A DNA stretch of 64,000 bases from Thermodesulfovibrionia bacterium (GTDB taxonomy: Bacteria > Nitrospirota > Thermodesulfovibrionia > UBA6902 > BMS3Bbin08): NCBI GenBank assembly GCA_030694425.1, contig JAUXYI010000079.1, forward strand, positions 1 to 64,000, read 5' to 3'. Position 1 is the stretch's first letter. Every line of letters begins with the position of its first letter. The translations under genes and the position numbers were made by a program. Below are positions 1 through 64,000 of this stretch, piece by piece. The notes beneath the pieces were generated by a model. That model was given only the letters and a program-made list of their open reading frames with translations, did no database searches and was not told where the DNA came from.

Positions 1-202
1 AGAGCACATTGCTTTTTCCGTCATTCCCGCAGTCCTTAAGCGGGAATCCAGTATTTTCTTTGGTTTTCCTGGATTCCTGCTGGAGTTTATCCCGTGTTTC
101 ATACGGGGCAGGAATGACTACTTATGAGGCTTTACTAATGAACTCATTAGTAACTAACATATTGTCTTGTAAGTCTACGACTCGTAGAGGAGACTATCGT
201 TC

Positions 203-391
203 ATGACAAAAAAACACGATAATATTAAATGTAAAGAATGCCAGGGAAATCTAAGATTAGTAATGGGCTGAAGAAATGTACATCTGCGCTGCATGGATTG
301 CAGCAGAAATTATTCACTACAGGAATATATCAAGGAACTGGACGAAACAAGCTTAAGCAGTTTATCTGCCCTCTCATGCGACCGGGTATAA
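203..391 (+). CDS. Candidate small dual-CxxC selenoprotein (TGA at 269-271 read as Sec)
   Basis: Manual translation MTKKHDNIKCKECQGNLRLVMG[TGA]RNVHLRCMDCSRNYSLQEYIKELDETSLSSLSALSCDRV*. Two CxxC motifs flank the TGA, a GAGGAG Shine-Dalgarno lies about 10 nt upstream, and a hairpin CTGCA-TGGAT-TGCAG follows the TGA. Confidence 0.6.
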
Positions 392-458
392 ACAAATATT
401 AAAATTTAGACCGTCTACGACTCGTCTATGACCCATAGGGTAGAACGGATAATACCAA

Positions 459-830
459 ATGCAAAGTTTTGAAAGTAAAAAATTAAAAGAAAAATCTTCA
501 TTCCGCACATTTGACAGGTTTAAACCAGGCGCTAAATGTAAGGCAAAACTCATTCATGCAGATGAGGTTGCGATAAAAAATATAAGCATTGGCGGTATAC
601 TCGTAGAAACCACCAGGCGTTTGAATGTTAACACCAACTACAGAATCCAGATAATTTCTTCTGATAATAATGAGGCAATAACTCCTACGGGCACAGTGGC
701 GCGGGCATTTCTGAGGGGAACCGCAGATACAGAATCTAATACCGTACCACTTTACGAAGTAGCTCTAAAATTCATCGGATTAAAAGATAGCGAAAAAGAT
801 TTCATTAAAAAACTTTTCTTAAAAACCTAA
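459..830 (+). CDS. PilZ-domain-like protein
   Basis: 123 aa with 'NISIGGILVET' and a beta-rich pattern typical of PilZ. Confidence 0.6.
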   Translation: MQSFESKKLKEKSSFRTFDRFKPGAKCKAKLIHADEVAIKNISIGGILVETTRRLNVNTNYRIQIISSDNNEAITPTGTVARAFLRGTADTESNTVPLYEVALKFIGLKDSEKDFIKKLFLKT

Positions 831-878
831 ACTGAACGATTTTTAATTTGGGGAAATTAAACCGGGAGGAATATTATT

Positions 879-1679
879 ATGGATTTTGGAATGAAAAACA
901 GGCTGTCAAATATTATTAATCCAAAAACCGGAAAGACTGTTATGCTCGCAGTTGACCATGGATACTTTCAGGGACCTACAACAGGCCTGAAAGATTTAAG
1001 AAAAACCGTAACGCCTCTGTTACCACTCACAGACTGTCTGTTTATAACCAGGGGCATGTTGAGAACCAGTATCGACCCAAGGAGCGCTACCCCGATATGT
1101 CTCAGGGTTTCCGGCGGTCCGAGCGTACTCGGAGAGTTGTCTAATGAGGATATTACCACGTCCATAGAAGAGGCAATAAGGCTCAATGCATCCGGGGTTG
1201 GGATGTCTATCTTTGTAGGTTCTAAAAATGAGGACCGGACTATATCAAACCTCGGCAGGCTGGTTAATGAAGCAGAGAGATACGGAATACCCGTACTTGC
1301 AATAACAGCCGTTGGCAGAGAGATGGTAAGAGATGCGCGTTATCTTAGCCTTGCTTGCAGAATAGCTGCAGAAATCGGAGCACATTTTGTTAAGACATAT
1401 TACTGCGAGGATTTTTACAAGATAGCTGAAGGATGTCCTGTGCCTATTGTCATGGCAGGAGGGAAAAAAATACCAGAAAGAGATGCCTTGCAAATGACAT
1501 TCAACGCCATAAAAGAAGGCGCATCAGGAGTTGACATGGGCAGGAATATTTTTCAGAGTGATAACCCTGTCGGGATGGTTAAAGCAATAAGAGCCATTGT
1601 CCATAAAGGCGCTTCTGTAGATGAGGCATTTGAGATTTATTCAAAGAATAAGCTCTCCTCACAAGTCGTAACTGAATGA
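879..1679 (+). CDS. Class I aldolase of DeoC/LacD/LsrF type (3-hydroxy-5-phosphonooxypentane-2,4-dione thiolase-like)
   Basis: Motifs 'MLAVDHGYFQGP', 'VKTYYCEDF', 'PIVMAGGKK', 'GASGVDMGRNIFQS'. Confidence 0.8.
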   Translation: MDFGMKNRLSNIINPKTGKTVMLAVDHGYFQGPTTGLKDLRKTVTPLLPLTDCLFITRGMLRTSIDPRSATPICLRVSGGPSVLGELSNEDITTSIEEAIRLNASGVGMSIFVGSKNEDRTISNLGRLVNEAERYGIPVLAITAVGREMVRDARYLSLACRIAAEIGAHFVKTYYCEDFYKIAEGCPVPIVMAGGKKIPERDALQMTFNAIKEGASGVDMGRNIFQSDNPVGMVKAIRAIVHKGASVDEAFEIYSKNKLSSQVVTE

Positions 1680-2695
1680 AAGTCGCTGTGTACTATAGCA
1701 ATGATGATATAAGAATCGAGGAGCGCCCGCAACCAGGCATAACTGACAATGAAATCCTGGTAAAAATGAAGGCTTCCGGAATCTGCGGGACTGATGTTAT
1801 GGAGTGGTACAGGATAAAAAAGGCTCCGCGCATATTAGGCCATGAAATGGCAGGAGAAATCGCAGCTGTTGGAAAAAGAGTAGAAGGATTCAAAAACGGA
1901 GACAGGGTGTTTGTTTCACACCATGTTCCATGTTATAAATGCCACCTCTGTGCTCAGGGCAATTATACTGCGTGTGCATCGCTCCATACAGGCAATTATG
2001 ACCCTGGTGGATTCTCTGAGTTCATCAGGATTCCCGAAGAAAATGTCAGATATGGAACACTCATCCTTCCTGAAAAAGTAAGTTTTGAAGATGCTGCCAT
2101 GATTGAACCTCTTGGATGTACAATTGCCGGACAGAATCAAGCAGGGCTAAAAGAAGGGCAGAGTGTTTTGATAATAGGCTCTGGCGTTTCAGGTCTCCAG
2201 CATATCCAGCTATCAAAGATAAAAAAAGCAACGGTTATTGCAACAGACATAGATAAATACAGATTAAAGAAGGCCGCTGAGTTCGGCGCTGACCATGTAA
2301 TCAATGCGCATAACTATTCCATAGAAGAATTGAGAAGAATAAATAACGGCAGGCTCGCAGATATTGTTATTGTCTGCACAGCTGCAAAACAGGCAATTGC
2401 AGATGCTATATCTTCAGTTGAGAGAAAAGGAAAGATTCTTTTTTTTGCAGTGCCCAACACTGACATAGCCATTCCGTCCGTAAGATTCTGGAGAGACGAG
2501 ATAACAGTAACATTTTCCTACGGCGCATCTCCTGATGACCTTAAAAAAGCTCTGGAATTGATTAACAGCGGCACGATTAACGTAAGGGGAATGATAACTC
2601 ACAAGGTCTCACTTTCAAATATTAAGCAGGGATTCAAATTAGTCTCAGAGGCAAAAAACTCTTTAAAAGTAGTGGTAATCCCTGATAATAATTAA
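1676..2695 (+). CDS. Zinc-dependent alcohol dehydrogenase (sorbitol/threonine dehydrogenase-like)
   Basis: GHEMAGEI, Zn-site cysteines CYKCHLCAQGNYTAC, Rossmann GSGVSG. ATGA overlap with the upstream aldolase. Confidence 0.88.
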   Translation: MKVAVYYSNDDIRIEERPQPGITDNEILVKMKASGICGTDVMEWYRIKKAPRILGHEMAGEIAAVGKRVEGFKNGDRVFVSHHVPCYKCHLCAQGNYTACASLHTGNYDPGGFSEFIRIPEENVRYGTLILPEKVSFEDAAMIEPLGCTIAGQNQAGLKEGQSVLIIGSGVSGLQHIQLSKIKKATVIATDIDKYRLKKAAEFGADHVINAHNYSIEELRRINNGRLADIVIVCTAAKQAIADAISSVERKGKILFFAVPNTDIAIPSVRFWRDEITVTFSYGASPDDLKKALELINSGTINVRGMITHKVSLSNIKQGFKLVSEAKNSLKVVVIPDNN

Positions 2696-2715
2696 AATTT
2701 AAAAAAGGAGAAAAT

Positions 2716-2976
2716 ATGGGAAAGCGTCAAAAGCTGATTCTTATACTATATGCCTTTGCAATTTTTATTCTCGGTTTTGTGTATGTGCCGTATACTCAAT
2801 ATTTTTCAAACGGTGTTAAAATACACAAAGGACACCATATACGACCAACAATGTTATGGACAACCAAAATATCAACTCACCAATCAGTTGATATCGATGC
2901 TTCCTTAATAATAGCTGAAATTATTGCACTTACTGCTATATCTGCCGCCCTTTTTCTGCTGTCCAAACGTGAATAA
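2716..2976 (+). CDS. Small membrane protein, unknown function
   Basis: 86 aa ORF with RBS (aaaggag) and two hydrophobic segments. Confidence 0.5.
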   Translation: MGKRQKLILILYAFAIFILGFVYVPYTQYFSNGVKIHKGHHIRPTMLWTTKISTHQSVDIDASLIIAEIIALTAISAALFLLSKRE

Positions 2977-2979
2977 CTC

Positions 2980-3067
2980 TGGTGCCGAAGGCCGGACTCG
3001 AACCGGCACGCCATTGCTGACGAGGGATTTTAAGTCCCTTGCGTCTACCAATTCCGCCACTCCGGCA
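2980..3067 (-). tRNA. tRNA-Leu (UAA), CCA encoded
   Basis: Reverse complement tgccggagtggcggaattggtagacgcaagggacttaaaatccctcgtcagcaatggcgtgccggttcgagtccggccttcggcacca folds as a tRNA. Acceptor TGCCGGA/TTCGGCA, TTCGAGTC T-loop, anticodon loop CTTAAAA. Confidence 0.95.
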
Positions 3068-3176
3068 GCATCTTTAACGCCTATTTAATATCTTACTGCA
3101 TAATAAGCTACGGGACTTCAATGTAAGGACTTTTTTATCAGTCGTCATCCGCTCCCGCTGGTCGCTGTGCATTGGA

Positions 3177-3212
3177 AAGTCCCTTGCGTCTACCAATTCC
3201 GCCACTCCGGCA
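3177..3212 (-). repeat. 36-nt exact duplicate of the 5' half of tRNA-Leu
   Basis: aagtcccttgcgtctaccaattccgccactccggca is identical to 3032-3067. Confidence 0.95.
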
Positions 3213-3298
3213 TTAACTGCAGTTATCAGTTACTGGTTGTCAGTTGTCAGTCTAAAAACTATCAACAAACAACTTAAAACTCTGATATTATACTTCAA

Positions 3299-4759
3299 CT
3301 ATTCTGCAATCTTCCTCTTATACATATCATCAAATCTTACTATATCGTCTTCTTCAAGATAGTCGCCGTTCTGAACTTCTATAATTTGCAAAGGTATTTT
3401 GCCGGGATTTTCAAGCCGGTGTCTTGTAGACATGGGAATATACGTGCTTTCATTGGTATGCACATCATACGCTTTGTCTCCATTTGTTACCCGTGCTGTG
3501 CCGGATACAACAATCCAGTGCTCGCTGCGGTGGTGATGCAGTTGATGACTAAGCTTGGCGCCTGGTTTTACCTCTATTTTTTTAATCTTGAACCTGTCAC
3601 TTGTCTCAAGCACTGTAAATGAACCCCATGGTCTAAATACAGTAATGTGGGTCATATATTCTTTTGCCCCGCGTTTTTTAAGGATATCAACAACCTTCCG
3701 CACATCCTGCGCCTTATCCCTTGAACATATAAGTGTTGCATCAGGGGTATCAACTACAACCATGTTTTCAAGCCCTGCTGCTGCAACAAGTCTGCTGCCG
3801 CAGTAAAGAATAGAGTTTTTGTTTTCAATAGAGATGATATTGCCTTTTTTAACATTATTATCCTTATCAACGGGCATTACACAATCAAGGGCATTCCAGC
3901 TGCCTACGTCACTCCATCCAAATTCTGCGGGAACCACAGCAACATTATCTGCTCTTTCAAGAACACCGTAATCTATTGACTCTGGTTTAAATTTTGAGAA
4001 TACAGTCTCTGTAATTTCCTTGCTCTTTCCCGTGCCTAAAGCTTTCTCGATCTTAGCAAGGCCCTCATGCAATTTAGGCATATACTTTTTTATTGCCGCA
4101 AGTATAGTATCAGCCTGCCAGATAAACATACCGCTGTTCCAGTAGTAATTGCCATCTTTTAAATATTTCAATGCTTTATTCTTATCAGGTTTTTCTATAA
4201 ATTTTTCTACATTATAAATGCCTTCTTTTATTCTCTTCCCGCTTTTTATATATCCGTATCCTGTCTCGGGTTTATCAGGTTTTATACCAATAGTTACAAT
4301 GTATCCATCCGCAGATGCTCTGACTCCAAGAAGCACTGAATTATGGAACTCCTTCTTGTTTTTGATTACATGATCAGATGGAAGAACAACCATTATTGCC
4401 TGGGGGTCAAGATGCCTTAGATGAATCGCTGCAAGCCCTATGGCTGGAGCAGTATTTTTTGCTTCAGGCTCAACTATTAAACGTGAATCCCACGAAGCTC
4501 CTGTTATGGGGAAAAGCTGTAAATTAATTGATTCAGCTTGACCTGAATTTGTAACTATATAGGTACGCTCTAACGGTATCACAGGACTTACCCTTGAAAC
4601 TGTAGCCTGCAGCAGGGTTTGTTTATCACTGCCGATACTCAAAAGCTGTTTCGGGGTTTCCTGTCTGCTGAGAGGCCAGAATCTTGTGCCAGAACCACCT
4701 GCGATTATAACTGCATAAAGATTGCTTAAACTTTCTTTCTTCTTTACGGGCATTCCCAT
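3299..4759 (-). CDS. manC: Mannose-1-phosphate guanylyltransferase / mannose-6-phosphate isomerase (bifunctional)
   Basis: IIAGGSGTRFWPLSR, FIEKPD, C-terminal cupin 'RPWGSFTVLE...KPGAKLSHQLHHHRSEHWIVVSGTA'. Confidence 0.95.
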   Translation of the reverse strand: MGMPVKKKESLSNLYAVIIAGGSGTRFWPLSRQETPKQLLSIGSDKQTLLQATVSRVSPVIPLERTYIVTNSGQAESINLQLFPITGASWDSRLIVEPEAKNTAPAIGLAAIHLRHLDPQAIMVVLPSDHVIKNKKEFHNSVLLGVRASADGYIVTIGIKPDKPETGYGYIKSGKRIKEGIYNVEKFIEKPDKNKALKYLKDGNYYWNSGMFIWQADTILAAIKKYMPKLHEGLAKIEKALGTGKSKEITETVFSKFKPESIDYGVLERADNVAVVPAEFGWSDVGSWNALDCVMPVDKDNNVKKGNIISIENKNSILYCGSRLVAAAGLENMVVVDTPDATLICSRDKAQDVRKVVDILKKRGAKEYMTHITVFRPWGSFTVLETSDRFKIKKIEVKPGAKLSHQLHHHRSEHWIVVSGTARVTNGDKAYDVHTNESTYIPMSTRHRLENPGKIPLQIIEVQNGDYLEEDDIVRFDDMYKRKIAE

Positions 4760-4789
4760 ATTGTTTATTTTCCTTTTGCTGGGATAAAT

Positions 4790-6199
4790 TTATTTTATAG
4801 TATATTTAGTATTCAGACCATATTTGGTTATTAAGTCATAAAGCGTTGGCCTGCTAATTCCCAATTCTTTTGCAACACGTTTAATATTGCCCTTATATTT
4901 ATTAATATTCATTTTAACAAGTTCTATTTCAAGTCTTTCGCGGGCTTCTTTAAGTGTTATATCCTCATATTTTTTATCTACTTGTGTAACTGGAGCCTCT
5001 GCAAGTCCAAGGGCATGCGCCTCTATAGATTTGCTGTCTGACATAATAACCGCCCTCTGAAGCTTATTTTCAAGCTCCCTCACATTGCCCGGCCAGGAAT
5101 AGCTTTTTATTGCATTAACAGCTTCGGGGCTGAAGCCTCTTACCTTTTTCCTGACTGCTGCTTTATATCTCTCTAAAAATATGTTGGCAAGAAGTATTAT
5201 ATCCTGTCCCCTCTCTCTGAGAGGAGGAAGATTGATAGTAATAACACTAAGTCTGTAAAAAAGATCTTCCCTGAATTTGCCTTCTTTTATTGCCTCTTGC
5301 AAATCAATATTAGTAGCAGCAATAATCCTCAAATCTACTTCAATATCTGTATGCCCGCCAATCCGCTGAATCTTTTTCTCCTGCAGAAACCTTAATAGCT
5401 TTGTCTGCAAACTTGGAGACAACTCGCTGACTTCATCAAGCAAGAACGTCCCTCCGTCTGCGAATTCAACCTTGCCTTTTTTCATATTGTATGCGCCTGT
5501 AAATGCCCCCTTTTCATAACCAAAAAGTTCTGACTCAAGAAGATTTTCAGGTATTGCACCACAATTAATCGGGATAAAGAGAGCTTTACTTCTTGGACCC
5601 CTTTCATGTATTGCACGTGCAACTAATTCCTTCCCTGTTCCGCTTTCGCCTGTCAGCAAAACCGTAACATCCGTACCGGCTACCCTTTTAATGGAATCAA
5701 AAACTCTCTGCATTTCAGGGCTTTGTCCTATCATCCCTGCAAACCCGATATCTTTTTCCAAAAGCGTATGCAAGCTGCGATTTTCATCTTCTATTTGTGA
5801 AAGATGGATCGCTCTCCGTATAATTATTTTTATCTCGTTTATATCAACCGGTTTAAGAAAATAATCATAAGCCCCCATTTGAACGGCCTTTAGGGCATTT
5901 TCTCTGTCATTGTTTCCTGTTACTACAATTATTTTTGTATCAGGTTCCTTATCCAGTATTTCCTTAAGACATGCAAACCCCTCGCTTGTCCCGTCTTTAT
6001 CAGGCGGAAGCCCGAGGTCAAGGGTTACAACCCTGGGTGGTTTTTTTTCAAACATACGAAGCGCCTCTTTTCTCTCTGAAGCCTGTAAGACCATAAAATC
6101 CTTGTAAAGTCCCCATTTCATCTGGCTTTGAATATCAGGGTTGTCTTCAATTACTAATATCTTATCCATTGCATTAGGTTTACTCTTTTCTTTATGCAT
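4790..6199 (-). CDS. prsR: Sigma54-dependent response regulator, PrsR-like (PEP-CTERM-associated) type
   Basis: REC domain with 'VTLDLGLPPD', AAA GESGTGKE / GAFTGA, C-terminal Fis HTH. The overall pattern resembles PEP-CTERM-box response regulators. Confidence 0.75.
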   Translation of the reverse strand: MHKEKSKPNAMDKILVIEDNPDIQSQMKWGLYKDFMVLQASERKEALRMFEKKPPRVVTLDLGLPPDKDGTSEGFACLKEILDKEPDTKIIVVTGNNDRENALKAVQMGAYDYFLKPVDINEIKIIIRRAIHLSQIEDENRSLHTLLEKDIGFAGMIGQSPEMQRVFDSIKRVAGTDVTVLLTGESGTGKELVARAIHERGPRSKALFIPINCGAIPENLLESELFGYEKGAFTGAYNMKKGKVEFADGGTFLLDEVSELSPSLQTKLLRFLQEKKIQRIGGHTDIEVDLRIIAATNIDLQEAIKEGKFREDLFYRLSVITINLPPLRERGQDIILLANIFLERYKAAVRKKVRGFSPEAVNAIKSYSWPGNVRELENKLQRAVIMSDSKSIEAHALGLAEAPVTQVDKKYEDITLKEARERLEIELVKMNINKYKGNIKRVAKELGISRPTLYDLITKYGLNTKYTIK

Positions 6200-6393
6200 A
6201 ATCTTATTTAGTGTACTGTCCCAATTAGTTCTTTACATTTTTGAGTAGTGTCATTCTGGCTTGTCCAGAATCTTTCTCCTTTTACAAGAAGGATTCCCGA
6301 CAAGCGGGAATGACAAAATGGTGTAAACTTATTTATGAGACAGTACATTAGTCCTTTATATAAAGATACTACTATCCACACTCCGTAATCAAG

Positions 6394-6437
6394 GTAGCCG
6401 CAGGCTTTAGTCTACGACTCGTAAAGCCTGCGGCTAC
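6394..6437. repeat. Long perfect hairpin (16-bp stem, 12-nt loop gtctacgactcg)
   Basis: gtagccgcaggcttta-gtctacgactcg-taaagcctgcggctac. Confidence 0.9.
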
Positions 6438-6478
6438 AGTATTTTTATTACGGATTACGGCGCTATTTAGCTTGTTTT

Positions 6479-8419
6479 TTAAAGACTTCTCTTTTTTATA
6501 TAATTCAGCAGTCCTCCGGCAAGGATTATATTCCTCTGCCTTTCAGTCAGCCCGTGCTCTGCTTTATATTTCCTGCCTGTTTTAACATCTATGAGTGTAA
6601 TCTCTGATGATTCCCTTATTTCTTTAGCAATATTCGGGAATTGTATTTCTCTGTCCTGCTCAAAGGTATCGTAAACATCTGTGGAAATTGTCAGAGGAAG
6701 AATACCGAAATTTATAAGATTATCCCTGTGGATGCGCGCAAATGATTTAGCAAGTATAATTTTAATTCCCAGATACATTGGAGCAAGTGCAGCATGCTCT
6801 CTGCTTGAACCCTGGCCATAATTTATACCTCCGAGAACAACTCCATTTCCGGAAGTTTTTGCCCTAACCGGAAATGTTGTATCTATCCTTGAAAAAACAT
6901 ATTCAGATATGGCAGCAATATTTGAGCGTAAAGAGAGAATCTTAGCGCCAGCAGGCATTATGTCGTCAGTTGTTATATTATCTCCGGTTTTTAGAATTAT
7001 CTTGGCCTTTATAGATTCCTCAAGTTCTCCTTTTATTGGAAGAGGTTTTATATTAGGCCCTCTCTCAACTACAACCTTCTCGGGTTCTTTAGAAGGCGGG
7101 ATAATCATTGAATCATCTATAATATACTTTGGGGGAAGTTTAACTGTGAACCGTGAACCGCGAACTGTGAACTGTTTAAAATAATCCCTTGGGTCTGTAA
7201 TAACACCCTCAATAGCTGAAACTGCTGCAGTAGCAGGACTGCATAGATAAACCTGGTCATTCGGGGTGCCGCTTCTTCCGGGAAAATTTCTGTTAAATGT
7301 CCTGAGTGAAACTGCGCCGGTTGACGGCGCCTGGCCCATTCCTATACATGGACCGCAGGCACATTCAAGTATTCTCGCACCTGCATTTATAAGGTCTGCG
7401 AGCGCTCTACTCTTTGAAATCATCAAAAGCGTCTGCCGCGAGCCCATGTTTATTGTAAGACTTACATCAGGATGGACTTTTTTGCCTTTGAGTATTTTTG
7501 CAGCAAGCATAATATCTATAAATGATGAATTAATGCAGCTTCCTATGCAAACCTGCTTTACAGGTATTCCTGCAAATTCTCTTACCGCTGCCACATTATC
7601 AGGGCTTGAGGGGGCTGCTATCAGGGGCTCAATTGTATTCAATGATATGTTTAACTCTTCATCATATACTGCATCAGGGTCAGGGACCAGCAGTCCCCAG
7701 TCAGACTTTCTCTGCTGTGCCTTTAGAAATGCCAGCGTCTGCTCATCAGAAGGAAAAACTGAGGAAGTCGCTCCGCATTCAGCGCCCATGTTGGTTATTG
7801 TTGCCCTTTCCGGAACTGTAAGATTCTTTACGCCTTCCCCGGAATACTCAAGTATCTTTCCCGCCCCTCCTTTTACAGTCAGACGGCGCAAGATCTCAAG
7901 TATTATATCTTTTGCACCAACGCCTTTCTGCAGTTTTCCAGTAAGATTTACACAGAGAATTTTCGGCATTACCATCCAGAACGGCTCTCCTGCCATTGCC
8001 ATTGCAACACTGAGTCCGCCTGCGCCTATGGCAAGCATACCCACAGCGCCTGCATTGGGGGTATGGCTGTCAGAGCCAAGAAGTGTCTGACCTGGTTTTG
8101 CAAACCTCTCAAGATGTACCTGGTGGGAGATGCCATTGCCGGGTTTTGAAAAATAAATTCCGTATTTACTCGCAATTGTTTGAAGGAATCTGTGGTCATC
8201 GGCATTTTCAAAGCCTGTCTGTAAAGTATTATGGTCAACATAACTTACTGACAGCTTTGTCTTTACTTTTGGTATACCGATTGCCTCAAACTCAAGATAT
8301 GCCATAGTGCCGGTCGCATCCTGAGTAAGCGTCTGGTCTATGGATATGGCAATCTCGTTACCGGCAACCATACTGCCGGAAACGAGATGAGAAGAGATTA
8401 GTTTTTGAGCTACGTTCAT
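6479..8419 (-). CDS. acnA: Aconitate hydratase
   Basis: SDSHTPNAGAVGMLAIGAGG, GSCINSS, CGPCIGMGQ, GSSREHAALAP. Confidence 0.95.
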   Translation of the reverse strand: MNVAQKLISSHLVSGSMVAGNEIAISIDQTLTQDATGTMAYLEFEAIGIPKVKTKLSVSYVDHNTLQTGFENADDHRFLQTIASKYGIYFSKPGNGISHQVHLERFAKPGQTLLGSDSHTPNAGAVGMLAIGAGGLSVAMAMAGEPFWMVMPKILCVNLTGKLQKGVGAKDIILEILRRLTVKGGAGKILEYSGEGVKNLTVPERATITNMGAECGATSSVFPSDEQTLAFLKAQQRKSDWGLLVPDPDAVYDEELNISLNTIEPLIAAPSSPDNVAAVREFAGIPVKQVCIGSCINSSFIDIMLAAKILKGKKVHPDVSLTINMGSRQTLLMISKSRALADLINAGARILECACGPCIGMGQAPSTGAVSLRTFNRNFPGRSGTPNDQVYLCSPATAAVSAIEGVITDPRDYFKQFTVRGSRFTVKLPPKYIIDDSMIIPPSKEPEKVVVERGPNIKPLPIKGELEESIKAKIILKTGDNITTDDIMPAGAKILSLRSNIAAISEYVFSRIDTTFPVRAKTSGNGVVLGGINYGQGSSREHAALAPMYLGIKIILAKSFARIHRDNLINFGILPLTISTDVYDTFEQDREIQFPNIAKEIRESSEITLIDVKTGRKYKAEHGLTERQRNIILAGGLLNYIKKRSL

Positions 8420-8559
8420 TTACAAGTAACCTCCGTAATAAGTTCTATTTTGACCTATCTTATAGAAATAATACCTCTGTATAATTATAACTGATGGAGT
8501 CAGGAATATTTTATAAGAGTAGCCTTTTGTAAGATAAAGTTTAATGTATACTGTTTTGT

Positions 8560-8890
8560 TTTTTCAACGTGATTCTAATATATATGAAAAAGAGGCATTA
8601 AATAACCTTATACTTTCCTTAAAAACCAAATGGCCTACTGCAAACTTTAAAATCTTTGGCTCTAAGGTGAGAGGTTTTTAATATAAATCTTTCTTCTGGA
8701 AGTAACATAAGTGTACTTATAGTTTCTGAAGAAGAATGGCAGAGGGGAAAAATTTCTGTTCTGCCTATTCGTTATTTCATTGAGAAAGAAGGGATGCCTT
8801 TATGAGCGAGCAAGAGAATATTCAGGATGTTGTTATGTATTAGATAGGGAAGGCAAAAGAATCCCTACCAAAAGTGTCTTATGACAAGAT
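8560..8890 (+). pseudogene. Degraded MNT nucleotidyltransferase + HEPN pair
   Basis: Fragments 'NLILSLKTKWPTANFKIFGSKVRG*', then in another frame 'GSNISVLIVSEEEW', then 'MSEQENIQDVVMY*IGKAKESL'. Interrupted by stops and a frameshift. Confidence 0.65.
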
Positions 8891-9279
8891 TTTACTGGAG
8901 ATACCCGTATAGTTTTATACTCTCACTTTCAGTCTCCCAATAAAATAAACGGTGCCCAGAAGTAGGGGTGAGAACCGCGTATCATCTCAATCTGTACCAT
9001 GCGTAGAACTTCATTTGATAGTACCGCAGCCATTTTCTGTAATGATTATGATACTTAGTTGGAATTGCCTTTTTAGCTAAAATTGCATTAAAACGAGTTT
9101 TTATGTCTGAAGAAATATCAAAAATAGTAGATATCCACTTTTCTGTATATCATTACAAAACGGGTGATATACAGCTAATTAGACATAATTAAGCCATAAA
9201 TAGCAAGAAAAATATTTTCTTTTGTATATCAATCTGTTAATATGCAGAAAACTATATATTAACTGGTTAGCGTAATAAA

Positions 9280-10623
9280 ATGAATCAAAATCAATATCTA
9301 TTTATTATCCTATTTATTTTTATCAATTTAATAAGTTGTTCAACCACAGAAAGAGCGGAACATCCAAAAAATATTTTAAGTCATAGTGATTTAGTAGTTT
9401 TAGAAAATACATTGAATGACAGAAATAACTTATCTTCGCTTTTACGAAATATTGCTATGATAGAATCTGAACTAAGACTTGCAAAAAACCCTTACGATGT
9501 TGAGAACAGTATAAAACGTGTTGAAAATCAAAGAGAAGGTCGTAAAGAGGAGATTGCTAATTTTAAAAGACGCATAGAGAATACCGAGATATTCTTAAAA
9601 AATAACTCTGATGATACTCTATCACTAAAGTTGGCTTCTTTTAAAGCGAACCTCAGAAAATATGAAGAGATAATTAATGAAAGTGAAGAGCGATTTAAGC
9701 AATCTCAATATCAATTTCAACTATTGAAAGATCAATATCTTGCCGATACAAGAAAAAAAGATGCTCGTAGAAAGTTTTATAAAGAGCACATTTTAAAAGG
9801 CATTGATGATATTGGTATAAATTCAGAATATATTTTTTCTAATGAGTCATCTATCGGAATTATTGAATCTTTATATTATTTTCAAAAAAGAATTTATCTT
9901 ACAGTCAAGCTAATTGTGCTTCCCCATTCACATGCATCTATTGAGGATTTTCACTTATATGACAAATATATAGGACATTTAGGTTCTCCAGAAGATAAAA
10001 GTAATTCATGGCTTTATGATTACAGAGATGAAAGTGAGCCTAATGTGTATATTTACAAAAGAGTTTTCTCATCTGAGAATATCCATAAGAATGGTGAGCT
10101 AAAAATTATTTTGCATGGTAGCAATGTTAACTATGAAAAGACACTAAAATATGCAGAATTAGATTATGGAAAAACTATTCCAGTTTCTAATGATGATTTC
10201 TCAAAAAGAGATATAAAAGAAAAAGACTTTGTTTCAGAGATAACTAAAATTCAAGGGAAACGTAAAGGAAACCATCTTCTTCTCCCTGTTCGGTTAGATA
10301 TACATGGCGATGAGATAGATACAGAATTACTTTTAGATACAGGAGCATCTATCACAACAATCCCCTATGATTTGTATAAAAGAGGAAACCCTATAAGTTT
10401 AACTGACTTAAAAAAAGAACAATTTCAAACAGCTAATGGAATTGTCATTGCATACATAGATCGGTTTAAATTGAAAACCTCTGCCTATACTAAAGAAATT
10501 GAAGTAGCTATCATTAATAATGATGTTTCACTTCTTGGTGCAAATTATTTTGAAGGTAATGTTTATACAATAGATTTAACAAACGAGTGTATTTATATAC
10601 ACCCTAAATACATTCAGAATTGA
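9280..10623 (+). CDS. Putative lipoprotein with coiled coil and C-terminal retropepsin-like aspartyl protease domain
   Basis: Lipobox-like 'LISC', long charged helical middle, 'TELLLDTGASITTIPYDLY' (D-T-G-A motif). Confidence 0.65.
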   Translation: MNQNQYLFIILFIFINLISCSTTERAEHPKNILSHSDLVVLENTLNDRNNLSSLLRNIAMIESELRLAKNPYDVENSIKRVENQREGRKEEIANFKRRIENTEIFLKNNSDDTLSLKLASFKANLRKYEEIINESEERFKQSQYQFQLLKDQYLADTRKKDARRKFYKEHILKGIDDIGINSEYIFSNESSIGIIESLYYFQKRIYLTVKLIVLPHSHASIEDFHLYDKYIGHLGSPEDKSNSWLYDYRDESEPNVYIYKRVFSSENIHKNGELKIILHGSNVNYEKTLKYAELDYGKTIPVSNDDFSKRDIKEKDFVSEITKIQGKRKGNHLLLPVRLDIHGDEIDTELLLDTGASITTIPYDLYKRGNPISLTDLKKEQFQTANGIVIAYIDRFKLKTSAYTKEIEVAIINNDVSLLGANYFEGNVYTIDLTNECIYIHPKYIQN

Positions 10624-10708
10624 TACAGCCAATAAAGGCGTAAGTTTTATTAGTAAATTATATTTGATTAAGGCACATACATTTTGAGCATTATGTTTAC
10701 GATTGCAA

Positions 10709-10790
10709 ATGGGTGATTCAAAAAAACATCATTACTTGCCTCAGTTTTATCTTAAGGGCTTTAAAATAATACCTCAAAAGACAAAGTACG
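10709..10790 (+). pseudogene. N-terminal remnant of a DUF4238-like protein, cut at RAYT element
   Basis: 'MGDSKKHHYLPQFYLKGFKIIPQK...' runs straight into the ggggtcagg repeats. Confidence 0.55.
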
Positions 10791-10805
10791 AAAACACACA
10801 GTCAT

Positions 10806-10858
10806 GGGGTCAGGTCTTGAAATATACACACAGTCATGGGGTCAGGTCTTGAAATATA
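10806..10858. repeat. Two direct copies of RAYT 5' terminal repeat ggggtcaggtcttgaaatata
   Basis: 10806-10826 and 10838-10858 are identical; inverse copy at 11745-11764. Confidence 0.9.
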
Positions 10859-10883
10859 AGTTTTAGTTTTGTTAAAATGTTTC

Positions 10884-11738
10884 ATGGCAAGACCATTAAG
10901 GATAGAGTATGCAGGGGCAGTATATCATGTAACCTCAAGGGGCAATGCGAGAAAGAATATTTTCAAAGATGATAAAGATAAGGAAATATTTCTTGAAGTA
11001 TTAGGGAGAGTTGTAAAGAGGTATAATTGGTTATGTCATGCCTATTGCTTGATGGGTAATCACTATCATCTTTTAATAGAGACGCCTGACGCCAATCTGT
11101 CAAAAGGGATGAGACAGCTCAATGGGGTATATACACAGAGGTATAATCAAAGGCATAAAAAGACAGGGCATATTTTTCAGGGTAGGTATAAAGCAATATT
11201 GGTAGAGAAAGAGAGTCATCTACTTGAACTATGCCGGTATGTGGTATTAAATCCTGTAAGAGCGGGAATAGTAGAAAGACCTGAAGACTGGAAATGGAGT
11301 AGCTATTTAGCAACCGCTGGAATAAAGAGAGCACCAGAGTATCTGACAACGGACTGGATACTTGGACAATTTGAGAATAAGAGAAGAGATGCCGAGAAGC
11401 AATATAAAGAGTTTGCCATATCTGGAATTAAGGAAGAATCTCCGTGGAAAAAACTTCAAGGTCAGGTATTGCTTGGAGGGGAAGGATTTATAGAGAAATT
11501 CAGAGACTTATTATCTAAGAAAGAGGATATGAGAGAGATACCGAGACTCCAGCGGTATGTATGTAGACCCAAAATTGGAGATTTATTTAAAAGAGAAAAA
11601 ATATCAACCAAGCACATAAGGAATGGAAAGATATATAATGCTCATATAAAATATGGCTACACCCTTAAAGAGATTGCTGATTTTTTAGGTATTCACTACA
11701 CTACGGTAAGCAAGGTAATAAAGGGGAAAGAAGATTGA
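10884..11738 (+). mobile_element. REP-associated tyrosine transposase (Y1_Tnp / RAYT) with C-terminal HTH
   Basis: MARPLRIEYAGAVYHVTSRGN, 'CLMGNHYHLLIET', 'VVLNPVRAGIVERPEDWKWSSY', terminal 'IADFLGIHYTTVSKVIKG'. Confidence 0.95.
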
Positions 11739-11744
11739 AAACTA

Positions 11745-11764
11745 ATATTTCAAGACCTGACCCC
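11745..11764. repeat. RAYT 3' inverted terminal repeat
   Basis: atatttcaagacctgacccc is the reverse complement of the 5' copies. Confidence 0.9.
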
Positions 11765-11888
11765 AAACCTCTCCTGCTGCATATTGTCGAGTAGTGCATC
11801 TTCAGATAACCTGATACCTTTTTCTGACTGTAGCCATACCCCTCTAACGCGTGGCAGACCTGCCCCTAAGTAGCTATAATTCTAGTTG

Positions 11889-11928
11889 TTGACACAGCCC
11901 TTTATTGCACGTACACTATACGTATAGC
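11889..11928 (+). promoter_or_regulatory. Sigma70-like promoter with palindromic operator for TA operon
   Basis: TTGACA-17 nt-TACACT overlapping palindrome ctatacgtatag, just upstream of ggagg and ATG 11940. Confidence 0.55.
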
Positions 11929-11936
11929 AAAGGAGG

Positions 11937-12173
11937 ATGTCGATGCAAAAAAAATTGACCATAACCGTAGATAAGGAAGTTTATGAAGGACTTCATAAGA
12001 CCATCGGGCCCCGCAAAATCAGCAAATTTGTTGAGGGATTGGTTCGCCCACATGTAGTTCGCCCAAACCTGGAATTAGCATACTCCCAAATGTCAAAAGA
12101 CAAGAAACGGGAAGCGGAAGCCTTGGATTGGGCAGAGACGACTTTCAAGGATATAGCACATGAAAAGAGGTGA
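11937..12173 (+). CDS. MazE-like antitoxin
   Basis: Short basic protein 'MQKKLTITVDKEVYEGLHKTIGPRKISKFVEGLVRPHV', overlapping a MazF-like ORF. Confidence 0.7.
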   Translation: MSMQKKLTITVDKEVYEGLHKTIGPRKISKFVEGLVRPHVVRPNLELAYSQMSKDKKREAEALDWAETTFKDIAHEKR

Positions 12174-12489
12174 GGTCTGGTGGGTTAATTTCGATCCTTC
12201 TGTAGGCGGAGAGATTAGGAAAAAACGTCCTGCAGTGATCGTTAGTAACAATGCATCAAACAAGTTCCTGAATCGAGTTCAAGTTGTTCCTCTAACCAGC
12301 AAGACAGATCATCTTTATCCAAGTGAGGCACTGGTTTTATTTGACGGTAAAGAGAGCAAGGCAATGGAAGGATACATTTCAGGAAATTCATCAATTTTGT
12401 CTTTACGGGATATAACATTAATTCAGGAGATTTTCTTTTTCTCTATCATCTTCTTTGCCTTTTGCAAAATTTCCTTCTCCCCTTTATAA
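12160..12489 (+). pseudogene. MazF-like toxin with aberrant C-terminus
   Basis: 'MKRGEVWWVNFDPSVGGEIRKKRPAVIVSNN...VQVVPLTSK' is MazF. From about 12360 on the sequence no longer resembles MazF and runs antisense into the NUDIX gene. Confidence 0.65.
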
Positions 12490-12878
12490 GCCAGCTTACC
12501 TATTGCCTCTTCTATTGGAAACCATTGGGCGTCATCTACTTCCCGGTCATGTTCATCAGTATTTCCGCTCTTATATTCCATAAGATAAAAATAAACAGTC
12601 TTATTGAATCTCACATTTTCATCCTTAATAAAATACCAGTAGGAAATCTTTCCTATTTTATCGATAACCTCTCCTGACAGCCCTGTTTCCTCCCTCACCT
12701 CTCTTACAGCGGCTGTCTGAAAATCCTCGTTTTTGTCAATAGCGCCCTTAGGCAGACACCACACTGTCTTATTTTTTACAGCTATAAGCGCAACCTCAAT
12801 GCCTTTTCTTGAATTGCGAAATATAACCCCTCCTGATGATGTTTGCTTTTTTATGGCTGCTGGTCTTGTAGTTGCCAC
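12423..12878 (-). CDS. NUDIX hydrolase
   Basis: Nudix box 'GAIDKNEDFQTAAVREVREETGLSGEV'. Confidence 0.9.
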   Translation of the reverse strand: MATTRPAAIKKQTSSGGVIFRNSRKGIEVALIAVKNKTVWCLPKGAIDKNEDFQTAAVREVREETGLSGEVIDKIGKISYWYFIKDENVRFNKTVYFYLMEYKSGNTDEHDREVDDAQWFPIEEAIGKLAYKGEKEILQKAKKMIEKKKIS

Positions 12879-12887
12879 AGATTTTAA

Positions 12888-13988
12888 TTACTTTCCATGT
12901 ATCCATGGAACAATAACTCTTACAATATCATTATAAAAAACAAATACTATCAATAAAATCAATAATGCCATACCGATTTTGGTCACGGCATTCATTATTT
13001 TATCACTTAAAGCCTTGCCCCTTACCGCCTCAATGGATAAAAACATCAAATGCCCTCCGTCAAGGACAGGGACAGGGAAAAGATTGAAAATGGCAAGGTT
13101 AATACTTATTATGGCAATAAGATTAAAATAGGTAAAAACCCCTGCAGAAGCAGCTTTTGCTGCTATATCTATGATAAGTATAGGGCCTCCAATCTGTTTT
13201 GCCGCGACACCACCCGTCAACATCTTTCCAACGATTTTCAGCGTGAGGACGCTCCAATCATAAACAGCCTCAAGCCCTTTTAAGGGCGCATATATAATTC
13301 CACTGCTCTGTATTACTTTGAAATCTAATTTCTTGGAAATCCCTATTCTTCCAACTGTGACCTCTTTGCCTGCTTCATCCTTAATTTTTGTAGGCTCAGG
13401 GGTCACTTTGAAATCAATCAAACCGCTATCCCTCTTCACTTTAAGGCTGAGTTCCTTTTCAGGGCTTTTTGAAAAAATCTCAGCCATTTCATTCCAGTCA
13501 TGTACAGGCGTGTCATCAATTGAGACAATGGTATCTCCTTCCTTCAGTCCTGCTTTCATAGCAGGAGAGCCCTCTGCAACACCTTCAATGGTGGTTGTCA
13601 TGCTGTTTAAATTGGGTATCGCCACAGGAAGCTTTACCCCGAGAAAGACAACAAAAATAAGATAAGCTAATATGAGATTGAAAACCGGCCCTGCAAGGAC
13701 AATCGCTGCCCTTTTCCATACAGGCTGGTAGTTAAATGCCCTTGGCTTGTCTTCTTCTTTAATCTCTTCTCCTATCTCCTCGCCCAGTGGTTTTACATAG
13801 CCTCCAATTGGAATCGCTGAAATCATATACTCGGTATCTCCGATTTTTTTGCCTATGAGTTTGGGGCCAAGACCAAAGGAAAACTTCAATACCTTTACCC
13901 CCATGAGCTTAGCAAGAAGAAAATGTCCAAGCTCGTGGAAAAAAATCAATAAACCGAAAAGGAATACTGCCGCCCAAAAAGTTATCAT
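12888..13988 (-). CDS. rseP: RIP metalloprotease RseP
   Basis: HELGHF, PDZ domain, 'NLFPVPVLDGGHL'. Confidence 0.95.
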   Translation of the reverse strand: MITFWAAVFLFGLLIFFHELGHFLLAKLMGVKVLKFSFGLGPKLIGKKIGDTEYMISAIPIGGYVKPLGEEIGEEIKEEDKPRAFNYQPVWKRAAIVLAGPVFNLILAYLIFVVFLGVKLPVAIPNLNSMTTTIEGVAEGSPAMKAGLKEGDTIVSIDDTPVHDWNEMAEIFSKSPEKELSLKVKRDSGLIDFKVTPEPTKIKDEAGKEVTVGRIGISKKLDFKVIQSSGIIYAPLKGLEAVYDWSVLTLKIVGKMLTGGVAAKQIGGPILIIDIAAKAASAGVFTYFNLIAIISINLAIFNLFPVPVLDGGHLMFLSIEAVRGKALSDKIMNAVTKIGMALLILLIVFVFYNDIVRVIVPWIHGK

Positions 13989-14003
13989 TTTTTAATCCTT
14001 TCA

Positions 14004-15167
14004 TTATGTTTGAATTCTTTTTACTGACTCAATAAGATGTTCTGCCTCTCCCCTTGCCCAGTTTGACGCATCAATAATACTTTCAATGGTATTACACTCT
14101 GAGACCTCGTGCTGAGCCATTGTATTAGAAACTATATCCGGAATTTCTGTAAAAAGAATTCTTCTATTTAAAAATGCATCCACTGCAATTTCATTTGCTG
14201 CATTCAGCACTGAAGGCATTGTTCCGCCTGCTTTCAGCGCATCATACGTTAAAGAGAGGCAGCGGTATTTAACAAAATCAGGCTCTTCAAAGGTAAGTTC
14301 TTTCACCCTGGAAAAATCAAGAGGGGGAAGCACATCTTCAAATCTATCAGGATAAGAAAGCGCATAACTTATGGGGCCTTTCATATCAGGCACTGACATT
14401 TGCGCCATAATACTGCCGTCAATAAATTCAACCATAGAGTGGACTATGCTCTGCGGGTGAAGAAGAACCTTAATTTTTTCAACCGGCACTCCAAAAAGCC
14501 AGTATGCCTCAATTACCTCCAGTCCTTTGTTCATAAGGGTTGCTGAGTCTATTGTGATCTTTTTCCCCATTTGCCAGTTGGGGTGTTTTAAAGCTGCCTC
14601 AGGGGTTACTGTTTCAAGCTCTGATATTGATTTATTAAGAAACGGGCCTCCAGAGGCTGTTAGAATAATCCTTCTAATCTCATCTTTTTTCCTGCCAGCA
14701 AGACACTGAAAGATTGCACTGTGTTCACTATCAACAGGGATTATTGATACCCCCTTTTTTGAAGCCTCGGACATGATAATTGAGCCTGCCATTACAATGG
14801 ATTCCTTAGAAGCAAGCGCTATATTTTTTCCGGCGCTTACAGCAGCAAATGTAGGCATGAGACCAGCAGAGCCGACTATTGCAGAAACTACCATATCCGC
14901 ATGCCCGAGGGTCGCTACTTCTATGAGCCCCTTTTCACCTGTCAGAATCTCTACCGGAAGATTTTTCTTCTTTAATTCTCCGGCAGCAGACTCATCATAA
15001 ACAGCAACAACTTCGGGATTAAAGGTATTTATCTGGGATTCCAGCAAATTAATGTTATTTTTTGCAGCAATACCGATAACCTTGAACTTGCCGGGAAACT
15101 GCCTTACGACTTCAAGGGTCGTTCTGCCTATAGAACCGGTAGAGCCTAATATGCAAATCTTCTTCAC
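14004..15167 (-). CDS. dxr: 1-deoxy-D-xylulose-5-phosphate reductoisomerase
   Basis: LGSTGSIGRTTLEVV, PVDSEHSAIFQ, MNKGLEVIEA. Confidence 0.97.
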   Translation of the reverse strand: MKKICILGSTGSIGRTTLEVVRQFPGKFKVIGIAAKNNINLLESQINTFNPEVVAVYDESAAGELKKKNLPVEILTGEKGLIEVATLGHADMVVSAIVGSAGLMPTFAAVSAGKNIALASKESIVMAGSIIMSEASKKGVSIIPVDSEHSAIFQCLAGRKKDEIRRIILTASGGPFLNKSISELETVTPEAALKHPNWQMGKKITIDSATLMNKGLEVIEAYWLFGVPVEKIKVLLHPQSIVHSMVEFIDGSIMAQMSVPDMKGPISYALSYPDRFEDVLPPLDFSRVKELTFEEPDFVKYRCLSLTYDALKAGGTMPSVLNAANEIAVDAFLNRRILFTEIPDIVSNTMAQHEVSECNTIESIIDASNWARGEAEHLIESVKRIQT

Positions 15168-15979
15168 GAATACCTCAAAAGAAGATAAAGAATTGGTCCT
15201 GCAATAAGAACACTGTCAATTTTATCAAGTAAACCGCCGTGTCCTGGAATAAGATTGCTTGAATCTTTCACACCAGCATCGCGTTTAAACATAGATTCAA
15301 TTAAATCACCTATCAATGCCGCTATCCCCAGAACAGCGCCGGTTACAATTGCCTTCATCATTGTAATATCATTTACATTAAAGATAATCTTCATAATTAC
15401 AGCCCCGACAGTCCCTCCAAGCATGCTTCCAAAAGCGCCTTCAACAGTTTTATTAGGGCTTATTGCAGGATATAATTTATTCTTTCCCAAAAATGTGCCG
15501 ATATAGTAAGCTGCGCTGTCTGCAATCCAGACTGAACCATAAAGAAAAAATATATGCCTTGCGCCAAGAACATCATCCCTCAGAAACCACTGGAAGCTCA
15601 AAAAACCAGCTATATATAAAAACCCAACACCAATGGGACCAATCTCTGACATGCTTCCTAACGGGGTTCTAATGGTTAAAAGCCTTATTAATAATAAAAG
15701 AAGTAAGCCGATAAAAATACCGTCAAGAAAATATGCCGGGTGGACACAGGATATATAAAATAGTATGCCGCCGATTAAGGTACCCGGCAAATAAAGCTTT
15801 AGAGGCACCTTATACATAACATAGAACTCGCGCATAGCAAGCACACTAATACCAACAAGCAACGTTAAGAAGTAAGGCGGCGGCAAAAAATAAATATAAG
15901 CAATTAAACATGGCAAAATAACCGCCGCTGCAATAAGCCTTTTTAAACCCAAGTTTCTCTCTCCCATTAAATCTTTCAC
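15164..15979 (-). CDS. cdsA: Phosphatidate cytidylyltransferase
   Basis: 'AAYYIGTFLGKNKLYPAISPNKTVEGAFGS', 'SMFKRDAGVKDSSNLIPGHGGLLDKIDS'. Confidence 0.95.
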   Translation of the reverse strand: MKDLMGERNLGLKRLIAAAVILPCLIAYIYFLPPPYFLTLLVGISVLAMREFYVMYKVPLKLYLPGTLIGGILFYISCVHPAYFLDGIFIGLLLLLLIRLLTIRTPLGSMSEIGPIGVGFLYIAGFLSFQWFLRDDVLGARHIFFLYGSVWIADSAAYYIGTFLGKNKLYPAISPNKTVEGAFGSMLGGTVGAVIMKIIFNVNDITMMKAIVTGAVLGIAALIGDLIESMFKRDAGVKDSSNLIPGHGGLLDKIDSVLIAGPILYLLLRYS

Positions 15980-15983
15980 TTAA

Positions 15984-16688
15984 TTACTTAGAGCTGCAGA
16001 TTTTCGGCAAGGCGCCAAACCTTCTCTCTCTTCTCTGATATTCTCCGATAGCGGCTATAAACTCATCTTTTGTGAAATCGGGCCACATTGTTTCTGTAAA
16101 ATACAATTCGGAGTATGCAGACTGCCAGAGCAAAAAGTTGCTGAGTCTCATTTCTCCACTTGTGCGTATTATTAAATCAGGGGCCGGGAGTCCTTTTGTA
16201 TATAGATAATTTTCAAAAGTATTTTCGTTAATTTCTTGAGGCGTTAAGCCATCTTTCATCATACGCTTAACCGCTCTTAGTATTTCCTCCCTGCCGCCAT
16301 AGCTAATTGCCGCTGTAAGTGAAAGCCCGTTATTCCCTCTGGTTAACAATTCAAAGTCCTTTAGCAATGTTTGAATGTTCTGCGGGAGTTTCTCTATATT
16401 CCCAATGACTCTGAATACTATATTGTCCTTTGCAAGTTTTTCCATTTCATTTTTAAGATATAAAATCAGAAGGCTCATAAGGGCATTTACCTCGTTTTTT
16501 GGTCTCTGCCAGTTCTCCATTGAAAAGACATAAAGGGTAAGGGCTTTAAGGTCTAAGCCAATAGAGGCGTTAATAATATCTCCTACTCTTTTGACGCCTT
16601 CCCTATGCCCTTCAATCCTTGAAAGACCCCTGAGTTCAGCCCACCGGCCGTTTCCATCCATGATTAATGCTACATGCTTTATATCCAT
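15984..16688 (-). CDS. uppS: Isoprenyl transferase (undecaprenyl diphosphate synthase)
   Basis: HVALIMDGNGRWAELRGL. Start placed at M24 of the ORF track. Confidence 0.95.
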   Translation of the reverse strand: MDIKHVALIMDGNGRWAELRGLSRIEGHREGVKRVGDIINASIGLDLKALTLYVFSMENWQRPKNEVNALMSLLILYLKNEMEKLAKDNIVFRVIGNIEKLPQNIQTLLKDFELLTRGNNGLSLTAAISYGGREEILRAVKRMMKDGLTPQEINENTFENYLYTKGLPAPDLIIRTSGEMRLSNFLLWQSAYSELYFTETMWPDFTKDEFIAAIGEYQRRERRFGALPKICSSK

Positions 16689-16729
16689 CTTAAACACCTT
16701 TAAACCACAGGCACTGAGACACTGAGAAA

Positions 16730-16900
16730 TTAGATCCACAGATTTCGCAGATGACACAGATTAAGAAAAAGCTTCTCAAAACAAAAAAATCTGTGAAAAT
16801 CTGTGTAATCTGTGGATAAATCTTATTCTTCTCTGTGTCCTATATAAAACAGTCTGTGTCTGTCTGTGGCTATCTTTCTCCGTGTCTCCGTGGTTTCATT
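16730..16900. repeat. 'cagattt...acacagatt / aatctgtgtaatctgtgg' dispersed repeat
   Basis: Inverted copies of ctgtg/cacag-rich words; related copy at about 37515-37655. Confidence 0.6.
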
Positions 16901-16926
16901 CTGTAACTAATCTTCATATTTTTGTT

Positions 16927-18681
16927 TCATTTCCCTATAAGATTATAATAATATAGTATGCTCTCTTTTGCGAAATCTCCTGAAAGTGTCTTTGTCAAAG
17001 ACATAAACAAATTTGGTATGGCAATGATTAATAAATTATCTCCCTCTACCAGATAATCTGTTACCGTACCCCTGATCCCGCCCAGGATAAATGTTTCATC
17101 CATCATTGCACCATCCCACCAGAGAGAGTAAGCCTCGGCTTTCTCATACCCCAGTCCGGGCACATTGGACAAATAAGGAATCTTTTTTATTACTATGACT
17201 TCCTGCCCCCTACCTGTTTTAACTATCATAATACGCCCTTTCACAAACCATTTCTCTTCAGGATTAACCAAAGAATAAGTCTTTTTTTCCAATGCAATGT
17301 CAGGCCTGCCGTAGGAGTTTTTACTCGTCCACACCAGTTTACTATCGCTATAAAGATTTAAATAACCATTATCGTCAAAGGCAAGCAGATACGGATGTCC
17401 GCTGTTTTGCCAATCAACATAAGTAAACCCATAGATATCTATTCCGTCGGGAAGTTTAAAGGGCATGTCTTGTTGATAACGTCCGTCTTTCCATATTCCC
17501 TTATTTACATGTCCTGTAAAGGTGTTATATGCCGTAAATGCCTGAATGAGTAAAACGTTGCCGGCAACCCTCATGGCATAAGGTAATTTATCCAGTATTT
17601 TCTTATACCCCTCTGAAGGATCGTATTCCAGAACAAATGAGCTCATTATATCATTGCTTTTCAGCGATGTAACAAATATTTCTGCCCTGCCGTTATTGTT
17701 AACATCTAACACATCAATAGAAAGGTGCATCTCATTGGGACTGCCTTTCAACGACCATATTTCCTGAGGTTCATTTTTATAACTATAAATCCGTATGGCG
17801 TTGCCATCGCTCACAATCAGCTCTTTTTCACCGTTACCATCAACATCGCCCATTGCAATAAATCTTCCTTTCGTAATGCCATAACTTCCCCATGGGAGTC
17901 CCTCTGTAGAAATTATGGGAATATATTTATCTTCGGATGTAAGTTCTTTGATTGCGTCTGACTCTGCTATCTTTTCTATTTCAGCAAATTGCCATGCATC
18001 TTCCGACCAGAAAAGTTTTACATTCAAAAACATTTTTTTATCTTTTACAGGCGTTGAAAGAAGAAGTACCGCTTCAGCGCCGGCATCCTTTGCCAGCTTA
18101 GATAATTCTTTTGGGTCATATGTCTTTGTATAAGACTCTATAAAATCAAACCGGCCTGAATTTTTCAAATAATTATAGAATACATCTGAGAGCGTCCATT
18201 CAGCTTTTTTATCCTGAAAAAAGGCAATTTTTACAGGCGAAGATGTAATTCTCACTATATCGTTAACCGCTGGACTCCCGCTGACAACCCTGCACAAATA
18301 TATTTCATGCACAACTTCGTCAATCTCAATCTTTCCAATAAATTCCTCTGATTTACCGATAGGTTCTTTTGTTACAGGATGATAAAATGGCTTGCCTTCT
18401 CTGAATACGGAAAACCGCGCGCCCTTTTTAAATTTCTTATCACTGCGAAGATTAACGACTATCCGATTCTCTTTAACCTCAGAAATTAATCCGCTTACAG
18501 GATAAAAATAAGATAATACAAAGTCTCTTGCTGCAGATACCGGATTGGAGTCCTCTTTTGCACTAACAACCATGCCGCTTGTCGGCTCCTGTCCGGAAGT
18601 TTCTCCTGCTTTCAATACACCACATACAATTATAGCCGCCGCCAAAAACCATATATTATAAAATTTATTAATATTCATCAT
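16927..18681 (-). CDS. Exported FG-GAP/VCBS repeat-containing protein
   Basis: Signal peptide, 'IAMGDVDGNGEKELIVSDGNAIRIY', 'SIDVLDVNNNGRAEIFVTSL'. Confidence 0.75.
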   Translation of the reverse strand: MMNINKFYNIWFLAAAIIVCGVLKAGETSGQEPTSGMVVSAKEDSNPVSAARDFVLSYFYPVSGLISEVKENRIVVNLRSDKKFKKGARFSVFREGKPFYHPVTKEPIGKSEEFIGKIEIDEVVHEIYLCRVVSGSPAVNDIVRITSSPVKIAFFQDKKAEWTLSDVFYNYLKNSGRFDFIESYTKTYDPKELSKLAKDAGAEAVLLLSTPVKDKKMFLNVKLFWSEDAWQFAEIEKIAESDAIKELTSEDKYIPIISTEGLPWGSYGITKGRFIAMGDVDGNGEKELIVSDGNAIRIYSYKNEPQEIWSLKGSPNEMHLSIDVLDVNNNGRAEIFVTSLKSNDIMSSFVLEYDPSEGYKKILDKLPYAMRVAGNVLLIQAFTAYNTFTGHVNKGIWKDGRYQQDMPFKLPDGIDIYGFTYVDWQNSGHPYLLAFDDNGYLNLYSDSKLVWTSKNSYGRPDIALEKKTYSLVNPEEKWFVKGRIMIVKTGRGQEVIVIKKIPYLSNVPGLGYEKAEAYSLWWDGAMMDETFILGGIRGTVTDYLVEGDNLLIIAIPNLFMSLTKTLSGDFAKESILYYYNLIGK

Positions 18682-18784
18682 TTTTTAAGATAGTCCTTTA
18701 ATTAAAATGAGTTTAATAGTATAACTTATTTTTTATTTATTTTTTAAATTTACCTTAAAAATCTAAAACAGATGTAGAAAACTT

Positions 18785-18920
18785 GTAAATTAATAATGAG
18801 TTCATTGGTAAAGCCTCATAAGCAGTCATTCCTGCGAAAGCAGGAATCCAGAAAAACAAAAGAAAATACTGGATTCCCGCTTAAGGACTGCGGGAATGAC
18901 GGAAAAAGCAATGTACTCTT
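18785..18920. repeat. Dispersed palindromic repeat, same family as 10-125
   Basis: Shares 'actggattcccgcttaaggactgcgggaatgacggaaaaagcaatg' with the reverse complement of 10-60. Confidence 0.85.
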
Positions 18921-19031
18921 ACTTATGGTCTTCTTAGTAATATAATTAAAAACGGGTAACACGATGAATTTCTTGTGATAAGAAGCTAATTTGAATATAA
19001 GGAACAAAATTAACGCTGAACTATCAAATAA

Positions 19032-20441
19032 TTATTTTGTAAGTTTTGGCGCCACCCCAAAAATATATTTGAAATCTTCATCCTCAAATTCTAACCCGCC
19101 GCCGACATATATTCCCCTGCGGCTGCCGTTCAGGAGATTATCAATACCGCCGCTGATAAAGATGTGCTTAAAAATTCTATAGTCGAAGCCTATTTTTACA
19201 TGGGCTTTTTCGGCCCTTGCCTCCTCAGCACTGAAATCCCATGCGTTAAAGCTAACTTTAGCTTTATCATTAGCCAGAAAATAATCTGCTCCGAGACCAA
19301 AGGTGTTTTCTATCATTCCTATCCTGAGGACATAATCCTCAAAGCGTTTTGCAAACTGGGCTGTAAATTTAATTTTTCTTTTCGTCTCTTCTTTTGTGGT
19401 TTTCACGCCATTAATCACGGTATCTGTAATTTCAACTGAGCCCATAGGGTCGGTCACGACTCCGAGTATATAATATTTATCACTACGAGGCTGGAGGGTC
19501 AGATTAAAATATCCTTTCGAGTTACCTTCCTTAGTCAGGTATTCCGAGCGGAACTCCATAAATGTTTTCATTCTTTCAATGGTGTCAAATGTTTTACCCG
19601 CTCCCTCTGCCACCTTATTAAAGGAATCATAAAGATTATCCTCTTTCAAAAGCTTACCTATTGTGCCCTCGCCTTTTTCTATTTTCTGGGCAATATTACT
19701 GGCTGATTTTGAGACCTCCTTAATATTCTCCATACTATCTTTAAATGCATACCTGTTCTCTTCTATTACTTCCTTCAGATCATTTGCCACTCTGCTCAGG
19801 TCGTCTACAATCTTTGGCCCCTTGTCGCCAAGTGAGTTCGAGAGCTTTTCAAGCCTGGCAAGAATATTGCGCAGAGGTTCTCTATTTTCTTTTACTATCT
19901 CATTAACATTCTCTGTTATTGCCTTGAGATTATGAATGGCTTCTTTTAGCGATTTCTTTTCAGACTCTCCAAATATGCTCTGAATGGTCTCTGCTAAATC
20001 GCTTATATAAGTAGCTGCTGATGTAAGCTCGTTTGCAAGTTGATCAATATCAAGAGCAGGCTTTGTTTTTTTTATGCTGTCTCCTTCCTGAAGAAGAGCG
20101 TGCGCAGGGGTTCCTGACCAGAGTACAAGATTTTTATCCCCCAAAAAACCTGCCACTTTTAGTGACGCCTCTGCATCTTCGTATATTTTTACATCCGGCT
20201 CCATTAAGAGTGTAAGCTCTGCCTTGCCATTTTTAAGCGCAATCTTTTCAACTATTCCGGCATCAACACCTGCTATCTTAACCCTTGATTTTATATCAAG
20301 CCCGCTTATGTCATCAAAAACCACATAAAGTCTGTATCCCTTCTTCAAGGTAATACCCAGACCGCCCACCTTAAAAGTCATATAAGATAAAGTAAGTATT
20401 ACAATTATGGCGAAAACCCCTACTTTAAGTTCAGTCTTCAT
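19032..20441 (-). CDS. mlaD: MlaD/MCE family lipid transport protein
   Basis: 'MKTELKVGVFAIIVILTLSYMTFKVGG...YRLYVVFDDISGLDIKSRVKIAGVDAGIVEKI'. Confidence 0.9.
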   Translation of the reverse strand: MKTELKVGVFAIIVILTLSYMTFKVGGLGITLKKGYRLYVVFDDISGLDIKSRVKIAGVDAGIVEKIALKNGKAELTLLMEPDVKIYEDAEASLKVAGFLGDKNLVLWSGTPAHALLQEGDSIKKTKPALDIDQLANELTSAATYISDLAETIQSIFGESEKKSLKEAIHNLKAITENVNEIVKENREPLRNILARLEKLSNSLGDKGPKIVDDLSRVANDLKEVIEENRYAFKDSMENIKEVSKSASNIAQKIEKGEGTIGKLLKEDNLYDSFNKVAEGAGKTFDTIERMKTFMEFRSEYLTKEGNSKGYFNLTLQPRSDKYYILGVVTDPMGSVEITDTVINGVKTTKEETKRKIKFTAQFAKRFEDYVLRIGMIENTFGLGADYFLANDKAKVSFNAWDFSAEEARAEKAHVKIGFDYRIFKHIFISGGIDNLLNGSRRGIYVGGGLEFEDEDFKYIFGVAPKLTK

Positions 20442-20444
20442 ATC

Positions 20445-21197
20445 TTATCTTCCCTCGACTTTTATAGGACCCGATGCGCTCCCTGTAATAAACTGCCTTA
20501 TAACCGGATCTGATGTATTCCTAACCTCATCAGGAGTTCCTACGCCAACAATAACACCATTATAAAGCATCGCTATTCTATCTGCAATTTTATATGCGCT
20601 CTTCATGTCATGTGTAATAGCAACTGACGTAATATTTAATGTTATCCTCATATTTATTATGAGGTCATTAATGGCATCAGCCAGGATAGGGTCAAGTCCT
20701 GTAGTGGGTTCATCATAAAGAAGTATTTCGGGCTCCATGGCTATAGCCCTTGCAAGCCCAACCCTTTTGCGCATGCCGCCCGATAGTTCTGACGGCATAA
20801 GATTCTCCACATTAACAAGTCCTACCATCTTGAGTTTTTTAATTGCAATCTCTTTTATCTCTTCATCATGCATGTGTGTATGCTGTCTTAATCCAAACCC
20901 AACATTTTCCCACACACCCATGGAATCAAACAGCGCTGCCGACTGGAAAAGCATGCCGAATCTCTTTCTAACCTCATTTAATTCTTCCTCGCTAAGTTTT
21001 GATATATCACTATTATCTATCATCACTGTGCCCTTATCCGGCTTTAGAAGCCCTATTATGTGTTTCAGTATAACGCTCTTGCCCGAACCGCTGCCTCCTA
21101 TGACAACGACGCTTTCTCCTTTATTTATCTTCAGGTTTAGACCCCTTAACACATAATTTTTACCGAAAGATTTATGAATATCTATCAGTTCAATCAT
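20445..21197 (-). CDS. mlaF: ABC transporter ATP-binding protein MlaF
   Basis: Walker A GGSGSGKS, signature LSGGMRKRVGLARA, 'YDEPTTGLDP'. Confidence 0.95.
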   Translation of the reverse strand: MIELIDIHKSFGKNYVLRGLNLKINKGESVVVIGGSGSGKSVILKHIIGLLKPDKGTVMIDNSDISKLSEEELNEVRKRFGMLFQSAALFDSMGVWENVGFGLRQHTHMHDEEIKEIAIKKLKMVGLVNVENLMPSELSGGMRKRVGLARAIAMEPEILLYDEPTTGLDPILADAINDLIINMRITLNITSVAITHDMKSAYKIADRIAMLYNGVIVGVGTPDEVRNTSDPVIRQFITGSASGPIKVEGR

Positions 21198-21970
21198 TCA
21201 AATAACCATGCTGATAAAAAGTAGTCTGAGATAAGAATCGTCATGAACGAAAGAACCACAGCGCCGGTTGTTGCCTTTCCAACACCTTCAGCGCCGCCTT
21301 CGGTATAGAAACCCCTATAACAACTTACGAGTGAAAGGGCAGCGCCAAAGAAACATGCCTTTATAAGTCCGTTATATATATCCTGCGTTTCCAGATAATC
21401 CCATGTCATCCTCATATATGTTGTGACATTTGCTTTAAGAATTATTACAGTAACAAAATACCCGCCCAATATCCCAACTATATCGGATACTATTACAAGG
21501 GCAGGAAGCATAATCAAACTCGCGAGGAATCTCGGAATAATAAGGTATTTTATTGGATTTATAGCAAGTGTCTCTAATGCGTCAATCTGCTCTGTAACCC
21601 TCATTGTACCCAGTTCAGCAGCCATTGCAGCTCCGGCACGGCCGGCAACTATAAGCGCTGTGAGCACCGGACCGAGTTCTCTTGTCATTGAAAGGGCCAC
21701 AACAGAGCCCACAAGTCCCTCTGCGCCAAACCGCTTAAACCCGGTGTAACTCTGAAGCGCAAGAACCATGCCGGTAAACACCGCTGTTATCAAAACAACC
21801 GGAAGTGATTTAACGCCTATCTCCAGCATTTGCTTGATAGTATGTTTTATTTCAAATGGCGGCCTTACAAATAATTTTAAAATGGAATAAAAAAGCATTA
21901 TAATGCGTCCTATTTCCTCAATAGGCTTTCTTGCAACTGTCCCTATGTACTCAATAAGCTTAACAAACAT
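21194..21970 (-). CDS. mlaE: MlaE family ABC permease
   Basis: 'TRELGPVLTALIVAGRAGAAMAAELGTMRVTEQIDALE'. Confidence 0.95.
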   Translation of the reverse strand: MFVKLIEYIGTVARKPIEEIGRIIMLFYSILKLFVRPPFEIKHTIKQMLEIGVKSLPVVLITAVFTGMVLALQSYTGFKRFGAEGLVGSVVALSMTRELGPVLTALIVAGRAGAAMAAELGTMRVTEQIDALETLAINPIKYLIIPRFLASLIMLPALVIVSDIVGILGGYFVTVIILKANVTTYMRMTWDYLETQDIYNGLIKACFFGAALSLVSCYRGFYTEGGAEGVGKATTGAVVLSFMTILISDYFLSAWLFE

Positions 21971-22075
21971 TCCTATTCCATCCTTTAGATTCTTAGTAAA
22001 TAATTATACGATATTATCGGAGATTTTGTAAGAAAATATTTGCACAAACCTTTATTTTCAGGCATACCTTCGGAA

Positions 22076-23215
22076 CTAATAAAACAATGCAAATCTTCGC
22101 ATCCTCACATTTGTTAAAATGCCCAATGCAATGAAATTTGAAAGAAGGGCAGTGCCGCCGTAACTGATAAAAGGCAGGGGGACGCCTACAACAGGCACCA
22201 TGCCGAGCGTCATCCCGATATTAATAATAAAGTAAAAAGAGAACATAAATGTTACGCCCATGGCAAGGAAACTCCCTGTCAAGTCCCGCGCCCTTCTCGC
22301 AGTATCAAACCCTCTCAGAACAATGAAGAGATACATGATAAACAAAACAATGCTGCCTGCAAAGCCCCATTCTTCTGCAAATACCGGAAAAATGAAATCC
22401 GTATGCCTTTCAGGCAAAAATCTCAGAGCTCCCTGCGTTCCTTTAAGATACCCTTTCCCAAAAAATCCTCCTGAACCTATAGAGACCTTTGATTGATTTA
22501 TGTTATAGCCCACACCACGCGGGTCAACATTCGGATTTACAAATGCCACGATTCTATTTTTTTGATATTCTTTCAATCCTCCCCACAGGACATTGCCGAC
22601 AAAAGGCACAGATATAAGCCCGATGATAATTGTCATTACAACAATTTTTTTTCTCACGCCTGCTGTCATAATCATTGAGACAAAAACAAACAGCAATATC
22701 ATGACCGTCCCTAAGTTAGGCTGCTTCAAAATTAAAACCGCAGGGATTATAAAAAAGATAAAACCCATCTTTAGAAGGTCTTTTAAGCCAAGGATTGCCT
22801 CCTGCTTCATATCCGAGAGATAACGAGAGAATGCCATAATAAAAAAAATCTTAAAAAACTCCGAGGGCTGAAATGACAGAAAACCTAAATCCAACCATCT
22901 CTGCGCCCCTAAACCCCTTCTTCCCGCCATAAGCACAATAATCAGAAGGACAATACCAAATCCGAAAAAAATATAACCTGACCTGGCAATCCACCTGTAA
23001 TCAATGCTTACAATAAGAAAAAAACAGATTAAACTTATGCCTATCCAGTAAAATTGCTTCAGATAAAAAGACTGCTGTTCAACATCAACTACCGGTCTCG
23101 TAGCGCTGTAAATCGTCATTACCCCGATTAGAGACAAGACAAGCGCAACAAACAACAGGCTCCAGTCAAAATTCTTTAAAATTCTTCTGTCTACCATAAA
23201 AAATGCAAAATTCAA
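22076..23215 (-). CDS. rodA: Rod shape-determining protein RodA (SEDS)
   Basis: 'DWSLLFVALVLSLIGVMTIYSAT', 'GPVVGVPLPFISYGGTALLS'-like SEDS signature. Confidence 0.95.
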   Translation of the reverse strand: MNFAFFMVDRRILKNFDWSLLFVALVLSLIGVMTIYSATRPVVDVEQQSFYLKQFYWIGISLICFFLIVSIDYRWIARSGYIFFGFGIVLLIIVLMAGRRGLGAQRWLDLGFLSFQPSEFFKIFFIMAFSRYLSDMKQEAILGLKDLLKMGFIFFIIPAVLILKQPNLGTVMILLFVFVSMIMTAGVRKKIVVMTIIIGLISVPFVGNVLWGGLKEYQKNRIVAFVNPNVDPRGVGYNINQSKVSIGSGGFFGKGYLKGTQGALRFLPERHTDFIFPVFAEEWGFAGSIVLFIMYLFIVLRGFDTARRARDLTGSFLAMGVTFMFSFYFIINIGMTLGMVPVVGVPLPFISYGGTALLSNFIALGILTNVRMRRFALFY

Positions 23216-23252
23216 AATGTAAAACTCAAAATTAAGGAATTTTTTATTCTAA

Positions 23253-25100
23253 TCAAAAATCTTCTTCCACAATTTTGATTTTTGATATTTGATTTTTTAA
23301 TTTTCTACCCTTAAACCCTTGTCCACTTGTCTCCTCAGGCGACTCGCCAAGGCGAGAACCCTTTTCATCCTCTATTTTCTCTTTAAAATATGCCTCTATT
23401 ACCCTTTTCGCTATAGGCGCAGCAGTTGCGCCGCCATGACCGCCGTGCTCAACAAAAACTGCGACTGCTATCTGGGGATTTTCTACAGGGGCAAAAGCTA
23501 CAAACCATGCATGATCCTTAAAATTTCTTGATGCCCTGTCTCCGCCTACTACCTGTGCTGTGCCTGTTTTACCCCCGATGCTTACAATGTTAGAGCGTGC
23601 TGCATGTCCTGTGCCGCCATTCTCTGAGACAACACCAACAAGTGCACTTTTTACTAAATTCAATGTATCAGGTTTTATCTCAACTACTTTATCTAAATAA
23701 TCATGCTCTGAATCTTTTAATATATGCGGCTTATAAAGTTTGCCTCCGTTAGAAACAGCCGCTATAAGCCTTGCCATCTGGTGCGGGGTAGCAGAAACAT
23801 ACCCCTGGCCAATAGCAGTATTAAGTGTCTCTCCCGTAAACCATCGTTGTTTTAATGTGCGGAGTTTCCACAAAGTAGAAGGCACAATCCCTGATTTCTC
23901 GCCATCCAGTTCTATCCCTGTAGGTTTGCCAAGCCCTAAGGCTGATGCATATTCTGCAATTTTGTCAGTGCCGACTTTCCTGCCTGTTTCATAAAAATAA
24001 ACATCGCATGACTCAACAATCGCCCTGTGAAGACGGACAGTTCCGTGTCCCTTTTCCCTCCAGCATTTAAATAATCTGCCCACAAATATCCCGCCGCTGC
24101 AATGCGCTGTTGTTTCTTCTGTTATAGCGCCTTCTTCAAGGGCTGCAATAGCAGTAACAATCTTAAAAGTTGAGCCGGGTGGATACTGGCTCTGTATTGC
24201 CCTGTTTAAAAGCGGCTTTTGGGAATCATTGATAATATTTTCCCAGTCTGTATAATTTATCCCCTTTGCAAACAGATTGGGGTCAAAAGAAGGACTGCTT
24301 GCCATAGCCAAAATCTCACCAGTATTCGGGTCAATGGCTACCACTGCGCCTGTCTTATCACCAAGCGCATATTCAGCCTCTGCCTGAACCGTCCTGTCAA
24401 TGGTAAGCCTGATGTCTTCACCATTGATGTGCGGCTGCATCCCTATAAGCTTTGTTACCCTGCCAACAGCATCAACCTCAATAATTTTTTTGCCTGCAAC
24501 ACCCCTTAAAATTTTATCGTAGATTCCCTCAGCGCCCATCTGACCTATGAACGCCTCTTTGGGGACATCACTATAATCAGGGTCTTTTGCCTGATTAAGA
24601 GTAAGGCGGCCAAGATATCCTATAACATGACTGGCAAGCCGGCCGTAAAGATATTCTCTGGAAACCACCACATCCACCTGCAACCATGGAAAATCAATCT
24701 TATGTGCCTCAATCCTTGCAACTTCTTCAAGCGACAGATTCTGCTTAAGTTTAACAACAGGCTCAAATGGATTTGACGATGCCCTTTTAAGCCTGTTCTT
24801 AATTTCCTCGGGGTTAAGCCCTAAAAGCCTGCCAAGCTCTGACAATGTTTCGGAATCCTTAGGCAGGTCTTCTTTGACTACTGATATATCAAAGGTAGGG
24901 ATATTCCTTACAAGGGCATTATCATTTCTATCATAGATTATTCCACGAGGCGCCGGTATCTCTATTGCCCTCAGCCTGTTGCGTTCAGCAATTTTTTTAT
25001 ATTCTCCGCCTTTTATTACCTGCAGATACCACAGTCTGAGGAGAAATACAGCAAATATAGCAATTACAATATATGCGCCTGTTAAAATTCTTCTTTCCAT
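23253..25100 (-). CDS. mrdA: Penicillin-binding protein 2
   Basis: 'APRGIIYDRN', 'YPPGSTFKIVTAIAALEEG', 'GKTGTAQ'. Repeat-like C-terminal tail. Confidence 0.95.
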   Translation of the reverse strand: MERRILTGAYIVIAIFAVFLLRLWYLQVIKGGEYKKIAERNRLRAIEIPAPRGIIYDRNDNALVRNIPTFDISVVKEDLPKDSETLSELGRLLGLNPEEIKNRLKRASSNPFEPVVKLKQNLSLEEVARIEAHKIDFPWLQVDVVVSREYLYGRLASHVIGYLGRLTLNQAKDPDYSDVPKEAFIGQMGAEGIYDKILRGVAGKKIIEVDAVGRVTKLIGMQPHINGEDIRLTIDRTVQAEAEYALGDKTGAVVAIDPNTGEILAMASSPSFDPNLFAKGINYTDWENIINDSQKPLLNRAIQSQYPPGSTFKIVTAIAALEEGAITEETTAHCSGGIFVGRLFKCWREKGHGTVRLHRAIVESCDVYFYETGRKVGTDKIAEYASALGLGKPTGIELDGEKSGIVPSTLWKLRTLKQRWFTGETLNTAIGQGYVSATPHQMARLIAAVSNGGKLYKPHILKDSEHDYLDKVVEIKPDTLNLVKSALVGVVSENGGTGHAARSNIVSIGGKTGTAQVVGGDRASRNFKDHAWFVAFAPVENPQIAVAVFVEHGGHGGATAAPIAKRVIEAYFKEKIEDEKGSRLGESPEETSGQGFKGRKLKNQISKIKIVEEDF

Positions 25101-25412
25101 TTAAGTAATCAATACTCTGTACAGCGAGCAAGTTGTCAGATATTTACATTGTGTCATTCCCATGAAAGTAGGAATCCATGGTTCGACCGGCTCACCCTGA
25201 CACCATTGTCACCCTGACACCATTGTCACCCTGAGCTTGTCGAAGGGCCGCATTCCAACTATATATAATAATGATTTTTCTTAAAAAATGTCTTGCTGGA
25301 ATAAAAACGGGAAGTCAAAAAAAATAAAAAATCAGTTAGAATGAATTTTTTATTAATGACAAAGAGATTAAAAGAGGAAATTAAGATTATTTTCGATTAA
25401 ATCAGATTTTTC

Positions 25413-25889
25413 TTATTTAAACGATAACACATTATCTCTTTCAGGATTTAACACAGAATAAAATAGCAGACTAATCAATGTCGTATAGATAACCTGTATA
25501 ATTGAAGTCTTTAACGACATGTTCACAAAGGATATATTCGTAAAAGTCTCAAGGCATACATAAACCAGAAAAATATCAATTATGGAAAAAACAACTATCA
25601 TCACTGTATTTATAATAACATTCCATTGGAATACCTTTTGTCTGACTGATGCAACAACATAACCTGTAAATGCCTTGCTGATTATATTGGGGCCAAGGAT
25701 AAAACCACTTGCAAAATCAATCATCAAGCCTGTCAATGCCCCATATGCCATCCCTTTTAACTGTCCGTATCTAAGCGAATAAGAAAATACGAGAATAAAC
25801 ACAAAATCAGGCTTTGTGCCTTTAAATAATACGGCTTGAACAGACAAAGCCAGTATAGCAATAAAAAAATAAAGCGAAAATGCTTTCAT
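25413..25889 (-). CDS. mreD: Rod shape-determining protein MreD
   Basis: Hydrophobic protein at mreD position between mreC and mrdA. Confidence 0.85.
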   Translation of the reverse strand: MKAFSLYFFIAILALSVQAVLFKGTKPDFVFILVFSYSLRYGQLKGMAYGALTGLMIDFASGFILGPNIISKAFTGYVVASVRQKVFQWNVIINTVMIVVFSIIDIFLVYVCLETFTNISFVNMSLKTSIIQVIYTTLISLLFYSVLNPERDNVLSFK

Positions 25890-26686
25890 CGCCTTAGTAT
25901 CGCAACCTCTTCCATGGTTTTAAAATTCTCTACAGGTTCTACCTCAATCACCTGAAAAAACTCTCCGTCCTTCTTCCCGGTGTCTGTAACATGCCCTATT
26001 TCAAGCCCCTCAGGATATATGCCGTCAAGTCCTGATGTTATTACTACGTCATCAACCTCAACCTCTGCATCCTGAGACACATATCTTAGATAACATTTGC
26101 CATTACCGCTTCCCTCAAGGATACCTTCAGCCCTTGACGACTGAATCCTTGCAGCAACTGAAGAGTTTACATCCGTAATGAGAAGTATAGCAGCGCTGTC
26201 ATTAAAAACTCTGTAAATCCTGCCAACGACACCTAAGGATGTGACTGCAACCATATCCTTAGCAACACGGTCAGCCTTTCCCTTGTTTATCCACAGGATA
26301 TGAAACCAGTTAGTCGGGTCTCTTGCAAAAACATCTGCTGATGTAATGTAGTCAGTTCTTTGAGGTTTTAATTCAAGAAGTGTCCTGAGTCTTTCATTTT
26401 CATGTTTAGCCTCTATACATTGGTTTTTCTCCTGTTCCACTTTTTTAATCCGTTCATTCAGCCTCCTGTGCTCGTCTGCATTACAACCGAACAAAATATA
26501 ATCCATATAAAAATTCTTAATGCCCCTGATAGTTGTGGAAATCCCCTGCCCTATGATTTTGAACGGATAATTGAGGAAAGCAAAACCGGAGGCATTAAAA
26601 CCACCTCGCATTGTTTGATATGTCAGGGCTGCAAAAATTAAAAGAATAAAAGTTATAAATATAAAAAATTTCTTTTTCAGAAACAT
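25886..26686 (-). CDS. mreC: Rod shape-determining protein MreC
   Basis: TM + coiled coil + 'VVGRIYRVFNDSAAILLITDVNSSVAARIQSSRAEGILEGSG'. Confidence 0.95.
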   Translation of the reverse strand: MFLKKKFFIFITFILLIFAALTYQTMRGGFNASGFAFLNYPFKIIGQGISTTIRGIKNFYMDYILFGCNADEHRRLNERIKKVEQEKNQCIEAKHENERLRTLLELKPQRTDYITSADVFARDPTNWFHILWINKGKADRVAKDMVAVTSLGVVGRIYRVFNDSAAILLITDVNSSVAARIQSSRAEGILEGSGNGKCYLRYVSQDAEVEVDDVVITSGLDGIYPEGLEIGHVTDTGKKDGEFFQVIEVEPVENFKTMEEVAILRR

Positions 26687-26745
26687 TGATGATATTAAGT
26701 TCTTGAAAGGTTATTCAGCAAGTCTGCGACCCATAAGGTAGAGAA

Positions 26746-27771
<1,026 letters not shown>

Positions 27772-27820
27772 TTATATTCCCCCTTTTTAATTAAGCGAAA
27801 AGCAAAAAAATTTTGGAAAT

Positions 27821-28306
27821 TCAATTTGTAACTTCAACTGTCAATGCCCCTTCAACTACCTGAGTCCTTGCAATCTCATCGCCCAGTCTCATGCCTTTCT
27901 CATTTCCTAACATAATAAGACTCTCCAGCGATAAAATAATAACCATAATAATAATAGAAAAAAAAGAGCCTATTAACGGAATCACCCTTAATATACCAAA
28001 TATTATATACCCGATTGCAAAAATAAAATTTCTTATTATTGACTCTCTAAAACTACATGCCTTCCCTGTTTCACAAAGAATAACCCTTGGCCCGATAAGC
28101 CTTTTGCCCAAGCTTCTTCCCTCAAAAAGCCCATCTCCTATTAAGAGGTATGCTAATCCTATGAAATAACCTGCTCTCGGTATTATTTCAAGTAAAGCGG
28201 CTATGATTAAGAAATCTATACTTTTAGCTATTACCCTGTTTAAAATCGCAGCCTTTGTTATCCCGACGCTTTGGGACTCTGCGGCTTGGTTTTCAGAGGT
28301 ATTCAT
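27821..28306 (-). CDS. RDD family membrane protein
   Basis: 'NRVIAKSIDFLIIAAL...GRSLGKRLIGPRV'. Confidence 0.75.
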   Translation of the reverse strand: MNTSENQAAESQSVGITKAAILNRVIAKSIDFLIIAALLEIIPRAGYFIGLAYLLIGDGLFEGRSLGKRLIGPRVILCETGKACSFRESIIRNFIFAIGYIIFGILRVIPLIGSFFSIIIMVIILSLESLIMLGNEKGMRLGDEIARTQVVEGALTVEVTN

Positions 28307-28483
28307 CTTAAATTAAATTTAATCCGTCCTCATAGATAGCCTATTATATCCCAAGAATGGATACTAATGCCATAACACAAAATTCTTCAGATTTAATGCC
28401 AAATTTCAAAATCCAAATGCCAAATCAATTTAAAATTTTGGATTTGATTTGACATTTGAGCTTTGACATTGCCTTATCCGTTG

Positions 28484-29521
28484 TTATGGCAGGCTTATCG
28501 GAAACTCTTCCTTATTCTTGAGCGCCTTTAGGAGTCTTCTGGCATAGCCTCTTTCAACTTTAAATCCGTAAGAATCTGCAAGTTCTAAAGACTCTAAAAA
28601 CATATTTTTAGCCGTTATTTTATTACTGCTTAAATAATTCAACTCTCCAATGCCAAGCATGCAATAAATTTTACCCCTGGGGTCATTTGTTTTTCTGAAA
28701 AGCATTCCAGCCTGTTTAAATTTCTCCATGGCACTCCGTATATCTCCAAGCATTTTATAGGCAGCGCCGACTGCCCAGAGGGTATAAGCATAACTGACCC
28801 TGTCGCCAATTTTTTTATACAGTTTTGCGGCTCTGTTGAAAAAAACTAATGCCTGCTTATAGTCACCGTGCATCCTTCTTGCATTTCCAAGTCCGCAATA
28901 GGAATATGCAAGTCCGAACCTATCGTTTAGTTCCTGGAAGTTTTTATTTGCTAATCTATAATATCTTTCCGAGTCTCCAAATCTTTTAGCAACCCTTGAA
29001 CTCCCCCCGAGTCCGCAATAGGAATAGCTTACACCTGATTTGTTTTTAAGGGATTTGAATTTCTTAAGGCTGGATTGATATATTTGAAGCGCCTTTTTTA
29101 TGTTTCCGTTTATTCTGTAAGCGCCGGCTTTAGCCCAGAGAGAAAATGCCTCGCCATTTTTATCATTTAAGGATTTATAAATTTTGCATGCCTTATTAAT
29201 CTGTTCTAAAGCATTTTTCCATCTGCCAAGCGCCCTGTCGCAGAGACCAAGACCTGCCAGGGCATCAGCCTTTGAGGCTGTGTCATCTAAAATTTCAGCA
29301 AGATTAAGTCCTTCTTTGTAGTAAGTTTGTGCTTTAACAAAATCGCCTTTTGCCCTTAATGTGTCAGCTATTGAGAGAAAACAATTTAGAACACCTGTTA
29401 CATTATTGTTGCGTTTAAAAAATTTGAGCGCTTTTTTATATAACTCAATTGCCTTATTATATCTTGCAGATATTCTGTACTTTTCTCCGTTTTTAAAAAA
29501 ATATTCGCCAGAATTATTCAT
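28484..29521 (-). CDS. Tetratricopeptide repeat protein
   Basis: Multiple 'YxxALxxFxxAxxLYKKIGDRxxxAYxLxxLG' TPR units. Confidence 0.9.
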   Translation of the reverse strand: MNNSGEYFFKNGEKYRISARYNKAIELYKKALKFFKRNNNVTGVLNCFLSIADTLRAKGDFVKAQTYYKEGLNLAEILDDTASKADALAGLGLCDRALGRWKNALEQINKACKIYKSLNDKNGEAFSLWAKAGAYRINGNIKKALQIYQSSLKKFKSLKNKSGVSYSYCGLGGSSRVAKRFGDSERYYRLANKNFQELNDRFGLAYSYCGLGNARRMHGDYKQALVFFNRAAKLYKKIGDRVSYAYTLWAVGAAYKMLGDIRSAMEKFKQAGMLFRKTNDPRGKIYCMLGIGELNYLSSNKITAKNMFLESLELADSYGFKVERGYARRLLKALKNKEEFPISLP

Positions 29522-29705
29522 TAAACAACCCTCTATAATTTTTTATTAAATTTTTTTGAGAGCTTTTCGAGATTCCGGGATATTGTGAATCATAGCAAAG
29601 ATAAAATAATTGTGTCAAAGATAGCATTCTTCATCAAGACAAAAACTCTTTAAAAAATTTGACAATACAAGGGGTTTGAATAATAATTAAACCACAGGCG
29701 GATAC

Positions 29706-29723
29706 GGGGTCAGGCTTGCAAAC
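29706..29723. repeat. RAYT-2 5' terminal repeat ggggtcaggcttgcaaac
   Basis: Inverse copies gtttgcaagcctgacccc at 30673-30690 and about 30703-30721. Confidence 0.9.
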
Positions 29724-29753
29724 ATGCAAATACTTGTGATATGATTTTTACTA

Positions 29754-30686
29754 ATGGCAAGACCTCCACGCATTCAATTCCATGGTGCTTTTTACCACGT
29801 TATAGTACGAGGCAATCAAAAGCAGGCTATCTTTATTGATAATAACGATAGATTAAAATATCTTGAGTTCCTATCGCGTTATAAAAAACAACACGGATTC
29901 ATACTCTACGCTTACACCCTCATGAGAAACCATGTGCATCTTCTGATAGAAACTACAAAAGCTCCCCTTGCCAATGTAATGCAAGCCATTAATCAGACAT
30001 ATACTGGTTATTTCAACCGCAAGTATCATAAAGTTGGGCATCTCTTCCAGGGGAGATACAAGTCGTATCTCTGTGACAAGGACGCATATCTTCTTAGCCT
30101 GATTCGCTATATACACCTGAATCCAGTACGAGCAAAATCAGCCAAAAATCCCCATGAATATACATGGAGCAGTCATCATGTTTATTTGGGCAAAGAGGAC
30201 GGACTTATTGAAACAGACAAGGTGTTACGCCTATTTTCAGAAAGCCCATCGTATGCCCAGAGGCTGTACAAGAATTTCGTAGAACAAGCATCAGGGGTAG
30301 AAAGAGATGAGTCCATATATAATGCAATAAATCAACAGATTATCGGTGATGACCGGTTCATTGAAAAAATAGAGGGCATAATGGAAACACTTTCCAAACC
30401 ACTGAAGCGGACATCGCTTAACAATGTCATGTCAAAGGTTGCAGATACTGTTGGTATTTCAGAGAAAGATATTATGTCTCGCAGCAGAGATAGAAGGGTA
30501 ATGTTTGCAAGGCATGTCATGACAGGAGTTTGTAGGGAGGTCGGGTATCGTTTAGTTGATTTGGTACCTTTATTACGAAGAGATTTATCGGTATTGTCAC
30601 GATGGTCAAAGGCATCAGAAAATAACGCTGAGCAAAGGACTGTACAAAAAGTCCTCAAACATTTAAATGCACGTTTGCAAGCCTGA
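29754..30686 (+). mobile_element. REP-associated tyrosine transposase (Y1_Tnp / RAYT), second family
   Basis: MARPPRIQFHGAFYHVIVRGNQKQ, 'YTLMRNHVHLLIET', 'RYIHLNPVRAK'. Confidence 0.95.
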
Positions 30687-30778
30687 CCCCCAGTTTTCAC
30701 CACGTTTGCAAGCCTGACCCCCAGTTTTCACCAGTTTTCACCCACCAGTTTTCACCCAGTTTTCACCAGTTTTCACTT
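30673..30778. repeat. RAYT-2 3' terminal repeats plus short (cccagttttcacc)n cluster
   Basis: Two copies of gtttgcaagcctgacccccagttttcacc followed by further cagttttcacc units. Confidence 0.85.
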
Positions 30779-30874
30779 GCCAGTGTTGAAGTAATTATTA
30801 AAGAGTGGATTGCAACTGCAAAAGAATTAGGACGCCCTATCCCCCAGCCTAAAGGCCGATTGGTCTTTGCATAA
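30779..30874 (+). pseudogene. C-terminal remnant of a HicB-type antitoxin
   Basis: In-frame 'ASVEVIIKEWIATAKELGRPIPQPKGRLVFA*' matches the canonical HicB C-terminus. Confidence 0.75.
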
Positions 30875-30918
30875 AAAAATTTAACATGCTCTAACAATTC
30901 CTTAGATTTGCCAAATTC

Positions 30919-31080
30919 TCACTCTGCTGCCTTTATCTCTGCAACCCCTTCAACAGGAAGTACAATCCATCCATTGTCAGTAATAAGGTAGACCTCTTTT
31001 TCCCCGATTTCAACAAGGACGCCTTTATAGGTCATGTCGGCTGACCTCACCTCTACCTCTTTGCCTATCAGCTCCTGCAT
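30919..31080 (-). CDS. Small conserved-looking protein (53 aa), unknown function
   Basis: MQELIGKEVEVRSADMTYKGVLVEIGEKEVYLITDNGWIVLPVEGVAEIKAAE*; start abuts the 3' end of the next gene. Not in the ORF track. Confidence 0.65.
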   Translation of the reverse strand: MQELIGKEVEVRSADMTYKGVLVEIGEKEVYLITDNGWIVLPVEGVAEIKAAE

Positions 31081-31856
31081 TATGCCTTCCTCCCAAGATT
31101 ATTCACAAACTCAGCTCCAAGGAGAAAAATACAGGATGAATAATAAATCCACAATAAAAAAAGTATAAAGGTAGTCAATGACCCGTATATTGCCCCAAAA
31201 TGGATTACGTTTTTAACATACCATGTGAAAAAATATTTAGCTAATTCCCATAGAATCGTTACAAAAAGCGCGCCCTTAAAAGCATTTCTCAATGAAACTT
31301 TAGCCTTCGGGGTGATTACGTAAATTGCCGTAAAAGTCATAAGCGCCAGAACAAAAGGCGCAATGTATTTAAAGAAAATACTAAGAGAATATTCTTTTAA
31401 TATAGACGGAACAGAGCTTATTATAAAAGACAGTAAAAGAAACATAATCACCAGCGTCATAATAAAAATAGACCAGAAAATGGATAAAAGGATATGTCTT
31501 TTCTTTGGAATCTTAAAAATAATATTTATGGCACGCTCGGAAGAATAAAAAAGCTGTAAGGATATAAAGCCATATATGAAAAGCATCAGAATACTTATCC
31601 CTTTAAAAGTAATGATATTCTTTAACTCAGATGTTATACCTTTAGTAACTGCGGGGAAAAGATTCACAAGCCCTGAAAGGATAAATTGATAAAGAGCCTC
31701 GTTTTCTCCCATTAAATATCCAAAGAGAGTAATAATTAAGAGACTCAAGGGCACCAAAGATAGTATCGCAAAAAAAGATATCGAAGCTGCAAGATACACG
31801 CATTCATCCTTTAAAAATTCCAGCATGCTTATAGCAATAGTTTTTAATAAATGCAC
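31080..31856 (-). CDS. YihY/virulence factor BrkB family inner membrane protein
   Basis: Six hydrophobic segments, 'DECVYLAASISFFAILSLVPLSLLII', 'IYGSLTTFILFLLWIYYSSCIFLLGAEF'. Confidence 0.88.
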   Translation of the reverse strand: MHLLKTIAISMLEFLKDECVYLAASISFFAILSLVPLSLLIITLFGYLMGENEALYQFILSGLVNLFPAVTKGITSELKNIITFKGISILMLFIYGFISLQLFYSSERAINIIFKIPKKRHILLSIFWSIFIMTLVIMFLLLSFIISSVPSILKEYSLSIFFKYIAPFVLALMTFTAIYVITPKAKVSLRNAFKGALFVTILWELAKYFFTWYVKNVIHFGAIYGSLTTFILFLLWIYYSSCIFLLGAEFVNNLGRKA

Positions 31857-31858
31857 TT

Positions 31859-33157
31859 TTACCTCTGTCTTATAAGAAACCTTACAGGGACTCCTTTAAA
31901 AAGAAATCTTTCCCTTAACTGTTTTTCCAGAAATCTTATATATTCAGGTGTTATCCCTTCTTTTCTATTTGCGAATATTATAAAGCAAGGCGGCTTAACC
32001 CCTGCCTGTGTAATATAATATAATTTAACCTCTCTGCCTTTATACATAGGAGGCTGCTGCATTGAAAGGCTTTCGCTGAGAAAGTCATTTAATTCATGCG
32101 TGCTGATTTTTTTAGCGCTTTCAGCAATTATCTCATCAACCACAGGGAAAAGTTTTGTAACTCTCTGACGGTTTAAAGCAGAGATAGTGAGAATCGGCGC
32201 ATAGCGCATAAACCACAACTTATACTGAAGCTCGTGCTGCAGCTTTTTTAAAAATTGAGCAGTTTTTTCTGTAAGGTCCCACTTATTAAAAAGTATAATT
32301 GCGCCCTTCCCTGCGTCATAAACAAGATTTGCTATTTTCTGGTCCATTTCGACCACCCCTTCCACTGCATCAAAAAGAATCAGGGCAACATCACAACTCT
32401 CAATATTTCTCACTGTCCTCATAAAAGAGTATTTTTCAAATGTCTTTGCCATTTTCCCTTTTTTACGTATGCCGGCAGTATCAATAATGGTATATTTTTT
32501 TGTGTAATATTTACATATTGAGTCAACAGCATCTCTTGTAGTTCCCGGCACAGGGCTGACTATCATCCTTTCTTCGCCGAGCAGGGAATTGACAAGGGTT
32601 GATTTCCCTACATTCGGCCTTCCGACAACTGCTATCTTAGGATATTCAGCTTTCTCTTGTTTCTCTTGAGGCATTACGGCTGAGATACTATCCATCAAAT
32701 CATCAAGCCCGTATCCGTTAAGAGCAGAAACAGGGAATAAATCCACACCTAAGGGATAAAACTCATAGAGAAACTTTTCTTTTTTGGGACCATCGATTTT
32801 ATTCACAGCATAAAAGATTTTCTTGTTATATTTTCTCAGTGTATTGCTTAGTTCAGTATCAGCAGGCATAAGCCCGCTTTCTGCATCCATCAGCATAAGT
32901 ATTACATCTGATTCTTTTATAGCAGCAATAGCCTGCTTTTTAACTTCTCTGACGATATCTTCCTCTGGTTCTGACTGAAAACCTCCGGTGTCAACAATAA
33001 GAAATGTTTTCCCTTCCCATTCAGCATCTCCATAAATCCTGTCCCTTGTTAATCCGGGGGTATCTTTTACAATAGCAATCCTTTTGCCGATCATCCTGTT
33101 AAATAATGTGGACTTACCGACATTGGGTCTTCCAACAATAGCAATTACTGGCTTCAT
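31859..33157 (-). CDS. der: Ribosome biogenesis GTPase Der
   Basis: Two G domains 'GRPNVGKSTLFNRM' and 'GRPNVGKSTLVNSLLGEERMIVSPVPGTTRDAVD', KH-like C-terminus. Confidence 0.97.
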   Translation of the reverse strand: MKPVIAIVGRPNVGKSTLFNRMIGKRIAIVKDTPGLTRDRIYGDAEWEGKTFLIVDTGGFQSEPEEDIVREVKKQAIAAIKESDVILMLMDAESGLMPADTELSNTLRKYNKKIFYAVNKIDGPKKEKFLYEFYPLGVDLFPVSALNGYGLDDLMDSISAVMPQEKQEKAEYPKIAVVGRPNVGKSTLVNSLLGEERMIVSPVPGTTRDAVDSICKYYTKKYTIIDTAGIRKKGKMAKTFEKYSFMRTVRNIESCDVALILFDAVEGVVEMDQKIANLVYDAGKGAIILFNKWDLTEKTAQFLKKLQHELQYKLWFMRYAPILTISALNRQRVTKLFPVVDEIIAESAKKISTHELNDFLSESLSMQQPPMYKGREVKLYYITQAGVKPPCFIIFANRKEGITPEYIRFLEKQLRERFLFKGVPVRFLIRQR

Positions 33158-33365
33158 CTTATCCTCAATTTAAAAAATTTAAAACCCAAATTTTAAATTA
33201 AAACTAATTATATCATAAGGTACTTGAGTATCATGGACTGACCACAATCATATTTTATACTATTATTAATGCTGAACTATTCACTTGACAGAAAATTGAT
33301 AGGATAGCTTATTATAAAAAGAATTAATATATTTTTGATAAGTTGAGGGAATAAGGCAATAATAG

Positions 33366-34010
33366 ATGAGCAACAAAGATAAAAAAAGAATCGGAGAAAT
33401 ATTAAAAGAAGCAGGGCTAATAGATGAATTTCAATTAGCCACCGCTCTGGGCCGCCAAAGGGAGTGGGGAGGAAGACTTGCTTCTATACTAATCAATATG
33501 GGTTTTGTGGATGAAGAATCAGTTGCTTCTGTTCTTGAAAAACAGCTCGGACAGAAATGTTTATCCCTTGATAATAAGAAAATTCCCCCGGAAGCATTAA
33601 ACACAGTAAAACCTGATATAGTTAAAAAATACTGCATAATGCCAATTGAATTTGACCAAAAGACGCTTACCATAGCTACTTCAGACCCAACCGACCTTAA
33701 AACAATTGATGAGCTTAGTTTTATCCTCGGTGTTAGGATTAAACCTGTCCTTGCCCTTGAATCCAGCATAAAGAGAGCCATAACCCGACATTACGCCGGC
33801 GTAATTTTTGCAGACAGCAATATATATCAAATTGACACTGCAAATTTATCGGAACACATGGATTTAATGAGATTTGAAAAGATTAAGCCTGATACATCCT
33901 ACCCTCCCGAGGCAATCATTGAAGCCCTTACAGAACTACTTATTGAAAAAGGCATAATCAAAAAGGAAGACCTTACAGGTAAGATAAGAAAAAAACTCTA
34001 TAAAGATTGA
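33366..34010 (+). CDS. GspE/PilB N-terminal (MshEN) domain protein without ATPase
   Basis: 'RIGEILKEAGLIDEFQLATALGRQ', 'DPTDLKTIDELSFILGVRIKPVLALESSIKRAITRHY'. Confidence 0.8.
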   Translation: MSNKDKKRIGEILKEAGLIDEFQLATALGRQREWGGRLASILINMGFVDEESVASVLEKQLGQKCLSLDNKKIPPEALNTVKPDIVKKYCIMPIEFDQKTLTIATSDPTDLKTIDELSFILGVRIKPVLALESSIKRAITRHYAGVIFADSNIYQIDTANLSEHMDLMRFEKIKPDTSYPPEAIIEALTELLIEKGIIKKEDLTGKIRKKLYKD

Positions 34011-34069
34011 TACCATGGCGGCTTTTTTTCATCAAACACTAATACAATCGCATTAAGTACTGTTACATT

Positions 34070-34225
34070 GTGATTGCGAGCCCCTTCGCTTCTGTCATTC
34101 TGAGCGAAGCGAAGAATCTCGTCTTTTTCGCTCAGGGCAGGCTCCGGCGAAGCAATCTCTGAGTGAGAGGATTGCTTCGTCGTCCCGAATAGAATCGGGA
34201 CTCCTCGCAATGACATCTTATTTAT
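34070..34225. repeat. Dispersed 'cgcttctgtcattctgagcgaagcgaag...gattgcttcgtcgtcccg...cctcgcaatgaca' repeat
   Basis: Related copy at 38127-38372. Confidence 0.85.
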
Positions 34226-34274
34226 TGCATTTGTATTAATTCCAATAAACACACAGCATTGGGGAGGGTGAAAA

Positions 34275-34330
34275 TAAGTTCCAATCCCCCTCACCCTAAC
34301 CCTCTCCCTCAAGGGGAGAGGGGATTTTTA
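34275..34330. repeat. C-rich/G-rich palindrome 'ccccctcaccctaaccctctccctcaaggggagagggga'
   Basis: Related to 36674-36737, 36856-36910, 40848-40982, 52470-52512. Confidence 0.8.
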
Positions 34331-34429
34331 GGAAACCACGCAGCAGAGCTTCGAGGAATTCTTTTGATTAAAAATTGACAAATATATTTTGGTAAAATAT
34401 GTCATAAAAGTTGACATATAGAGGGGCAA

Positions 34430-35140
34430 ATGATATATTTTAAAGAGATGATTAAGATAAAAAAAATAACTTTTATAATCGCCTTAATAACCTTCCTGAC
34501 AGGTTGGTCATTTTCTTTCGCGGATATATATAAATATATAGATCAGAATGGCGTTATACACTTTACCAATACCCCTGAAAACAGCCAGTATAAAAAAATC
34601 ATATCCGAAAGCAAACCTCAACCAAAATTAAAAAAGAATGTTCCAAGCACTGCACATTATCATCAGATAGTAGATAACAAATCAGCGAAGTACAATGTAG
34701 AGCCTTCTCTTGTAAGAGCAGTAATAAAGACGGAATCTAACTGGGATGCCGCGGCAGTATCACAAAAAGGCGCAATGGGATTAATGCAGTTAATGCCAAC
34801 TACTGCGAATGATATGGATGTAAGAAATCCATTTAATCCGGAAGAAAACATCGAGGGCGGGACAAGATACCTGAGATACCTTTTGAATAAATTTGATGGA
34901 GATCTTACCCTCGCACTTGCAGCTTATAATGCAGGCCCGAAAACCGTAGAAAAGTTTGGCAGCATACCGCCAATACCCGAAACACAGAAATATGTAAAAC
35001 AAGTCCTTTCTATATATAAAAACGGCAGTAAATCAGGCAGTGCACCAAGCATCATATATAAAGTTATTTATAACGACGGAACTATCCTTTATACAAATAC
35101 CCCCTTTCCTTACGAAGGATATAATCTCTCAAGATTCTGA
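34430..35140 (+). CDS. Lytic transglycosylase (SLT) with DUF4124-like N-terminus
   Basis: 'DIYKYIDQNGVIHFTNTPEN', 'VKTESNWDAAAVSQKGAMGLMQLMPTTA', 'ALAAYNAGPKTVEKFGSIPPIPETQKYV'. Confidence 0.92.
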   Translation: MIYFKEMIKIKKITFIIALITFLTGWSFSFADIYKYIDQNGVIHFTNTPENSQYKKIISESKPQPKLKKNVPSTAHYHQIVDNKSAKYNVEPSLVRAVIKTESNWDAAAVSQKGAMGLMQLMPTTANDMDVRNPFNPEENIEGGTRYLRYLLNKFDGDLTLALAAYNAGPKTVEKFGSIPPIPETQKYVKQVLSIYKNGSKSGSAPSIIYKVIYNDGTILYTNTPFPYEGYNLSRF

Positions 35141-35160
35141 AAAAGTTTTTCTAAAATTAA

Positions 35161-36144
35161 ATGGCTGACATTAATATCCTTCGAGAAAAAATCTTGAGGC
35201 TTAAAGAAAAGAGAAACGCGATAATACTCGCCCATAATTATCAGCGCGATGAAGTACAGGACATTGCTGATTTTATAGGTGACTCCCTTGAACTTTCCCG
35301 CACCGCATCCTCAATACGCTGTGATGTCATCGTATTCTGCGGTGTAAATTTCATGGCGGAAAGCGCATCCATACTCTCACCGGAAAAAACCGTCCTTCTG
35401 CCTGAGCTCACAGCCTGCTGCCCGATGGCTGACATGATAACCGTTGAAGAGCCAAGAGAACTAATAACGCAATTCCCTGGTTACAAATTTACAGATGGAT
35501 ATGTCTATCCCGCAAATTTCACATTAAGGGATATGAAAAAACTTTACCCCGGCGTTCCTGTAGCCGCATATGTGAATACAACAGCAGATGTAAAAGCAGA
35601 GAGCGATATATGCTGTACTTCCGCCAATAGTGTAAAGATTGTTGAATCACTTGACTCCGACAAAGTAATCTGCATACCCGACAGGAATCTTGCCAGATGG
35701 ATTGCAAAAAACACAAAAAAAGAAATAATAGCATGGGATGGATTCTGTCATCTACATCACAGGGTGATTGTTGAAGATGTTATGCGGGCAAGACAGGAAC
35801 ATCCAGATGCCCTTGTTGTTGCTCATCCGGAATGCAGGATAGAAGTACTTGAAATCTCTGACCACGTAACAAGCACTTCCGGAATGCTCAGGTTCGCTTC
35901 ATCATCAAGCGCAAAGGAATTCATTATCGGTACAGAGATTGGGCTTCTTTACAGACTTAGGAAGGAAAATCCTGAAAAATCTTTTTATCCCTTAAGAAAA
36001 GACATGATATGCCCAAACATGAAAAAGACAACTCTTAACAGTGTGCTTAATGTACTTGAAACAATGACAAATATAATTAAGGTCCCGGAAGAAATAAGGA
36101 TTCCTGCCAAAAGGGCGCTTGAGAGGATGTTAGAGGTAAAATAA
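35161..36144 (+). CDS. nadA: Quinolinate synthase A
   Basis: 'AIILAHNYQRDEVQDIADFIGDSLELSR', 'PEKTVLLPELTACCPMADM', 'VVAHPECRIEVLEISDHVTSTSGMLRF'. Confidence 0.97.
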   Translation: MADINILREKILRLKEKRNAIILAHNYQRDEVQDIADFIGDSLELSRTASSIRCDVIVFCGVNFMAESASILSPEKTVLLPELTACCPMADMITVEEPRELITQFPGYKFTDGYVYPANFTLRDMKKLYPGVPVAAYVNTTADVKAESDICCTSANSVKIVESLDSDKVICIPDRNLARWIAKNTKKEIIAWDGFCHLHHRVIVEDVMRARQEHPDALVVAHPECRIEVLEISDHVTSTSGMLRFASSSSAKEFIIGTEIGLLYRLRKENPEKSFYPLRKDMICPNMKKTTLNSVLNVLETMTNIIKVPEEIRIPAKRALERMLEVK

Positions 36145-36285
36145 TTATTTTTCTTGGGGCTTCGCTCCTCACACCAAAATTATTGATATATTTTCCATGT
36201 CTTTCAGACAGAGTTGCTTTCTTTGACCACTCTACAAGTCGTAGACTTGACCCCTTGAATCCTTTAAGGTATTTTATCACTCATT

Positions 36286-37512
36286 ATGACCCCTCTTGAG
36301 AAAATAATAATTGATAAAATCAAAAAACAAGATCTCATCACATTTGAGACTTTCATGGACATGGCGCTTTATTATCCTGGGCTTGGGTACTACACATCTC
36401 CAGATTTAAAGATAGGACGTAAAGGAGATTTTTATACAAGCCCGCACCTGCACAAGATATTCGGCGCAATGATTGGAAAACAGCTTGAAGAAATGTGGGA
36501 GATAATAGAAAGACCATCTGTTTTTCATGCAGTTGAAATCGGAGCAGGCGCCGGTTATCTGTGCAAGGACATACTTGATTATTTAAAAACCAGGGAAATC
36601 TTCCAATCGCTGAATTACATAATTGTAGAAATAAATCCTGTGATGATAGAAAAACAAAAAGAATTACTTTCAAATCCCCCCAACCCCCCTTTCATAAAGG
36701 TCATGACTCGTAGAGGGGGCGAGAGGGGATTATTGGATGAAAAAGTAAAATGGATTTCTTCCCTAAGAGAGCTTAATAATATCAGAGGCTGCATTTTTTC
36801 AAATGAACTTTTGGACGCATTCCCTGTCCATGTTGTTGAAATTGTGAATGAAGATTACCCCTCCCCCACCCCCCTCCCTCAAAGGGAGGGGGTAAGGGGG
36901 AGGGTGAAAGAGATTTATGTTGCTTTTGATGGTAATAAAATTATTGAACTAAAACAAGATATTAGCTCAATAGATATAATAAATTACATTAAAGAATTTT
37001 CCATCGATATTCCAAATGGTTACAGAACTGAAATCAACTTAAAAATAAAAGACTGGCTTAAAGAAATTTCTGAAATTTTGCATGAAGGATTTGTTATTAC
37101 AATTGATTACGGTTATACAGCCAAAGAGTATTATGATGAGGAACGCTCAAAAGGCACCCTTCTCTGTTATCACAAACACCGCATGAATGAAAATCCCTAT
37201 GAGAATATTGGCAAGCAGGATATAACAGCGCATGTAAATTTTTCATCTCTTAAAAAATGGGGCGAAGAAATCGGATTTAAAACAATAGGCTACTGCCCGC
37301 AGGGAACATTCCTAATTTCACTTGGAATTGATGAAGTAATAACAGAGTTATATGGCAACTCACTTGATTATGAATCAGAGATTTTAAAGATTAAAGGCCT
37401 GATATTGCCTCAGGGCATGGGAGAATCTCATAGGGTGATGATTCAATACAAAGGAGAGCGTTTGCCAACACTCAGAGGATTTTCAATGCGGAATCAAATA
37501 AACACTCTTTAG
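36286..37512 (+). CDS. SAM-dependent methyltransferase, MidA/NDUFAF7 family
   Basis: 'PLEKIIIDKIKKQDLITFETFMDMALYYPGLGYYTS', 'GRKGDFYTSPHLHKIFG', 'CIFSNELLDAFPVHVVE'. Two repeat-encoded insertions. Confidence 0.88.
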   Translation: MTPLEKIIIDKIKKQDLITFETFMDMALYYPGLGYYTSPDLKIGRKGDFYTSPHLHKIFGAMIGKQLEEMWEIIERPSVFHAVEIGAGAGYLCKDILDYLKTREIFQSLNYIIVEINPVMIEKQKELLSNPPNPPFIKVMTRRGGERGLLDEKVKWISSLRELNNIRGCIFSNELLDAFPVHVVEIVNEDYPSPTPLPQREGVRGRVKEIYVAFDGNKIIELKQDISSIDIINYIKEFSIDIPNGYRTEINLKIKDWLKEISEILHEGFVITIDYGYTAKEYYDEERSKGTLLCYHKHRMNENPYENIGKQDITAHVNFSSLKKWGEEIGFKTIGYCPQGTFLISLGIDEVITELYGNSLDYESEILKIKGLILPQGMGESHRVMIQYKGERLPTLRGFSMRNQINTL

Positions 37513-37712
37513 CAGTTAGCCACTGATTTACGCAGATTGACACGGATTTTTCAATGAGTTACAAGAAGTTCATATTTCACCTTTTTAGTGAAATATGGAA
37601 TAAGCATAATTTTTTGTTCTATCGGTCTTTATCTGTGTTCATCTGTGGCCAAATACTTTTTGTAGGTTTAAATATCTATCTTATACTATTTTATTAGAAG
37701 TCAAAATTCAGT

Positions 37713-37778
37713 CTGAAACACAAAACGCTGAAACTCAGCGGCGGGCAATCGGCCGTCTGCTGGGGTGTTTTGTTAGCG
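37713..37778 (+). other. Possible solitary attC-like palindrome
   Basis: acaaaac...gttttgt arms with cggcgggcaatcggccgtctgctgg core, ending GTTAGCG. Confidence 0.3.
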
Positions 37779-37793
37779 ACTATAAAATTATTG

Positions 37794-38042
37794 TTATGCC
37801 CGAACTGTCCGAGACTGCCTGGTCTTTGGAAGCTTTCTCAACTGTATAACCAGTCGTAATGCCTCATTCACTGCTTCACCGTTTGGAAATACGCTGGCTA
37901 CATCAGGCTCCAGGAGCACTATATTGGTACCCTTTTGAAAACGATGGGCGTACTTTCCCCGAATTCCAGATTTCAATAACGACTTTAGGTCGTATTCTGG
38001 ACGCAGATCATCTTCGAGCTCTTGTTTATTTTCCTTCTTCAT
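37794..38042 (-). CDS. Antitoxin-like small protein (partner of a BrnT-like toxin)
   Basis: 'LRPEYDLKSLLKSGIRGKYAHRFQKGTNIVLLEPDVASVFPNGEAVNEALRLVIQL' directly overlapping a toxin C-terminal remnant. Confidence 0.6.
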   Translation of the reverse strand: MKKENKQELEDDLRPEYDLKSLLKSGIRGKYAHRFQKGTNIVLLEPDVASVFPNGEAVNEALRLVIQLRKLPKTRQSRTVRA

Positions 38043-38128
38043 AAGCCTCTCTTTCTGTTTTAGTCAATGCTCTTGCGCTGATTATTCTAATCCGACCGCC
38101 TCTATCAGTATGGGCAACTATCAGCAGC
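38026..38128 (-). pseudogene. C-terminal remnant of BrnT-like toxin
   Basis: Minus-strand 'LLIVAHTDRGGRIRIISARALTKTEREAYEEGK*' is typical of BrnT C-termini. Upstream part replaced by a repeat. Confidence 0.7.
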
Positions 38129-38372
38129 CTGTTGAAAAAGTCGAATGACTGTCTTTGCGAGCCCTTCGCTTCTGTCATTGCGAACCCTTCCCTGTCATTG
38201 AGAACCCTTCCCTGTCATTGAGAACGAAGTGAAGCAATCTCCTTATTCTTGCTCAGGGTAAACTCCGCGAAGCAATCTCGCTTCTATATTAATCAATGAA
38301 CTGGAGATTGCTTCGTCATCCCGACGAGTCGGGATTCCTCGCAATGACACATGCAGGCAGTTTTTCAACAGG
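38127..38372. repeat. MITE-like composite with cctgttgaaaaa / tttttcaacagg ends
   Basis: Terminal inverted repeats; internal 'cccttccctgtcattgagaa' duplicated in tandem. Confidence 0.75.
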
Positions 38373-38395
38373 ATGTCAAGACACCTGTCAGTCTC

Positions 38396-38734
38396 CTATT
38401 TCTTCGGATTATTCAAATAGTCACCAAGCAGCTCCCTGCTGTGTTCATCCTCGTGACAATATACGCACAGGTTTTCCCAGTTAGAGCCGTCAGCGGGATT
38501 GTTCCGGCTGTTTCCGTCTTTATGGTGTACGGTCAGCAAGTGGCTGTCTTTGTGGTCGAACTCTCTGCCGCACTTGGCGCATATGAGCCCGTGAATATTC
38601 AGCGAGCGTTCCCGATAGGTTTTGGCAGGAGAAATGTTCTGCCGCAGTCCCGCGACAAACTCTTCAACGGTTTTACTTTTGCCGGTTTTTTTCGGCCATC
38701 GCGATTTGTGCCTGCCCCTGTATGACATGGTCAT
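38396..38734 (-). CDS. HNH endonuclease (YajD-like)
   Basis: 'CAKCGREFDHKDSHLLTVHHKDGNSRNNPADGSNWENLCVYCHEDEHSR'. Confidence 0.9.
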   Translation of the reverse strand: MTMSYRGRHKSRWPKKTGKSKTVEEFVAGLRQNISPAKTYRERSLNIHGLICAKCGREFDHKDSHLLTVHHKDGNSRNNPADGSNWENLCVYCHEDEHSRELLGDYLNNPKK

Positions 38735-39489
38735 TTAAAATACACCTTCAGCCTCTCTATGCTTTTTTTCACATCCTCAACAGAATGAGCCTCAATTGTA
38801 TAGACACAGTTTTTCCCCTGAAGTTCTCTGAATAAAGTCCTGAAATCAAAATTACCTTCTCCGATAGCAAGGTGTAAATCTTTGTCTTTGGCATTATCAT
38901 GGAGATGAAGTTCAATAATATACAGCTTTAACATCTCAAGCCAGTCTGAAAGAAACAGTTTTGAAAAAAGATTAAAATGACCTGTATCAAAACATATTCC
39001 AAAATTTTTAGAATCCACCATCTCCATCAAGAGTTTCAGATTTGCAGGTTCATCCTCCACTATGTTTTCTATGGCTATCTTGACCCCTAAAGCAGAAGCC
39101 TTTCTATTTAAAGGTATCCATGTCTTCAGACTCTCCTCGAGCCATATATCAACCCTGCTGTCATATTTCCATTTATCATACCCTGAGTGAAAAACAACGA
39201 TCTTTGGTTTTAAGATATCCGCAAAATCAAGAATCTCGGAAAATCTCTGAAATGTAACCTCTCTCACTCTTGAATCAACGGCGCCGGGAGATAAGTCCAT
39301 AAAAGGAGCATGGATTGTAAGCTGCGGATTGTAGTCAAGCCTCTTTTTTAAATTGATTATGTCTTTCTTTTTTAAGTCATCAAACCGCTTGGAGCCGAAG
39401 TAAATCTCAAGATTCAATTTTTCCTTTTTTATAAATGGAAAATAATTCTCCAGCAGATTATAAGGAACATGGATATGCGGATTTATCAC
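38731..39489 (-). CDS. Sugar phosphate isomerase/epimerase (AP endonuclease 2-like TIM barrel)
   Basis: 'LTIHAPFMDLSPGA', 'NFGICFDTGHFNLF', 'IELHLHDNAKDKDLHLAIGEGNFDF'. Confidence 0.85.
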   Translation of the reverse strand: MINPHIHVPYNLLENYFPFIKKEKLNLEIYFGSKRFDDLKKKDIINLKKRLDYNPQLTIHAPFMDLSPGAVDSRVREVTFQRFSEILDFADILKPKIVVFHSGYDKWKYDSRVDIWLEESLKTWIPLNRKASALGVKIAIENIVEDEPANLKLLMEMVDSKNFGICFDTGHFNLFSKLFLSDWLEMLKLYIIELHLHDNAKDKDLHLAIGEGNFDFRTLFRELQGKNCVYTIEAHSVEDVKKSIERLKVYFK

Positions 39490-39779
39490 TTTGCTTTGGC
39501 AGTCTCTTCTTTCTTGGTAGTAGTCTCGGTCTTTTTCTCAGATTTTGCATCCCTGGATTTATCAGCAGGCTTTCCAGACTCAAGCGCCTTTTTTCTTTCA
39601 GCCGAAGGATAATCCGTCACATACCAGCCGCTGCCTTTAAGCACAAAAGAGGTACTGGTTATGAGTTTAGTTAATCTTCCTCCGCAGGATTCACACTCAA
39701 TTAGAGGCGCATCAGTCATCTTCTGAGTCACCTCAAACTGTTTACTGCATTTTGTACATTTGTATTCGTATATAGGCAC
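39486..39779 (-). CDS. FmdB family zinc ribbon protein
   Basis: 'MPIYEYKCTKCSKQFEVTQKMTDAPLIECESCGG'. Confidence 0.93.
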   Translation of the reverse strand: MPIYEYKCTKCSKQFEVTQKMTDAPLIECESCGGRLTKLITSTSFVLKGSGWYVTDYPSAERKKALESGKPADKSRDAKSEKKTETTTKKEETAKAK

Positions 39780-39824
39780 AGCTAACCTTTTATTATAAAT
39801 AATTTAAGAATTTTATTGTACTGC

Positions 39825-39905
39825 GTACAGCGTAGTTCGTACTGCGTAAAAAATATACCCTGACGGAGTACGCAAAACGCGGTACGCGGTACGAATCAGT
39901 ACGCA
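39825..39905. repeat. Dispersed 'actgcgtacagcgtag/gtacgcggtacg' repeat
   Basis: Inverted gtacgc/gcgtac words in intergenic sequence. Confidence 0.6.
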
Positions 39906-39991
39906 ATTTTGATTTTTGCACTTTACATTTTATTTATATCATATTCATACAATCCTTGACAACACCATGAAGCTGTGATATTAAAGATTAT

Positions 39992-40825
39992 ATGTGGGAA
40001 TATACGGAAAAGGTTAAAGAATACTTCCTTCATCCAAAAAATATCGGCGAGATTGAAAACGCTGATGCCGTTGGCGAAGTCGGAAGCATTATCTGCGGAG
40101 ATGCCCTCAAACTTTTCCTGAAGATAGACAAGGAAACAGGCAAGATTATAGACGCAAAATTTCAGACCTTTGGATGTGCAAGCGCGATAGCATCATCCTC
40201 AGCGCTTACAGAATTAATAAAAGGCAAAACCACTGAAGAAGCGCTGGGGGTTTCAAATCAGGATATTGCAGGATATCTTGGAGGACTGCCCCGTGAGAAA
40301 ATGCACTGTTCTGTAATGGGGCGTGAGGCGCTTGAAGCAGCTATTGCCAATTACAGAGGAGAAAAACCGCCAGAGGTTGAGGAAGGCAAATTAGTCTGCG
40401 AATGTTTTGGAGTCACAGATAAAAAAATAAGACGCGCTATCATTGAAAACAATCTACAGACTGCTGAAGATGTTACAAATTTCACAAAGGCAGGCGGCGG
40501 CTGCGGCAAATGCATACCTGAGATTGAAAAAATCGTCCAGGATATGTGGGCTGAAAAAGCCATTAAAAAGACAGTAAAGCCAAAAGAGAAACTCACAAAT
40601 ATCCAGAAAATTGCTATGATACAGGAAGTCATTGAGAAAGAGATAAAGCCCTTGCTTCAATCGCATGGCGGTGATGTAGAATTAATAGATGTTGACGGCA
40701 ATAAAGTCACTGTATCACTCAGGGCAATGTGCACAGAGTGTCTTATGGCAGACGTTACTATAAAAGATATAGAGAAAAAACTAAGGGAACTTGTAAGCGA
40801 AGAAATAACAGTGGAAGCTGAATAA
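39992..40825 (+). CDS. nifU: Fe-S cluster scaffold NifU (IscU + BFD-like + NifU C-term)
   Basis: 'YTEKVKEYFLHPKNIGEIENADAVGEVG', 'VCECFGVTDKKIRRAI', 'LLQSHGGDVELIDVDGNKVTVSLRAMCTECLMADVT'. Confidence 0.95.
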   Translation: MWEYTEKVKEYFLHPKNIGEIENADAVGEVGSIICGDALKLFLKIDKETGKIIDAKFQTFGCASAIASSSALTELIKGKTTEEALGVSNQDIAGYLGGLPREKMHCSVMGREALEAAIANYRGEKPPEVEEGKLVCECFGVTDKKIRRAIIENNLQTAEDVTNFTKAGGGCGKCIPEIEKIVQDMWAEKAIKKTVKPKEKLTNIQKIAMIQEVIEKEIKPLLQSHGGDVELIDVDGNKVTVSLRAMCTECLMADVTIKDIEKKLRELVSEEITVEAE

Positions 40826-40847
40826 AATATTCAGGTTAAAAAATCAC

Positions 40848-40982
40848 CCTCCCCTATTTCCCCTCCCATCAAGGGAGGGGATAGTGAGAGGGTAGTACTC
40901 TCATCAAATAAAGAGAGAAAATAGATAAGTCCCCTCTCCCCTTGCGGCCATGGCTCGTAGAGGAGAGGGTTAGGGTGAGGGG
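40848..40982. repeat. C-/G-rich palindromic repeats upstream of nifS
   Basis: 'caccctcccctatttcccctcccatcaagggagggg' and 'cccctctccccttgcggccatggctcgtagaggagagggttagggtgagggg'. Confidence 0.85.
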
Positions 40983-40992
40983 TTATTCTCAA

Positions 40993-42162
40993 ATGAAAGC
41001 AATTTATTTAGATAACAATGCATCAACAAGGGTTGCCGATGAAGTTATAGAAGCCATGCTTCCTTACTTCGGAACCCTTTATGGAAATCCTTCAAGCATG
41101 CATACATTTGGAGGTCAGATTCACCGCAAAATAGAAAATGCAAGGCAGGAAATTGCAGAGCTAATCAATGCTGAGCCAGACGAGATAATATTCACAAGCT
41201 GCGGCACTGAAAGCGACAACACTGCCGTCATGAGCGCCCTTCAGAGCAATCCACAAAAGAAACACATCATAACAACAAAGGTTGAGCATCCTGCTGTTAT
41301 AAATTTCTGCAAGACAATGGTAAGAAAAGGTTATGAGGTAACTTATCTGCCTGTTGATAAATCAGGAAAGCTGAACCTCGAAGACCTGGAATCAGCAATA
41401 ACAGATAACACTGTTGCGGTTTCAATAATGTATGCCAATAATGAGACCGGCGTAATTTTCCCGATAGATGAAATCGCAAGCATTGTAAAATCCAAGGGTG
41501 TAATGCTCCACACAGATGCTGTGCAGGGTGTAGGAAAATTATTGATTGATGTGAAAAAACTTCCTGTTGATATGTTATCACTCTCAGGGCATAAGATTCA
41601 TGCATCAAAAGGCGTTGGAGCGCTTTATGTCAGAAAGGGAACAAGATTCTCTCCTTATATGATAGGAGGTCATCAGGAAAAAGGAAGAAGGGCAGGAACG
41701 GAAAATGTTGCTTCTATAATCGGGCTTGGAAAGGCATGTGTGCTTGCAAAAAAATATATGCATGAGGAACACACAAAAATAAAAGCTTTAAGAGACACAC
41801 TTGAGCAGGGACTGCTTGAATCATGCCCAAATCCAAGAATTAACGGAGACACAGAGCACAGGCTCACAAATACCACAAATATAAGTTTTGAATATGTTGA
41901 AGGTGAAGCCATTTTGCTGAGGCTCAATGAGGACAACATCTGCGCATCCTCCGGCTCTGCATGCACATCAGGCTCTCTTGAGCCGTCCCATGTACTGAGG
42001 GCAATGGGGGTTCCTTTCACCGCAATCCACGGCTCTATCAGGTTTTCTCTAAGCAGGTATAGCACAGACGAGGACATTAACATTGTCCTTGACAGGATGC
42101 CAAAGATTATAAAAGAGTTGAGGGAATTAAGCCCATATGGCAGAGAGGTTAAGGCTACTTAA
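40993..42162 (+). CDS. nifS: Cysteine desulfurase NifS
   Basis: 'MKAIYLDNNASTRVADEV', 'LSLSGHKIHASKGVGALYVRKG', 'SSGSACTSGSLEPSHVL'. The upstream 17 codons of the ORF track are repeat-derived. Confidence 0.96.
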   Translation: MKAIYLDNNASTRVADEVIEAMLPYFGTLYGNPSSMHTFGGQIHRKIENARQEIAELINAEPDEIIFTSCGTESDNTAVMSALQSNPQKKHIITTKVEHPAVINFCKTMVRKGYEVTYLPVDKSGKLNLEDLESAITDNTVAVSIMYANNETGVIFPIDEIASIVKSKGVMLHTDAVQGVGKLLIDVKKLPVDMLSLSGHKIHASKGVGALYVRKGTRFSPYMIGGHQEKGRRAGTENVASIIGLGKACVLAKKYMHEEHTKIKALRDTLEQGLLESCPNPRINGDTEHRLTNTTNISFEYVEGEAILLRLNEDNICASSGSACTSGSLEPSHVLRAMGVPFTAIHGSIRFSLSRYSTDEDINIVLDRMPKIIKELRELSPYGREVKAT

Positions 42163-42369
42163 GAACTCAGCGGTAAGTCGCCCCTCTTTAGCTCTGATCT
42201 TCCGTCCCCTTTATCAATTTTTTAAGGTTGATATCCACCTATTTTTAATTGTATTTTCCTTTAATTCTGCTGTAAAATTTTACATCAGCTCTTACTATTC
42301 TTAACGCAGGCAATGGAAAGGGAAGACGTTTTATCTGAAATCACGATAAGAATTTATTAAGTACATAAA

Positions 42370-42485
42370 ACAAACACATAGGCACACATATATTTTAATA
42401 TTGTGTTATACAGAAAGATACAATATTGGACTATGCAGAAGACGGCATATTCAATATGCCTCTTTCTGTTTAATATCTGTTATAC
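42370..42485 (+). other. attC-like site B1 (cassette array boundary)
   Basis: (a)caaacacataggc ... tacagaaagata..ggactatgcag..aatatgcctctttctg..taatatctGTTATAC; near-copies at 43592 and 46783. Confidence 0.6.
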
Positions 42486-42504
42486 AATTAAAGAGACAAC
42501 GTAA

Positions 42505-43215
42505 ATGAACGATCCAAATACAAAATTATACGATGAAGTTCATTCCATTATGACGAAAGAACTTTTGACTTTTTTCAAGAAATGTTGCAATGATTTTGAG
42601 TCAGAAGTACCTTACAATTATTTTGGAAACAGAGGGAGTGTTGATATTGTTCAATATAAGACAATAGATATATTGCATCAACCGCATAGCATGCTCTATA
42701 TCTATGAACTCGAATCACAAATAATACGGCTTGAAGAATTAGTTAGAAAATTGAAAGACAGAATGGAATATTTTCCTGAATACTTTGAAAAATCAAGAGG
42801 CATTCCAAAATTAGGAGAAGTCAATCTTTTCATTATTCTTCTAAATACTGCATCAAATTGGAAGGTAGTAAATGAGTATTTAGTTAATTTGAAATCGGCT
42901 TTTTCTCGAGTATATCATACGTTCCCAAAAGATGTTATGAGTAAAACAAAAAATCCTTCTGACAATAATTATTTTGCACAAATTCAGAGAGCATCTTTAG
43001 TTTTTTTTGATCCTTTGAGAGTTCGTCAGTTTGAGGTCAATGAAGATAATATGAATAGAGATGAAATACTTTTTAATCGTATAGCCGCTTTTCAAACAAT
43101 CGAATCATGGCATGACTCAGTTGAGAAAATTCGGGACAGTCTAAATTCTATAAAGCCTGTATTTAATAGTGCAAGCGATTTTCTTGCTAAATACAAGAGA
43201 TATATTAACAACTGA
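42505..43215 (+). CDS. Cassette ORF, hypothetical (236 aa)
   Basis: ORF between attC-like sites, no recognised domain. Confidence 0.7.
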   Translation: MNDPNTKLYDEVHSIMTKELLTFFKKCCNDFESEVPYNYFGNRGSVDIVQYKTIDILHQPHSMLYIYELESQIIRLEELVRKLKDRMEYFPEYFEKSRGIPKLGEVNLFIILLNTASNWKVVNEYLVNLKSAFSRVYHTFPKDVMSKTKNPSDNNYFAQIQRASLVFFDPLRVRQFEVNEDNMNRDEILFNRIAAFQTIESWHDSVEKIRDSLNSIKPVFNSASDFLAKYKRYINN

Positions 43216-43217
43216 TT

Positions 43218-43351
43218 GTATAACCACCAGATGGACGTGAACGAGTGCCACAGGACGCTTTTTCAGTTTAGCAGTGGTTTGAGGTTTGCAGATTAATTTT
43301 TGGCTTGCCGACGTGCTTCAGTGGCACACATCGGTGAGTGCATCGTTAGAT
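43218..43351 (+). other. attC-like site A1
   Basis: GTATAACcaccagatggacgtgaacgagtgccacaggacgc ... gtgcttcagtggcacacatcggtgagtgcatcGTTAGAT. Confidence 0.75.
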
Positions 43352-43376
43352 TTATAGATAGGAGAGCAGCAATAAA

Positions 43377-43483
43377 TGATCGAGGGGCAAAAGTTCAGTC
43401 TTATATATCTTGAAAGAAAAGAACCTGTTCGAGATAGTCAGAGATTTAGAAATAGGTTGTCAGCCTATTATTGTATGAAGAAA
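43377..43483 (+). pseudogene. Truncated cassette gene 'MIEGQKFSLIYLERKEPVRDSQRFRNRLSAYYCMK...'
   Basis: Translation from ATG 43377 runs about 34 codons into the MITE at 43484. Confidence 0.65.
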
Positions 43484-43581
43484 AAGGGGACGGTTCTATT
43501 AAATGGTTTTTTTCGACATAAAAAATAATATCATAGAAGACAAAGAGGGCGAAGTTGTAGAAATTAGAACCGTCCCCTTTA
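43484..43581. mobile_element. RAYT/REP-type MITE (ggggacggttcta inverted repeats)
   Basis: aaaggggacggttctatt ... attagaaccgtccccttt, about 98 bp. Confidence 0.75.
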
Positions 43582-43591
43582 TTTTTGATGT

Positions 43592-43667
43592 ACAGAAAGA
43601 TAAAATATTGGACTATGCAGAAAGAGGCATATTCAATATGCCTCTTTCTGTTTAATATCCGTTAGAG
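43592..43667 (+). other. attC-like site B2 (left arm lost)
   Basis: tacagaaagataaaatattggactatgcagaaagaggcatattcaatatgcctctttctgtttaatatccGTTAGAG. Confidence 0.6.
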
Positions 43668-43677
43668 CTGTAATAAT

Positions 43678-44145
43678 ATGGCAATAGATAGAAAGTTAAT
43701 CAATCGAGCATTTTTATCGAAACATGACCTCGACGAATGTAATAAATTTCTATATAAATTTAGCAAAATCGAAGATGACATTATTAAAGAAGCTCTCTTA
43801 ATTGCAGCACTCATTGCTTATGGTCGACCATTTTCAGAAAATAAAGAAAATGATAAGATCATAAAGAAAATTCCCCTTGAACTTGTCACAAGACCATTTG
43901 AACCTAGCGAAAAAAGACTTCATGCAAAATTAATGACAATAAGAAACAAGGCTATTGCACATTCTGATATTGTTAAAAAGCCTACAAGCTCATCAGTTGA
44001 TGGTCAAGGTCTTGTCCAACAGTCGAAACCATACAATATTCTTGCAGAAGACATTGACATAAATAAAATGTTGAATTTATCCAAGAAAATGATTTTAATT
44101 TGTGAAGATATAATTTGTGGTGAGCAGAGAAAACTGAAGCTCTAA
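43678..44145 (+). CDS. Cassette ORF with HEPN-like RNKAIAH motif
   Basis: 'KLMTIRNKAIAHSDI' (Rx5H). Confidence 0.6.
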   Translation: MAIDRKLINRAFLSKHDLDECNKFLYKFSKIEDDIIKEALLIAALIAYGRPFSENKENDKIIKKIPLELVTRPFEPSEKRLHAKLMTIRNKAIAHSDIVKKPTSSSVDGQGLVQQSKPYNILAEDIDINKMLNLSKKMILICEDIICGEQRKLKL

Positions 44146-44271
44146 CACGGCGTACACATTAACGAGTGCTACAGGACACTTTTTGAGCTTGCATTGTGAT
44201 GAGGCGTGCAAATTGGTTTCAGGCAATTGGTTATCTTACAGTGGCACTCGTCAGTGACGCTGGCGTTAGCA
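44140..44271 (+). other. attC-like site A2
   Basis: cTCTAACacggcgtacacattaacgagtgctacaggacac ... cagtggcactcgtcagtgacgctggcGTTAGCA. Confidence 0.8.
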
Positions 44272-44273
44272 AT

Positions 44274-44792
44274 ATGAAAAAATATATAAGTGCAATCGTT
44301 GGCATTATTGTTTTGTTAGCCATCGCAAATAATTTTATTAGGGTATCAGACGGTTATAAAAGTTATGGCTATATAGAGGAATTACTATTCAAAGAACCTA
44401 TAAAACGTAAATTCAATGAATTATTTTTCAGTAAAAACTATGTTTTGTATGAAGATGTAAACGAAAGAACATTTTATATTGCCGGAATTATAGAAAAGTT
44501 TGGAACAGAGATAATTGACAATATAATTTATGAAAAGGAGAGGATTAACGCTATCGATATTCTTGAACGTGCCATAAGTAATTGCTCAAAAATACCTGAT
44601 GATTATTTATTCAATAGCAATCCAGAATTGCCTGCAAAGTACCGAACGCACTTCCAAACCGCATTAATACTTTGGCACACTGGACTACAAAACAAAAAAC
44701 AAGACACTATAATTGAAGGCAATAAAGAATACAATTATTTTTTGAGATGGATTCAGTCTAAAAGTCGTGATGATTTTAAGAATTTGAAATAA
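44274..44792 (+). CDS. Cassette ORF, N-terminal TM, hypothetical
   Basis: 'MKKYISAIVGIIVLLAIANNFIRVSDGYKSYGYIEELLFKEPIKRKF'. Start right after attC GTTAGC. Confidence 0.65.
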   Translation: MKKYISAIVGIIVLLAIANNFIRVSDGYKSYGYIEELLFKEPIKRKFNELFFSKNYVLYEDVNERTFYIAGIIEKFGTEIIDNIIYEKERINAIDILERAISNCSKIPDDYLFNSNPELPAKYRTHFQTALILWHTGLQNKKQDTIIEGNKEYNYFLRWIQSKSRDDFKNLK

Positions 44793-44803
44793 ATACACGC
44801 AAA

Positions 44804-44911
44804 CATGACGATAGCTATCCGCTTTAAGTGTGGTGAATTCAAACACGGCTTATTGAAGCCTTGTCCCAGTTGCGGCATAATGCCACTGAATGCAGATGAC
44901 ATATCTCTATA
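44804..44911 (+). CDS. Short Zn-ribbon-like ORF or fragment (35 aa)
   Basis: MTIAIRFKCGEFKHGLLKPCPSCGIMPLNADDISL*. Confidence 0.45.
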
Positions 44912-44923
44912 ATACAGACAACA

Positions 44924-45403
44924 ATGATACAGATTATCGATATTGCCTATATTAAAAATACAGCAACTGCATTTGAAATCGCGCATGAATTTGTGGGATT
45001 AAGAGCCTTAATAACTGCGGAGGCTGGTACATTTCAAAGTTTTGTCAGAAACCTTTTTCATAAAGTAGATTATCAGTCCTTTGTTAATCGCACCAGAGAG
45101 ATAAAAGATAAAATTGACAGATTGGATAATAACGTTAAATTGCTTTCTCCTCCGAAAGCACCCGCTGCAGAGGAGTTTGCTCAAGCTTTGCATCAATATA
45201 TAGACGCTTTGTCAAAGGCAGTTGAGATATTTTCAAATAAGACAAAGTTTATGGCTGCAAAAGCTAAAGATCCTATGACTCCTGAAACAAGTTATGCAGA
45301 ATTTAAGAAAATTATAAAAGATGAATCCTTATCTCTTGAAGAATGTCAGAATATAGGTGATAAACTTACGATACTTTATAGAAAAAATATAGGGATGTGC
45401 TAA
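44924..45403 (+). CDS. Cassette ORF, hypothetical (159 aa)
   Basis: Open ATG ORF ending at the attC-like site at 45398. Confidence 0.65.
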   Translation: MIQIIDIAYIKNTATAFEIAHEFVGLRALITAEAGTFQSFVRNLFHKVDYQSFVNRTREIKDKIDRLDNNVKLLSPPKAPAAEEFAQALHQYIDALSKAVEIFSNKTKFMAAKAKDPMTPETSYAEFKKIIKDESLSLEECQNIGDKLTILYRKNIGMC

Positions 45404-45531
45404 CCTGACGCTGCACATGAAAGCGCAGCACAGAACGCTTTTTCGGCTGTGTAGCGGGTTTGGGTTTGCAGAGTATCAATTGACTTGCTGAAGTGATTCG
45501 GTGCTGCGCTTCAGTAAGCAGGAAGTTAGCC
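45398..45531 (+). other. attC-like site A3
   Basis: TGCTAACctgacgctgcacatgaaagcgcagcacagaacgc ... ttcggtgctgcgcttcagtaagcaggaaGTTAGCC. Confidence 0.8.
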
Positions 45532-45567
45532 GTTACAGTCTCTATATTAGGGATTAGGTAATTGAAA

Positions 45568-46560
45568 ATGCAAAAGGAAATTTCCCGAAATATCTTATTT
45601 ACTGGTGCTGGATTCACCAAGAATTTTGGAGGTCTTCTTGCTAAAGAGATGTGGTCGAAAATATTTAATAATGTGCAAGCATATCCTCGACTTAGGGAGT
45701 TGCTTTTTCACGAAACTGATTACGAATCTATTTATTATCATGTCATGACTGGTGATTATGAAGACGAAGAGAAGAATGCAATAGATGTAGCAATATTTGA
45801 AGCCTATAGGATACTTGATGACATAGTCCGTGCTTGGACATTTAGAGATGGTGCCCCAAATCCAGTAAATATATATGGTGTTAATAAGCTGATAGAACGT
45901 TTCTGTGGCTCAAGAGATGAAATAGGATTCTTTTTTACCCTTAATCAGGATATTTTCATAGAAAGACATTTTAACAGTCTATCGAAAATGTTGATTCACC
46001 CTGGCGTACCCAGAATACCAGATACACATAAAATTATTAATAGACTCCCTCTGGAAAGGCAAGATTTTATCACGGTTCCTACAAATGAACAATTGAGAAA
46101 TAAACCGATAAACTCCATCTCAAGCAGAACGCTACATTATGTAAAACTACACGGCTCTTTTGGATGGTTAAGTTCTGATGGGACGAATTGCTATGTCATC
46201 GGTAAGAAAAAAGAGAACCAGATAGCCGATGAACCATTATTATCTTGGTATTTCGACCTATTTACACAAGTGTTATCCAAGCCTGATAGGAAACTATTTG
46301 TTATTGGGTATGGTTTTAAGGATCGCCATGTAAACGAAGTTATTGCAAGTTCTATCAACAATTCCAATCTTAAGTTGTATGTTATGTCTCCATCGGCCCA
46401 ATCGGAGTTTCTTACTAACGTAGGTGCTGTTGAACACGGAGAAACGATTCTTAAAGGACTTAGTGGTTACTTCCCATATACATTATTAGAAGTATTTACG
46501 TCAGATCAATCAGAGTCTCATGGTTGGAGAGAAATAGTTAAGTGGTACTTTACAAACTAA
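45568..46560 (+). CDS. SIR2-like domain protein, cassette-encoded (putative NADase defence protein)
   Basis: 'RNILFTGAGFTKNFGGLLAKEMW', 'FFFTLNQDIFIERHF', 'HYVKLHGSFGW', 'KLFVIGYGFKDRHVNEVI'. Confidence 0.8.
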   Translation: MQKEISRNILFTGAGFTKNFGGLLAKEMWSKIFNNVQAYPRLRELLFHETDYESIYYHVMTGDYEDEEKNAIDVAIFEAYRILDDIVRAWTFRDGAPNPVNIYGVNKLIERFCGSRDEIGFFFTLNQDIFIERHFNSLSKMLIHPGVPRIPDTHKIINRLPLERQDFITVPTNEQLRNKPINSISSRTLHYVKLHGSFGWLSSDGTNCYVIGKKKENQIADEPLLSWYFDLFTQVLSKPDRKLFVIGYGFKDRHVNEVIASSINNSNLKLYVMSPSAQSEFLTNVGAVEHGETILKGLSGYFPYTLLEVFTSDQSESHGWREIVKWYFTN

Positions 46561-46591
46561 GTGATACAGTTAAATGTCTTTTAAAAGGAGC

Positions 46592-46616
46592 GGTTAACCA
46601 GATGGACATGAACGAG
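46592..46616 (+). other. Left arm of an attC-like site truncated by MITE
   Basis: GGTTAACcagatggacatgaacgag matches the A1 left arm (cagatggacgtgaacgag), then jumps to repeat. Confidence 0.65.
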
Positions 46617-46624
46617 AAAAAAAA

Positions 46625-46781
46625 GGGGACAAAAATTAGGGACACATCCCATATTTTTTGACAAAGGTAAATTTCTTATGTAGAATTTTTCTATGCCGAG
46701 TATAGTGAGAACGGTGAAGGAATTAAGGGATGTGTCCCTAATTTTCGTGGTGTCCCTAATTTTCGTGTCCCTAATTTTCGA
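46625..46781. mobile_element. RAYT-type MITE with 19-bp perfect inverted repeats
   Basis: aaaattagggacacatccc (46632-46650) / gggatgtgtccctaatttt (46727-46745), followed by two more gtgtccctaattttcg units. Internal ATG 'MPSIVRTVKEL' resembles a RAYT N-terminus. Confidence 0.75.
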
Positions 46782-46782
46782 A

Positions 46783-46899
46783 AACTAACACATAGGCATA
46801 AATATATTTCAATATTGTGCTATACAGAAAGATAAAATATTGGACTATGCAGAAAGAGGTATATTCAATATGCCTCTTTCTGCCTAATATCTGTTGGCT
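46783..46899 (+). other. attC-like site B3
   Basis: AACTAACacataggc ... gcctaatatctGTTGGCT. Confidence 0.65.
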
Positions 46900-47709
46900 A
46901 AAGGGGAAATAACTGTGCCTGCAATATTGCTTACATGGAATCCTGATAGATTTAGCTGGGATGATTTACGTAAAAATGCAAATCAAGTCGCAAAGACAAA
47001 AAAATTAGAAACTCGATGGAGTTGTGGTAATTCAAAAAATATCCCCATTGGCACAAGATTTTTCATGGTTCGTCTTGGAGTTGAGCCAAAGGGTATAATT
47101 GGTTCTGGATATACGTTATCAAAACCGTTTAAAGACAAGCATTGGGAGAGAGATAACGATATTGCATTGTATGTCAGAATCGTATTTCATATGCTCAAAG
47201 AGAATCCATCCGTTTCTTTACGAGAACTTCAGCGCAAGTTACCTAAAGTCAAATGGAATCCTCAAGCTTCTGGAGTAAGCATAAAAGACCAGAATGCAAT
47301 AAAATGGCTTGAAGACATTTGGGAACAGAGAACTCAAGAAGAGAAGTCAACAATTCCAATTCATGAAAATACAGAAAACATTGATTTTAAAGAAGGGAAA
47401 CGTATTAAATATGAGGCCACAAGAATAGAGCGGAAGGTACAGGCTAAGAAAATATGTATATCACATTATGGATCATCATGTGCTGTGTGTGGCGTAACTC
47501 TTTCAGAATTTTATGGACCAATTGCAACCGGATTAATACACGTTCATCATCTTAATCCTATTTCTGAAAGTGACTCCGAAAGATCAGTTGATCCAATCAC
47601 AGAACTTCGTCCAGTTTGTCCAAATTGTCATGCGGTCATTCATCTTAAGACGCCACCATACAGAATAGATGAACTACAACAATATATATCTGAACATAAT
47701 AGCAAATGA
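46894..47709 (+). CDS. EVE/PUA-like + HNH endonuclease (modification-dependent restriction-like)
   Basis: N-term 'ILLTWNPDRFSWDDL...RFFMVRLGVEPKGIIGSGYTLSKPFKDKHW'; C-term 'CAVCGVTLSEFYG...IHVHHLNPISES...ELRPVCPNCHAVIH'. TTG start in the ORF track; GTG at 46914 also possible. Confidence 0.8.
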   Translation: MAKGEITVPAILLTWNPDRFSWDDLRKNANQVAKTKKLETRWSCGNSKNIPIGTRFFMVRLGVEPKGIIGSGYTLSKPFKDKHWERDNDIALYVRIVFHMLKENPSVSLRELQRKLPKVKWNPQASGVSIKDQNAIKWLEDIWEQRTQEEKSTIPIHENTENIDFKEGKRIKYEATRIERKVQAKKICISHYGSSCAVCGVTLSEFYGPIATGLIHVHHLNPISESDSERSVDPITELRPVCPNCHAVIHLKTPPYRIDELQQYISEHNSK

Positions 47710-47737
47710 GAATCAGTTCCACAAAATACGATACATC

Positions 47738-47871
47738 AGCCAACCACACGCTGCACTTGAACGAGTGCCACAGGACGCTTTTTTAGCTTGTATTGCGATG
47801 GAGGCGTGCAAATTGGTTTTAGGCAAGTTTTTATAATTCAGTGGCACTCGTCACTCAACTTTACGTTGGCC
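47738..47871 (+). other. attC-like site A4
   Basis: AGCCAACcacacgctgcacttgaacgagtgccacaggacgc ... ttcagtggcactcgtcactcaactttacGTTGGCC. Confidence 0.8.
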
Positions 47872-47890
47872 CGAAAATGAAAGGCATTAA

Positions 47891-48070
47891 ATGGCAATCA
47901 TAATAAAAAATGGGATCAAGGGGAAAGTATGCTCTACATGTCACAAGTGGAAGCGGTTAGATGACTTCCCGACTGATCCCACTCACGGTTCTTCGCAAGG
48001 CGGTCGTCATTGTAGGTGTAAAGAATGTCATCGGACCAAAGTAAGATTAAAAAGGCAGCAAAGCTTATGA
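47891..48070 (+). CDS. Small Cys-rich Zn-finger protein (59 aa)
   Basis: MAIIIKNGIKGKVCSTCHKWKRLDDFPTDPTHGSSQGGRHCRCKECHRTKVRLKRQQSL*. Not in the ORF track. Confidence 0.65.
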   Translation: MAIIIKNGIKGKVCSTCHKWKRLDDFPTDPTHGSSQGGRHCRCKECHRTKVRLKRQQSL

Positions 48071-48588
48071 AGGCATCTGATTTCACCGGTGACCTTAATA
48101 CTTTTCTGGCATTTTATAAATTTCAGCCGGCACTTACAAAACGACTTGATAATTTAGAAAATGCTTCTATTGACCAGTCGCTGATAAATGAAATAGTCCT
48201 TTGGAAGGTTAACCGTTATGTATGCCTCGGTGATGAGAATATAGAGCAGCTTAAAGAGCTTAAAGGTTTGAAAGCAGGAGAGCATAAAAAAGGCAATGAA
48301 ATACTAAAGGCACTGTTAGATGTTAATGGCGTAGATCTTCCAATGGCATCAACTATATTGCGTTTTATCAATCCGAAGGTTTTTCAAATAATTGACCGGC
48401 ACGCCTACAGAGCAGTCTATGGTAAGAAGTATCCCCTATATCAAGCGACGCAAACTGAGAGAAAAATATCACTCTATTTTGACTATATCTTTGACCTGAT
48501 GGAGCTCTGCAAATCTAAGGGGCTCGCATTTACAACAATTGATCGATTGCTTTATATCTTTGATAAAAAAAAGAATGGAAAATTATGA
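48025..48588 (+). CDS. HhH DNA-glycosylase-like cassette protein
   Basis: 'ILKALLDVNGVDLPMASTILRFINPKVFQIIDRHAYRAVYG'. Overlaps the upstream Zn-finger ORF by 46 bp. Confidence 0.55.
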   Translation: MSSDQSKIKKAAKLMKASDFTGDLNTFLAFYKFQPALTKRLDNLENASIDQSLINEIVLWKVNRYVCLGDENIEQLKELKGLKAGEHKKGNEILKALLDVNGVDLPMASTILRFINPKVFQIIDRHAYRAVYGKKYPLYQATQTERKISLYFDYIFDLMELCKSKGLAFTTIDRLLYIFDKKKNGKL

Positions 48589-48682
48589 GGCAAGGCCAAG
48601 AAGCGGGTCGAGGCGACAGGGAATAGCCTCTGCGGTTTTTGCGAAGCTGGTTGCCCCGGTCGCCTCACCCATATCGTTAGAC
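48585..48682 (+). other. attC-like site A5
   Basis: gcgggtcgaggcgacaggg ... ttgccccggtcgcctcacccatatcGTTAGAC (perfect GTTRRRY). Confidence 0.65.
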
Positions 48683-48696
48683 GAAATTAATGACCT

Positions 48697-49251
48697 ATGG
48701 AAAAGTTCAAAGCATTAGACCAGATCTATCAGGCAGATGCGAGGAGTCTTTATTTTTCCATCGTAGATCGTGAGACGGGAGAATATAGACCATTGGAATT
48801 AAAAGATATCTATGAGACCGTCGCTTCAGTTGAGCTTTCACCATCTGTGCCGGAAGATGTTAGAAGTCAATTCAATGTTGCAAAAAATCTGGCTGTATAT
48901 ACATGGTTTTCATATTCGTTTCATCAGATTTCCGAATTAAAAGCCTTTTCGACTTTAGAAATGGCTTTAAAGTTAAAGTTCGGGAAGGGCAAGAATAGTT
49001 TTAAAGACCTAATAAAAAAATCAATAGCATCTGGGCTAATCAAAGATAAAGGGTTTTCCCTTATTACAGAAACTTTGGAAGATGAAGACTCGATGGAATA
49101 TTCAAAAGCTTTACCAGATGTCATTCCATATCTAAGGAACGAACTAGCTCATGGTAGCACAATGTTGCACCCAGGGTCTATCACAAATTTGGCAATTTGT
49201 GCAGACTTTATAAATCAGCTTTTCCAAAACGAATCTAACAATAAAATATAG
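48697..49251 (+). CDS. Cassette ORF with HEPN-like RNELAH motif
   Basis: 'VIPYLRNELAHGSTMLHPGS' (Rx4H). Confidence 0.65.
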   Translation: MEKFKALDQIYQADARSLYFSIVDRETGEYRPLELKDIYETVASVELSPSVPEDVRSQFNVAKNLAVYTWFSYSFHQISELKAFSTLEMALKLKFGKGKNSFKDLIKKSIASGLIKDKGFSLITETLEDEDSMEYSKALPDVIPYLRNELAHGSTMLHPGSITNLAICADFINQLFQNESNNKI

Positions 49252-49299
49252 CCGACACCGCTAAAAGCGGCGGCTGATTTTGGCCGTCAAGCCCCCCCT

Positions 49300-49575
49300 C
49301 TATCCAAACCTATAATGCTTCCGTACTGCCTTATTTATCTTCCATGTACACGACATGCCTTTGGGAAACGTCACAAGGTCTCCTTTTCCTATGTGAACGG
49401 CTTCGCCCTTGTCAGGCGTCACCACGACATCGCCTTCAAGGAAATAGCATGTCTCTTCTTCGTCATAGCGCCAGGGGAATTCTGAGGCTTCTTTTGTCCA
49501 GATGGGCCAGCGGAACAGTCCCGTTGATTTGAGTTTATCTTCAGAAGGATTTCTATCTATCCGGATGCCTGCCAT
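49300..49575 (-). CDS. Cupin domain protein
   Basis: 'FPWRYDEEETCYFLEGDVVVTPDKGEAVHIGKGDLVTFPKGMSCTWKI'. Confidence 0.88.
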   Translation of the reverse strand: MAGIRIDRNPSEDKLKSTGLFRWPIWTKEASEFPWRYDEEETCYFLEGDVVVTPDKGEAVHIGKGDLVTFPKGMSCTWKINKAVRKHYRFG

Positions 49576-49659
49576 ATTTGTATTTATACCCTTTTATCTC
49601 TTATTTTTCAAGAAAAATATACTGTTTGACAATACATCAAATTGGTTGTATTATAGATA

Positions 49660-50007
49660 ATGCTATTTCATGTAAATTACTGGCGTAATCCATCAGGAAA
49701 AGCGCCTGTTGAAAAATACATTGATGATATAGATAACAAAGAAGAAAAGGCAGAATTACTCTCTGCTTTGAAAGGCATACAGGAATATGGCACGGATGCT
49801 GTAGGCGTTGATTTCAGGCAAATAGAAGGCAAGCTATGGGAATTAAAGATAAGAACACATGGGAAACAGCACAGAATATTTTATGCTGTCCTTAAGGGGA
49901 ATGAAATGATACTGCTTCACGCATATTTAAAAAAGACACCTAAAGCACCTATAAAAGAGATACAGACAGCCAAACAAAGACTAAAACAATTAATGGAGGT
50001 TAGATAA
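49660..50007 (+). CDS. RelE/HigB-like (Gp49 family) toxin
   Basis: 'GVDFRQIEGKLWELKIRTHGKQHRIFYAVLKGNEMILLHAYLKKTPKAPIKEIQTAKQRL'. Confidence 0.88.
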   Translation: MLFHVNYWRNPSGKAPVEKYIDDIDNKEEKAELLSALKGIQEYGTDAVGVDFRQIEGKLWELKIRTHGKQHRIFYAVLKGNEMILLHAYLKKTPKAPIKEIQTAKQRLKQLMEVR

Positions 50008-50294
50008 TGAAAAGCGACCTTGATAAACATATTGAGAGACACTTAAAAGACAGGGAATTCAAGATTTACTTTGACAGGGCAGAAGCTAAAAGGAAAATAG
50101 CCCAAGAGATAGCGACCTTAAGAAAAGCACATCACATCACACAGGCACAATTGGCTAAAGAAGTAGGAACTAAACAACAGGTGATCTCAAGAGTTGAAAG
50201 CCCTCGTGATAAACGTATGCCTTCTTTTGAATTCCTTGACAGGATAGCAAAAGTATTTAATAGACGGCTTGTTATTTCTTTACAGAGGCAATAG
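50007..50294 (+). CDS. HigA-like XRE antitoxin
   Basis: HTH 'ITQAQLAKEVGTKQQVISRVESPRDKRMPSFEFLDRIAKVF'. Overlaps toxin stop. Confidence 0.88.
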   Translation: MKSDLDKHIERHLKDREFKIYFDRAEAKRKIAQEIATLRKAHHITQAQLAKEVGTKQQVISRVESPRDKRMPSFEFLDRIAKVFNRRLVISLQRQ

Positions 50295-50333
50295 CTTAGC
50301 TCGCAATATAGAATTTAAGCTATCGCTGCAAGA

Positions 50334-51671
50334 CTATACCATCGCAGGTAAAGTTATCCTGAATGTAGTCCCCTCTCCCTCTTTACTATCAACCTCAATG
50401 CTGCCTCCGTGAGAAATTATAATCTTCTGCGCAATTGCAAGTCCGAGTCCTATGCCTTTTTGTTTTGTTGTGTAAAACGGGAGGAATATTTTGTGTTTTA
50501 TATCTTCAGGAATTCCATACCCTGTATCATGAACAGTTATCTTTGCCTTATCTTGAAAATCATTTAATTCCACAGTGAGAGTGCCGCCCCCGGGCATTGC
50601 ATCAGCAGCATTGATAAAAAGATTTGTAAATACCTGCCTTAATAAAACCTCGTCTCCCATAACCGATATCTGCTTTTCTGGTTTTATCAAAACTTTAATC
50701 TTCTGATTATCACCAACTGCGGTTGTGACTGTCTCCTCTATAATGCTTTGCAGATTTAAATGCTCTTTGCTTAAATCAGTTGGTTTTGCAAACGCAAGCA
50801 ATTCAGAGATAATCCTGTCCATGCTCTCAATCTCTGTCAGTATCGCATCTACAGTAGCCTTATTGGGCAGCTCCACTTTTTTGCTCAAAAGTTTTGTGTA
50901 GCCGGCAATCACAGACATTGGATTTCTTAATTCATGCGCAATGCCTGCTGACATCTCTCCAAGCTGGGTAAGTCTTTTTTTCAATTCTACCTGCGTCTGT
51001 AATGCCTTTATATCTGTCAGGTCAGTAAAAACAAGTATAAACCCAATTGTTTCACCGGCTGCATTTTTCAGATGAGAAGTCGTTACGCCAAGCCAGATAT
51101 GCCTGTTGTCTCTCGTGACATAAGGATATTCTCCCCTGCTTACTGTTTTGTTATCTCTCAAAATATCCAGCAGGGGCTCATCAAAGGCCTCTGTGCAATC
51201 TTTGTCTATTACATCCTCCGCTTTAATCCCCAGTGTCCTCTCGGCTGACTGGTTTATGCTTTTTATTTTCATTGTGTTGTCAATGCTCACAACGCCGCTT
51301 GGAACGCTTTGCAAAATATTCTCATTATAAGTTTCCATTCTGACTGCCCTGTCTTCCGCAAGCGCCCTGAGCCTTTCAAGTTCATTTTCCTTTTCTTTGA
51401 GTTTTCTCACAAGCTCCTGAAAGGTATCAACTACAAATCCAACTTCTGATTTTTTACTTATGTCCTCTGATGCTTTAAGCGCCTTTCTTTGATTTATGAT
51501 ATAGATTTTTATTGCTGAATATACTCCTACTGCAATCAGAAATATGCCTATGCCTAAAATAATATGAATTCCTGAATCACGAAGGTATGGGCTTAGAAGA
51601 ATCCCGATTAGGATTCCTGAAAATACAAACAAAAATGCTACAAAAAATCTTGTTAAAAAATTATTTTGCAT
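50334..51671 (-). CDS. PAS sensor histidine kinase (NtrB/AtoS-like)
   Basis: PAS, 'AGIAHELRNPMSVIAGYTKLL', HATPase 'GYGIPEDIKHKIFLPFYTTKQKGIGLGLAI'. Confidence 0.93.
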   Translation of the reverse strand: MQNNFLTRFFVAFLFVFSGILIGILLSPYLRDSGIHIILGIGIFLIAVGVYSAIKIYIINQRKALKASEDISKKSEVGFVVDTFQELVRKLKEKENELERLRALAEDRAVRMETYNENILQSVPSGVVSIDNTMKIKSINQSAERTLGIKAEDVIDKDCTEAFDEPLLDILRDNKTVSRGEYPYVTRDNRHIWLGVTTSHLKNAAGETIGFILVFTDLTDIKALQTQVELKKRLTQLGEMSAGIAHELRNPMSVIAGYTKLLSKKVELPNKATVDAILTEIESMDRIISELLAFAKPTDLSKEHLNLQSIIEETVTTAVGDNQKIKVLIKPEKQISVMGDEVLLRQVFTNLFINAADAMPGGGTLTVELNDFQDKAKITVHDTGYGIPEDIKHKIFLPFYTTKQKGIGLGLAIAQKIIISHGGSIEVDSKEGEGTTFRITLPAMV

Positions 51672-52461
51672 ATAAATACCATGTCAAAATTTCCTGCCCA
51701 AATAACAGGCTCAGGATTGCGCCAAAAGTTAGGTACGGACCAAAGGGTATCCTTGAACCCCTTTCCCTGCCCTTTATTATGATAAGAGAAACTCCTATTA
51801 TTGAACCCAGAAGGCTCCCTAAAAAAGTAGTAAGTATAACGCCTTTCCAACCTAAAATCCCCCCAACCATTGCCATCATTTTTATATCTCCTCCACCCAT
51901 TGCATCCTTTTTAAAAACTGCCTTTCCTGCCACGGCTACAATATAAAAGAGCCCGCCGCCGAGCAAAACTCCTATGATTGATGCCTTGAACCCCAATAAA
52001 TCAGCTCTTAAAAAAGGGTCGGGCATAATAGTAGAACCAAAAATTAATGCAAGAGGGATGCCCGGCAGGGTTATACTGTCTGGAATTATCTGGTGTTCAA
52101 TGTCAATAAAAGTAATTACGAGCAGGGATGAGACAAAGGCAAAATAGATTAATAAAAACCATGAGAAATGAGAGCCGAATTTCCACAGAACAATCACATA
52201 TAAAATCGCATTTAGAAATTCAACAAGCGGATACTTAAATGATATCTTTTCTTTACAAAATCTGCACCTCCCGTTTAAAAAAATATAACTTAATATAGGA
52301 ATGTTATCCCATGGATGGATAGGGTTATTGCATGAAGGACACCTTGATGAAGGTATTATAATTGATAAATCCCTGGGCATCCTGTATATACAGACATTTA
52401 GAAATGAACCAATTACAGAGCCAAATAAAAAAGCTATGATATATAGAACTATATCATGCAT
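51661..52461 (-). CDS. pilD: Type IV prepilin peptidase
   Basis: 'GSFLNVCIYRMPRDLSI', CPSC..C..C zinc site, 'DIEHQIIPDSITLPG', 'AMGGGDIKMMAMVGG'. Confidence 0.95.
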   Translation of the reverse strand: MHDIVLYIIAFLFGSVIGSFLNVCIYRMPRDLSIIIPSSRCPSCNNPIHPWDNIPILSYIFLNGRCRFCKEKISFKYPLVEFLNAILYVIVLWKFGSHFSWFLLIYFAFVSSLLVITFIDIEHQIIPDSITLPGIPLALIFGSTIMPDPFLRADLLGFKASIIGVLLGGGLFYIVAVAGKAVFKKDAMGGGDIKMMAMVGGILGWKGVILTTFLGSLLGSIIGVSLIIIKGRERGSRIPFGPYLTFGAILSLLFGQEILTWYLYAK

Positions 52462-52469
52462 AATTTTGC

Positions 52470-52512
52470 CACCCTCACCCCCTCCCCTTGAGGGAGGGGG
52501 ATGGGGGATGGG
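52470..52512. repeat. C-/G-rich palindromic repeat
   Basis: ccctcaccccctccccttgagggagggggatggggg. Confidence 0.8.
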
Positions 52513-52557
52513 TAATTTTCATTATTCTTTATATATTGATTTGTCGGCATTAGAGTT

Positions 52558-52872
52558 TCATTCAGAAACTTTGCCAAGGGCATGTGCCCTGCTTTTATAG
52601 TCTTCTATCTGCTCCTTAAGTTTCTTTACTTCGCCTATTGCCTGAACTACCATGAAATCCTTCAATATTGCTTTTTCTCCTTTTCCCTCTAATTCCAATA
52701 CCCTCTTGCCGATATCACAGTAAAAACTGTCCAGTTTGCTTTCTAATTTGCTGCTTTCAAAAAGAAGCTTTGCCATAGAGGTTTCAACCCTCGTCCTTTC
52801 CGAGAGAAACGCTGCAAACCATTTAACCTGTTTAACGCCTTCATTAAGATTTTTCTTTATCTTATCTAACAT
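52558..52872 (-). CDS. Conserved-looking coiled-coil protein, unknown function
   Basis: MLDKIKKNLNEGVKQVKWFAAFLSERTRVETSMAKLL... Confidence 0.65.
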   Translation of the reverse strand: MLDKIKKNLNEGVKQVKWFAAFLSERTRVETSMAKLLFESSKLESKLDSFYCDIGKRVLELEGKGEKAILKDFMVVQAIGEVKKLKEQIEDYKSRAHALGKVSE

Positions 52873-52880
52873 AGCCCCTC

Positions 52881-55013
52881 CTAACTCTTTATCAATTCTA
52901 ACTTCCCATGCCATTTGGTGTATAGAGTATTTTTAAGCAAAGGATAATTTTTCAAAGTCGGGTCAGGATCAGCCAGGGCAAAAGCTTCCTTTCTTGCTGC
53001 CTCAAGAATCCATACATCCCTTATGATATTAGCAATTTTCAGATCCGGCATTCCTGACTGTTTGGTGCCAAAAAATTCACCCGGTCCTCTTATAGCAAGG
53101 TCCTCCTCTGCTATTTTAAACCCGTCGCCTGTAGATTCTATTGCCTTAAGTCTTCTTTTTGCTTCTTCGCTAAAAGGCGGGTATGCCATAAGCAGACAAT
53201 AAGACTCATAATTGCCCCTTCCAATCCTTCCGCGTAACTGGTGAAGCTGTGCAAGCCCGAACCTTTCAGCATGGATAATGAGCATAAGAGAGGCATTAGA
53301 AACATCAACTCCGACCTCAATAACCGTAGTAGCTACAAGCATATCAATATCTCCTGACTTAAAGGAAGCCATAATTGATTCCCTTTCTTCCTGACGAATT
53401 TTCCCGTGTATAAGTCCTATCTTCCTTTCTGGAAAAATCTTCTTAAATGCCTCTGCACCGTCAACAGCAGACTTAAGGTCAAGTTTTTCAGAACCTTCAA
53501 TAAGCGGATACACAACATAGACCTGCCTGCCTTTTAAAAGCTCTGCATTTATTAAAGAGTATATTTTATCTTTTTGCGTGGGGAAAAACACCTTCGTCAT
53601 AATCGGCTTTCTTCCTGAAGGCAGCTCATCTATGAGTGAGATATCAAGGTCTCCATATAATGTCAGCGCCAGTGTCCGCGGTATCGGGGTTGCGGTCATG
53701 ATGAGTATGTCAGGGTTGAAGCCTTTTCTGCGCAGGTTTGCCCTTTGAACGACACCGAATTTATGCTGTTCATCAATTACAGCAAACCCGAGATTTTTGA
53801 ACTTTATCTGCTCCTGAATAAGAGAATGAGTCCCAATAATAATCTGGGCTGTGCCATTAGCTATTCCTTCAATATCTTTTGTTTTGCAGCTTGAAGTCAG
53901 CAACGCCACTCTTAACCCGAGTCCCTCAACCATTTTATGTATATTAATGTAGTGCTGCTCCGCAAGTATTTCAGTCGGCGCCATAAGGCATGCCTGATAA
54001 CCATTATCAACTGCAATCAGCATGGATAAAAGGGCAATAACCGTCTTTCCACAGCCAACATCGCCGTGGATGAGTCTGTTCATAGGCAAATTGCTTTTCA
54101 TATCTGCTCTTATTTGTTCAAAAACCCTTTTCTGTGCATTGGTCAATTCAAAAGGAAGGTTTTTAAGAAATTTATCAACCAGGATATTTTTATCTTTAAA
54201 GCTTATACCGGTTTCTAAAACCTCTTTCTTCTTCATAAGTGCAAGCCCAAGCTCCAACAAAAAAAAATCATCAAATATCAACCGCACATGTGCAGGACTT
54301 GTTCCCCTGTTCAGTGTATCTACATTATTAAACTCTTCAGGGAAGTGAATTTCTCTGATTGACTTTTCTAAAGACATTAAATTGTTTCTCTTAAGAATAG
54401 CTTCGGGCAGATAATCTTTTGCAGAAGAGGCATGTGTATTGATTGTATTGAACATCAGTGTCCTTAACTGTTTTGGACTAAAACCTTCAGTGGCTTTATA
54501 TACAGGTACAATCCTTGATGTGTGTATAAATATATCATCATTTTCAAGGCGCTCAAAATCAGGGTTCTCCATCTCAAACCCTGAAGTCAGACTCATACGA
54601 CTAAAACCAATTCCTAAAGAAGGATTGCCTTTTACCGCCCCGCTCAAAATAACCTTCTGACCTTTTTTAAAATATTTTTCCATATACGGCTGATTAAACC
54701 ATTTGCACTTGAGAAAAGCTGTATTATCGGTAACAGTAAGCTCAAAAATTTTCATGCCTTTCTTCCATGTAGTGATAACCTTAGCTGCAATTACTTCGCC
54801 AACGATTGTTTCAAGATTTCCATAAGTGAGGTCGCGTATTTTCTTAAAATTCTTCCTGTCTTCATAGCGCCACGGGAAATAATAAAGGAGGTCTTCAAGG
54901 GTTTTTATTCCGAGCCTGTCAAGGAGCTGGACCCGCCTGGGACCCACTCCTTTAACATACTGCACAGAAGTATCTTTAAGCGGCCGGGGCTTAATTGTTG
55001 ATTTTTCTTCCAA
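52881..55013 (-). CDS. recG: ATP-dependent DNA helicase RecG
   Basis: '[14 protein letters not shown]', '[11 protein letters not shown]', '[19 protein letters not shown]', '[10 protein letters not shown]'. Confidence 0.97.
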
Positions 55014-55121
55014 TTATCCAGAAAAAAATACAAAATTCAAAGTTCAAAATGCAAAATTAAGGAATTTAATTTTTTTCTCCACAATTTTGATTTTTGGTAT
55101 TTGATTTTTGAATTCTTATCA

Positions 55122-56258
55122 TCAGGTTTGCTCATCTTTGCGTGCCTGAATGCGTTTGCCGGTTTTTTCTTTTTTCTCAGGTTGTTCTTGTATTTCAATG
55201 GCCTGCAGCTCGTCTGCTTTCATCTTGGCATACTCTGATTCGCTGATTATATCAATATCCCAACCTGTAAGTTTAATGGCTAATCTTACATTCTGGCCTT
55301 TTTTACCAATAGCTACTGCAAGCTGCTGGTCGCTGACAACAACTACCGCTGATTTCTCTTCTTCATTTATGCCGATCTTCTCAACAGCAGCAGGACTAAG
55401 GGCTTTTATTAAAAGCATCCTCGGGTCATCAGTCCATGGTATTATATCAATTCTTTCGCCTTTAAGCTCTCTTACTATAGACTGCACACGCGTACCCTTC
55501 ATGCCAACGCACGCACCAACAGGGTCAATTGTGGGATTATTAGAGTAAACAGCTAACTTGGTCCTGTCGCCGGGCTCCCTCACAATATTTTTTATAACAA
55601 CAAGGCCTTCGTAAATCTCGGGAACCTCCATTTTAAAAAGTCCTCCAACAAAATTTGGATGTGTCCTTGAGAGAAATATGCCCGGCCCCTTGGAAGTCGG
55701 TTTTACATCCTCTATATATACCCTTATTGTTTCTCCCCTTTTAAGTGTCTCGTTTGGCAATGTATCTTTCTGAGACAGTACTGCCTCAGCCCTGCCAATA
55801 GCTACATAATAGTTGCCCTTTTCCTTACGTATTACTATACCGCTCGCAATCTGTCCTACCTTATCCTTATATTCATCGTAAATAGCCTCTATCTCAGCCT
55901 CTCTTACTTTCTGGAAAAGCACCTGTTTTGCAGTCTGTGCTGCGATCCTTCCAAAGTCAACAAGGTTCATGGGAGTTTCAACCTCATCATTCACTTTCTT
56001 TGATGGGTCCAGCTTTACTGCATCCTCCAGGGATATTTCTTCCCGCGGGTTGGTTACCTTCTGTACTATTTTTTTGAATGCATTCACAGAGATTTTGCCT
56101 AATTTAGGGTCAATCTTAATATTTATGTTTGCTGAGATGCCATATTTTTTTCTTGCAGCAGACAACAGCGCAGATTCCAGAGTCGCAATAATAGCTTCTT
56201 TGGGTATTCCCCTTTCCCTGCTCATCTGTTCTACAATATTAATCAACTCGCGGTTCAT
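55122..56258 (-). CDS. nusA: Transcription termination/antitermination protein NusA
   Basis: 'MNRELINIVEQMSRERGIPKEAIIATLESALLSAARKKYG', S1 and KH domains. Confidence 0.97.
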   Translation of the reverse strand: MNRELINIVEQMSRERGIPKEAIIATLESALLSAARKKYGISANINIKIDPKLGKISVNAFKKIVQKVTNPREEISLEDAVKLDPSKKVNDEVETPMNLVDFGRIAAQTAKQVLFQKVREAEIEAIYDEYKDKVGQIASGIVIRKEKGNYYVAIGRAEAVLSQKDTLPNETLKRGETIRVYIEDVKPTSKGPGIFLSRTHPNFVGGLFKMEVPEIYEGLVVIKNIVREPGDRTKLAVYSNNPTIDPVGACVGMKGTRVQSIVRELKGERIDIIPWTDDPRMLLIKALSPAAVEKIGINEEEKSAVVVVSDQQLAVAIGKKGQNVRLAIKLTGWDIDIISESEYAKMKADELQAIEIQEQPEKKEKTGKRIQARKDEQT

Positions 56259-56276
56259 AACTAAAATTTCACCTCC

Positions 56277-56789
56277 CTATGGGTCGTAGACCAGTCTTGC
56301 CCTGACAATATCTTTATACTGTACATTTATCTTTTTATCTTTGGACAAGAGCAATGTCACATCAGTATCTCCTGCCTCAATAATCTCTCCAATAAAAAAT
56401 GTCTGATTCTCTACAGGAGTAGATGTCACAATCCTTGCTGTTTTTCCGCAAAACCTCTTAAAATCTCCCTGTGTTTTAAGGGGTCTGTCAAGTCCGGGGG
56501 ATGAAACTTCCAGCGTATATGGATATGGTATCGGGTCTTCTACATCAAGTTGCGCCTCAATTTCTCTGCTAACCTGTTCACAATCATCAATAGTAACCCC
56601 GCCTTCTTTGTCAATAATTACTCTTAAAAAAACCCTCCTCCCCATTTTCCTTAATTCCATATCCTCAAGAGCCACTCCCAGACCTTTTATTGCCGGCTCT
56701 ATAATTTCTTTAACCTTTGCTCCCATCATTTCCATATTCATTGTATTAAAAACAAAAGAGTGGGAAAGCCCACTCTTTAAAAAATTCAA
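56277..56789 (-). CDS. rimP: Ribosome maturation factor RimP
   Basis: 'LRVIIDKEGGVTIDDCEQVSREIEAQLDVEDPIPYPYTLEVSSPGLDRPLKT'. Confidence 0.95.
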   Translation of the reverse strand: MNFLKSGLSHSFVFNTMNMEMMGAKVKEIIEPAIKGLGVALEDMELRKMGRRVFLRVIIDKEGGVTIDDCEQVSREIEAQLDVEDPIPYPYTLEVSSPGLDRPLKTQGDFKRFCGKTARIVTSTPVENQTFFIGEIIEAGDTDVTLLLSKDKKINVQYKDIVRARLVYDP

Positions 56790-56889
56790 ACAGTCAGATA
56801 GTTAGAAAAATACTCTTTTAACTTATTAAAAAATTAACATATTTACGGTAAAAAAGCAAGTGGTAACGTCCTGCATTGGCTAAATTAAA

Positions 56890-57045
56890 TTATTTAGCCC
56901 CTTCTTCGCCCGGAGCAGGCGCCGGCTCTGTTGGAACGCCTGGTGGAGTTTCAGCACGCTTTGGAGTCTCAACCTTTTTACAACTAACCGCAAAAGAAAA
57001 ACTAATAATTAATATCAGGGAAAGCGCTATAATCAGTCTTTTCAT
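56890..57045 (-). CDS. Small lipoprotein-like peptide (51 aa)
   Basis: MKRLIIALSLILIISFSFAVSCKKVETPKRAETPPGVPTEPAPAPGEEGAK*; lipobox-like VSC; RBS ggaggtgatt. Not in the ORF track. Confidence 0.65.
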   Translation of the reverse strand: MKRLIIALSLILIISFSFAVSCKKVETPKRAETPPGVPTEPAPAPGEEGAK

Positions 57046-57186
57046 TAAAAAATCACCTCCGTTTTAATAATCTGAATTATTACATTTTAAGCTTTATTGG
57101 TCAAGGGTTTTTATTAATTATTTTCCGGATGTTGCTATATAGCTGTATATTTTGCAATAATCACTTTCTACTTATATAATAATGAA

Positions 57187-57783
57187 ATGGAAGAAACTAA
57201 ATACTGTCTCTGCTGCGGCGAAAAAGTCCAATTTAACCGCATAGAACGCGGCAATCGCACAGAGTTCACATGCATATATTGCGGTTTTCCATTATCCGCT
57301 GATGATGAACCCTCCTTAACCGTTGAAAAGACTACTTCATCACCAGAAGAAAAAAAGTTCAGGCTTGTCCTTGTAGCAGACGATTCAAAATTTACAAGAA
57401 AAATCATCCAGGACTTATTAATTGAAAAGAAACTGGCGGACAACGTCCTTGCCTTTGAAAATGGACTTGAATTAACGTCAGCCTTTGCAAGATTGACAGC
57501 AGAGAAAAAACTTGTAGATGCAGCTATCATAGATATTAATATGCCTGTAATGGACGGCCTCACTGCCGCAAGGATTATAAGAGGCATTGAATCACAAAAC
57601 AACATCCCCCACGTCCCGATAACATTCTTTTCATCTGTTAAGGCAGATGACGACATGAGAACCCAGATGGAAATGTTAGCGCCTGCAAACTATGTAAACA
57701 AGGGCACAGACCCTGACCCTGACAAGCTTGCCGAGAGAGTGGAACAGCTTTTTTCGTATTTTGTGCAGACAAAAGAAACCTAA
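57187..57783 (+). CDS. Response regulator with N-terminal zinc ribbon
   Basis: 'CLCCGEKVQFNRIERGNRTEFTCIYCGFPL' then REC 'VLVADDSKFTRKIIQDLL', 'AAIIDINMPVMDGLTAARII'. Confidence 0.85.
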   Translation: MEETKYCLCCGEKVQFNRIERGNRTEFTCIYCGFPLSADDEPSLTVEKTTSSPEEKKFRLVLVADDSKFTRKIIQDLLIEKKLADNVLAFENGLELTSAFARLTAEKKLVDAAIIDINMPVMDGLTAARIIRGIESQNNIPHVPITFFSSVKADDDMRTQMEMLAPANYVNKGTDPDPDKLAERVEQLFSYFVQTKET

Positions 57784-57910
57784 TTTACTAATCTATAAAA
57801 ATAAAATTTTTTTAATTAGCTATAACAAAAAATTTATTGATTTAAGTTAGTTAATTGATATATATTACACCCGTTTCAAAATAAAACAGTTCTGATACAA
57901 AGGGACAATC

Positions 57911-58885
57911 ATGTCAAAACAAAACCAAAGGATGTTCTTTGTAATATTCCTCCTTTTAGCCTCAATTTTAGCAGTTACATCTGTTTTTGCATCTACAGAA
58001 ACTGCAGAAGCGCCGATTCCTCAAGCATCAGGTTCACATGTTGCATGGTGGGTCTGGCCGTTAAGTCTTTTTATTGTCACTTTTATTTTAGGTATTCTTG
58101 CGGTTCTCGGAGGCGTTGGCGGCGGTGTGCTTTATGTGCCAATAGTCGGAGGTTTTTTCCCCTTTCATCTTGATTTTGTCAGAGGAGCAGGTCTTCTTGT
58201 GGCGCTTGCAGGAGCGCTTGCAGCAGGACCCGGACTTCTTAAGAGAAACCTTGCAAGCCTCCGTCTGGCGCTGCCTGTAGCTCTAATTGCATCATCTGCC
58301 GCTATTGTAGGCGCAATGATTGGTCTTGCCCTTCCAACCAATGTAGTCCAGACATTGCTCGGCGCAACAATTATATTTATAGTGATAATTATGGCGTCAG
58401 CTAAAAAATCCGATTTCCCGGAAGTCCCAAAACCTGATAGCCTCTCTCAAAGTCTTGGGATAATGGGAATCTACAGAGAAGAATCCCTTGGAAAAGATGT
58501 TGAATGGCATATACATAGAACACCTCAAGGTTTACTCCTATTTATAATCATTGGCGTAATGGCCGGAATGTTCGGACTGGGCGCAGGATGGGCAAATGTC
58601 CCTGCTTTAAATCTCCTTATGGGCGCGCCCCTTAAAATCTCTATTGCAACAAGCAAGTTCCTGCTTTCTATAACAGATACAAGCGCAGCATGGGTTTATA
58701 TCAATGAAGGCGCGGTATTACCCATGATTGTCGTTCCGTCCATTGTAGGAATCATGCTCGGCTCCATTGTGGGAGTTAAGATACTTGTAAGAGCAAAACC
58801 AAAGGCAATTAAATGGATGGTTATTGTCCTTCTGCTTTTTGCGGGACTCAGGGCGCTGTTAAAGGGCCTTGGTATATGGAAATAA
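57911..58885 (+). CDS. Sulfite exporter TauE/SafE family protein
   Basis: 'VLGGVGGGVLYVPIVGGFFPF', 'GLGAGWANVPALNLLMGAPLKISIATSKFLLSITDT'. Confidence 0.9.
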   Translation: MSKQNQRMFFVIFLLLASILAVTSVFASTETAEAPIPQASGSHVAWWVWPLSLFIVTFILGILAVLGGVGGGVLYVPIVGGFFPFHLDFVRGAGLLVALAGALAAGPGLLKRNLASLRLALPVALIASSAAIVGAMIGLALPTNVVQTLLGATIIFIVIIMASAKKSDFPEVPKPDSLSQSLGIMGIYREESLGKDVEWHIHRTPQGLLLFIIIGVMAGMFGLGAGWANVPALNLLMGAPLKISIATSKFLLSITDTSAAWVYINEGAVLPMIVVPSIVGIMLGSIVGVKILVRAKPKAIKWMVIVLLLFAGLRALLKGLGIWK

Positions 58886-58969
58886 AAAGTCAGTGAACAG
58901 TGAACAGTTTTTTTACTAACGACTATTCACTAATACAAACGCATTAAGTAAGTTGACATAACTCTTTAG

Positions 58970-59045
58970 TGTTGTCATTCCCGCTTGTCGGGAATCCTTC
59001 TTAAAGAAAGATGCCGAACAAGTCGGCATGACAGAAAATGTAACA
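58970..59045. repeat. Dispersed 'tgtcattcccgcttgtcgggaatcc...' palindrome
   Basis: Related to 6248-6340. Confidence 0.8.
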
Positions 59046-59085
59046 TTACTTATTTCGTTTACTATAATTAAGGAGGGCAAATAAA

Positions 59086-59505
59086 ATGGCAGAACTAAAA
59101 ACTAAAGCATCAGAAGAGCAGATAGTATATGCGAATATTCTAAATATTGGAATGTGGATCGGGCTTTTAGCGCTTGTAGTCTTTTTTATAATTTATGTAT
59201 CAGGAATATTTCAAAGTTTTATCCCCATTGAAGAACTGCCTAACTACTGGGGCATGAAGGTAAAAGATTATATTCATGAATCCCATGCGCCAACTGGCTG
59301 GGCGTGGACCGCCATGCTCGGCAAAGGCGATTATCTAAATTTTATAGGGATAGCAGCTCTTGCCGCGCTTACTGTTTTGTGCTACCTCATCATTCTGCCA
59401 ATTTTTATTCGTAAAAAGGATACGCCCTATGTTGTAATTGCAATACTTGAAATAGCTGTCTTAACCCTTGCAGCAAGCGGCATTCTGAAGGCAGGAGGGC
59501 ACTAA
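59086..59505 (+). CDS. Small membrane protein (TauE partner-like, possibly DUF1634)
   Basis: Three to four TM segments, between TauE-like and Usp genes. Confidence 0.6.
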   Translation: MAELKTKASEEQIVYANILNIGMWIGLLALVVFFIIYVSGIFQSFIPIEELPNYWGMKVKDYIHESHAPTGWAWTAMLGKGDYLNFIGIAALAALTVLCYLIILPIFIRKKDTPYVVIAILEIAVLTLAASGILKAGGH

Positions 59506-59506
59506 T

Positions 59507-60400
59507 ATGGCACAGTTATGTCCGACAGCAAAAATAGAAAAATTATTATTACCCACAGACTGCTCTGAATTTAGCGAAGGAGCTATAAGAGAGGCTGTCA
59601 ACCTCGCAAAAACATGTTCAAGCAAACTATTTGTCGTCTCAGTTATAGAGACCAATCCCGAGTACGAGTCCATTGCCCCGCAGCTTATTGAGAAGGCAGA
59701 AAAAGAAACAAGGCAGCACCTTGAATTAGTGAAAAACAGGGCTGCAAAAGAGGGTGTTGACTGCGAGATAATAGCACGCCAGGGCGAAGACCCCTATAAA
59801 TACATTGTTGATGAGGCAGCAAAACATCAGGTCAGTATGATAATAATGGGAAGACGCGGAAGAAAAGGACTTAAGAGATTAATGATGGGGAGCGTAACTG
59901 CAAAGGTTATTGGGCACTCTCCATGTAATGTCCTTGTGGTGCCGCGTGCTGCAAGGCTTGAATTCAGAAAAATCCTCATAGCAACTGACGGCTCAAAATA
60001 TAGCAATGCAGCTGCTTCCGAGGCAATCGCCATTGCAAAACAATGCGGCGCCAGTCTCATCGCTGCCTCTGCTGTGCCTTATGAATCAATATCACCTCTT
60101 GGCATCGTCCATTCAGAGATGCAGTGGGAGCTCATCACAGAAGAAGCCCGCAAGGCAGCAGAAAGTAATATCAAGGGTGTAAAAGAAATTGCAGAAAAAG
60201 AAGAGGTCAAAATTGAAGAACTCATTCTTGAAGGCAGACCATATGAAGCTATAATAAATGCTGCAAAGGAAAAGAGAGTTGACCTTATTATAGTCGGAAG
60301 CCACGGAAGGACAGGTCTTGACAGACTCCTCATGGGAAGTGTCACAGAAAGAGTCATCGGCCACGCAGAGTGCGCAGTGCTGGTGGTGAAAGCGAAATAG
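59507..60400 (+). CDS. Tandem universal stress protein (UspA)
   Basis: Two Usp domains, 'IIMGRRGRKGLKRLMMGSVTAKVIGHSPCNVLVV' and 'IIVGSHGRTGLDRLLMGSVTERVIGHAECAVLVV'. Confidence 0.95.
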   Translation: MAQLCPTAKIEKLLLPTDCSEFSEGAIREAVNLAKTCSSKLFVVSVIETNPEYESIAPQLIEKAEKETRQHLELVKNRAAKEGVDCEIIARQGEDPYKYIVDEAAKHQVSMIIMGRRGRKGLKRLMMGSVTAKVIGHSPCNVLVVPRAARLEFRKILIATDGSKYSNAAASEAIAIAKQCGASLIAASAVPYESISPLGIVHSEMQWELITEEARKAAESNIKGVKEIAEKEEVKIEELILEGRPYEAIINAAKEKRVDLIIVGSHGRTGLDRLLMGSVTERVIGHAECAVLVVKAK

Positions 60401-60414
60401 AAGGGTGGAAAACT

Positions 60415-60500
60415 GATTAATCTGTTTTCAGCCCGTACCTTTTAAGTTTCCTCCACAGTGACACCCTGTCAATTCCCATTCTGAGGTATTTTTAGCCGCC
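60415..60500 (-). pseudogene. C-terminal remnant of a sigma54 response regulator
   Basis: Minus strand '(L)RMGIDRVSLWRKLKRYGLKTD*', paralogous to the C-terminus of the gene at 61374-62732 (GIDRVSLWRKLKKYGLEE*). Confidence 0.75.
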
Positions 60501-60633
60501 CCAGAAATGCAAAGTTAATAAATCTTATAAACCTATAAGTTCAATTTTATTGATTTTATATATTTATGTTAATTTTTCGTATCCTTGCTAATCTTATCAG
60601 GAGTTGCATATAATTGAAGCAAAAGGAGCTGCA

Positions 60634-60999
60634 ATGTCTCTATTTTCAAAAGAAAAAAAAATATTATCAGATATAGCAGAGGCTTTATCACATGAGCCCT
60701 CGATTCTAAAGATTATTGCCTACGGCTCACGGGTAAGGGGAGATTTCCACGGAGATAGCGACCTTGATGTCTTTGTCTTAGTTGATAAAAAGACTCGTTA
60801 TATTAAAGAGAAGATAATTGATATTTTTTACAAATATGAAATGAGCTATGATATATCGTTCTCTATCTCTATTTTTTCTAAAGATGAATTCGATTTTAAT
60901 AATGCCATCGGTAGTCCCTTTATTAAAGCCATAAAAGCGGAAGGAGTCATAATATATGACGTTCGACTTAGAAGAGAAAAAGTCCCTCTCAAAGTATAG
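60634..60999 (+). CDS. Minimal nucleotidyltransferase (MNT) antitoxin-like
   Basis: 'IIAYGSRVRGDFHGDSDLDVFVLV'. Confidence 0.88.
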   Translation: MSLFSKEKKILSDIAEALSHEPSILKIIAYGSRVRGDFHGDSDLDVFVLVDKKTRYIKEKIIDIFYKYEMSYDISFSISIFSKDEFDFNNAIGSPFIKAIKAEGVIIYDVRLRREKVPLKV

Positions 61000-61372
61000 G
61001 CTTGAAAAGGCTAAAAGGTTACTGGAGGACGCAAGACTCCTTTTAGAAAAAGAAAGATTTGAATCTTCTATTAACAGGAGTTATTATGCGGCATTAACAG
61101 CAGCAAAAGGGCTCTTGATACTTTTTGGTATAGACCCTAAAACCCATGAAGGGGTAAAGACCATGGTAGGAAAAAAATTGATAATGGATGGCTATATGTC
61201 TAATGAATATGGAAAGTGGTTTAGGGGTCTGTTTTTTGAGAGGGAAGATGCTGATTACGCAGATTTTATAGTAGTGGATAAAAGTGATGCACAAGAAGCA
61301 TATAAAAATGCTTTAGCATTTGTGGAAAAATCAATAGAAGTGGCAGATAGATTAGTAAAAGAACTTGAATAG
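60956..61372 (+). CDS. HEPN-domain protein (UPF0332-like), toxin partner of MNT
   Basis: 'YRLEKAKRLLEDARLLLEKERFESSINRSYYAALTAAKGLLI'. Overlaps MNT gene by 44 bp. Confidence 0.88.
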   Translation: MTFDLEEKKSLSKYRLEKAKRLLEDARLLLEKERFESSINRSYYAALTAAKGLLILFGIDPKTHEGVKTMVGKKLIMDGYMSNEYGKWFRGLFFEREDADYADFIVVDKSDAQEAYKNALAFVEKSIEVADRLVKELE

Positions 61373-61373
61373 A

Positions 61374-62732
61374 CTATTCTTCCAACCCATATTTTTTAAG
61401 TTTCCTCCAGAGCGATACCCTATCTATTCCCAATATCTGTGCTGCAAGGGTTTTATTGCTGCCGACTTCTTTCAAAACCCACTTTATGTAAGACTCTTCC
61501 TGTTCCTCAAGGGATGGCATCTTGCCTTCTTTTTTTCTGAATGTCCTTATGCTTAATTCCCTTAAGTCCTCGGGAAGATGCGCTACTTCTATTGTATTCC
61601 CATTTGTAAGGGCAACTCCTCTTTCTATGATATTTTCAAGCTCCCTCACATTCCCGGGGAAGTCATAATTCATTAATATAGCAATAACGTCATGCGATAT
61701 CTCTGTAACATCTTTTTTCATGAGGGCTGTATATTTTTTCAAAAAATAATAACTCATAAGCGGTATATCATCCCGTCTTTCTGAAAGCGGAGGGACACGC
61801 AAAGAGACCACATTCAATCTGAAATAAAGGTCCTGCCTGAAATGCCCATCTTTTATTGCGTCCTGAATATTTCTATTTGTTGATGCTATAAACCTGACAT
61901 CTACTTTCACAGGCTCTGTGCCCCCGACCCGTAAAAGTTCTTTTTCCTGAATAACCCTTAAAAGCTTTACCTGCATGGATGGGGGCATTTCTGTTATCTC
62001 ATCTAAAAATAATGTTCCGCCTGATGCCATTTCTATCAAGCCTTTTTTCAAAGTGGTTGCACCAGTGAATGCGCCTTTTTCATGCCCGAATAGTTCATTA
62101 CTCAAAAGTTCTTCTGTAAATGCCCCACAATTTATTGCAAAGAATGCTCCTTCCGAGCGTTTGCTGTTAAGGTGTATGTATTTTGCTAAAAGTTCTTTAC
62201 CTGTACCACTTTCGCCGCTTATAAGGACATTGCAGTCTGTGGGCGCAATCTGCCTTGCTGTATCAAGAATCCTCTGCATATTAAAATCCTGTGTGATTAT
62301 CTTTACCCTGCCCTGATATTTCTCTAACTGCTCTCTCAATTGGGCGTTTTCTTTTTTAAGCCTTACCTTCTCTACTGCCTCTCTGACTACCTTTCTCACC
62401 TCATCAAGCTTAAAGGGTTTGGCTATGTAATGATAGGCGCCTTTTCTCATTGTCTCTACTGCTGAGGTGACAGTGGCATAAGCTGTAATCATGATAACCT
62501 CTGTATCAGGATAAAGCGACTTAGCCTTTTCAAGAACCTCAAGCCCATCTACCTTTTCCATCTTTAAATCTGTAAGCACCACGTCAAACTCATGTTCCTC
62601 AAGTATCCTTAACGCATTAGTGCCGCTTGTGGTGCCAACCACCTCATACCCCTCCTTTTTCATAACGTGCTCAAGGTTCCTGAGGGCGACCTTTTCATCC
62701 TCTACTATTAAAAGTTTTACCTTATTCTTCAT
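61374..62732 (-). CDS. Sigma54-dependent response regulator (NtrC/AtoC family)
   Basis: REC, GESGTGKE, GAFTGA, Fis HTH. Confidence 0.95.
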   Translation of the reverse strand: MKNKVKLLIVEDEKVALRNLEHVMKKEGYEVVGTTSGTNALRILEEHEFDVVLTDLKMEKVDGLEVLEKAKSLYPDTEVIMITAYATVTSAVETMRKGAYHYIAKPFKLDEVRKVVREAVEKVRLKKENAQLREQLEKYQGRVKIITQDFNMQRILDTARQIAPTDCNVLISGESGTGKELLAKYIHLNSKRSEGAFFAINCGAFTEELLSNELFGHEKGAFTGATTLKKGLIEMASGGTLFLDEITEMPPSMQVKLLRVIQEKELLRVGGTEPVKVDVRFIASTNRNIQDAIKDGHFRQDLYFRLNVVSLRVPPLSERRDDIPLMSYYFLKKYTALMKKDVTEISHDVIAILMNYDFPGNVRELENIIERGVALTNGNTIEVAHLPEDLRELSIRTFRKKEGKMPSLEEQEESYIKWVLKEVGSNKTLAAQILGIDRVSLWRKLKKYGLEE

Positions 62733-63978
62733 CTTTGCGCTCCTTTAAAGGCAGTCTAATCAAAAAAGTTGTTCCATAACCTACCTGGCTTTCCACATCA
62801 ATGGTGCCCCCATGTTTTTCTATGATATTATGCACAACAAAAAGGCCTAGGCCATAGCCTTTCTTTGTATCTTTTTTTGTAAAAAATGGTTCAAATATCT
62901 TTGAAACTATCTCTGGCTCCATACCAATACCTGTATCTCTAACCTCAATTTCAATTATATTACCTTTACCCTTTTTTGCTGAAATGAAAACCTTTCCCTC
63001 GCCTTCTATTGCCCCCATGCTGTTTTTAATAAGGTTCAGAAAAACCTGTTGAAGCTTCTGCTTATCTGCAAAGAGCACAATATCATCGGGGACCTCCATG
63101 CGGATTTCTATCTTTGATGGAATCTCCCCTTTGATCAGCCTGAGAGACTCATTGACCGCATTTTTCAGATTAACATTTTCCTTTTTACCTGCCCTTGAAA
63201 ACTCAAGGACGGTTCTTACAATATCCTTTGCCCTGTCTGTTTCGGCTTCTATCTGCGAAAGAAGCTCTCTCTTATATTCAATATCTGCTTCTTCTATTTC
63301 CTCCTTAAGTATCTGGCAGGAAGTAGAGATATTAGAAAGTGGATTATTAATCTCGTGGGCAACTCCAAAAAGCAAAGTGCCGATGGATGCTAATTTCTCT
63401 GACTGGACAAGATGCCTCTGCCGCATCTCCAGTTCAACGAGCATCGTATTGATTGCCTTACTAAGAGATAGCAATTCCTTATCACGAGATAACACAGGGA
63501 TGAATGAAAATTCTCCATTGGCAATCTTTTGCATGCTCTCTTCTAACAGTTTAAGGGGTCTTATAACCATCCGCGTTAAATATTCAGCGATGAAAAAACC
63601 AGCAATAATAAGAAAGATACCTGAAAAAATAAGTATCCTCTGAGAACGCTCTATCAATGTCTGCATATATTTTCGTTCTGCTACGGAGATTGCCTCCGTG
63701 GATGTAACAATTTTTTTGCCAATCTCCCTTATTCTTTCTTCTAAGGTACGGGTTTCCATGGGAGCATGCCTTTTGTCCTGCTCAAAATATTTCTGCATGA
63801 GGGATTTGTATTCTCGGATATCAGTATCTAAGGCATAGACATCTGCCTTGATTGCAAGTTTTTCTATAGCTTCCTTATTATTCTTTATAATGTCCTCTGA
63901 CCTTTCTGTAAATCGTAAGTTTTCAGAATAATCCTCTTTATGCCCATAAAGAAAATAGTTCTTTTCAAACCTTCTCAT
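62722..63978 (-). CDS. Sensor histidine kinase (HAMP, HisKA, HATPase); probably continues past the window end
   Basis: 'FGVAHEINNPLSNISTSCQIL', 'GIGMEPEIVSKIFEPFFTKKDTKKGYGLGLFVV'. Only one TM segment is seen, so the N-terminus likely lies beyond 64000. Confidence 0.9.
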   Translation of the reverse strand: MRRFEKNYFLYGHKEDYSENLRFTERSEDIIKNNKEAIEKLAIKADVYALDTDIREYKSLMQKYFEQDKRHAPMETRTLEERIREIGKKIVTSTEAISVAERKYMQTLIERSQRILIFSGIFLIIAGFFIAEYLTRMVIRPLKLLEESMQKIANGEFSFIPVLSRDKELLSLSKAINTMLVELEMRQRHLVQSEKLASIGTLLFGVAHEINNPLSNISTSCQILKEEIEEADIEYKRELLSQIEAETDRAKDIVRTVLEFSRAGKKENVNLKNAVNESLRLIKGEIPSKIEIRMEVPDDIVLFADKQKLQQVFLNLIKNSMGAIEGEGKVFISAKKGKGNIIEIEVRDTGIGMEPEIVSKIFEPFFTKKDTKKGYGLGLFVVHNIIEKHGGTIDVESQVGYGTTFLIRLPLKERKDEE

Positions 63979-64000
63979 CTCAAGGGTTGTATCAAAAAGG

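What the first reader, a model, noticed from the sequence alone, without database searches (positions are those of the whole stretch)
203..391. Candidate small selenoprotein with two CxxC motifs and in-frame TGA
The sequence reads MTKKHDNIKCKECQGNLRLVMG-TGA-RNVHLRCMDCSRNYSLQEYIKELDE..., open on both sides of a single TGA (269-271). The TGA sits between the two CxxC motifs. A stem-loop CTGCA-TGGAT-TGCAG lies about 20-33 nt downstream, with GG in the apical loop, the arrangement of bacterial SECIS elements (compare GCAGGUCUGC in E. coli fdhF). It has a good RBS and is invisible to standard ORF calling. From memory, a family annotated as 'dual CXXC motif small (seleno)protein' exists, in which this position is Cys or Sec. 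That family membership needs checking.
Basis: partly seen in the sequence, partly recalled or inferred. Interest (0 to 1): 0.85.

Follow-up and report, generated by a model that had tools for sequence, protein, structure and literature searches.

The report
Small selenocysteine-containing zinc-ribbon-like protein
A 62-residue bacterial protein with selenium-bearing selenocysteine between two metal-binding-type cysteine pairs is real and belongs to an already named family of unknown function, and in this phylum the family is nearly always kept with selenocysteine and lost with the selenocysteine machinery.

Summary
Window 203-391 encodes 62 residues with one in-frame TGA (269-271) between two CxxC motifs. 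It passes the NCBIfam model NF041197, "dual CXXC motif small (seleno)protein" (55.9 bits, cut-off 40), known in the literature as OS_HP3. The genome has selA, selB, selC (anticodon UCA) and a selD that itself carries a TGA. I aligned 98 distinct relatives without gaps: codon 23 is TGA in 94 and TGC/TGT in 4, never another codon, and all stop at the same column. A 6-bp stem with a GG pentaloop follows the TGA. In TGA forms its codons are held fixed (Arg20 is CGC in 73/75, against 17% at other Arg sites), and the outer pair shows compensatory changes, so this is a genuine SECIS embedded in the second CxxC. In 200 genomes of the phylum the gene tracks selA (65 of 86 selA+, 3 of 114 selA-). Most likely it is a zinc-ribbon-type redox protein with Sec in the hairpin turn. 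The fold is predicted only; metal binding, chemistry and partner are inferred. It is a new member of a known family. What stands out is that, in this phylum, the gene is usually lost rather than converted to Cys.

The parts
203..391 (+). Gene of the dual-CxxC small selenoprotein, 62 aa plus TAA stop: MTKKHDNIKCKECQGNLRLVMGURNVHLRCMDCSRNYSLQEYIKELDETSLSSLSALSCDRV
   Evidence: Translation with TGA=U; NCBIfam NF041197 55.9 bits, cut-off 40; 98 gapless relatives
269..271 (+). In-frame TGA read as selenocysteine (Sec23)
   Evidence: Column is TGA in 94, TGC/TGT in 4 of 98 relatives
288..304 (+). Apical stem-loop of the bacterial SECIS: GCTGCA / TGGAT loop / TGCAGC, made of the codons of residues 29-34 (alignment codons 20-25)
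   Evidence: 97.6-97.7% of cells paired, codon constraint in TGA forms, compensatory outer pair
188..192 (+). Shine-Dalgarno-like AGGAG, 10 nt before the ATG
   Evidence: Sequence reading; relatives of the order begin at a similar place
230..241 (+). First CxxC (CKEC), presumed first zinc knuckle
   Evidence: Cys invariant in 98 relatives; a strand follows it in the model
290..301 (+). Second CxxC (CMDC), presumed second zinc knuckle, overlapping the SECIS
   Evidence: Cys invariant in 98 relatives
377..379 (+). C-terminal Cys (Cys59, alignment column 50), candidate resolving thiol
   Evidence: Cys in 81 of 94 TGA forms; role inferred only

Best explanation
This is a genuine selenoprotein gene. 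Ribosomes reach UGA 269-271, SelB binds the stem-loop at 288-304 and delivers Sec-tRNA(UCA), and a 62-residue protein is made (strongly supported by comparative evidence, not shown biochemically). The protein is most likely a small zinc-ribbon-type domain: the two CxxC pairs hold one zinc ion, Sec23 lies in the turn of the beta-hairpin between them, and a helical tail ends in a mostly conserved Cys. I infer that it is a redox or nucleophilic protein in which the exposed selenolate reacts with a substrate or partner and is resolved by the tail Cys or by an external thiol. Partner and substrate are unknown. Confidence in the selenoprotein part alone is about 0.96; the figure given is for the whole account.
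For: Family: NF041197 above cut-off. Sec machinery is complete: SelA 538 bits, SelB 362 bits adjacent to selA, tRNA-Sec 73.8 bits with anticodon tca, SelD with an in-frame TGA. Column 14 of the family is U 94 / C 4 of 98, with a common stop at codon 54. RNA constraint: Arg20 CGC 73/75 against 71/423 elsewhere (P 4e-44), TGC at the stem Cys codons 182/188 against 170/269 (P 7e-20), 97.7% paired against a synonymous-codon null of 82.9 +- 1.1%, loop second base G in 90/94. Co-occurrence with selA has P 5e-30. AlphaFold2 models put Sec in the turn between two strands (residues 16-21 and 26-30 in the window protein).
Against: Models have only moderate confidence (mean pLDDT 70 and 74), and no PDB match is significant (best E 0.27). 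Pfam gives nothing above cut-off. The tail Cys is missing in 13 of 94 TGA forms, so it cannot be strictly required. Neighbouring genes differ from lineage to lineage, so context does not name a function. P values treat related sequences as independent.
Confidence: 0.6

Rival explanations
1. The TGA is an ordinary stop and the frame is a decayed or fortuitous ORF.
For: Read-through frames of this length with one TGA are common in the window (38). The window copy lacks the common Trp42 and Arg48.
Against: 98 relatives keep the frame, both CxxC and the stop position, with only TGA/TGC/TGT at the column. Trp42-to-Leu also occurs in other intact members (L073, L074, L080). The stem keeps its codons.
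Confidence: 0.02
2. TGA is reassigned in this organism (Trp, Gly or Cys) or read by a cysteine tRNA rather than as Sec.
For: The only alternative residue in the column is Cys.
Against: Many family members end in TGA as their true stop. No Trp or Gly occurs in the column. A tRNA-Sec with anticodon tca and SelA/SelB/SelD are present. The SECIS is constrained in TGA forms.
Confidence: 0.02
3. The protein is a selenium or metal carrier, or a structural zinc protein, in which Sec is a metal ligand rather than a reactive residue.
For: Small size, four invariant Cys plus Sec, no enzyme-like domain.
Against: Sec is predicted in the hairpin turn between the two CxxC pairs rather than next to them. Four Cys already suffice for one zinc (general knowledge of zinc ribbons).
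Confidence: 0.2
4. A zinc-ribbon accessory factor of the transcription or translation machinery that places Sec into a large complex through its hairpin tip.
For: Downstream neighbours include rplM-rpsI, rpsT, gltX and asnS in different families (gene names from reading the sequences). Many of the weak fold matches are RNA polymerase and initiation-factor zinc ribbons.
Against: Fold matches are not significant. Housekeeping genes are common neighbours by chance, and other lineages have argG, purH-like, YacP-like, patatin-like or PilZ genes instead. The pattern was seen after the fact.
Confidence: 0.1

Closest known systems
NCBIfam NF041197, dual CXXC motif small (seleno)protein (hypothetical protein OS_HP3; PMC13188914, PMC9312934)
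   Same: Passes the curated cut-off over all 53 profile positions; same dual CxxC with Sec between them
   Different: This copy has Leu in place of Trp42 and Arg48, and a 9-residue N-terminal lead before the first Cys
Bacterial SECIS elements (E. coli fdhF type)
   Same: Short stem directly downstream of UGA, small loop with GG, overlapping coding sequence
   Different: Only the 6-bp apical stem is conserved here; no long lower stem was seen in the family alignment
Zinc ribbons such as RPC10/RPB9, and the small zinc-finger protein ZifS (8yoz)
   Same: Two CxxC pairs around a beta-hairpin; among the best but non-significant structure matches
   Different: None of these structure matches reaches significance, so homology is not shown

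Membership tests
NF041197 dual CXXC motif small (seleno)protein | Score above the curated cut-off of 40 bits | tested here: met
   55.9 bits as protein with C for U; 47.1 bits in the genome search with the TGA read through
NF041197 dual CXXC motif small (seleno)protein | Two CxxC motifs with Sec or Cys between them at one column | tested here: met
   98 relatives: U 94, C 4
NF041197 dual CXXC motif small (seleno)protein | Sec is actually inserted | not testable with these tools
   Needs 75Se labelling or mass spectrometry
Bacterial SECIS | Stem-loop at the right distance after UGA with G in the apical loop | tested here: met
   Stem 16 nt and loop 22 nt after UGA; loop second base G in 90/94
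Bacterial SECIS | Selection on the RNA structure beyond the protein | tested here: met
   Codon constraint and pairing above a synonymous-codon null; compensatory outer pair
Bacterial SECIS | SelB binding | not testable with these tools
   SelB gene present; binding not tested
Sec-decoding organism | selA, selB, selC, selD all present | tested here: met
Zinc ribbon | Two CxxC knuckles around a beta-hairpin | tested here: inconclusive
   Cys invariant; strands predicted either side of Sec, but only with moderate confidence
Zinc ribbon | Significant similarity to a solved zinc ribbon | tested here: not met
   No Foldseek match below E 0.001; the low E-values in the profile search are short stretches of C2H2 fingers
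Zinc ribbon | Zinc content | not testable with these tools
   Needs purified protein

The most novel reading that the evidence does not exclude
A protein family in which selenium is close to obligatory in this phylum, and whose Sec sits on the tip of a zinc-ribbon hairpin that reaches into a large machine (RNA polymerase or ribosome). This would be a selenium-based probe or redox sensor of gene expression.
Probability: 0.07. Interest if true: 0.8.

Novelty: new member of a known kind. Interest (0 to 1): 0.33.

Why it matters
The family is catalogued but has no known function. The deep-learning selenoprotein finder deep-Sep is reported to have missed one known member (OS_HP3 in Desulfosarcina widdelii, PMC12013277). 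The result shows the gene is widespread in this order of Nitrospirota (34 of 40 genomes) and that its SECIS is written into the codons of the second CxxC. It also shows the gene tends to be absent with the Sec machinery rather than present as a Cys form. That points to chemistry that sulfur replaces poorly, and it gives a clean set of Sec and Cys forms for experiments.

Tried and rejected
The 28-sequence alignment was too variable for the search for related loci, so an 8-sequence alignment was used. tRNA adjacency was tested as a shared context and found in only a few loci, three of them sharing the same neighbours. Conserved neighbours as a functional clue: none shared across lineages. Two TGA-form genomes without selA or full selB (G146, G041) looked like counter-examples, but both carry a selD with an in-frame TGA, so an assembly gap is the simplest reading. 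Zhang and Gladyshev 2007 (the first description of OS_HP3) is not held in the library. An NCBIfam scan of the neighbours failed on wrong coordinates and was not repeated.

Full report
Observation. Window 203-391 reads as one frame with a single TGA at 269-271 and a TAA at 389-391, giving MTKKHDNIKCKECQGNLRLVMGURNVHLRCMDCSRNYSLQEYIKELDETSLSSLSALSCDRV. Standard ORF listing does not show it. Such frames are not rare by themselves: the window holds 38 single-TGA read-through frames of at least 46 residues, and a loose CxxC-U-CxxC pattern occurs twice. The case therefore rests on homologues and on the genome.

Family. The protein, with Cys for Sec, scores 55.9 bits against NCBIfam NF041197, "dual CXXC motif small (seleno)protein" (cut-off 40). 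It is the only copy in the genome. Two reviews list the family as hypothetical protein OS_HP3 (PMC13188914; PMC9312934); the first cites Zhang and Gladyshev 2007 for it. No function is given in the passages read. The paper on the deep-Sep predictor reports missing the OS_HP3 of Desulfosarcina widdelii (PMC12013277).

Machinery. The genome has SelA (538 bits), SelB next to it (362 bits), tRNA-Sec with anticodon tca, and SelD (335 bits). SelD itself carries an in-frame TGA in KAGGUAGK.

Relatives. In 200 genomes of the phylum, 70 match the family. Two of these (G006, G016) are partial matches inside large ORFs and are left out, leaving 68. SelA is found in 86 of the same 200. Both are found in 65. 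Three genomes have the gene without a SelA match: G192 has the Cys form and no selA, full selB or full selD, while G146 and G041 have TGA forms and a TGA-bearing selD, so their selA and selB are probably missing from the assemblies. Fisher's test on 65/21/3/111 gives P 5e-30, ignoring shared descent. A scan of GTDB genomes gave 64 loci; those whose titles name a group are all Nitrospirota, and a few are named only as "bacterium". Because the query was built from Nitrospirota sequences, this does not show the family is restricted to that phylum; OS_HP3 is reported from Desulfosarcina too.

Column test. 98 distinct relatives align without gaps from the first Cys to the stop, which falls at codon 54 in all of them. 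Codon 14 of this alignment (residue 23 here) is TGA in 94, TGC in 2 and TGT in 2. Many members end in TGA as the true stop, so TGA is not reassigned genome-wide. The four flanking Cys are invariant and Tyr33 nearly so.

SECIS. The stem GCTGCA/TGCAGC with loop TGGAT begins 16 nt after the TGA and coincides with codons 20-25, which include the second CxxC. In an alignment of 35 TGA forms, 97.6% of the cells pair. The outer pair changes G-C to U-A or C-G, and slid versions of the structure pair in 17-53%. In 94 TGA forms Arg20 is CGC in 73 of 75 but Arg elsewhere is CGC in 71 of 423. The two stem Cys are TGC in 182 of 188 against 170 of 269 elsewhere. Pairing is 97.7% against 82.9 +- 1.1% when codons are redrawn synonymously. 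In the four Cys forms the stem Cys codons are TGC in only 3 of 8, which is what relaxed selection would give, though four sequences are few.

Structure and mechanism. Two AlphaFold2 models (mean pLDDT 70 and 74, with Cys in place of Sec) show a beta-hairpin with the Sec position in the turn between strands, then two short helices. No PDB match is significant; the top ones include small zinc-finger proteins and polymerase zinc ribbons. From the two CxxC pairs I infer one zinc site. Cys59, near the C-terminus, is conserved in 81 of 94 TGA forms and could resolve an oxidised Sec, but it is not universal. Redox function is inference from the Sec/Cys exchange and from what is generally known of selenoproteins.

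Context. Neighbours change from lineage to lineage: rplM-rpsI-argC in much of the order, a YkgJ-like/YacP-like pair, rpsT, a purH-like gene, argG, gltX-glnS and others (names other than Pfam hits are my reading of the sequences). G203, a genome of the same family, shares the window's order: selenoprotein, PilZ gene, DeoC/LacD-type aldolase, zinc alcohol dehydrogenase. Translation genes recur, but this was noticed after the fact and was not tested.

Verdict. It is a new member of a known, uncharacterised selenoprotein family. The added observations are the coding-embedded SECIS with measured codon constraint and the tendency, in this phylum, for the gene to be absent rather than in a Cys form when Sec machinery is absent.

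Noticed in passing
window 173-189, 413-425, 6410-6422: A dispersed palindrome TCTACGACTCGTAGAG: 28 exact copies of its 12-base core in the genome against 0 for the reversed control; two copies flank the selenoprotein gene, the first overlapping its Shine-Dalgarno sequence. The 16-base form is present in 6 of 40 genomes of the order, up to 22 copies.
   Followed up: partly
window 414-445 and G000:C28 near 78851: A longer compound form, TCTACGACTCGTCTAYGACCCRTAGGGTAGA, occurs after the selenoprotein gene and about 850 bp from the tRNA-Sec gene; probably coincidence.
   Followed up: no
window 10869-11738: IS200-like (Y1_Tnp) transposase, 59.7 bits; possibly of the kind that moves short palindromic repeats, which would fit the dispersed motif.
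   Followed up: no
L049 (G000:C57:785-1699): The selD gene of the same genome has an in-frame TGA (KAGGUAGK), with a stem GTAGGTCC/GGACCTAC close downstream.
   Followed up: partly
L074 (G170): This genome has selA and two SelB genes but the Cys form of the family and no full SelD match.
   Followed up: no
G080:C1:1672647-1672763: A second, partial family match (25.7 bits, one TGA) beside the main copy: possible paralogue.
   Followed up: no
L199 / L208 (G207): The match to the window protein in this genome contains a TAA as well as the TGA: possible decay, frameshift or assembly error.
   Followed up: no
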